Shown here in pieces: positions 1 through 35,277 of a stretch of DNA of 35,277 nucleotides. Below the pieces are notes generated by a model. It was given only the letters and a program-made list of their open reading frames with translations, was not told the DNA's origin and did not search any database. The first letter of the stretch is position 1; each line of letters starts with the position of its first letter. The DNA is from a virus, in IMG/VR virus record IMGVR_UViG_3300010885_029889, positions 1 to 35,277 of that record, one strand, 5' to 3'. The position numbers were made by a program, and so were the translations under genes.

Positions 1-240
1 ACGCAGAGGCGGTTGACCGGTACCCCTTACTCTAGCTTCACATATCAACGGAACCCTAGTGACCCGATAATAAATCCAAGTCCTATAAGCTGGGGTTGGC
101 TTTTTCACAGAGCCCCGACCATTTGTTGCCTTAAGTTAGCAATTGCCTTTCACACGCAAGCATCCAGACCGGGTATCTCACCGTTCCTCATTGCGAGTCG
201 AGCTACCTCGACCAAACAGAGTGTGTTGTTGCCTATCTAG
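1..240. other. GC-rich patch without a convincing gene; possible structured RNA or foreign fragment
   Basis: G+C is about 50% by hand count (120 of 240 bases), while the next 60 bases are at 33%. On the minus strand all three frames contain stops. On the plus strand frame 1 is open from the window edge to a TAG at 238-240, but its product is rich in Pro, Ser and Thr and resembles nothing I know. A perfect 6-bp hairpin with a 4-base loop lies at 197-212 (GTCGAG CTAC CTCGAC), and a wobble-assisted GGGGTT/AGCCCC pair lies nearby around 93-117. The segment begins 2 bases past the stop of the leftward nuclease gene, so it would lie in the 3' end of that transcript. It could be a structured RNA, the end of a mobile element, the tail of a rightward gene, or an assembly join. 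I cannot choose between these. Confidence 0.35.
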
Positions 241-242
241 TT

Positions 243-671
243 TTAAATTTTGTTTTTGATGTGACTACCATGTATACGGCAAACTATCTGTCCGTTGTAG
301 TAGTCATCTGACTCTAGTACTCTATGATTAAATTGTTCTCTAGCTTCTATATAACTGCATTCGGCTTTTGATTTGCAATAAAATAATATTTCTCTTGTGA
401 AGTTGTCTGCGCCTTGCGCTAGAATGTCTTTGTTGAGTTGATCGTTGCTTCCATAGTATAGCTGCCAGTCTGAGTTTATTTTACTTCTGATTTTCTTGCG
501 CTTCTTGTTGCCGTTCTTTAATTTTACTACTTTGTACGTTGTCTTACTAAATTTTGCTAATTTTTTCCCAATATATTTTCTACCGGTTAGTTTATTTGTA
601 ATCAAATAAACAAAGCCGATGCAATCGTCGGGTAATGTTTCAATTTGTGTGTTTTCGTACAGCCATACCAT
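243..671 (-). CDS. GIY-YIG-like endonuclease
   Basis: This 142-residue protein has the layout of small GIY-YIG nucleases. Residues 19-24 (GFVYLI) and 33-35 (YIG) form the two-part signature, with Tyr22 and Tyr33 in the tyrosine positions. A lysine/arginine-rich stretch (50-64) is followed by SDWQLYYGSND (67-77), a block I associate with GIY-YIG-like proteins of T4-like phages. Arg93 and Glu109 are candidates for the catalytic arginine and metal-binding glutamate, and Asn126 follows Tyr-Tyr. It is the last gene of the leftward run, 18 bases after the second radical SAM gene. There is no obvious Shine-Dalgarno sequence before its ATG. It may be a free-standing homing nuclease or a phage DNA-processing enzyme; the sequence does not say which. 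The family call is fairly sure, the role is not. Confidence 0.72.
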   Translation of the reverse strand: MVWLYENTQIETLPDDCIGFVYLITNKLTGRKYIGKKLAKFSKTTYKVVKLKNGNKKRKKIRSKINSDWQLYYGSNDQLNKDILAQGADNFTREILFYCKSKAECSYIEAREQFNHRVLESDDYYNGQIVCRIHGSHIKNKI

Positions 672-689
672 GGACTAGTAGTTATCACA

Positions 690-1721
690 TTACCACTCTG
701 TTGCATATTTTTCATCTACCTTATGTGCTGCACACTTAGTTTGGCATTCTTGCCACTCAAATCTTTTAAAATTTTCTTCCCAAAATGGATCAGTTACAAC
801 ATCGGATAAATTCTTAGTGTTCAAACTAAACAAGGTTGCAATAGTTTGCCATTCTTGATTATGCGAATATCTATTTGCCACCCAACAACACGGAAACAAT
901 CTGCCCTGTGCATCAATATACAGGCCTTTGTTGCCAATTTCGCATAACGGTTTAACATTATTGATTTCTTTTACCGACTTGTAAAGCTGTATATTCTTCT
1001 CATTTATCTGTGAATTTGGCCCACGTGAGCTTAACGGTATAACATCTCTTTCAAATCTAAGCGAGCCGCTAACAAACTTTTTACTGGGTTCAAGCGGATC
1101 ATCGTTGCCGTAACTGGGATAGACGGTTCCAAACTTGGTGCTTTTCGTTAATTGAAACGCATCCATGCCCAAGGACAGGGCTAAATTTTTCATGTGATCT
1201 ATGCGATCTTCGTTAAATTTAAATGCAATAGCGGCCCATACTAACCGACAGTTACTGTTGTCTCTTAGTGCTTCAATTCCAGCAACAATACTGTTAAAAT
1301 CACTGTTTACTCGATATAAATTGTTGCTGTCATTGTCGTAGCCATCAACGCTAAAATGTACAGTATCCTGCTCAGTAAGCACACTGCCTAACTCGCGCCA
1401 CCATTCTGGTTTTTTGTGTGACCCATTGGTAACAATAACAATCTCTACAGGTTTCACGCTTTTAATATAACTGATCACAGGAATGAGATCGTGAGCATAG
1501 ATAGGGTCACCGTCGTCGCCACAGAATGTAATTTTTTCTACATTGCTGTTGATAAATTCTGGAGTGAAGTTACGTTCAAAGAAAGCCAAATCTAGTTCTG
1601 TGTTGACAAGCCCATTGGGTACTTCTTGTCTAGCACAGCGTGGACAACGTAAGGTACACTTTGAACTGATTTCAATATGAAAATGCCAAGTAGCTAACAT
1701 AGTTGTGTTTCTCTTTGCCAT
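690..1721 (-). CDS. radical SAM protein with C-terminal cysteine cluster (SPASM/twitch-like), copy 2
   Basis: The 343-residue product carries the radical SAM iron-sulfur signature CxxxCxxC at Cys22, Cys26 and Cys29, at the start of the barrel. CGDDGDP follows, in the place of the SAM-binding GGE motif. The C-terminal third holds a second cysteine set: a Cys before GLYIDAQGRLFPCCW, and a final CQTKC. This layout is typical of SPASM or twitch domains, which bind an extra cluster in peptide- and protein-modifying members. It overlaps the end of the upstream paralogue by 28 bases if Met1 is used. Met8 at 1700 is an alternative start with a weak purine-rich site (AAAGAGAAA) upstream; Met1 has none. 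The C-terminal layout matches the neighbour, so the two arose by duplication or act as a pair. The substrate is unknown. Confidence 0.85.
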   Translation of the reverse strand: MAKRNTTMLATWHFHIEISSKCTLRCPRCARQEVPNGLVNTELDLAFFERNFTPEFINSNVEKITFCGDDGDPIYAHDLIPVISYIKSVKPVEIVIVTNGSHKKPEWWRELGSVLTEQDTVHFSVDGYDNDSNNLYRVNSDFNSIVAGIEALRDNSNCRLVWAAIAFKFNEDRIDHMKNLALSLGMDAFQLTKSTKFGTVYPSYGNDDPLEPSKKFVSGSLRFERDVIPLSSRGPNSQINEKNIQLYKSVKEINNVKPLCEIGNKGLYIDAQGRLFPCCWVANRYSHNQEWQTIATLFSLNTKNLSDVVTDPFWEENFKRFEWQECQTKCAAHKVDEKYATEW

Positions 1722-2560
1722 TGATTGGTGAAGCTGGTTTTATTTTTGTTACTAGAACAAGAGGTCTGACACACTGGATTTGGTGTGTCTGTTTTCCAAG
1801 TTAATTTTACAGTTTTTAAATCGTCTGTGATAAAATCTTGTTGTCTAGCACCTAACCAGCAACAAGGACTCACACGTCCTTGAGCATCTATATACATGCT
1901 TTTTTCTTTGAGCACATGACATTTTATAGGTCCCTGCTTGACCACAGGCTCTTGCCAGCCGATCGGAAATTCCAATCGATCAGTGAAACCACGTTTGCTG
2001 ACCTTGGCACGGAACCACTTAAAGCCCATGTCACGGGCCAGTTGTTCACAGGCATCTACTTGATGTTGATTGTGTTTGTAAACCAACATGTCCCAGTGTG
2101 CTGACCCGCCTGCGGCAATGTATGCTTGGGCATTGCTCATTAGTTTTTCCCAGTTTACATTTTTACGGTAAACATGATTGGTATCTTCTAATCCATCAAT
2201 ACTGAACACACAATAATCGTTAGGTTTATTAAATAGTTTCCCTAGAGCGTGCCAAAAGAATGTGCTTTGTACAGCACCATTGGTATTCATGCCTAGTGTA
2301 ATTTCTGGATTGACTTGTCTGAAATAGTTATAGATATCCATGGTGTAATATCCTGCAGCAGGATCGCCATAGTCACCACACATAAACATTTTTTCCAATT
2401 TAGATATTACTCGATCTGAAAAATGTTTCTGTATGTGTTCTATTCTAAGATGGTGTTTTGCATTTTTATTAAAATTCTTGTCAGTTTCTCTAGCACACAT
2501 AGGACATGCGGCTTGACAAACATCTGTGGGTTCGATGTGAAGTACTTGGAGTCTACGCAA
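1694..2560 (-). CDS. radical SAM protein with C-terminal cysteine cluster (SPASM/twitch-like), copy 1
   Basis: The 288-residue product has CxxxCxxC at Cys15, Cys19 and Cys22 near the N-terminus, followed by MCGDYGDP in the SAM-binding position. The C-terminus has a Cys in IKCHVLKEK, then MYIDAQGRVSPCCW, then VCQTSC, the same order as in the following gene. The family does one-electron chemistry with S-adenosylmethionine and a 4Fe-4S cluster. The extra cysteines suggest an auxiliary cluster. The start appears to be TTG, overlapping the last 8 bases of the gp46 gene, so translation is probably coupled. It is shorter than its partner by about 55 residues. Peptide modification is a guess from the SPASM-like tail; no precursor peptide gene is visible nearby. 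Confidence 0.83.
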   Translation of the reverse strand: MRRLQVLHIEPTDVCQAACPMCARETDKNFNKNAKHHLRIEHIQKHFSDRVISKLEKMFMCGDYGDPAAGYYTMDIYNYFRQVNPEITLGMNTNGAVQSTFFWHALGKLFNKPNDYCVFSIDGLEDTNHVYRKNVNWEKLMSNAQAYIAAGGSAHWDMLVYKHNQHQVDACEQLARDMGFKWFRAKVSKRGFTDRLEFPIGWQEPVVKQGPIKCHVLKEKSMYIDAQGRVSPCCWLGARQQDFITDDLKTVKLTWKTDTPNPVCQTSCSSNKNKTSFTNQWQRETQLC

Positions 2561-4316
2561 TTTCTATATCCGTGTTGTATGAAGTAAAGCCGCCTTCTTT
2601 AACTACTTTAAGAATATTTTCAACTCGACCAGACAGTTCATCTCTATGACTAACTAACCAAATACTCTTGTGACGTTCACGACTCATTTGTTTTAACAAT
2701 GCCAGAGCATTTTCTACACCGGCTGTATCCAAGCCGTTGTCAATCATTTCGTCTACAAACAACAAATTGATAGGCTGATACAGGCTTTCAAACACATCAC
2801 GGAATGCCCAGCTCATGCTTAGGATCAATCGATTGCGCTCGCCGCGACTTAAATTATCAAAGTCTAACTCTCTGCCTAACTCTTCGATGCTGACAGTTAG
2901 GTCATTTTGGAACACCACAGTATGCGGTAAGCCTACACGATCTAAATAGTGTGTCAGTCGAGCATTTAAATAGCTAAGATTTTGTTCAATAATCTTTTTA
3001 CGGATAAAGCTGTCTTTGCTTGTGAGTAATTTAAGCAAGAAATCTTGATGTTCTTGTAAGCGAGTAAGCTCATTAAGTGTGTCATATGTTACCTCCTTTA
3101 GGGCTTGTTGTTGCATCTCCGTAATTTGTTCTGCATACGGATCTGTTTCTGTTTGTTTAGTAGCAATCTGTTGTTCTAAGTTAGTCAATGTGGCTTGATG
3201 ATGTACCGCATCACTTTCTTTATCGTAGAACATCGTGGGCGGTTTGCCTAACGTGCCCAAGGATGTGTGGGCAGTCTCCAACTCTGATAACAAGGCGCTA
3301 AATTCTGTGCCGCTCTGTTGAGCCGTAGCCAACTCTGTCTGCTTGCTTTCCAAAACTTGTTCGTGCTTACTGTCGTGGAAGGCCTGTCCGCACGTATGAC
3401 ATTCATGGTTCTTGAGAGTCTCAATTTCTTTTGATAGTTTGGTTGCCAGTTTTTCTTCCCGCCCAACATCCAATTTGACACGCGAGATCTGACTTGATAG
3501 TTCGTTGATATCCTTGCGCTTTTGATCCCATATCTTATGGTCTTTGTGCGCTTGGATCTCACTTTCAATCTGTATATTCTGTAACGCCTTAAGAGCTTTC
3601 TCAAGTTCCGTGATATCTTCGCCATGTTTGGTAATCCATAATGTTTGTCTGCGCTTTAAACTTTCTATTTGCTCTTCAATACGCTTATTAGCTTCCTGTT
3701 CAGCACGAATACGAAATTCTTCTTGTGTAATTGCGTCTTTGGTCTGTTTGTTGTGTTCTTTAATTCTGTCAGCACGTTCACTCAACATGGTGATTCCAAG
3801 TAATTGCTCAATGATAGTACGTTGATCATTGGCCTTGAGACTCAGAAACGGTTCTGTGTAAGTATTCAATGCCAAAATATGTTTGAACATGTCGTGACTT
3901 AGTCCCAACACTTGCTCAATGGCTTCTTGTGTTTCTCTGCTGTCGCCCTGTGCTTCGTCGGTGACCTGTTGTTCTTGGTTGTTTACATAAAAGCGCAATA
4001 GATTTGGTTTGCGACCACGTTCGATACGATATTCTTTGCCGCCAACAAGAAAATCTAAACTGACCAACATGTTCTTGCCGTTGGTTTTGTTAACCAAATT
4101 ATCTTTACGTATGTTACTCAGGGCTTGTCCGTAAAGACTATAACTCAATGCATTGATAATGGTTGTTTTGCCTGTACCGTTGCGACTGCCGTCACCACCT
4201 AGGTCTAAATTTTCACCCAACACCAAGGTTAGATCAGTACGGTCAAAGTCAATTGCTTGTGTGCTATTACCCACACTCATAAAATTTTTAACAGTAAGAT
4301 TTTTAATTTTTATCAT
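2553..4316 (-). CDS. 46: recombination nuclease ATPase subunit (gp46, SbcC/Rad50-like)
   Basis: This is the ATPase half of the phage Mre11/Rad50-type nuclease, which works with gp47 in recombination-dependent replication and DNA end processing. From the ATG at 4316 it has 587 residues, close to T4 gp46 (560). The N-terminal Walker A is GSRNGTGKT at about 43-51, preceded by a glycine-rich insertion. Long coiled-coil arms surround a zinc-hook CHTCG (Cys306, Cys309). The C-terminal ATPase half has the signature LSRGE near 489, Walker B LLFVDE near 518, then a D-loop GLD and a switch His in SHRDEL. An in-frame ATG at 4355 has a better ribosome site (AAGAGA) and would add 13 residues, but the usual family start fits 4316. 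It overlaps the upstream gene by 14 bases. Confidence 0.93.
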   Translation of the reverse strand: MIKIKNLTVKNFMSVGNSTQAIDFDRTDLTLVLGENLDLGGDGSRNGTGKTTIINALSYSLYGQALSNIRKDNLVNKTNGKNMLVSLDFLVGGKEYRIERGRKPNLLRFYVNNQEQQVTDEAQGDSRETQEAIEQVLGLSHDMFKHILALNTYTEPFLSLKANDQRTIIEQLLGITMLSERADRIKEHNKQTKDAITQEEFRIRAEQEANKRIEEQIESLKRRQTLWITKHGEDITELEKALKALQNIQIESEIQAHKDHKIWDQKRKDINELSSQISRVKLDVGREEKLATKLSKEIETLKNHECHTCGQAFHDSKHEQVLESKQTELATAQQSGTEFSALLSELETAHTSLGTLGKPPTMFYDKESDAVHHQATLTNLEQQIATKQTETDPYAEQITEMQQQALKEVTYDTLNELTRLQEHQDFLLKLLTSKDSFIRKKIIEQNLSYLNARLTHYLDRVGLPHTVVFQNDLTVSIEELGRELDFDNLSRGERNRLILSMSWAFRDVFESLYQPINLLFVDEMIDNGLDTAGVENALALLKQMSRERHKSIWLVSHRDELSGRVENILKVVKEGGFTSYNTDIEIA

Positions 4317-5046
4317 AGTTTTTTTGTTTTCGATATAGCATTGATTCAACTGCATCAATATCTCTTGAATCTCTCCAAGGTAAATCTACAACTGGCATAA
4401 CAAATTGTTTAATAAAATCAAATTGAATCAGCGGAATTGGTTGCGGATATCCAAAATCTAATTCACAATATTCACTTTGATATCTAAATTCGTGCATGCC
4501 TTGTTGTTCACAATGCCAAATCCAATTGCCATTGATGCCAACCTGCTTGGCAGCACTGGTCAACATAAATCCGTAATCAATTTTTTTCTGTTCAAGTAAC
4601 AGCATAGCATAATCAATGTACAATTGCGACCTCAACTCGTGCTGTCTTGGCGAAATGAATTTGTTATGATATTCTCTTACTTCTTTAATTTTTGATCCAC
4701 TGGACAACCACATTTGATCCGGACCAACGTTGACAATGTTATTGTTGTACACCGGATCGCTGGCAATGGCATCTGTCCAATTGTACTGATTGTGAACAAT
4801 CAAATCTAATCTATTGGCCTGCGCCCATTGTATTAAGACACAGTCTTTATCATCAACATTGTTACGCAAACTGTTTACAATGTATTCGTTTCCGGCACCA
4901 TATCTGGACAAATTTGTTAATTCAACACCACGGGTCATTAACTTAATAATTTCAGGCCATTTGAAATAGTCAGGATACCCGTTGGGATATATCGAGTTGT
5001 CCCCGTATCCGTCAGCAATAGTTAATAATTTTATTGGTGTAACCAT
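4303..5046 (-). CDS. SGNH-hydrolase-like protein of unknown function
   Basis: The 247-residue product starts with KLLTIADGYGDN, followed by NLSRYGAGNEYIVNSL and DCVLIQWAQANRLD. This resembles the first three blocks of SGNH/GDSL hydrolases: a strand ending in GDS, a Gly, an Asn, then a strand and turn. The expected nucleophile serine after GD is not present; the equivalent region reads ADGYG, so activity as an esterase is doubtful. No signal peptide or membrane segment is seen. It lies between the two subunits of the gp46/gp47 nuclease, overlaps the next upstream gene by 16 bases and the gp46 start by 14, so it belongs to the same transcript. The fold call is an inference from motif order, and its role in infection is unknown. 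Confidence 0.5.
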   Translation of the reverse strand: MVTPIKLLTIADGYGDNSIYPNGYPDYFKWPEIIKLMTRGVELTNLSRYGAGNEYIVNSLRNNVDDKDCVLIQWAQANRLDLIVHNQYNWTDAIASDPVYNNNIVNVGPDQMWLSSGSKIKEVREYHNKFISPRQHELRSQLYIDYAMLLLEQKKIDYGFMLTSAAKQVGINGNWIWHCEQQGMHEFRYQSEYCELDFGYPQPIPLIQFDFIKQFVMPVVDLPWRDSRDIDAVESMLYRKQKNYDKN

Positions 5047-5843
5047 TTTGTTATTTGATCTGTATTTGTAAAAAAGTTTTCAAAATCATTATGCGGAACT
5101 TCTTTACCAAACTCTAGCCATATGAAATAATAGATTACAGCTTGAGTCCAAATGTCTGTAATGCTAGTTAAATCAGAATCTTCTAATTTTTTAATTTTGT
5201 TAATTATCTGCTGTGCCTTGGATACAGATACAAAATATTGTTCGTTGTTTGTGTACCATTCGTTCCAAAGCCCTTTGAACTCGTCCAACTCAACACCAGC
5301 CGACGCAATGGCATTTTTTAAAGTAGCGTAGTTGAGCATTGATTCGACTGTGACACAGTTGACACTTGACTCGGCTTGCCAGGCATGTCGTAAATGATGA
5401 TCACGTAAGAATAAAAAATATTTTTCTCGTTGTGCCCAGGGCTCTGCAGATATCCACAAGTCTGGGTCTACTTTTATTTCAGATTCTATAGATGATCGCA
5501 TGGCCTTATCAATCATGGTCTTTGCAACCACGGGCCATGATAGATCAGCATAGCACAATTTGATAATTGTGGCGCCCGGAAACGACTGCATAAAATCACG
5601 GCTATCGGAGTTGATTCCTAAATCTACCAGTACACTATAGTTGTAATTGGAATCAAAATCATAATGATAGTTTGTAGTTTCTGCTGTGTACTTTGGAGCA
5701 GTAAGTTCTAGATTGTGGCTATCTCCAGTCGTGCTGAATTGTATCTTATTAGCAGGCCGTTTAAAATCTTTACCGTGTAAAGTTAAAATGCCGTTAATAA
5801 AATGTCCAAAGCCACCACTAGGGTACCAGACACAATAGATCAT
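5031..5843 (-). CDS. unknown protein with glycine-rich N-terminal loop, between gp47 and the SGNH-like gene
   Basis: I do not recognise this 270-residue protein with confidence. It begins MIYCVWYPSGGFGHF, a strand followed by a glycine-rich turn that could be a nucleotide- or PAPS-binding loop as in sulfotransferases. A downstream strand-like segment, FPGATIIKLCYADLSWP, would suit an alpha/beta fold. The C-terminal half is helical and acidic, with many aromatic residues. No signal peptide or membrane helix is evident. Its ATG overlaps the TGA of gp47 (ATGA), which marks coupled translation, and its own end overlaps the SGNH-like gene. The placement inside the nuclease operon is notable, but no shared function can be shown. 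A transferase-like fold is only a suggestion. Confidence 0.6.
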   Translation of the reverse strand: MIYCVWYPSGGFGHFINGILTLHGKDFKRPANKIQFSTTGDSHNLELTAPKYTAETTNYHYDFDSNYNYSVLVDLGINSDSRDFMQSFPGATIIKLCYADLSWPVVAKTMIDKAMRSSIESEIKVDPDLWISAEPWAQREKYFLFLRDHHLRHAWQAESSVNCVTVESMLNYATLKNAIASAGVELDEFKGLWNEWYTNNEQYFVSVSKAQQIINKIKKLEDSDLTSITDIWTQAVIYYFIWLEFGKEVPHNDFENFFTNTDQITKWLHQ

Positions 5844-6853
5844 AAATTTTGATATATTTTCAACAATAACTTAGGATCGTAAAACTCACTTTCAATATTG
5901 GTCAATTGATCAGTGACAATTTGATCAACACTTTCAAATTTTACTTCTCCTGGTGCTAGGTCTAAATCTATAGAATTATTTTTAACTGGTATCAAGGCCA
6001 TTTCACGTAAATTGTAATCCTTGACAAAGGTATCTTTGATAAAGTTAGCTTCTTCGTAACTGATATCAATGTCTAACTCCACACGTACATGCATGTTAGG
6101 TACCAATATCTGTGGAGCCGAATCAATAACTTGACTCAATTTGAGCACACGATACAAGGGTTGTCCTGGCCAAGCAAAGTATTGATCTTCTTTGCCCCAT
6201 TCTTTGATCATCATACCACGTTCGCTATCGCCGGCATCGGCATAGTTGTGTGGAAAACAATTGCCAATATAATTGATATTCTTTTTTTGTTGACGCAGAT
6301 GAAAGTGACCCGAGTATACGCTTTCTATACCGCCAAAGTTTTCTACTTTGAGTTCACCGTGATCTGGCATTTCTACCATGGCATTCATTTTAAAGTGCGG
6401 CAACTCAAAATGGCCAAACATATACTTGGCTGTCATCTTGGCCAGTTTTTTATGATCGTCACCAACCAACCAAGGCGCAATAATAACATCGCCATCTTGG
6501 AAAAAGTCATTGACGATTTGTATGTTTGGAATGTGCTTGGCCCATTCGGTTGAATAGATATCACGCTTGTCTCTATAATACAAATCGTGATTGCCAGGAA
6601 TAAAGTAAAAACGATCAAACGCCGCTGACAGTTTTTCTAAACTGCGCAAACTGTACTGCAAGGTCTGCATGTTTATGGCTGCACGTTGGTGGCTCCAATC
6701 GCCAAGGAACATGCCGGTTTCGCAACCGTTAGCTCGGGCTGTGTCAATAAACCAATCAATGAAATTGGAGCAATCCTGATTGTGTTGTAGGCTATTTGAC
6801 TTTAGGCCAAAGTGGATGTCGGTACACACTGCTACTTTTTTAAATAGACTCAT
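5840..6853 (-). CDS. 47: recombination nuclease subunit (gp47, SbcD/Mre11-like phosphoesterase)
   Basis: This is the metal-dependent nuclease half of the gp46/gp47 complex. The 337 residues match T4 gp47 (339). The calcineurin-type phosphoesterase motifs are all present in order: Asp12-x-His14, Gly51-Asp52, Gly87-Asn88-His89-Asp90, and SGHFH at 181-185. The start is the ATG at 6853, seven bases after a TATACT -10 box, so the RNA may be nearly leaderless. The stop TGA overlaps the next start as ATGA. In T4 and many relatives gp47 and gp46 are close neighbours; here two unrelated genes separate them. It shares the leftward run with gp55 but appears to have its own promoter. Confidence 0.95.
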   Translation of the reverse strand: MSLFKKVAVCTDIHFGLKSNSLQHNQDCSNFIDWFIDTARANGCETGMFLGDWSHQRAAINMQTLQYSLRSLEKLSAAFDRFYFIPGNHDLYYRDKRDIYSTEWAKHIPNIQIVNDFFQDGDVIIAPWLVGDDHKKLAKMTAKYMFGHFELPHFKMNAMVEMPDHGELKVENFGGIESVYSGHFHLRQQKKNINYIGNCFPHNYADAGDSERGMMIKEWGKEDQYFAWPGQPLYRVLKLSQVIDSAPQILVPNMHVRVELDIDISYEEANFIKDTFVKDYNLREMALIPVKNNSIDLDLAPGEVKFESVDQIVTDQLTNIESEFYDPKLLLKIYQNL

Positions 6854-6860
6854 AGATTAC

Positions 6861-6889
6861 AGTATACACTATATGTTTGGGTTTTGCAA
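6861..6889 (-). promoter_or_regulatory. sigma-70 type promoter directly before gp47
   Basis: On the minus strand TTGCAA (6889-6884) and TATACT (6866-6861) are separated by exactly 17 bases. The gp47 ATG begins at 6853, seven bases past the -10 box, about where transcription should start. The 45-base gap between gp55 and gp47 is mostly filled by these elements. Confidence 0.6.
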
Positions 6890-6892
6890 CCC
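6879..6892 (-). other. short hairpin with GCAA loop after gp55
   Basis: The minus strand reads GGGTT GCAA AACCC, a perfect 5-bp stem with a GNRA-type tetraloop, starting 6 bases after the gp55 stop. No run of T follows, so it is a poor intrinsic terminator. It overlaps the -35 box of the gp47 promoter. Confidence 0.4.
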
Positions 6893-6898
6893 ATCTGG

Positions 6899-7813
6899 TT
6901 AAGTTTCGTTATTGTATTCGGCGATATCAATATTTGTAACAACAGAACCAAAGTTGGGATTCTTTTTACCAGCGTTCTGCCGTGTCCACGACGGATTAAG
7001 CCCGGCCTGCTCCAACATGTCATCACGAATGTTTTGATTTTTCTTTTCTAAATTCAATATACGAGTAAAGCTATTAGTAATAGCCGCTGTATAATAAGCA
7101 AAAGGATTTTGCGATTTACTTTCATCAAACTGCAAACCAATCTGGCTCAACTGTAACAAGGCTTGTCCACGCATTTCTTCATTATAAGTGTAACCACGCC
7201 AGTTGCTGCGAGTGGCATAGCGTTCACACAGTTTCATGTACATGGTTGCCAGTGTACGTGTGGCCTGACCATGATCCTTGCTAAACTGACCGTTCTCAAA
7301 ATCACCAATCCAATGACTTTTGCCCACCTGGAACGGCTGTTTGTTTTCATCTAAACGATAGTGATAAAACGGCGGAAAGTTCAAACGAACATGTTTTTCA
7401 TCTAAGACTGGAATATCCAGCAATTCAGCCAAAGGGTCGTCTTCCTCGATCAATTCAAGTTCAAAAATATCTTCAATTTTTTTCTTTTTTGCCGTTGTTT
7501 TTGATACTTTTTTAGGTGCCATTGGTATGTGATCCCAACAAGTAATTCTAAACACCAAGTCAGTATTTGGAATCTTTTTTGGGTCAACTATAACACCCTC
7601 TCGCTTGAATCTGTCTGCGCGATTTCGTCTTGCTTCGGCAATGGTACGTTGATTAATTTTAGCAAGACTGGGCAAAATGATATCATACTGGTGATCCGCT
7701 ACAGGATCGGTATATGTACAGTAGGTATTTTTGCTTAGGTGTATCTGTTTTAAGATATCTCTGTTGTTGAGATAGTTTGTTTTTGCTGGTGTTCTGGTGG
7801 GTGTAGTTGACAC
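6899..7813 (-). CDS. 55: late-transcription sigma factor (gp55-like)
   Basis: The C-terminal half matches the late sigma factor of T4-like phages: a sigma region-2-like stretch with GYTYNEEMRGQALLQL, NPFAYYTAAITNSFTRIL, then EKKNQNIRDDMLEQ. gp55 binds host RNA polymerase core and recognises TATAAATA-like late promoters. I place the start at the GTG at 7813, because AGGAGA lies 7 bases upstream; a longer open frame upstream lacks such a site and would run through the promoter. The product has 304 residues, against 185 in T4. The extra length is an N-terminal region with a lysine-rich stretch (KTTAKKKKIED) and an acidic segment (ELIEEDDPLAELLD), roughly residues 95-135. Late-promoter-like sites in this window support the call. 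Confidence 0.82.
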   Translation of the reverse strand: MSTTPTRTPAKTNYLNNRDILKQIHLSKNTYCTYTDPVADHQYDIILPSLAKINQRTIAEARRNRADRFKREGVIVDPKKIPNTDLVFRITCWDHIPMAPKKVSKTTAKKKKIEDIFELELIEEDDPLAELLDIPVLDEKHVRLNFPPFYHYRLDENKQPFQVGKSHWIGDFENGQFSKDHGQATRTLATMYMKLCERYATRSNWRGYTYNEEMRGQALLQLSQIGLQFDESKSQNPFAYYTAAITNSFTRILNLEKKNQNIRDDMLEQAGLNPSWTRQNAGKKNPNFGSVVTNIDIAEYNNET

Positions 7814-7820
7814 TAACGAA

Positions 7821-7826
7821 TCTCCT
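7821..7826 (-). promoter_or_regulatory. ribosome binding site that fixes the gp55 start
   Basis: AGGAGA on the minus strand, 7 bases before the GTG at 7813. No comparable site precedes the upstream in-frame ATGs, so this decides the start. Confidence 0.75.
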
Positions 7827-7838
7827 AATAGTATATTT

Positions 7839-7866
7839 ATTGTAGCACAAAAACCACAGGTGTCAA
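7839..7866 (-). promoter_or_regulatory. strong sigma-70 type promoter for gp55 and the leftward run
   Basis: On the minus strand TTGACA (7866-7861) and TACAAT (7844-7839) are 16 bases apart, nearly the bacterial consensus. The expected RNA start lies about 20 bases before the GTG, leaving room for the AGGAGA site. The -10 overlaps AATAAATA, so a late-type site may be superimposed. Confidence 0.75.
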
Positions 7867-7900
7867 CCTTTATATCATTATCTGGGTGGTTTATTTTAAC

Positions 7901-7908
7901 CATAAATA
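7901..7908 (+). promoter_or_regulatory. T4-type late promoter candidate before the baseplate run
   Basis: CATAAATA differs from the T4 late consensus TATAAATA at the first base only. It lies 21 bases before the ATG at 7930. The 12 bases ATAAATATTACA recur at the gp6 late promoter. An AGGA at 7914-7917 may be the ribosome site. Confidence 0.65.
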
Positions 7909-7929
7909 TTACATAGGACAAAGCAAACA

Positions 7930-9021
7930 ATGGCAATTAACACCGCACCGGAACCAGTAAACCCACAAGTAGACCCAGAGGCTTCGTTAAGTGCTGGCGA
8001 AACAATTGTATCGGAAGCTGATGTACAAAGAAGTGCAACCCCGGTTAGTCCTACTTCTGCTGTTGGCTACGGTGATGAACCAGCAGGAACCGGTGATCAA
8101 TATACTACAGACAGTTTAGGTAATACATTTAAAAACGGCTCGCTATATCGCGCGGCCGAGGTTGACGACGCCACCGGCCGCCCGTTAAACAGCACACAAA
8201 GCGAAGTAACAACAGGGGTTATCCAAGCCAATAATCAAGAAACCAATTCTAATCTATCTCAAATGCCGGTCAACACTGATTGGCGTGTGACTCTAAGATT
8301 GGCACCCAATGCAAGTTACCTGTACAAGTCCAGCAATGCTGGCCTACTGGAACCATTAAAAAACACCAATGGAGTAGTATTTCCTTACACTCCTTCTATC
8401 AATACCAATTACAAAGCCAACTACAACACATATGATCTTACACATTCAAACTATCGTGGGTATTTTTATCAAAATAGTTATACTGATGCGGTGAGTCTAA
8501 ACGCAACATTCACAGCACAAAGCACCAGCGATGCAGCCTATGTGTTGGCTGTGATTCACTTCTTCCGCAGTGTGACCAAAATGTTTTACGGCCAAGATGC
8601 CCAGCGTGGTAGTCCTCCGCCATTAGTATTTTTAAGCGGACTAGGCGATTATCAATTTAACAATCATCCTTGCTTGGTCACCAATTTTAATTATGTACTA
8701 CCAGCCGATGTTGATTACATCAGTTCTGGAAGTCCCAACAATCTGGGTTTAAATTTACAGCCCTTGCAAAATTTATACTCCACTACACTAAATGCTGTGG
8801 CGCCAACTGTAACTAGACTGGCCACTGCATTCTTACCACCTGGCGCACAAAATGCTGTTCCTGCACCACTACAGGCTTTATTAAGCAACCCCACTTATGT
8901 ACCGACTAAAATGGAAATGCAAATTAGTTTGTTACCAGTTCAAAGCCGCAGTCAAGTTAGTAAACAATTTAGTCTTCAGAATTTTGCCAATGGCAATTTA
9001 CTTAAAGGAGGGTTCTGGTAA
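7930..9021 (+). CDS. 48: baseplate tail-tube cap-like protein (gp48-like)
   Basis: The 363-residue product has nearly the length of T4 gp48 (364). The conserved-looking core runs from about residue 140: VVFPYTPSI, then LTHSNYRGYFYQNSY, then LAVIHFFRSVTKMFYG near 206-221, then PPPLVFLSGLGDY and HPCLVTNFNYVLPADVDY. I associate these blocks with gp48 or its relative gp54 in T4-like phages; both sit where tail tube meets baseplate. The first 110 residues are low-complexity, rich in Ser, Thr and Pro, and probably flexible. It is the first gene of the rightward structural run, just behind a late promoter. Its stop overlaps the start of gp53 (TAATG). A gp54-like role cannot be excluded. Confidence 0.65.
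   Translation: MAINTAPEPVNPQVDPEASLSAGETIVSEADVQRSATPVSPTSAVGYGDEPAGTGDQYTTDSLGNTFKNGSLYRAAEVDDATGRPLNSTQSEVTTGVIQANNQETNSNLSQMPVNTDWRVTLRLAPNASYLYKSSNAGLLEPLKNTNGVVFPYTPSINTNYKANYNTYDLTHSNYRGYFYQNSYTDAVSLNATFTAQSTSDAAYVLAVIHFFRSVTKMFYGQDAQRGSPPPLVFLSGLGDYQFNNHPCLVTNFNYVLPADVDYISSGSPNNLGLNLQPLQNLYSTTLNAVAPTVTRLATAFLPPGAQNAVPAPLQALLSNPTYVPTKMEMQISLLPVQSRSQVSKQFSLQNFANGNLLKGGFW
9004..9011 (+). promoter_or_regulatory. near-perfect ribosome binding site for gp53
   Basis: AAAGGAGG lies 9 bases before the gp53 ATG and inside the end of the preceding gene. It is the strongest ribosome site I saw in the structural run, suggesting independent, high translation of the small wedge protein. Confidence 0.8.
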
Positions 9022-9314
9022 TGTACAGTGCTACTAGTCCATATTTTGAAACAGGATACAGTCAATTCTTTTTAGACGTAATGGTCAATAGGCCCATACC
9101 TAAAAGTACAGATGATATTTTGTTTACGATCAATACCACATTTCAATATCGTCCAGACCTGTTGGCATTTGACTTGTACGGTGACAGCGGCCTATGGTGG
9201 GTGTTTTATCAACGCAACCCTAATACCTTGACTGCTCCACCCATGGACTTTGAAGCCGGCGCTGTAATTTACTTGCCTAAATTGTCTACATTAAAATCAG
9301 TGTTGGGATTCTAA
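9021..9314 (+). CDS. 53: baseplate wedge protein (gp53-like)
   Basis: A 97-residue protein with the gp53/LysM-like pattern: YRPDLLAFDLYGDSGLWWVF followed by a QRNP turn, then an extended segment ending in VIYLPKLSTL. In gp53 proteins this region reads as 'the particle must be in a state, the wedge subunit stacks as a LysM-like fold', and it joins adjacent baseplate wedges. It is half the length of T4 gp53 (196 residues) and keeps essentially the LysM-like part. It starts on the last base of the previous stop with a strong ribosome site, and ends one base before the next ATG. The family call is good. Confidence 0.8.
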   Translation: MYSATSPYFETGYSQFFLDVMVNRPIPKSTDDILFTINTTFQYRPDLLAFDLYGDSGLWWVFYQRNPNTLTAPPMDFEAGAVIYLPKLSTLKSVLGF

Positions 9315-9315
9315 C

Positions 9316-10668
9316 ATGGCAAATTACACCGTACCGCCGGTAATAGGTACCCTTAGATTAAACAACGGACGAGTTGCTACTTTTTATGAATCTCAGCGTG
9401 ATCAGTACGAACGGTCATTGGCTGCTGGTGCCACACCTGTAGAGCCACCGCCAGCAGACACCACAGTAGTTGACGGAAAGGAAGTTTCAACTACTGCAAA
9501 TGTACCACCACCTGCTGATACAGTAACAACTAGCGAAAGCCAAGCTACTCCACAACCCGCAACTCCGCCAACTCAGCCTGGGCCAACCACGGCCAACGAA
9601 GATGCTCCTACACAAGCACCCACTCAGGGCGGAGTTGGTGCTGGCACCAGTAGTAACGCATTTAATTCCAGAGGTTCTGATGACAATCCTGGAGCTTCTA
9701 GCAACTCCACACAACAAGCAATCAACACAGCATTTGCCAGCCAAATTATTACTCCGCAACCAAATGTGCTAGATCAATATGCCAGCTATACCTACGCTAT
9801 CAGTTGGTGGTTGTTGAGCCCAGACCAATTCAATGGGCTTTCGACTGCAGGACCTCTACCCGGAACTGGCAATTGGAGTTTACTTATACAAAGCGGTGGC
9901 GCCCCTACTGCTGGACGTAATCAATCATTTCCATTGGATTATTATTTAGATGATTTGGAAATTGAAACTCAACTGGCCGGCAAAGGCACCGGCATGAGTA
10001 CCAATGGCATGTCTTTGCGATTTAAAATAGTAGAGCCAAATGGCCTAACATTGTTACAAAACTTATTTTCAGCTGTTAAAGGCGTGTATAAAAATAACAC
10101 ACCTATAACCAATGTTCAAGTAAATGCCGGCGATAAACCATCAACAGTTAATGCCACTCAAAATACCACACAACCGACGGCATTTCAATCAGCACAATAT
10201 TGTTTAACTATAGAATTTTATGGATACGATTCTCAAGGTAATTTGGTAGCGCCAGCAACAGGAAATCTAGATGGCTCAACTGCCAAAGCAGTGATTAAAA
10301 AATACTATCCATTTTTGATTGAAAATATAACGTTTAGAACTGTGGCCAATCAAGTTGAATACACAGTCATTGGAAACCCAGTGCCATACGATACTGCCAC
10401 CAGTCAAGCACGTGGCACTATTCCGTTTGCATTTGCTTTGGCTGGACAAACAGTAGGACAAATTTTACAAGGTGGCCCACTGGTGGCCGAGAAAACACCG
10501 GTAGACACTCAAGCCCGAGTGACCGCGCCTAGACCCAAAACTGCGCCAGTGCCAAGTCTTGATCCGTTTGAGTTAAACGACACTGGGTTTGTCACCAACG
10601 CCGGCGGCGCAGCATTTGGTAACCCAAATCTTACTAGACAAGGCAGACGGTCTAACTTGACCCGATAA
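9316..10668 (+). CDS. baseplate hub-region structural protein, with N-terminal shared module
   Basis: This 450-residue protein has three parts. Residues 6-42 form a module repeated at the C-terminus of the next protein. Residues 43-155 are a Pro/Thr/Ala-rich linker. From 156 on, a folded region contains SYTYAISWWLLSPDQF, DYYLDDLEIETQLAGKGTG, MSLRFKIVEPNGLTLLQNLF, CLTIEFYGYDSQGNLV and KKYYPFLIENITFR. I link this last pattern to hub-region structural proteins of T4-like aquatic phages, but cannot name a T4 counterpart with certainty; its place between gp53 and gp5 suggests a hub or tube-end role, possibly gp27-like. It is followed by the next gene after 4 bases. No signal peptide or enzyme motif is seen. 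Confidence 0.6.
   Translation: MANYTVPPVIGTLRLNNGRVATFYESQRDQYERSLAAGATPVEPPPADTTVVDGKEVSTTANVPPPADTVTTSESQATPQPATPPTQPGPTTANEDAPTQAPTQGGVGAGTSSNAFNSRGSDDNPGASSNSTQQAINTAFASQIITPQPNVLDQYASYTYAISWWLLSPDQFNGLSTAGPLPGTGNWSLLIQSGGAPTAGRNQSFPLDYYLDDLEIETQLAGKGTGMSTNGMSLRFKIVEPNGLTLLQNLFSAVKGVYKNNTPITNVQVNAGDKPSTVNATQNTTQPTAFQSAQYCLTIEFYGYDSQGNLVAPATGNLDGSTAKAVIKKYYPFLIENITFRTVANQVEYTVIGNPVPYDTATSQARGTIPFAFALAGQTVGQILQGGPLVAEKTPVDTQARVTAPRPKTAPVPSLDPFELNDTGFVTNAGGAAFGNPNLTRQGRRSNLTR
9331..9441 (+). repeat. shared 37-residue module, N-terminal copy
   Basis: Residues 6-42 of the 450-residue hub protein. About 22 positions, including IGxLxLNNGRVAxFY and GATPV, are identical to residues 539-575 of the next protein. 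Confidence 0.85.
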
Positions 10669-10672
10669 TATT

Positions 10673-12427
10673 ATGCCAGCAAATGGACAAACAGCCGCCA
10701 AAGATCAACTTAACAAAATATTTGGCAACGGACTAAATCAAAAATTAAATGCTCTCAACAAACCAACGGCTGAGGTTCGAGAAACTGCGTCGTCAACTCC
10801 GGCAGTCACAACAGAGGCACCCCCAACTGCGGCAGATGCTCCAACCCAGGGAACTGATAATTTATTCACAGGGTTATGTGATGCGTTAAACGCACATCAA
10901 CAAAAATTAGTCAAAGACAAATACTACGAAATAGCCGACGTGTATGAAATAAATTTTGCGTCAACGGCCATCAGTGGTGCCAAGGTGACCAAACCTGGGC
11001 CAGTTACCTATAAAAATACTGCGGCAAAAGCCACTAACACAGCACAGGCCAAACTAGACAAAAATACAGATCAAGTCAACGTCAACAGCCAACAGTGGAG
11101 CATTCTAGCAGGAACACAAATTGTACAGTTTATTGATCAAGTCATGCGTAGCAGTCGATACATCACCGATCAACAAATAGGCTATTACGATGCAGATAAC
11201 AAATGGGTGCCAAGTAAAACTGCCAATCCCAATGGTGTTGTTGCCTGGTATAAAATTAGTGTAACTGCAAAACAATTGGGCTATGATAAAAAACGTAGAG
11301 ACAATGCTTATAAAATGACGTTTACTGTTAGTCCGTACAAGATAAATCAAATGGACAGTCCGTATTTTCCAAACAGCAAGTATCAAGGAGCACACAAGGC
11401 TTTTAATTATTGGTTTACCGGACTAAACACACAGATATTAAGTTACGAGCAAGAATACAATTACGCCTACTATACTACCATGTCAGGCACTGCCGAGGGA
11501 TTGGCAACTCCACCGCCGGTTGGAAGAGATCAACGCAAACGCACCTACATGGCCACCAGTGAACAACGTGGACAAGGACAGGCCAACTATGTAAACGAAC
11601 CAGCTGACAGTGCTGCTTCCTTTTTGTACAGCGTGTCAGATTTTGCAGAAGTGCGCATGAAAATTTTAGGTGATCCAGCTTGGTTGCAACAAGGAGAAGT
11701 GTCAGTTGGTGTAAACGCTAAAACATTTGACTACAAACCATTTAATCCTGATGGAACCATTAACTACGACAGTCAAGAGGTAACATTTACTGTGAGTTTT
11801 AATCGACCAACTGATTACGATTTTAACACCGGTATCATGAATGTCAATGCCCAATCAGGCGCACCCAAAGAAACGTTTGCTTACATTGCAACCAATTGCA
11901 AAAATATGTTTAGCAAGGGCCAATTTACACAGGAACTGCTTGGAAAACTATTACCGCTTGACGCTGCACCAGCTGATACCGGCGGTAGAGAAACAACTGC
12001 TGCCACAGCCACAAACTCTCGAACTTCTGCTAGACAAATAGTAGCAGAACAAAACGCATCATTTGAATATGGCACCAACGAAGGGTCTGAACAAACCAGA
12101 ATGCTGGCTGAACAAGATGCTGGATTTGACGAACCGCCGCCAACTCCACAGCCGGCAGCACCTCCAGAGGCACCAACCTCAAGTGGTGACATATCGTCAC
12201 CACGACCGGCAAACGCCGATATAATTACTGGAGAAGTAAATACTACAACATATATTCCAGTGCAAAATCCAGATGGCAGTTATCAAGCACCTCCACTGAT
12301 TGGCCAACTCCAATTAAATAATGGCCGAGTGGCTTCTTTTTATGCAACAGATGTGGCAGGATACAATAAGGCATTGGCTAGTGGTGCCACACCAGTAGGA
12401 CCACAAAACATGAATAAGGAATCTTAA
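10673..12427 (+). CDS. baseplate hub-region structural protein, with C-terminal shared module
   Basis: The 584-residue product begins with a helical, Ala/Thr-rich leader. From about 63 it holds a large folded core: LFTGLCDALNAHQQKLV, YYEIADVYEINFAS, WSILAGTQIVQFIDQVMRSS, VAWYKISVTAKQLGYDKKR, MDSPYFPNSKYQGAHKAFNY and WFTGLNTQILSYEQEYNY. Residues 480-530 are a Pro-rich linker, and 539-575 repeat the module at the start of the previous protein. The core resembles large hub-region proteins of T4-like aquatic phages; I cannot assign a T4 gene number. Its stop overlaps the gp5 start (TAATG), and AAGGA near its end serves gp5. The two adjoining proteins with mirrored modules probably interact. Confidence 0.6.
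   Translation: MPANGQTAAKDQLNKIFGNGLNQKLNALNKPTAEVRETASSTPAVTTEAPPTAADAPTQGTDNLFTGLCDALNAHQQKLVKDKYYEIADVYEINFASTAISGAKVTKPGPVTYKNTAAKATNTAQAKLDKNTDQVNVNSQQWSILAGTQIVQFIDQVMRSSRYITDQQIGYYDADNKWVPSKTANPNGVVAWYKISVTAKQLGYDKKRRDNAYKMTFTVSPYKINQMDSPYFPNSKYQGAHKAFNYWFTGLNTQILSYEQEYNYAYYTTMSGTAEGLATPPPVGRDQRKRTYMATSEQRGQGQANYVNEPADSAASFLYSVSDFAEVRMKILGDPAWLQQGEVSVGVNAKTFDYKPFNPDGTINYDSQEVTFTVSFNRPTDYDFNTGIMNVNAQSGAPKETFAYIATNCKNMFSKGQFTQELLGKLLPLDAAPADTGGRETTAATATNSRTSARQIVAEQNASFEYGTNEGSEQTRMLAEQDAGFDEPPPTPQPAAPPEAPTSSGDISSPRPANADIITGEVNTTTYIPVQNPDGSYQAPPLIGQLQLNNGRVASFYATDVAGYNKALASGATPVGPQNMNKES
12287..12397 (+). repeat. shared 37-residue module, C-terminal copy
   Basis: Residues 539-575 of the 584-residue hub protein, after a Pro-rich linker. 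It matches the N-terminal copy at 9331-9441 in about 22 positions. Confidence 0.85.
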
Positions 12428-13947
12428 TGGCCGGCGAGAATATACAACGCACAACAGGACAACCAACAAATTACAAAATGGATCGTGGTGGCATGCCCAC
12501 CGAAATGGGTCCGTTTATTGGCAAGGTAATGAACAATGTTGACCCTACTAGATCGGCTCGGTTACAAGTTTATATTGAGCTGTTTGGTGGTGCAGATCCA
12601 ATGAATGACAAGCTATGGAGAACAGTTAACTATTGTCCACCATTCTACGGGTCAACGCCAGCAGGCGCCAGTGCAGGAACTGGTGCATTTGAACAGGGAA
12701 ATCCGCAAAGTTATGGCATGTGGTTTACTCCCCCTGACATAGGAACACAGGTTATTTGCTTCTTTATCGGCGGCGACCCAAGTCAGGGTTATTATATGGG
12801 ATGTATTCCAGACCAAGGTATAATACACATGATTCCTGCCATTGGATCGGTAGATAAAGCACAGGCAGTTACACAGAATGACACACAGGCCAGTTATTTT
12901 TCCAGCAGTACCAGATTGCCAGTGACCGAGATTAACAATTCCAACACAGCCATTGCTGACAATCCCAAATACTTTGATCAGAAAAAACCAGTACACAGTT
13001 ATGTTGCTGGCATACTATTCCAACAAGGGCTAATCAATGATCAAGTGCGAGGATCAATTGGCAGTAGCAGTCAACGTGAAAGTCCCAGTGGTTGCTATGG
13101 CATTAGCACTCCAGGCCGTGCTATTTATCAAGGCGGTATAGGTGCTGGTCCAGGTGGTGAAGAAGCAATTGACGGCACAAAATTAAAATCGGTACAACCA
13201 ACTGCGGCCAACGTAATAGCCCGACGCGGTGGCCATACCTTTGTCATGGACGATGGTGACCTCCAAGGAAAAGATAATCTTGTGCGAATTCGCACCAGTA
13301 AAGGTCATCAAATTACCATGAGTGATGATGGCGATTGTTTGTACATTTGTCATGCCAACGGACAAAGTTGGATCGAATTAGGACTGGAAGGAACATTGGA
13401 TGTGTACACCACAAACAGTGTGAACTTGCGCTCACAAGGCACTATAAATTTACATGCAGACGAAAACATCAACATGTTTGCTGGTGGAAAAATAAACATG
13501 AAAAGTACTGGTGGTACTATTATGCAAAGTGATGCAGACATGAGCATATCAAACAAAGGTGCATTGACATTGTTTAGTCAAGGGTCTATTGGTTTGAAAA
13601 CTTCTGGAACCCTTGCCATAAACAGTCAGCTTGGTAGTTGGGCCGCTGGCTCTACTTTGAGTCTAAACGGCAGTACCTTAAATCTCAACGGCGGTTCTAA
13701 AATTCAAGTTGAAACACCAAAAGGATTGACCAAATATCTATTGCCAAGTGTGGAGTTTAATGCCAGCTTGGGATGGGTTGCTCAACCTACAGGAACAGAA
13801 AGCATTGTGACTCGTGCGCCCACTCACGAACCTTACCCGTATCATAATCAAGGCATAGCTACATCGGTCAAGCTGGGCGGCGCAGCTCCTACCCCACCAC
13901 CAGATGCTCCAACAGTACCAGCTGGTGTAACTATTACCAAAACATAA
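12427..13947 (+). CDS. 5: baseplate hub spike protein (gp5/VgrG-like), apparently without lysozyme domain
   Basis: The 506-residue product has an N-terminal OB-fold like gp5: GPFIGKVMNNVDPTRSARLQ, then YGMWFTPPDIGTQVICFFI and GYYMGCIPDQG at about 28-135. The C-terminal part, from about 258 to 430, is a run of short strands such as VNLRSQGTINLHADENINMF and GGKINMKSTGGT, the pattern of the trimeric beta-helix needle of gp5 and VgrG. T4 gp5 carries a lysozyme between these parts. Here the middle segment (135-258) includes PVHSYVAGILFQQGL and shows no lysozyme-like catalytic Glu-Asp-Thr arrangement that I can find. A peptidoglycan enzyme may therefore be supplied elsewhere. Both ends overlap neighbours by one base (TAATG). 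Confidence 0.82.
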   Translation: MAGENIQRTTGQPTNYKMDRGGMPTEMGPFIGKVMNNVDPTRSARLQVYIELFGGADPMNDKLWRTVNYCPPFYGSTPAGASAGTGAFEQGNPQSYGMWFTPPDIGTQVICFFIGGDPSQGYYMGCIPDQGIIHMIPAIGSVDKAQAVTQNDTQASYFSSSTRLPVTEINNSNTAIADNPKYFDQKKPVHSYVAGILFQQGLINDQVRGSIGSSSQRESPSGCYGISTPGRAIYQGGIGAGPGGEEAIDGTKLKSVQPTAANVIARRGGHTFVMDDGDLQGKDNLVRIRTSKGHQITMSDDGDCLYICHANGQSWIELGLEGTLDVYTTNSVNLRSQGTINLHADENINMFAGGKINMKSTGGTIMQSDADMSISNKGALTLFSQGSIGLKTSGTLAINSQLGSWAAGSTLSLNGSTLNLNGGSKIQVETPKGLTKYLLPSVEFNASLGWVAQPTGTESIVTRAPTHEPYPYHNQGIATSVKLGGAAPTPPPDAPTVPAGVTITKT

Positions 13948-15608
13948 TGGCTCAATTTAACTACACTCTACCATCCGGTGCTAATTTTACCATGCAAGCA
14001 CCAACAGGAACCACACAAACTCAGGCTGACTTTATATTTTACAGTCAAGTGGCTGCTGGAGCTCTTGCTGGATTTACCGCAGGACAAAGTGTTAGTGGCA
14101 CTACATCCTCGTTGGCTAAATTTGAATTGAGTCGATTGGATCGAGGTATTGCCGGAGTTGACGACACAGTTATTTTAGCTATTATCAACGGCTTGCCGAC
14201 TACAGTCAATATTCCGTCGTTGATTGATGTGCCGTTGACTAATCCCATAACATTGGCCAACGTGGCTACATTTGCTGGCACAGGATTTACAGCACCTGCC
14301 ATTGGGCCGTTGACCTCGGACCAAACACAAGCTCTTATGGCCCAGGTTGCTAATCTAATAGACCAGCCGCCAGACGCTGTCACAGACGAAACTGGAGTTG
14401 GCCAATTTGGTTTTAGCTGTCAACAATTAGAAATGGCTGGATATGTCAAACCCGGTACATGGCAACAGTTCATACAAAATGGAAACGGTACCTTGGTTGA
14501 AGTGTTAAGTGCTCCAGGAATTTGGACTGGCCTACGCGGTATTAACAGCCTGGCTGAATTTCTTAATAATATCAATGCCCAAAATGATGCTCAAGCAAAG
14601 CTAATGGTCAACGGATACGATAGTTTACAAGCCGCTGGAGTTATTACAACTCCAGCCGCACAGTCTCTGTCAGCAGTTCGCGGAACTATCTACACGGGTA
14701 ATAATCAAGCCTTGACGGATGCAACAGCAACAATAACCAACAGTGTAAATAGTCGCGTGGCAGCATTGGTCACAAACTCCAGTGTCTATGGAACAGCACC
14801 GACCGCACAATGGGCCAGTGGCCAACCAGCAGTCAATCAAACTAATTCTAATTTAATTAGTATAGTTGGAATTGGTGTTGGATTAGCTTCGCAGATACCC
14901 AATCTAGGCACACTGGTATCTGGATTGACTCCCAATTTAACTTCTTTAAAAACTGCCATGGACAGTCTTGGAAAAGTGTCACTGTTTGCAGCCAATGCAT
15001 CTAGCACATTAACATCCAGCTTTGATAAATTATCAAATATCAGCATTAGTAGTTTGACTGATAAATTGCCTAACGTGTCAGCTATAACAGACAAATTAGA
15101 AGCAAAGGCCGGAGCCCTGCTTGATCAAGCCAAAGGCCAAGCCACAGCACTTGCAGGACAACTAAAAGGCCAGGCCACAGCACTGGTAGATCAAGCCAAA
15201 GCCCAGGCAGAAAAACTGTTAGCTGATGCTCAAGCACAAATTGATTCCTTACGCACCAAAGCCGACAGTCTTGTAACGTCGGTGGAAAAAGCTGCAGGAT
15301 TTACCAACACAGTCAATCGTGCCACAATTGACGTAGCCACAACAAAAATATTTGGTAGTAGCAAGATTCCTACACCAAACTTTGGCCCAAACATACCAGA
15401 ATCTGCATCTATAGCTGCCGCATTGGACATTAGCAAAGCACAAACAGAATTAAAAAATCTACAAGGCAGAGGCACTGCATTACTTGATCAGGCCCAGGGT
15501 CAAGGAACAGCTTTACTTAATCAAGCTCAAGGCCAAGCCACGGCATTGTCTAGCCAAGTGCAAGGGCAAGCCAACACCCTGTTGACTCGAGTCACTACCA
15601 TTGTTTAA
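13947..15608 (+). CDS. structural protein with 11-residue coiled-coil repeats, between gp5 and gp25
   Basis: A 553-residue protein of unclear role. A middle block near 154-210 (FGFSCQQLEMAGYVKPGTW, then LSAPGIWTGLRGINSLAEFL) looks like a helical domain I associate with structural proteins of T4-like aquatic phages. The C-terminal third has two sets of 11-residue repeats: residues 390-433 (ALLDQAKGQAT, ALAGQLKGQAT, ALVDQAKAQAE, KLLADAQAQID) and 511-553 (ALLDQAQGQGT, ALLNQAQGQAT, ALSSQVQGQAN, then a broken one). Such hendecads form long right-handed coiled coils. It could be a hub-associated rod or part of a length-measuring device, though it is short for a tape measure. The product is very rich in Ala, Gln and Thr. 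It starts on the gp5 stop with no clear ribosome site. Confidence 0.65.
   Translation: MAQFNYTLPSGANFTMQAPTGTTQTQADFIFYSQVAAGALAGFTAGQSVSGTTSSLAKFELSRLDRGIAGVDDTVILAIINGLPTTVNIPSLIDVPLTNPITLANVATFAGTGFTAPAIGPLTSDQTQALMAQVANLIDQPPDAVTDETGVGQFGFSCQQLEMAGYVKPGTWQQFIQNGNGTLVEVLSAPGIWTGLRGINSLAEFLNNINAQNDAQAKLMVNGYDSLQAAGVITTPAAQSLSAVRGTIYTGNNQALTDATATITNSVNSRVAALVTNSSVYGTAPTAQWASGQPAVNQTNSNLISIVGIGVGLASQIPNLGTLVSGLTPNLTSLKTAMDSLGKVSLFAANASSTLTSSFDKLSNISISSLTDKLPNVSAITDKLEAKAGALLDQAKGQATALAGQLKGQATALVDQAKAQAEKLLADAQAQIDSLRTKADSLVTSVEKAAGFTNTVNRATIDVATTKIFGSSKIPTPNFGPNIPESASIAAALDISKAQTELKNLQGRGTALLDQAQGQGTALLNQAQGQATALSSQVQGQANTLLTRVTTIV
15114..15605 (+). repeat. two blocks of 33-base (11-residue) tandem repeats
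   Basis: The blocks lie at 15114-15245 and 15477-15605. Each unit encodes a variant of ALLDQAKGQAT. The unit DNA is also similar, for example CAAGCCAAAGGCCAAGCC, so recent unit duplication is likely. The 231 bases between the blocks encode non-repeat sequence. Confidence 0.85.
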
Positions 15609-15628
15609 CATAACAGAGTAAATACACC

Positions 15629-16003
15629 ATGCCAACATTTATCGGATTTAACACCATTGGTCAAAACAAAAAGTTTACTGCTGTAGACTTTGACCTAATT
15701 AAAATTGATCTTCTCAACGCTTTTAACATACGTCAAGGAGAACTAGTAGGACGTCCTGGATATGGTACACTAATTTGGAACTATTTGTTTGAAAACCAAA
15801 CAACCGAAACACAAGAGACTCTTTACGCAGAAATACAACGGGTGTGTGCCGGCGATCCTCGAGTGTTTATCAGTGGAATACAAGTGTTTCCACAAGAAAA
15901 TGGCATCCTAATACAGTTGGGAATAGCAGTGGTTCCGAGTACCACCGCACAACAACTTAGTATCTTTTTTGATCAACAACAACGTACAGCCACTTACGTT
16001 TAA
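15629..16003 (+). CDS. 25: baseplate wedge protein (gp25/GPW family)
   Basis: The 124 residues match the gp25/GPW family in length (T4 132) and pattern: DFDLIKIDLLNAFNIRQGEL, GRPGYGTLIWNYLFE, LYAEIQRVCAGDPRVFI. The family's EPR motif appears as DPR here, a conservative change. gp25 is part of the wedge core that contacts gp6 and the sheath start. It sits directly before gp6. AGTAAATA lies a few bases before the ATG and could be a weak late-type site, but there is no strong ribosome site. Confidence 0.9.
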   Translation: MPTFIGFNTIGQNKKFTAVDFDLIKIDLLNAFNIRQGELVGRPGYGTLIWNYLFENQTTETQETLYAEIQRVCAGDPRVFISGIQVFPQENGILIQLGIAVVPSTTAQQLSIFFDQQQRTATYV

Positions 16004-16006
16004 CTA

Positions 16007-16041
16007 CCCAGTTTATTTTAAAGATAAATATTACAACTGGG
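16007..16041 (+). promoter_or_regulatory. inverted repeat around the gp6 late promoter that can hide the gp6 ribosome site
   Basis: CCCAGTT (16007-16013) and AACTGGG (16035-16041) are perfect 7-bp arms with 21 bases between. The right arm includes GGGA of the likely gp6 ribosome site, and the late promoter box lies in the loop. RNA read through from gp25 would carry both arms. RNA started at the late promoter, about 6 bases after the box, would lose the left arm. Confidence 0.55.
16023..16030 (+). promoter_or_regulatory. T4-type late promoter candidate before gp6
   Basis: GATAAATA is one base off TATAAATA, 18 bases before the gp6 ATG. It continues as TTACA, giving the same ATAAATATTACA as at 7902-7913. 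Confidence 0.65.
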
Positions 16042-16048
16042 AATATAT

Positions 16049-19000
16049 ATGGCAACGACCTCAAGACAAACTGCGATTTTTGGTGTTGAAGATTGGAAAA
16101 GAATCTATCAAACTTACCAAGAAGCCAACTTTCAAAGCTATGATTTTGAAACTTTACGCAAAAGTTTTGTAGATTACTTACGTTTATACTATCCAGAAAC
16201 ATTCAACGATTACATTGAATCAAGTGAGTTTATTGCGTTACTTGATGTTATGGCCTTCATGGGGCAAAGTCTTGCATTTCGCACAGATTTAAACACTCGT
16301 GAAAACTACTTAGACACAGCAGAACGCAGAGATAGCGTTGTAAAATTAGCAAATTTAGTTAGCTATACACCTCAACGAAATATAGAAGCCTCGGGATATC
16401 TCAAGGTGTTTAGTGTTTCAACCACAGAAAATATTACAGATTACAATGGTATTAATTTGGCCAACCTTACTATTAACTGGGCCGATCCAACCAATCTTGA
16501 TTGGCAAGAACAGTTTACTAACATTATTAATGCCAGCCTGGTCAACACACAAAAATTTGGTAATCCTGGAAACAAACAAACAATTTTAGGTGTAGATACT
16601 CAAGAGTATACTATCAACTTGGTGCCAGGTTTTCTGCCGGTGATCCCATACACTGCCACAGTGGACACAGTTAACATGCCGTTTGAAGTAGTCAATTCAA
16701 CTTCTTTTGGCGAAACATTTGTTTATGAACCACCACCGTTGCCAGATGGCAGATTCAATGTGTTATTTCGCAATGACCAGCAAGGATTTCTCAGTGCCAA
16801 CACAGGATTTTTCTTTTTATTCAAACAAGGTGTATTGCAAAATCAAGATTTTAATTTAGCCGAACGTATTGACAATCGAGCAGTGGCTATTAATATCGAA
16901 GGAATCAACAACAATGACATTTGGTTGTATCAATTGGATGATGTAGGAAACATCACTCAATATTGGCAAGAAGTACAAAGCATATATGCTGCGGCAGTGG
17001 AACAACTGGCTCCAGGCACAAGAAACATCTACAGTGTAACTAGTAGAACCAACGATCAAATTACTTTAAATTTTGGTGATGGTATATTTGCTACTATTCC
17101 TGTGGGCACTTTCCGTACGTATGTGCGGGCCAGTAACGGATTAACTTACATTATCAATCCAATTGAAATGCAGAGCGTAGTAGTTCCTATCAGTTATGTA
17201 AGTCGCACAGGACAAATTGAAACTATCACATTTACCTGTGGTATCACCGAGCCAGTGACCAATGCTCAAGCACGTGAAACCATTACTGAAATTAAACAAC
17301 GTGCCCCGGCTCAATACTACACACAAAACAGAATGGTCAACGGTGAAGACTATACACAGTTTCCGTTTACTCAATACACAAGTATTCTCAAAAGCACAGC
17401 CATCAACCGTGCCAGCATTGGCACAAGCAGATACCTTGACTTAGTTGACGGTACTGGAAAATATTCTAGCACCAACATATTTGCCAGCGATGGTGCGTTG
17501 TATGAGTCTAACAATTTGTATAGTTTTCAATTTAGTTGGTTAACAGCCAACGACATTAGTGATGCTGTAATTAATCAAATTAATCCATTGGCACTGAGAG
17601 CAGGACTACAACAATTTTATTATGCAAACTATCCACGTCCTAACGTAGCGGTATTGAACTACAGTTGGAATCAAAGCACAGTGATCACCAACGAAACCAC
17701 TGGCTATTTTAAAAACGCCGCTGGTGAGCCGGTTGCAATTGGCCCATACTCCAGCAACAATGGCAAATACATAACCGAAGGCAGTCTAGTACAATTTGCT
17801 GCACCAAGTGGATATTATTTTAATGCAGAAAATCGTTTGGTGGTAGGGATACCTGTTCAACCAGACGACAAATCAACCATATGGGCCAGCCCAACAGCAG
17901 TATACCAATCCGGAACCGCACAGGGTCTAGGTAATTTACCGTCGGGCATTGGTCCGGTGGTGTTGAATAATTATGTGCCCACAGGAGCAATCCCAGTACA
18001 AGTAATTCCGGTATTCACTACAGATATTCCAATCAGTGTGCAACAAAGTGTTGTTACTCAAATTTCACTTAATCAAAATTTTGGTCTAGGATACAATAAT
18101 CTTACCAACACCTGGTATGTAATTACTGCTAATAATCTTGCGGTTGATGCAAACTTCAGTCTGGCAAATGCACAAAATACATCTGGTGGCAATCTTGATG
18201 CCAGCTGGTTAATACAGGCCACATACAACGGATCAGTGTATACAGTGGTTTCAAGAAGCTTAGAATATTATTTTGGTAGTGTGTTACAAACTAGATTTTT
18301 CTTTTACACAAGTGATCCAATCTATGACAGCAGAACTGGCACAGTAATTCGTGACTACATCAATGTGTTAAAAATCAATAGCCAACCTGATCTATCAATT
18401 CCACTGGGCACAGACAATGTGTTGAGTATCATTGACCAGCCTGTGCTGAGTGATGGGTTAGTTGATGATTTTCAAGTGGTAGTTAGTTTTTCTCGAGGGT
18501 CTGGAGATACTACTCCAGTTAATCCTGATTTTTTTGCAGACATTGTAGCACCCACAGTAGACGCTAATCAAAAGTATGTATTTTTTCAAGCTACTGTAGA
18601 CTTTGACAATTTGCAACGCTATCTTCTAATAGAGTCTGGAATAGTTGACAGCAACTATCCAACGCTGTCATCTATTCAAGCAGTACAAAGTCAATACACA
18701 GTTGGTCAAGTGTTTTATGCCTACGGTGAAGTAGACTCACAAGGCGCCAATCAGGTCTTTTACATACTGGGACTAGATAGTCTTGGCAATTTAACGCTAA
18801 CACAAACCTATGATTATCTTGCCAAAGTAGGCCGTCAAAATTTGTATTTTCAATATCGTCATAACAGCCCATTGACCAGCAGAATTGATCCTGGATCTAC
18901 CAACATCATTGATATCTATGTGGTAACAAATGCTTATTACACAGCCTATGTCAATTGGTTGCAAGATGTCACAGGAGTTGTGGTAGAACCAACAGCACCA

Positions 19001-19474
19001 ACCATTGATCAATTGACTACCGCTTACCAAGGTTTACAAAATTATAAAATGATTTCAGATAATATGATTATTAACAGTGTAGACTTTCAGCCATTGTTTG
19101 GCCAAAAAGCTGAGCCAGCACTGCGAGCCACAATCAAAGTAATCAGAACCGCTGGCAGTACTGCTAGTGTTAGTACTATTAAGAATTTAGTGGTGGCCAA
19201 TATGAATGCTTATTTTGACATTGCCAATTGGAACTTTGGTGACACTTTCTATTTTAGTGAATTGTCTGCGTACATACATCAAAACATTGGAAGTGTTGTG
19301 AGTTCAGTTGTCTTGGTTCCATTGAGCAGTCAAAAGAGTTTTGGAGACTTGTACGAAATTAGATCTGCTCCTAACCAAATTTTTGTAAATGGTGCCACAG
19401 TAAATGACGTAGAAGTTATCACAGCACTAACCAGCACCAATCTACAAACTGCTCCTGGCAGCGGAGTAATTTAA
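16049..19474 (+). CDS. 6: baseplate wedge protein (gp6-like)
   Basis: The 1141-residue product begins with the gp6-type N-terminus: FGVEDWKRIYQTYQEANFQS, LRKSFVDYLRLYYPETF, SSEFIALLDVMAFMGQSLAF, then RENYLDTAERRDSVVKLANL and SYTPQRNIEASGYL. Two copies of gp6 join the wedges into the iris ring of the baseplate. The protein is much longer than T4 gp6 (660); the extra mass lies in the middle, rich in Tyr, Asn and Gln. ITLNFGDGIFATIPVGTFRTYVR and AQARETITEIKQRAPAQYYTQNR are typical of the baseplate J/gp6 core. The ATG follows a late promoter, and GGGA 9 bases upstream may be the ribosome site. Its stop overlaps the next start. Confidence 0.9.
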   Translation: MATTSRQTAIFGVEDWKRIYQTYQEANFQSYDFETLRKSFVDYLRLYYPETFNDYIESSEFIALLDVMAFMGQSLAFRTDLNTRENYLDTAERRDSVVKLANLVSYTPQRNIEASGYLKVFSVSTTENITDYNGINLANLTINWADPTNLDWQEQFTNIINASLVNTQKFGNPGNKQTILGVDTQEYTINLVPGFLPVIPYTATVDTVNMPFEVVNSTSFGETFVYEPPPLPDGRFNVLFRNDQQGFLSANTGFFFLFKQGVLQNQDFNLAERIDNRAVAINIEGINNNDIWLYQLDDVGNITQYWQEVQSIYAAAVEQLAPGTRNIYSVTSRTNDQITLNFGDGIFATIPVGTFRTYVRASNGLTYIINPIEMQSVVVPISYVSRTGQIETITFTCGITEPVTNAQARETITEIKQRAPAQYYTQNRMVNGEDYTQFPFTQYTSILKSTAINRASIGTSRYLDLVDGTGKYSSTNIFASDGALYESNNLYSFQFSWLTANDISDAVINQINPLALRAGLQQFYYANYPRPNVAVLNYSWNQSTVITNETTGYFKNAAGEPVAIGPYSSNNGKYITEGSLVQFAAPSGYYFNAENRLVVGIPVQPDDKSTIWASPTAVYQSGTAQGLGNLPSGIGPVVLNNYVPTGAIPVQVIPVFTTDIPISVQQSVVTQISLNQNFGLGYNNLTNTWYVITANNLAVDANFSLANAQNTSGGNLDASWLIQATYNGSVYTVVSRSLEYYFGSVLQTRFFFYTSDPIYDSRTGTVIRDYINVLKINSQPDLSIPLGTDNVLSIIDQPVLSDGLVDDFQVVVSFSRGSGDTTPVNPDFFADIVAPTVDANQKYVFFQATVDFDNLQRYLLIESGIVDSNYPTLSSIQAVQSQYTVGQVFYAYGEVDSQGANQVFYILGLDSLGNLTLTQTYDYLAKVGRQNLYFQYRHNSPLTSRIDPGSTNIIDIYVVTNAYYTAYVNWLQDVTGVVVEPTAPTIDQLTTAYQGLQNYKMISDNMIINSVDFQPLFGQKAEPALRATIKVIRTAGSTASVSTIKNLVVANMNAYFDIANWNFGDTFYFSELSAYIHQNIGSVVSSVVLVPLSSQKSFGDLYEIRSAPNQIFVNGATVNDVEVITALTSTNLQTAPGSGVI

Positions 19475-22400
19475 TGGCCAAACAAGTTCGAAGTGTAGAG
19501 TTTCTACCAGAAATATTTCAAACACCGGTTAACAAACAATTTCTGGCTGCAACGCTGGATCAGTTGATCCAAAATCCACAGTACACTCAAACACAGGGTT
19601 TTGTTGGACGTCGAGTTGGCCCTGGAGTCAATGCCAATGATAGTTATGTGGTTGAACCGACAAAAGTCCGTACAGATTATCAACTTGAACCAGGTGTAGT
19701 ACAGATTGATCCTGAAAATAGTCGTAATATTGTAGATGCTATAACCTATCCAGGAATCAATGATGCACTACAACTACAAGGTGCGTTTACTAATAATTCT
19801 AACAGACTTTACACTAGTGATTATTACACTTGGGATCCTTTTGTTGATTTTGACAAATTTGTAAATTATGCACAATACTATTGGTTGCCTGGCGGCCCAC
19901 TAGCAGTTGATGTGTCGTCTACAACTGTTCCGCTGACTGATAATTTTACAGTAACAAGAGCCAATGGTGCATATACTTTTTCGGGCATCGCTGGCGAGAA
20001 CCCTTCAATTACATTGGTAAGAGGCGGCAGTTATAATTTTAACGTAGCACAAAATCAGACTGAGACCGAAACGTTCCGTGTCACCAACAACAATACCAGC
20101 AGTTGGAACATAGATTTTTCTCCAAATCCTACATTAACTTTGGTCCGAGGCAACACTTATAATTTTAATCTTTCTCAAACATTTCCGTGGGCATTTTATT
20201 TTAAAACTGAACTTAGTTTAGGAACTGCCAATGTTTACTCCAATGGAGTTTTTAACAATGGCGCTGGCAACGGACTTATTACATTTACAGTACCACAGGA
20301 TGCTCCAGACACACTATTCTATTGTAATGATTTGCAGTTTAATCTTCGTGGTCAAATTAATGTGGTCAACGGTACGCCAGGCACAGGTCCTGGATTTTGG
20401 ATACAAACAGACCCAGGTGTAAATGGTCGTGTTATTGCCACCCCTAACATCAGCAGTAGAGATGTGTTGGGGGTTGTTAACAATGGTGAAGATTTAGGCA
20501 CTGTTACATTTGATGTACCTTTATCTACAGCACAGAATTTTTATTACAATATGCCCACTGTGGGCACAGTGGATCTGGTTACTACTTTGCAATTTGATGA
20601 AATTAATAATCAATTTGTGGCGCCATTTTTTGACACCTATCCTAACGGCATTGATGGTATTCAGAATTTAGAAAATCGCACAATTGCATTTATTAATCAA
20701 AACTCTGATCCCGACACCGGTGGCTGGTTAGAAACTACATTCTTTGATCCATTGCCAAACGCTGGCAACACTGTCAGTGGCACTGGATCGTTTGATTCTG
20801 TAGAATTTGATCAAACCACTCCTATCACAGATCCTGCCACACAATATGGCATATGGCGCATACAATACCAAACCTCCGTTGGCGGAGGAGTTTATATGTC
20901 GTTGCAGTTTGTACAAAACGTAGACCTTGACAATAAATTTACAGTTGGGTTTGGCACAGAATATTCTAACACCAGCTGGTATAAAAATGATGCTGGATTC
21001 TTTGAACAGATTCCATTGCTAACAGCCGATAGAAATGTGCTGTATTACCAAGATGGTACTGATCCTGAAATTTTTGGAAGATTGAACATAATTGACCAGG
21101 TCCAAACAACTACAATAGATGTTGCATCTATTATTGGACGACCGACCTATACAAGTCCAAACGGAGTAACATTTACCAACGGCATGAAAGTTGTATTCCG
21201 TGGCGATGTTCAGCCCATTGAATATCAAAATAATGAATATTATGTAGAAGGAGTAGGAACAGCAATTCAGTTGTTGCCTGTGACCAGTTTTGTAACACCC
21301 GAAACCTATACCAAATCATTAACAATCCCATTTGATAGTACTGCGTTTGATGTGGGAAATTTTGATGGCAGTTTAAATCAGCCGTTTATACCGGACTACT
21401 TGACTATCAATCGTGCAAGTCCAGACCTTAACCCATGGACTCGTAGTAACCGCTGGTTCCACATTGATGTAATCAATGCCTCCGCTCAGTATAATAATTT
21501 TGTACCGGTACTTGATAATAATTTTCGAGCTGCCAGACCTATTCTTGAATATCGTGCAGGAACAAAATTATTTGATTTTGGAACTCAAGGAAAACAACCA
21601 GTAGATATTATTGATTTTGTACAGACTGATGCATTGAGTAACATCAACGGAACAACTGGGTACAGCACTGACGGATATACATTAATAAGTGGTTCTCGAA
21701 TTATATTTGCAGCAGATACTGATCCTCGGGTGCGCCAGACAATTTACACAGTGCAATTTATTATACCCGACACAGTGGAACCATTGATTCAACAACCAAT
21801 TATTGCATTGATTCCGGCAACTGACGGCACAGTGCTGGTTGATCAAGACGTGGTTATTCTAAGCGGCAACACCGAACAAGGACTCAGCTACTATTATGAT
21901 GGTGTTGAATGGATCAAAACACAACAGAAAATCAGTGTTAACCAACCACCATTGTTTGATGTATATGATATCAATGGTGTAAGTTTTGGTAATCAAGAAA
22001 TATATCCTAGTACTAACTTTACTGGAAGTCCGTTGTTTAGCTATGCTATCAGCACCGGTGCGCCGGATTTGGTGCTGGGCTTTCCAATAAGCTATTTGAG
22101 TTTGACCAATATTGGTGATATTGTATTTGCCAATAATTTATATGCTGATTCATTCAATTACACTATAAACAGTGTAGGACAAACAGTTCCGTTGAGCACT
22201 GGATTTGTACGACAATACAGTGATCGTGTGGCATTTGAACGTGAAATTGGTTGGCAACCAGCAGTCACAACCAGTCTAATTCGTCAACAATTCCAGTTTA
22301 CATACGATGGTAGACCACTTCTATTAGACGTGGCTGTTAATGAAAATGTCACAGTACCGGCTGTGCAAATATATGCCAACGGCATGTTTCAAGAGTCTTA

Positions 22401-25400
22401 CAACTATCAGTACACAGTAGGAACAAACACAACCACAATCAATTTATTGACTATCTATGCGCCAGGCGACTTGATAGAAGTCACAGTACTCAGCAATCAA
22501 GTCAGTGCTCAAGGATTTTACGAAGTTCCAATCAATCTGTCTAACAATCCATTTAATGGAAATAGCGATCAATTTACACTGGGCACTATACGTAATCATT
22601 ATTCTAGCATTGCAGAAAATTTAATCAATTTGTCAGGACCAGTAATCGGCGCAAACAACACACGCGATCTTGGTAATATTGTTCCTTACGGATTACAAAT
22701 GTTACAACAAAGTTCGCCGTTGACCCTGACCGGTTATTTTATGCGCGACGCCAATTACAATATTTTTGCCTCGTTGGCTTATAACAGTACAGAATATATT
22801 AAATTCAAATCACAGTTGTTGAATGCTGTTACTACGTTTGGAATTGCTGACTACAGCAATTGGACAGTGGCAGAGTTGTTAGATGCCAGCATTGCTCAAA
22901 TCACAGCCGGCAGGACTGATCTGAACTCGTTTTACTGGAGTGACATGTTGCCTACAGGCACTGTGTTTACTTCCAATTCCTACACGGTTAATCCAATAAC
23001 CACCAATAGGTTTAACACCGTACAGACCTACAGCTTTACTGAATCAAATTATCTAGGTTTGTTAGTGTACATTAACAATCGATTGTTGACCCGCGACACT
23101 GAATATGTAGTATCTACCGAAGGCCCTACCTTAACAATTACAATTCCGCTGGCAATAGGAGATATAGTTACCATCAATGAATATCCAGACACTGCTGGAA
23201 ATTTTGTGCCCAACACTCCTACTAAATTAGGATTATATCCTAAGTTCAAACCTGAAATTTTTGTAGACGTTGATTATGTAAATCCTGCACCGGTGATTCA
23301 AGGCCACGATGGATCGATCACTGTGGCATTTGGTGACATTCGCGACCAAGTGCTGTTGGAATTTGAAACTAGAATTTTTAATAATCTTAAAAATGATGAC
23401 AACCCAGTTCCTTTGGTAGCCGCGGATGTCATCCCAGGATATTTCCGCACAACAGATTACACACAAGCTGAAATTAATCAAATCTTGGGTGAAAATTTCT
23501 TGGCCTGGGTTGGTGCCAATAAGCTGGATTACACAGCACAAACTTACATAGCCGACAATGAATTTACATACAACTATAGCCAAGCCGGCAATAGATTAGA
23601 TCAAGCACCACTACTGGGTGCTTGGCGCGGAATTTATCGTTACTTTTATGACACACTGACACCAAATACCACACCATGGGAAATGTTAGGGTTTAGTGAA
23701 CAGCCTACATGGTGGACAGATCGCTATGGTCCTACACCATACACCAGTGACAACTTAGTTCTTTGGGGTGACCTTGAAGCTGGCCTAGTTGCAGATCCTG
23801 TGGCACCGTATGTAATTCCCAAATATCGTCGACCTGGACTGACATCGGTAATACCGGTAGATAGTCAAGGAGAATTGGTATCGCCTATATACAGTGTGGT
23901 TGGCCAGTATAATCCTCAAGGATTCCAAAAGAGTTGGCAAGTAGGTGACGGCGGCCCAGTTGAAGCGTCGTGGTGGATGAGTTCAAGCTATCCATTTGCT
24001 GTCATGCGATTACTGGTCTTGACTCGTCCTGCTGAATTCTTTAGCCTATTTGCTGATCGCGATTTGTACAAATACAATGCAGAATTTGGTCAGTACCTGT
24101 ACAATGACCGCTCTAGACTGCAACCAGAAAATATTGAAGTTTATGGCAACGGTGTCAGCAAAGCCAGTTATATCAATTGGATTGTAGATTACAATCAACA
24201 GTTGGGCGCCAACAGCACAGACTCGTTAACTACAGACCTAGCCAGCCTTGACGTGCGCCTGTGCTATCGTGCTGCATCTTTTGTGGCGCAAAGTAATTTG
24301 GCTATGCGCTTAGAAAAAAGTGCACCACAGAGTCAGAATAGTAGTTTACTGATTCCACCTGAGAGTTACAACCTATTATTGTACAAAAATCAACCGTTTA
24401 ATAGAATAAACTACAGTGCTGTAATTGTAGAAGTTGTTGACGGCGGATATAGCGTGTATGGATATAGTTCTACTGATCCATATTTTTCAACCTTAGCAAG
24501 CCAGTTGACAGGAACCACACAAGTGTTAACAGGTGGAAACATTTCAGTTACTGTGCCCAATAAGTATACCGACCGAGTGGTACAAGTTCCTTACGGACAG
24601 ATCTTTACAAACTTGGCAGGCGTGGTTGATTTCTTACTAAGTTATGGCCAATATTTAAACAGTCAAGGTCTTACATTTGCAGCACGAGAAAATAATTATA
24701 CCTTAGACTGGATACAGATGTCTCAGGAATTCCTATACTTTGCCAATCAAGGTTGGACCAGCGGCACTATTATTAATTTAAATCCGTCAGCCACTCAGGT
24801 GATATCCTTTAAGGCCGGTGCAGTAGTTGATTCTATTGTGACGTATACTCCTGAAAATGTTTTGCTAGATCAAAATCGTCAAGCCTTTAATGCTAGAAAT
24901 TTAATTATACAGCGAGAAGGAAATACATTTACACTTAATCCCGAGCCTGGCGGAAGTCAAACCATCAGCTATCTACAATTAAAATTTACTGACTACGAAA
25001 ATATGATTGTTCTAGACAATCTTACTATTTTTAATGATTTAATTTATAATCCTATCACTGCAGAAAGACAAAATCGTCTTCAGTTAATTGCGGCCACATC
25101 AACCGAGTGGAATGGCACATTAAATGCTCAAGGATTTATTTTAAATCAAAATAATGTAGTTGAATGGAAGCCCAATACCAAATACACCAAAGGCGACATT
25201 GTTATCTATAAAAACAGTTACTGGCAAGCGTCTAACATCATTCAACCTACTGACAAATTTGAATATGCAAATTGGTACAAGAGCAACTATGATGCAATTG
25301 AACAAGGACTGTTACAGAATTTAGCAACCAAAGCTGATCAGTTGGCCAACAGTTACAATACACAAACTGCCAATCTCAATAGAGATAACGATTTATTGGC

Positions 25401-28400
25401 CTATAACTTGATTGGCTTTAATCCAAGACAGTACATGGTAGATTTGAATTTAAGTGATACCAGTCAAATAAATCTTTATCAAAATTTTATCAAGGCCAAA
25501 GGATCTAAGTTAGCAACAGATTTGTTTACACAGGTTAATTTTAACAAAGAAACAGCTCAATATAATATCTACGAAAATTGGGGAATTCTAGTTGGAACAT
25601 ATGGTGCCAATGCCAATCGTAGTTGGTTTGAGATTGCTCTAAATGAAGCAGTGTTAACTGGCAACCCCAGCACAGTGCAAATTATACAACCGGGTACTGA
25701 CAGTCAGGCTGACCAAACTATTTTATTAAGTAATCTGTGGGCTCAAAGCTACGCAATACCTAACACAGATATTCTGCCCACAACCTACACAAGAAATTTA
25801 GATACAGCCTTGCCGTCGGCTGGATATGTTAATATCAATGATGTTGATATCACTGTGTTTAATCTCAACGATCCTTCATCAATTGCCGCCAATATTGGTT
25901 CTATTGGAAACGGTACTAAAATTTGGGTTGCTCAGGACAACAGTTATGATTGGAACATTTATCAGTGTGCTCAAGTTACAGGTCGATTAATACAGATAAC
26001 TGATAATCTTAACGGAACTAGTCGCGCCCAGTTTTCCACTGTAGTTGATCTATCAGTGGGAGATTTAATAATTATTCGTTTTTTCAACACTGCGGTTGAT
26101 GGTGTATATCGTGTCCTCAGTCGTCCTAGTATTGATACTGTGGTTATTGGATACGCATTTAACAACGCCAATCAAACGACAATTACAGGCACAGGCATAG
26201 CATTCTATTTACAGACCATGCGTGTAAGTCAAGCAAGCGATATAATTAACTTGCCGTATGCCAACCAGCTCACTCCAGGTGCAACCGCTTGGGTTGACAA
26301 CAACGGGTCTGGCCATTGGCAAGTGTTACAAAAGACCAATCCATTTGCGGCAATTGATTTGTTAAGTGCGTACGATGAATTTCCAAATCAGTTGTACGGT
26401 GCTAGCGTATCTCAAAGTACCAATCACTATGCATTGTTAGTAGGTAGCCCAGGAGACTACAACGGCACTGGCGGAGTGTACACCTACAGATTGGGCGATG
26501 TTAACGATTATGTTCTCAATAATGAATTACAACTTAATGCTATCGACACAGGTGGATATGGATGTAGTGTAGATTTTGGTGACCGCACATGGTCGGTAGC
26601 TGGTGCAAATACCAGTAACAACGGCGCCGGCTATGCAACTATTCTCTATTTGATCCCCGGCAGCAACGACTATGTACAAACACAGCTATTGGTAGCGCCA
26701 GACGAAGACTTCAGCGCCATTGGATTTGGCTCAGCTGTGCAAATGAGCAACGACGAACGTTGGCTTTATATCAGTGCTCCGGGCGCCAATCAAATTTATG
26801 CATACAATCGTGTTGATGTTCCTTTGCAAACATTATCGTTTATTACCAATGGAATTAATTCTACATTTGTTTACAACACTGAGATCATAGTTGATCCAAC
26901 TTATCCAGCTCAATTATTAGTGACACTCAATAATACATTACAGGTGTATGGAGTTGATTATGTCACTACAGGAGTATTGGTTCAATTCTTAACAGTTCCG
27001 CCCCCTAACAACACAGTAACAATTCAGCGTCGCATATCTTTACAATTAGATTTTAACAGTTATAATAATGTAACACAAAATAGCACCACTGGATCTGGTA
27101 CCAATGCTGTTTTTGCTGTGGCCAACACTCGAGGTGATTACACAGTTAGTTTAACAGCACCTGGAATTGGTTATGCCATTGGCGACCAATTGACAATCAG
27201 CTACACGCAAGTAGATCCAACTGGATCTGCTGCCAACAACATTACTGTCACAGTGACTAATGTCACATCAGGTGGAATCACAGGATTTACGTTTACAGGC
27301 AGTGGAGTTGACAATACCACAGTATTTTCATTAGAAGAATATTTGTACACAGCAACCTCATACGATTCGTTTTCTGTGGACGTCAACGGCATATCGCAAC
27401 GTCCTTATATTGATTACACATTTAGCTCAGGAACAATTACATTTATTACAGTGCCGGCTCCGGGTGCTGTTATTGTGGTACAATCTGCGGTAGTGGGTGC
27501 TTATTGGCAGTATGTAAACGCTATCACTGCCGCTGGTATTGATGCCAATGCAGGTCTTGGTACTAGTATTACCGTTGATGGGACAGGCACACAAGTATTA
27601 GCTGGAGCGCCATACGATAGTGCAGTGGATGCCGATGGTAATACAATTGTGGATGCTGGAGCGGTATATGCATTTGATCGTAGTGTAAACAGATATCTAA
27701 TTACTGATCCAACTCAATTAACTTACGCAATCTCAGGATCCTATACTGATCCAATATCAGTGACGTTAAACAATCAATTTTTAACCAACACTGATCAATA
27801 TATCAACGGCCAGTTTACCGTTGATGGATCCAATGTTGTATTATCCAGCTCAGTTGTGTTATCAATAGGCGACACCCTACAAATTGAAACAAATCAATTC
27901 CAGCCGGTGCAAAGATTTACAGCCAATGTTGTAATTGATGAATCATTGTTTGGTCAAAGTTTAGATATTTGTTCCAACAGTTGCAGTGTATATGTAGGTG
28001 CGCCGTTGGATTCCAGTGCATCGGGTGTCTCACAAGCTGGAATGGTACAGCGTCAAGTAAATCAATCTAGATTGTATGGCGTTATTACAAGTACCGTAGC
28101 AAACCCGGTATTAACTCCGGGTGATACTATTCGTATTAATAATACAAATGTAACTGTTCCAGGAACTACAGTAGCAGAGCTAGTAACAGCTATTAACTCT
28201 GCTGGTATACCCAATGTTGTTGCGTCCAACGTAGCCAATGTGACCTTAGCAGGCGACGGAACAACCAAAATATTTGACATTGGAAACATTTATTCTAGTG
28301 CCAGTGCATACACCACTGTGGTGTATCTTGATGATGTTTTACAAACAGTCAGCGTAGATTATACCTATAATAATTCCACACAACAAATTATGTTTGTGTC

Positions 28401-31400
28401 TACTCCACCAACCGGATCACAAATACTAGTAGTTGCTGGACAGCTGACCGTAAGTGTAATCAATTTGGTAGCAGCAGAAACGTTTAATAAACTCACAGTA
28501 TTACCCGGCACAACCGGTTCAGCATTTACTGATCTTGGATTCGTTACCTATGCCTATGCACAAACAATTGTAAGTCCAAATCCTACAGAATTCGCACAAT
28601 TTGGAGCTGCTGTAAACGTAAATACCGGCGCAGTTAATTTGGTGGTTGGTTCACCCAATGGTGATGTCTATGAACCAACCACCTTTGATGCAGGCGAAAC
28701 TTATTTTGATGATCGTAGTACTACATTCTTTGGTTACATTCTTAATTCAGGAGTTGTTTACACATTTGATTACTTGCCTAGTGCCACCAGCAGTATTTCC
28801 AATCCAGGAAACTTTGTTTTTGGACAGCAAGTGTATGTAGATACATTAACAACCGGAGATTTATTTGGCCAAGCTGTTAATTATAGAAATGGTAGACTAT
28901 TGGTAGGCGCTCCAGGCAACAATTTAGGTGACAGTACTGTTTCCTACGGTAGTGTATCTGTTTTAGATAATGCCAACGATGATGCAGTATGGAAAGTGAT
29001 CTACACTCAACAACCGTCGGTGGATGTAAACCTTATCAATTCAGTTTACTCATACGACAAATTGTTAAACAGCACACAGACTTATTTTGATTACATTGAT
29101 CCATTGCAAGGCAAAATCTTAGGTGTTGCTCGTAGAAACATTGATTATATTGGTGCAGTTGATCCAGCAAGTTACAATACAGGCACAGTACACAACATAG
29201 GTACCAGTTGGGGCGCAGGGCGTGAAGGCGAAATTTGGTGGGACACTAATTCTGTCAGATTCATCGACGCCAACCAAGATAGTCTAACCTATGCCAGTCG
29301 TCGGTGGGGTCAAGTGTTCCCAGGAAGTACTATCGATATCTATCAATGGACTGCCAGTTCCGTGCCGCCGGTAAATTACGCTGGCACAGGAACGCCGTTT
29401 AGTACCACCAGCTATACAGTACAGTCAACAGTAAATGATCAAGGGTTATTAACTACAACTTATTATTTCTGGGTAGGCGGTATCAACACAGTGGCAACAC
29501 AATTTGGAAAGACACTGAGTCCAACTGCAATTGCTAGTTATATCTTGAGCCCTTCCAGTAGCGGACTACCGTACATAGCAGCCTTGACTGCCAACGCCAT
29601 TGGTATCTATAATGCCGACACATTGTTGTCAGCGTTTGATACTATATTACATGTGGGCTATGATCGCCAGGCTCCTGGTGGCGACAATGATATACACACC
29701 GAATATGCTTTCATTGCCGACGGCAAAGCCAATGAATTTTTAAATGATAATTTATATCGCAAGTTTTTGGACAGCATGTGCGGAGCAACAGTTACCGGTG
29801 CTGCTGTGCCAGACCCATTGTTGAGTCCTGGCATGCAATATGGTGTACAGTTCCGTCCACGCCAAAGCATGTTTAACAATCGATTTACAGCGTTGGAAAA
29901 TTACCTTACACGGACCAACTCAATACTATTACAATATCCTATAAGTGAAACTCGCAGTTTTAATTTACTAAACAGCGCAGAACCAACACCGGCCGCAAAT
30001 TCGGGTGCATGGGACTATGAAGTACCAAATCTTGAAATATTATCATATCAAGACTTGTACATAGTGCCAATCGGATTTAGTTATCTAGTGTTGTCAGATG
30101 CTACTCAAAATGGTCGTTGGACAATTTATGAAGTAGTGGACGGCACTACACTAGGACAACGAGTATTAACATTGGTGCAGGTACAAAATTATGATACTCC
30201 GCTGTATTGGAATTACATTGACTGGTATCGGCCTGGATACAATGCCAGCATACAACCCATTGCCACAGTGGCCAACACCGCAGACTTACAAACATTAAGT
30301 TTAACTACTGCCCCATTAGGAAGTAGTGTTAAAGTTACTGCAAACGGACAAGGCAAATTTGAAATTTACCTGCGTTCAGTTGTGGGAACCACAACTGATT
30401 GGCAACGTGTTGGACTTGAAGATGGTACTATTGCATTTGATTCAGTATTGTGGGACTACGCTGCAGGCGGGTATGGATTTGACGCTGAAGTATTTGATGC
30501 AAATTATTTTGATCAAGAACCTGTAATCGAAACCCGTCAAATTATTCGAGCAATCAACGAAGAATTGTTTGTTGACGATTTATTAATTTTCCGCAACCAA
30601 TTGCTGATGTTGACGTTTAATTTTATTTACAGTGAATTTACCAGTCCTGACTGGCTGGTTAAAACCAGTTACATCACTGTGGATCATAAAGTTCGCGGCT
30701 TGTTGCCGTTTGAATTGTATCAACCAGATAATCAAACTTTTGTGTTGGATTATCTCAATGAAGTTAAACCTTATCATGTACAAAATCTTGTATTCAATTT
30801 GATTTACGATGGACTTGATACATACCAAGGCAATTTAGCTGATTACGATGTTCCGGCCTATTGGAATACTGCTTTAGACCTTCCACAATTTGTAAGTCCT
30901 ATACTATTACCTTACACGTATTCTGACAGCGTAAGCCAATCATTTATTAGCGACACAGCCAGTAATGCTCAAATTTGGTTAGAAAGGCCTTGGAGTGATT
31001 GGTTTAACAACTACACACTGAGTCTTGACAGTATTGAAGTAATTGACACTGTTACTTCTTACGCTGAGGCACCTGTTATTACTATTGGATATGCTTGGGC
31101 TGAGTCAACCACATACGCCGTTGGCCAACAAGTATTCTACGGTAACAATCTCTACACTGTGATTGTGGCAGGAACTACAGGAACCACACCGCCAACTGTT
31201 AATTCTGGTAATGTTGTTGATGGCACAGCAACTCTTGCTTATACAGGAACTCCAGCACAAGGCACAGCAATTCTAAGAGCCAATGGTACTATTTCTACTA
31301 TTACCATTACAGAATCTGGCTACGGTTACTTGACGACACCACTGATTGCTATCAATGGAGTTTATCCAAATTTTGAAACCAGCATCATAAAATTAGTAGC

Positions 31401-34400
31401 TGTGATGGGTAACAACCTAGTTAGAAGTATCAAAACTACTATCAAATACGACCGGTATCAATACGCCACTACCATTTATGAATGGCAAGCAGATGTAGTA
31501 TATGCCGAAGGTGAGCAAGTAAGATGGAACAATCGTGTTTGGTCTTCTGATACTACACAATCCTCATCAACATTCAATGTTGAACAATGGACATTGGTTA
31601 ATGCTGATGAATTAAGCGGCGTCGACCGTACTATGGGATTCTATACACCAACTGTTGATATGCCAGGTCTTAGTTTACCTCTGTTGATAGACGGTATTGA
31701 CTATCCAGGAGTACAGGTATCAGCACCAAGATTTAATCAGAACACTGGATTTGATGTAGGCAATTATGATATCAATCCATTTGATAATATCACGTACGAT
31801 GCCAGTGGTAGACCAACCTACGATCCAGCTATTTTAGATGCTCGATACTCTAGTGCCTATCTAGACCCATATTTGGGCACACGTCCTACTGACATCAATG
31901 TCGACGGTGGCGCATACATTGGTCCCTACAGTAGCCATGCGCCTGAAGAACTTGTTCCTGGATCTGAATTTGACACACTAGACTTCCGGGTCTATACACG
32001 TCCTGGTTCAGACTGGTTGCAACGCGGCCACGGGTTTCCAAGTTCTGTAGTCAAGTACACCTTAACAGATGAACTAGAATTGAGTTTTGCTGGGTTACAG
32101 CCATACCCAGCTGTGGTTTTATTATCCAACCAAACTCAAAGTATAGACTTACATTTGGGAACAGATTACATAGTGGATTATGTTGCTCAAACAGTAATTA
32201 TGATACTAAGTGGAAATGTACGAATAGATGATATAATTGTAATCAATGTATATGAAATTGGCGGCGGTAATCAACTGTACAAAAATATTTACAATGGCGC
32301 TGATGTAGGCGACACTATCACTGTGCCCGTAAATTACTATACCATAGATGGCACAACCCCTCAAATTGAGGAATTTGTAATTTTTGTTAACGGAGTTATA
32401 ACTACTGATTACACCTATGCCGCAAGTGCAAATCAAACAACAACCGTTACATTTGACACAACTTATACCAGCACAGATAGTATTACACTGTATGTATTGG
32501 CGCCCACTATTGTAGAAATAACTGACGCCCCAATCGATTACAGTTGGAGTCTGCCAGTGGTACAAATAATTAATGTCTACGACCAATCAACTAGCTTTAC
32601 ACTTGATAACAGTTTGCTCTATGTTAATCCCAGCAGTTTGATAGTTACTTTTAACGGTGTTCGAGCCAGAACAGCAGCCGGAGCACGACACATAGCCGAC
32701 GGTAGTACAGCTTATACATTGCCAGACCGATTGGGATTTAGCCAGTCAATTATTACTGACAACGAGGTAGATGTATACATAGACAATATTCCGCAGACTC
32801 TAGGAACTCAGTGGGTGTTAGAATCCTATGACGGCACACCAAGAGAAGTAATATTTGCTGAAGAGCCACCCTTAGGCTCAGAAATTTTAATCTACGTAAA
32901 CACTAATACACAATGCTATGTCAATGGCAATCAATTGGTGTTTAACACAACACTAGGATTGATTCCAGGAATTGGCGATATAATTGAAGTTACAACCTGG
33001 AACGACACACGTCAACAAAAGATTTTAACTCAGTGTTTTGTTGGCCCCATCACCACTGGTATTACCATTGTTGAACCTTATGACAGCACCGACTTTGACG
33101 TGGGTACAGTGCCTGATGAACCTGGCACTTATGACTACAGTGCCGGCGCTACTATTTCTGAAAACGACATTGATCTAGGAACAGTGATAACAAATCCAGA
33201 TCGTTTATGGGTATCGTTGAATGGCCGCAGATTATTTAATAATGTTGGATTCTCAATCAGCGGTACCAAGTTGATACTAACATCTGGATTGTTAAATTCA
33301 ACCGATCAGTTACTGGTCACACAATTTACAAATTTTGTAGTGCCAGAGGCAATGGCTTTCCGCATATTCCAAGACATGCGCGGAGTACAAGCAACCTATC
33401 GTATTACACCAGATACCACCACAACAACTACAAGTGCAGTCAGTATTACTGACGATGTTATATATGTGGTCAATGCTGAAGCATTGCCAAACCCAAATTT
33501 TAGTGAGAACATATGGGGTGTGGTTACAATTGATGCTGAACGTATCATGTATCGAGACAGAGACCTAACTACCAACACAATCAGCGGCTTACTACGTGGA
33601 ACAGCCGGTACAGCAATTACCGCACACAACGATGGCGCCATTGTTTATAATTTAGGACGCAGTAACTTATTACCAGCGGAATATCAAGATTATATTGACA
33701 GCAATACATTTATGGGTGACAACACTACCACAGAATTTGTAACTGATATTGTTGTTGACAATCGTCCAATTGTTTACATCGGTGGAATGGTAGATGTTTA
33801 TGTTAATTCAGCTCAGTTACCAACAACTGCATACACAGTAACACAAGTTGAACCAGTAGTGGTAGTGATCAACGGAATTCCGCAAGCGGGCACCCAGGTT
33901 GATATTGTTGTTACTTGGCCTGACAGTACTCAGTACACCACAAGCATTACCGCAACAGGATCAAGTGCAAGATTTGCAACTGATACCGATATTGGATTGG
34001 TAGAGCAGCCATCAAATACCTATGTGCTTGACAGCTTTGACCCGTTGACTATTACATTTGACACTGCTCCGCTTGCAAATCATGTGGTATATATTAGAAA
34101 TCAACTTGGTGCTGAAACCCAATTTGAGTTTTCTTTTGCTGACGGTGTAGAAACAACATTTGCAACTGAGATAAATTTATCAATTCCAGTGCGTGTGTAC
34201 GTAGGAGGAATTGAATTGCTTACCAATGTTGGATACCTTGTAACCTCGTTGGATCCGGTAACTGTGTTGTTTGATGAGCCACCTCCAAATTCAATAGAAA
34301 TTGTTATACTGGTCCGTGATGGTGTAACTTGGTATGCGCCCGGTATTACCACTCCAAGTGACGGTGTTCCTTTACAAGTAACTGAAACTAAACCTGCAAG

Positions 34401-34419
34401 GTTTTTACGGGGCCTGTAA
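19474..34419 (+). CDS. 7: giant gp7-like baseplate wedge protein with receptor-like insertions
   Basis: One open frame of 4981 codons, about five times T4 gp7 (1032 residues). The N-terminus (VRSVEFLPEIFQTPVNKQFL, then YTWDPFVDFDKFVNYAQYYW) and later blocks (PWEMLGFSEQPTWWTDRYG near 1400; INEELFVDDLLIFRNQ and FVLDYLNEVKPYH in the 3690-3770 region) look like the gp7-type protein of aquatic T4-like phages. The position directly after gp6 fits. Added modules are: a cupredoxin-like segment (176-299), about a dozen fibre-like repeats with NG then GDxIxV-type strands, a carbohydrate-binding-like module near 1897-1938, seven FG-GAP repeats in 2300-3170, and two more binding-like modules near 3873 and 4004. 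It ends in fibre-like repeats rather than a gp7-type tail. GGAG lies 7 bases before the ATG. The gp7 assignment is moderate; the size and modular nature are certain. Confidence 0.72.
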   Translation: MAKQVRSVEFLPEIFQTPVNKQFLAATLDQLIQNPQYTQTQGFVGRRVGPGVNANDSYVVEPTKVRTDYQLEPGVVQIDPENSRNIVDAITYPGINDALQLQGAFTNNSNRLYTSDYYTWDPFVDFDKFVNYAQYYWLPGGPLAVDVSSTTVPLTDNFTVTRANGAYTFSGIAGENPSITLVRGGSYNFNVAQNQTETETFRVTNNNTSSWNIDFSPNPTLTLVRGNTYNFNLSQTFPWAFYFKTELSLGTANVYSNGVFNNGAGNGLITFTVPQDAPDTLFYCNDLQFNLRGQINVVNGTPGTGPGFWIQTDPGVNGRVIATPNISSRDVLGVVNNGEDLGTVTFDVPLSTAQNFYYNMPTVGTVDLVTTLQFDEINNQFVAPFFDTYPNGIDGIQNLENRTIAFINQNSDPDTGGWLETTFFDPLPNAGNTVSGTGSFDSVEFDQTTPITDPATQYGIWRIQYQTSVGGGVYMSLQFVQNVDLDNKFTVGFGTEYSNTSWYKNDAGFFEQIPLLTADRNVLYYQDGTDPEIFGRLNIIDQVQTTTIDVASIIGRPTYTSPNGVTFTNGMKVVFRGDVQPIEYQNNEYYVEGVGTAIQLLPVTSFVTPETYTKSLTIPFDSTAFDVGNFDGSLNQPFIPDYLTINRASPDLNPWTRSNRWFHIDVINASAQYNNFVPVLDNNFRAARPILEYRAGTKLFDFGTQGKQPVDIIDFVQTDALSNINGTTGYSTDGYTLISGSRIIFAADTDPRVRQTIYTVQFIIPDTVEPLIQQPIIALIPATDGTVLVDQDVVILSGNTEQGLSYYYDGVEWIKTQQKISVNQPPLFDVYDINGVSFGNQEIYPSTNFTGSPLFSYAISTGAPDLVLGFPISYLSLTNIGDIVFANNLYADSFNYTINSVGQTVPLSTGFVRQYSDRVAFEREIGWQPAVTTSLIRQQFQFTYDGRPLLLDVAVNENVTVPAVQIYANGMFQESYNYQYTVGTNTTTINLLTIYAPGDLIEVTVLSNQVSAQGFYEVPINLSNNPFNGNSDQFTLGTIRNHYSSIAENLINLSGPVIGANNTRDLGNIVPYGLQMLQQSSPLTLTGYFMRDANYNIFASLAYNSTEYIKFKSQLLNAVTTFGIADYSNWTVAELLDASIAQITAGRTDLNSFYWSDMLPTGTVFTSNSYTVNPITTNRFNTVQTYSFTESNYLGLLVYINNRLLTRDTEYVVSTEGPTLTITIPLAIGDIVTINEYPDTAGNFVPNTPTKLGLYPKFKPEIFVDVDYVNPAPVIQGHDGSITVAFGDIRDQVLLEFETRIFNNLKNDDNPVPLVAADVIPGYFRTTDYTQAEINQILGENFLAWVGANKLDYTAQTYIADNEFTYNYSQAGNRLDQAPLLGAWRGIYRYFYDTLTPNTTPWEMLGFSEQPTWWTDRYGPTPYTSDNLVLWGDLEAGLVADPVAPYVIPKYRRPGLTSVIPVDSQGELVSPIYSVVGQYNPQGFQKSWQVGDGGPVEASWWMSSSYPFAVMRLLVLTRPAEFFSLFADRDLYKYNAEFGQYLYNDRSRLQPENIEVYGNGVSKASYINWIVDYNQQLGANSTDSLTTDLASLDVRLCYRAASFVAQSNLAMRLEKSAPQSQNSSLLIPPESYNLLLYKNQPFNRINYSAVIVEVVDGGYSVYGYSSTDPYFSTLASQLTGTTQVLTGGNISVTVPNKYTDRVVQVPYGQIFTNLAGVVDFLLSYGQYLNSQGLTFAARENNYTLDWIQMSQEFLYFANQGWTSGTIINLNPSATQVISFKAGAVVDSIVTYTPENVLLDQNRQAFNARNLIIQREGNTFTLNPEPGGSQTISYLQLKFTDYENMIVLDNLTIFNDLIYNPITAERQNRLQLIAATSTEWNGTLNAQGFILNQNNVVEWKPNTKYTKGDIVIYKNSYWQASNIIQPTDKFEYANWYKSNYDAIEQGLLQNLATKADQLANSYNTQTANLNRDNDLLAYNLIGFNPRQYMVDLNLSDTSQINLYQNFIKAKGSKLATDLFTQVNFNKETAQYNIYENWGILVGTYGANANRSWFEIALNEAVLTGNPSTVQIIQPGTDSQADQTILLSNLWAQSYAIPNTDILPTTYTRNLDTALPSAGYVNINDVDITVFNLNDPSSIAANIGSIGNGTKIWVAQDNSYDWNIYQCAQVTGRLIQITDNLNGTSRAQFSTVVDLSVGDLIIIRFFNTAVDGVYRVLSRPSIDTVVIGYAFNNANQTTITGTGIAFYLQTMRVSQASDIINLPYANQLTPGATAWVDNNGSGHWQVLQKTNPFAAIDLLSAYDEFPNQLYGASVSQSTNHYALLVGSPGDYNGTGGVYTYRLGDVNDYVLNNELQLNAIDTGGYGCSVDFGDRTWSVAGANTSNNGAGYATILYLIPGSNDYVQTQLLVAPDEDFSAIGFGSAVQMSNDERWLYISAPGANQIYAYNRVDVPLQTLSFITNGINSTFVYNTEIIVDPTYPAQLLVTLNNTLQVYGVDYVTTGVLVQFLTVPPPNNTVTIQRRISLQLDFNSYNNVTQNSTTGSGTNAVFAVANTRGDYTVSLTAPGIGYAIGDQLTISYTQVDPTGSAANNITVTVTNVTSGGITGFTFTGSGVDNTTVFSLEEYLYTATSYDSFSVDVNGISQRPYIDYTFSSGTITFITVPAPGAVIVVQSAVVGAYWQYVNAITAAGIDANAGLGTSITVDGTGTQVLAGAPYDSAVDADGNTIVDAGAVYAFDRSVNRYLITDPTQLTYAISGSYTDPISVTLNNQFLTNTDQYINGQFTVDGSNVVLSSSVVLSIGDTLQIETNQFQPVQRFTANVVIDESLFGQSLDICSNSCSVYVGAPLDSSASGVSQAGMVQRQVNQSRLYGVITSTVANPVLTPGDTIRINNTNVTVPGTTVAELVTAINSAGIPNVVASNVANVTLAGDGTTKIFDIGNIYSSASAYTTVVYLDDVLQTVSVDYTYNNSTQQIMFVSTPPTGSQILVVAGQLTVSVINLVAAETFNKLTVLPGTTGSAFTDLGFVTYAYAQTIVSPNPTEFAQFGAAVNVNTGAVNLVVGSPNGDVYEPTTFDAGETYFDDRSTTFFGYILNSGVVYTFDYLPSATSSISNPGNFVFGQQVYVDTLTTGDLFGQAVNYRNGRLLVGAPGNNLGDSTVSYGSVSVLDNANDDAVWKVIYTQQPSVDVNLINSVYSYDKLLNSTQTYFDYIDPLQGKILGVARRNIDYIGAVDPASYNTGTVHNIGTSWGAGREGEIWWDTNSVRFIDANQDSLTYASRRWGQVFPGSTIDIYQWTASSVPPVNYAGTGTPFSTTSYTVQSTVNDQGLLTTTYYFWVGGINTVATQFGKTLSPTAIASYILSPSSSGLPYIAALTANAIGIYNADTLLSAFDTILHVGYDRQAPGGDNDIHTEYAFIADGKANEFLNDNLYRKFLDSMCGATVTGAAVPDPLLSPGMQYGVQFRPRQSMFNNRFTALENYLTRTNSILLQYPISETRSFNLLNSAEPTPAANSGAWDYEVPNLEILSYQDLYIVPIGFSYLVLSDATQNGRWTIYEVVDGTTLGQRVLTLVQVQNYDTPLYWNYIDWYRPGYNASIQPIATVANTADLQTLSLTTAPLGSSVKVTANGQGKFEIYLRSVVGTTTDWQRVGLEDGTIAFDSVLWDYAAGGYGFDAEVFDANYFDQEPVIETRQIIRAINEELFVDDLLIFRNQLLMLTFNFIYSEFTSPDWLVKTSYITVDHKVRGLLPFELYQPDNQTFVLDYLNEVKPYHVQNLVFNLIYDGLDTYQGNLADYDVPAYWNTALDLPQFVSPILLPYTYSDSVSQSFISDTASNAQIWLERPWSDWFNNYTLSLDSIEVIDTVTSYAEAPVITIGYAWAESTTYAVGQQVFYGNNLYTVIVAGTTGTTPPTVNSGNVVDGTATLAYTGTPAQGTAILRANGTISTITITESGYGYLTTPLIAINGVYPNFETSIIKLVAVMGNNLVRSIKTTIKYDRYQYATTIYEWQADVVYAEGEQVRWNNRVWSSDTTQSSSTFNVEQWTLVNADELSGVDRTMGFYTPTVDMPGLSLPLLIDGIDYPGVQVSAPRFNQNTGFDVGNYDINPFDNITYDASGRPTYDPAILDARYSSAYLDPYLGTRPTDINVDGGAYIGPYSSHAPEELVPGSEFDTLDFRVYTRPGSDWLQRGHGFPSSVVKYTLTDELELSFAGLQPYPAVVLLSNQTQSIDLHLGTDYIVDYVAQTVIMILSGNVRIDDIIVINVYEIGGGNQLYKNIYNGADVGDTITVPVNYYTIDGTTPQIEEFVIFVNGVITTDYTYAASANQTTTVTFDTTYTSTDSITLYVLAPTIVEITDAPIDYSWSLPVVQIINVYDQSTSFTLDNSLLYVNPSSLIVTFNGVRARTAAGARHIADGSTAYTLPDRLGFSQSIITDNEVDVYIDNIPQTLGTQWVLESYDGTPREVIFAEEPPLGSEILIYVNTNTQCYVNGNQLVFNTTLGLIPGIGDIIEVTTWNDTRQQKILTQCFVGPITTGITIVEPYDSTDFDVGTVPDEPGTYDYSAGATISENDIDLGTVITNPDRLWVSLNGRRLFNNVGFSISGTKLILTSGLLNSTDQLLVTQFTNFVVPEAMAFRIFQDMRGVQATYRITPDTTTTTTSAVSITDDVIYVVNAEALPNPNFSENIWGVVTIDAERIMYRDRDLTTNTISGLLRGTAGTAITAHNDGAIVYNLGRSNLLPAEYQDYIDSNTFMGDNTTTEFVTDIVVDNRPIVYIGGMVDVYVNSAQLPTTAYTVTQVEPVVVVINGIPQAGTQVDIVVTWPDSTQYTTSITATGSSARFATDTDIGLVEQPSNTYVLDSFDPLTITFDTAPLANHVVYIRNQLGAETQFEFSFADGVETTFATEINLSIPVRVYVGGIELLTNVGYLVTSLDPVTVLFDEPPPNSIEIVILVRDGVTWYAPGITTPSDGVPLQVTETKPARFLRGL
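19999..20370 (+). other. cupredoxin-like segment without visible copper ligands
   Basis: Residues 176-299 of the giant protein. NPTLTLVRGNTYNFNLS, WAFYFKT, NNGAGNGLITFTVPQDAPDT and LRGQINV follow the order of cupredoxin-like domains in marine phage fibres. The usual Cys-Tyr-His cluster near the end is YCND here, with no His after the Cys. A shorter first half, NPSITLVRGGSYNFNV, precedes it as a partial duplicate. Confidence 0.5.
25162..25287 (+). other. carbohydrate-binding-like module 1 (CBM5/12 type)
   Basis: Residues 1897-1938 of the giant protein: a Trp, then YTKGDIVIYKNSYWQAS, then a Pro and a final Trp-Tyr. The spacing of aromatic residues around GDxVxY is that of chitin-binding type 3 (CBM5/12) modules. 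Confidence 0.5.
26392..28975 (+). repeat. seven FG-GAP-type repeats, interrupted (integrin-like beta-propeller candidate)
   Basis: Within residues 2307-3170, seven motifs share a GxS/A start and a VGAP-like strand. They are: LYGAS with LLVGSPGD (2307), GYGCS with SVAGAN (2361), GFGSA with YISAPG (2417), GLGTS with VLAGAPYD (2694), LFGQS with VYVGAPLD (2825), QFGAA with LVVGSPNG (3042), and LFGQA with LLVGAPGN (3130). Repeats 1-3 are close together. About 240 residues with fibre-like repeats separate 3 from 4, and another stretch separates 5 from 6. Confidence 0.65.
31090..31200 (+). other. carbohydrate-binding-like module 2
   Basis: Residues 3873-3909 of the giant protein: YAWAESTTYAVGQQVFYGNN followed by a Tyr and TGTTPPT. 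The pattern is like module 1, without the terminal Trp. This form is common in phage tail proteins and may not bind sugar. Confidence 0.4.
31480..31600 (+). other. carbohydrate-binding-like module 3
   Basis: Residues 4003-4042 of the giant protein: a Trp at 4004, then YAEGEQVRWNNRVWSS, then EQW. It resembles modules 1 and 2 in the placement of aromatic residues. Confidence 0.42.
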
Positions 34420-34435
34420 CCAAGGTAAATAATGT

Positions 34436-34588
34436 ATGAATAAAAATATCATGCCTAGTCAAACCAATACTACTGCCCAAAAAACACCAGGCAAGCGCCC
34501 CAATGAAACAGGATCAATTTCAGTCGAAGGTTTTGTAAAGATTTTTGATCCAACAACCAAACAAGTATTTGTGGAGAAAAGAGCATGA
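34436..34588 (+). CDS. 50-residue protein, truncated copy of the next protein's N-terminus
   Basis: A short frame from ATG 34436 to a TGA that overlaps the next ATG. Residues 27-50 include VEGFVKIFDPTTKQVFVEKR, clearly related to IEGFVKITDPKTGEVLLDKK at the start of the next protein, and the DNA is similar too. The first 25 residues are Thr/Lys/Pro-rich and have no counterpart. The rest of the 201-residue family is missing. It may be a remnant of a tandem duplication, or a small protein kept for translation coupling, since GGAG for the next gene lies inside it. An alternative start is Met6 at 34451. A near-late GGTAAATA lies just upstream. Confidence 0.55.
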   Translation: MNKNIMPSQTNTTAQKTPGKRPNETGSISVEGFVKIFDPTTKQVFVEKRA

Positions 34589-35190
34589 TTCAGCCAGGTT
34601 TATGTAAGATCGAAGGCTTTGTAAAAATTACCGATCCTAAAACAGGAGAAGTGTTATTGGATAAGAAAAATGCTATCCATTATGAAAATATCAGTATTTG
34701 TATGGCCAATACTCTAGCTGATAGAAACACCGGCTACATCTATAAAATGGCCTTTGGCAACGGAGGCAGTGCTGTTGATCCTACCGGTGTTATTACCTAC
34801 TTGCCCCCTAACACCACAGGGCAAAATGCTAGTTTATACAACGAAACTTACAGCAAAGTAGTTGACGACAACTCAGCTGCTAACACAGACCCAGCTAACA
34901 ATTACATGACCGTGGTGCATACCTCGGGCACCGTGTATACCGATATTATAACTACCTGTTTATTAGATTACGGCGAGCCAGCCGGGCAACAGGCCTTTGA
35001 CAACAGCACCAATTTTAACGGTGAATATGTATTTGATGAGCTAGGATTACAGTGCTGGAATGGAAGCGCAAGTGATTTATTATTGATCACCCATGTAATT
35101 TTCCATCCTGTACAAAAAAGTTTAAATCGTCAGATACAAATAGATTATACTTTACGTATTCAAACTTTGACTAACTTGAGTGCGGCATAA
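34585..35190 (+). CDS. virion structural protein of T4-like aquatic phages (unassigned)
   Basis: A 201-residue protein I recognise as a type that accompanies tail-fibre and baseplate genes in aquatic T4-like phages, though not by gene number. Recognisable blocks are EGFVKITDPKTGEVLLDKKN and AIHYENIS at the start, then MAFGNGGSAVDPTGVITYLP, then LLDYGEPAGQQAFDN, YVFDELGLQ and THVIFHPVQKSLNRQIQID. It has no signal peptide or enzyme motif. GGAG lies 8 bases before the ATG, inside the preceding short gene. The end overlaps a late-promoter-like site that would serve the next gene. Confidence 0.68.
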   Translation: MIQPGLCKIEGFVKITDPKTGEVLLDKKNAIHYENISICMANTLADRNTGYIYKMAFGNGGSAVDPTGVITYLPPNTTGQNASLYNETYSKVVDDNSAANTDPANNYMTVVHTSGTVYTDIITTCLLDYGEPAGQQAFDNSTNFNGEYVFDELGLQCWNGSASDLLLITHVIFHPVQKSLNRQIQIDYTLRIQTLTNLSAA

Positions 35191-35193
35191 ATA
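35186..35193 (+). promoter_or_regulatory. T4-type late promoter candidate before the last gene
   Basis: CATAAATA overlaps the stop of the preceding gene and lies 44 bases before the ATG at 35238. It is the same octamer as at 7901. Confidence 0.55.
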
Positions 35194-35237
35194 TGAGTAT
35201 ATTATTTTGCGGTAAATACATGAATACGGAGCAATAA

Positions 35238-35277
35238 ATGTCATATACAATTAACTTAACAGATGGTGCGTTATTTG
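35238..35277 (+). CDS. start of a probable tail-fibre or structural protein (cut by window end)
   Basis: Only 13 codons are visible: MSYTINLTDGALF. This opening is typical of tail-fibre-like or structural proteins of T4-like aquatic phages. GGAG at 35228-35231 lies 6 bases before the ATG, which supports the start. The product cannot be named further. Confidence 0.6.
   Translation, partial: MSYTINLTDGALF

Follow-up and report, generated by a model that had tools for sequence, protein, structure and literature searches.

Radical SAM genes are already known to be abundant in T4-like phages and to occur there in cassettes (PMC5332604, PMC2853527, PMC7029224). T4-like viral genomes rich in these genes have been reported from the environment (PMC5332604), the Campylobacter phages CP220 and CPt10 carry radical SAM modules (PMC2853527), and in pelagimyophages radical SAM cassettes lie with glycosyltransferases in the tail-fibre host recognition cluster (PMC7029224). 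The cassette described here, consisting of two genes that we refer to as rSAM-A and rSAM-B (A and B), is contained in a 35-kb virus record, a fragment of 35,277 nucleotides called the window below. As in the pelagimyophage and environmental systems, the setting is one of T4-like phages with variable cassettes and radical SAM genes near glycosyltransferases and tail fibres, but the A/B cassette has its place in the gp46/SegE interval, where loci with other cargo, loci with none, and reassortment can be told apart. The CP220/CPt10 modules are similar in being exchangeable and in combining multiple radical SAM genes with amidinotransferase and NDP-sugar-transferase-like genes; in CP220 itself there are five radical SAM genes, an amidinotransferase gene and two NDP-sugar-transferase-like genes, near the baseplate lysozyme. 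However, the similarity between CP220 and rSAM-A is only 27% identity over 76% of the protein. What is new is how this cassette slot is built and that it can be vacant, that A and B reassort, and that a tail-fibre-linked array in related contigs keeps a conserved gene order.

The features of the locus are listed in Table 1. A and B overlap by 28 bp, B overlaps gp46 by 8 bp, and A is separated from SegE by 18 bp, which bears out the initial annotation in its description of a gene pair overlapping each other and gp46. The replication and recombination setting that it assigned is also evident from the neighbouring gp46, gp47 and gp55-like sigma factor genes, with late transcription represented too. 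Of 29 relatives, 22 share the TTG start of B at the aligned position; for A, the 20 relatives checked all start with ATG or GTG. Two further cargo genes lie in the gp47/gp46 interval; the product of the first is without a Pfam match and is related to slot family C2 (hhalign probability 93), whose own Pfam match is DUF6071.

Table 1. Coordinates of the radical SAM gene pair and of the genes that frame it in the window.
Feature	Coordinates	Strand	Remarks
SegE-like GIY-YIG endonuclease	243..671	-	PF19835, 111.5 bits; downstream boundary of the cargo slot
SegE leader TGTGATAACTACTAGTCC	672..689	-	Cargo junction; present, in variant forms too, whether the slot is filled or empty
rSAM-A	690..1721	-	Radical SAM protein, 343 aa, ATG start, ORF intact
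rSAM-A twitch-like cysteines C260/C278/C326/C330	within about 732-944	-	From alignment
rSAM-A CxxxCxxC	about 1635-1658	-	Radical SAM motif
rSAM-B	1694..2560	-	Radical SAM protein, 288 aa, TTG start, ORF intact
rSAM-B twitch-like cysteines C214/C233/C264/C268	within about 1757-1921	-	From alignment
rSAM-B CxxxCxxC	about 2495-2518	-	Radical SAM motif
gp46-like recombination nuclease subunit	2553..4358	-	Upstream boundary of the cargo slot
gp47/gp46-slot cargo, weakly SGNH-hydrolase-like	4303..5046	-	SGNH label is a motif reading of low confidence
gp47/gp46-slot cargo, second gene	5031..5843	-	hhalign probability 96 to slot family C3
gp47-like recombination nuclease subunit	5840..6853	-	Frame gene
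gp55-like late sigma factor	6899..7936	-	PHROG 12791, E 4.5e-71; frame gene

Both proteins pass the Pfam Radical_SAM model (PF04055; 35.5 bits for A and 30.1 bits for B, cut-off 29.5), and both just fail the SPASM model (PF13186; 20.7 and 17.8 bits, cut-off 21.5). Seven cysteines in each, C22-C26-C29 with C260, C278, C326 and C330 in A, and C15-C19-C22 with C214, C233, C264 and C268 in B, are invariant in alignments of 38 A-type and 44 B-type sequences, as well as in a mixed alignment of 15 diverse members. The C-terminal four are spaced as Cx17-18C, a variable gap, and then Cx3C in the A and B alignments, and the second cysteine of the PCC motif is not invariant among the 15 members of the mixed alignment. 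The SPASM domain is defined by a seven-cysteine motif with two auxiliary clusters, and the twitch domain is a truncated SPASM-like domain with four cysteines, such as those of BtrN and SkfB, which hold a single auxiliary cluster. Because the auxiliary cysteines of A and B number four, one auxiliary [4Fe-4S] cluster of the twitch type is predicted for each, rather than the two of SPASM; this cysteine count implies that both proteins are twitch-like, and presumably that the cluster forms. The CxxxCxxC motif and C-terminal cysteine set noted in the initial annotation are thus present in all aligned sequences, with no loss of the auxiliary cysteines across relatives. Its designation of the proteins as SPASM-type is correct in recognizing an auxiliary-cluster-type C-terminus, but the SPASM label itself is too strong, and we reject it given the scores under the cut-off and the four invariant auxiliary cysteines.

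An NCBIfam scan of A and B gave no model near its cut-off, and neither protein has a known equivalog with a house-keeping role. Scores are far under the cut-offs for MoaA (TIGR02666; 34.1 bits for A and 19.1 for B, cut-off 284), PqqE (TIGR02109; 21 bits for A, B not listed, cut-off 381), prokaryotic viperin (NF038283; 26.1 bits for A, B not listed, cut-off 180) and all peptide-maturase models. With N_Twi_rSAM (NF033640), scoring 23.3 bits for A and 36.1 bits for B against a cut-off of 170, the two proteins share the twitch-type radical SAM architecture, and many copies of this family are present in related contigs; however, A and B are shorter proteins that align only to the central portion of the model, and their extra cysteines are C-terminal.

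AlphaFold2 gave confident models, with mean pLDDT values of 91.2 for B and 89.0 for A. The solved folds ranked best by Foldseek for A include viperin, BlsE, DesII, MoaA, SuiB and SkfB, with viperin structures at the top; those for B include BlsE, SuiB, SkfB and MoaA, with BlsE as the best solved neighbour. BlsE is a nucleoside-sugar enzyme, and viperin, BlsE, DesII and MoaA all act on nucleotides or nucleotide sugars. These rankings are weak guides to substrate, since at TM-scores of roughly 0.45-0.6 they mostly reflect the barrel that all these enzymes have. A and B have the radical SAM barrel in common with BlsE, BtrN, SkfB, MoaA and viperin, but the structural alignments show low identity, about 12-20%, and a common substrate is at most a candidate. 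Searches of PDB with phmmer using the single proteins yielded nothing useful; a sequence profile had the peptide maturase SkfB as its top PDB match (5.1e-7).

The A and B family is mainly viral. Scans of viral contigs confirmed 141 relatives of B and 194 of A, the best 80 being retained each time. These numbers and the low pN/pS ratios (0.20 for A and 0.14 for B, with 0.13 for gp46 as comparison) exclude chance, and both genes are under purifying selection. The only named phage records matched are those of the Campylobacter phages CP220 (two records) and F379, and of Pelagibacter phage Mosig. Among bacterial genome contigs, the search with the A alignment recovered two relatives only, both in Bdellovibrionota MAGs and with 31-37% identity; the mixed alignment was too variable throughout to supply a conserved stretch for scanning genomes. 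In one of the MAGs, from a Bacteriovoracaceae member, the A-type relative adjoins a convergent N_Twi radical SAM gene (L222:4801-6953); nearby are a desaturase gene and weak matches of TauD-like and asparagine-synthase-like type, none of which settles the substrate.

Comparison of related loci shows that A and B are optional, exchangeable cargo of large T4-like phages represented by environmental contigs from lake water. The frame gp55-gp47-gp46-SegE is recurrent, with variable genes between its members. The A-type and B-type genes are found between gp46 and SegE, arranged as gp46-B-A-SegE; the B-like radical SAM genes of the gp47/gp46 interval are more distant (26-32% identity to B). Loci were fetched with a gp46 seed to lessen seed bias, leaving 59 after dereplication. 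The slot holds A and B together in seven of these, A alone in seven, B alone in five (one with another radical SAM gene), some other radical SAM gene in 18 and non-radical SAM cargo in 12, and is empty in ten. The other cargo found in the same frame includes sulfotransferase, AMP-ligase, methyltransferase-like, 2OG-oxygenase-like and SDR proteins. One such slot (L096:3094-7368) encodes an AMP-binding enzyme identified by Pfam, together with receptor-like and Rieske-dioxygenase-like genes recognized by the look of their sequences alone. In the ten empty slots the gp46 stop is 10 to 46 bp from the SegE start, and most contain the leader ATAACTACTAGTCC or a variant of it; in the window such a leader directly follows A. 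The slot comparison parts the fixed genes of recombination and late transcription from the exchanged ones, which encode enzymes.

The two linked genes had initially been read as a possible heterodimer or two-enzyme pathway, and an obligate arrangement of this kind would fit with their fixed order between gp46 and SegE, their overlap, and a co-occurrence above chance (odds ratio 8, one-sided Fisher p = 0.004, n = 59). It is nonetheless disfavoured, because A and B are members of separate clades that reassort: they form two fully supported groups in the tree, with A near Mosig and bacterial sequences (a placement made unsure by long branches) and the CP220 proteins on a separate long branch. Loci with just one of the two are common (A in 7/59, B in 5/59), and the slot may be empty. 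Among loci with all four genes, moreover, the A-B distance correlation is weak (rho 0.08, n = 37; 0.23 in a stricter set, n = 33), against 0.62-0.65 for B and gp46; that for A and SegE is 0.43. The two genes are thus neither always present together nor evidently co-evolving, and an obligate heterodimer or fixed two-step pathway is improbable. A recent tandem duplication is likewise not supported by the tree, and the genes look as if they were brought together. A loose functional link between them is possible because their co-occurrence exceeds chance.

The broader gene company was determined in 12 related contigs of 81 to 344 kb that were searched for Radical_SAM, each of which has between 6 and 21 such genes. 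N_Twi copies above the NF033640 cut-off are present in all 12, and all four scanned proteins of one array pass. Array pieces were taken from 11 of the 12 (G001-G011; L215-L220 and L225-L230); G012, an 83-kb fragment with no array in the Radical_SAM search, was left out. The order NTwi1, NTwi5, NTwi2, NTwi3, NTwi4 recurs in all 11, with extra genes interposed in some, and the company in these 11 includes glycosyltransferase-like genes; this assignment, like those of SGNH and amidinotransferase genes in the array, comes from motif reading, and the proteins of these kinds sent to Pfam gave no match. A carbamoyltransferase gene, whose product passes its Pfam model, follows the array in ten, with the remaining one (G008) reaching the contig end, and a full-length DegT sugar aminotransferase is near the array in ten contigs. 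Tail-fibre-like genes lie directly upstream in L215, L219, L220, L225, L227 and L230, and the pieces L217, L218, L226, L228 and L229 do not show them; a collar domain match is just under its cut-off (21.3 bits, cut-off 24). The array is known from relatives, the window being a 35-kb fragment, and the A/B slot itself does not adjoin it; in a single contig an A/B-type gene is inside the array (L219:11503-12489). In Mosig, an A-type relative is near tail fibre genes, a DegT aminotransferase, a carbamoyltransferase and a GT8-like protein that is just under its cut-off. This Mosig gene is split into two overlapping reading frames (Mosig_00084 and Mosig_00085; L232:8956-9922), a split that may be genuine or the result of a frameshift in the sequencing.

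This gene company points more to tailoring of glycans or nucleotide sugars than of peptides, and the reading we prefer, tentatively and at slightly less than an even chance, is that A and B are sugar or glycan tailoring enzymes for decoration of the virion or host surface. Cleavage of SAM at the CxxxCxxC cluster would yield a 5'-deoxyadenosyl radical, and this would take a hydrogen off the substrate, while the auxiliary cluster would hold that substrate or serve as acceptor or relay of an electron. The most likely substrate is a sugar, either nucleotide-activated or bound in a glycan. The tailoring step could be an oxidation, epimerisation, deoxygenation or decarboxylation, and the product may then decorate tail fibres or the host surface via a phage pathway. 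The main rival is that A and B resemble RiPP maturases and modify a protein of phage or host encoded elsewhere; tail fibres, for instance, might gain thioether or C-C links or have some of their residues epimerised. Auxiliary-cluster C-termini are common among peptide-modifying radical SAM enzymes, SkfB is the top profile match in PDB, and SuiB and SkfB rank high among the folds for B. However, neither protein reaches any peptide-maturase cut-off, the neighbours in relatives belong to sugar and small-molecule tailoring families, and the gp46/SegE slot contains no precursor gene and has no room for one, since its genes overlap and only 18 bp lie between A and SegE. The initial annotation had likewise seen no precursor, and its suggestion of a phage-encoded modification system aimed at a host or phage protein survives in part: a peptide or protein target is a less likely but realistic prospect, with the gene company favouring glycans or nucleotide sugars.

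Three other functions appear much less probable. Viperin-like counter-defence or antiviral-type enzymes acting on nucleotides, which might exclude competing phages, are suggested by the viperin structures that head the fold ranking for A and by the optional, swappable nature of the cargo, a typical trait of conflict genes; but A falls far below the prokaryotic viperin cut-off (26 bits against 180, with B not listed) and both proteins bear an extra four-cysteine C-terminal set, making such a role quite unlikely. A part in DNA base hypermodification, for which phage-encoded radical SAM steps are known, would be consistent with the carbamoyltransferases and glycosyltransferase-like genes of relatives, yet the thymidylate synthase/hydroxymethylase family is absent in 10/12 contigs and the tailoring genes cluster near tail-fibre-like genes. 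There was also no Tet/JBP match, a weak indication given that the positive control gave none; we set this role aside as poorly supported and a shade less probable still. The least probable is a contribution to host metabolism or cofactor synthesis, for example of PQQ for methylotroph hosts. A PQQ role has been proposed for the radical SAM genes of Lake Baikal T4-like viruses, where T4-like methylotroph viruses carry them with PqqA and methanol dehydrogenase (PMC7678222). However, no gene in the 12 contigs reaches the PqqE cut-off of 381 (best 25.1 bits), there is no match to PQQ alcohol dehydrogenase or to PqqA (the latter a weak result, its positive control having given none), and the cysteine pattern of A and B is not that of SPASM; the PqqE, PqqA and PQQ alcohol dehydrogenase searches lend poor support to PQQ biosynthesis.

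The preferred reading of sugar or glycan tailoring can be extended to a more speculative and rather unlikely scheme of combinatorial surface chemistry in large T4-like phages. Here the conserved tail-fibre-linked array, with about five twitch radical SAM genes and with glycosyltransferase-like, carbamoyltransferase, amidinotransferase-like and sugar aminotransferase genes, would build an unusual glycan on the tail fibres or host surface, and swappable A/B-like cassettes in the gp46/SegE slot would diversify it. Literature searches found no papers on radical SAM together with phage carbamoyltransferase and tail fibre, or together with DNA hypermodification. The array provides a concrete, testable site at which to seek the product of the many radical SAM enzymes of these phages. 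Two genes that are amidinotransferase-like by motif (L085:578-1795 and L216:2582-3601) are without a Pfam match, and a further gene, u361, also recurs within the N_Twi array. In several contigs a small gene, u101 (for example L215:2786-3091), is positioned directly after the tail-fibre-like genes and could encode a chaperone or a target of modification.
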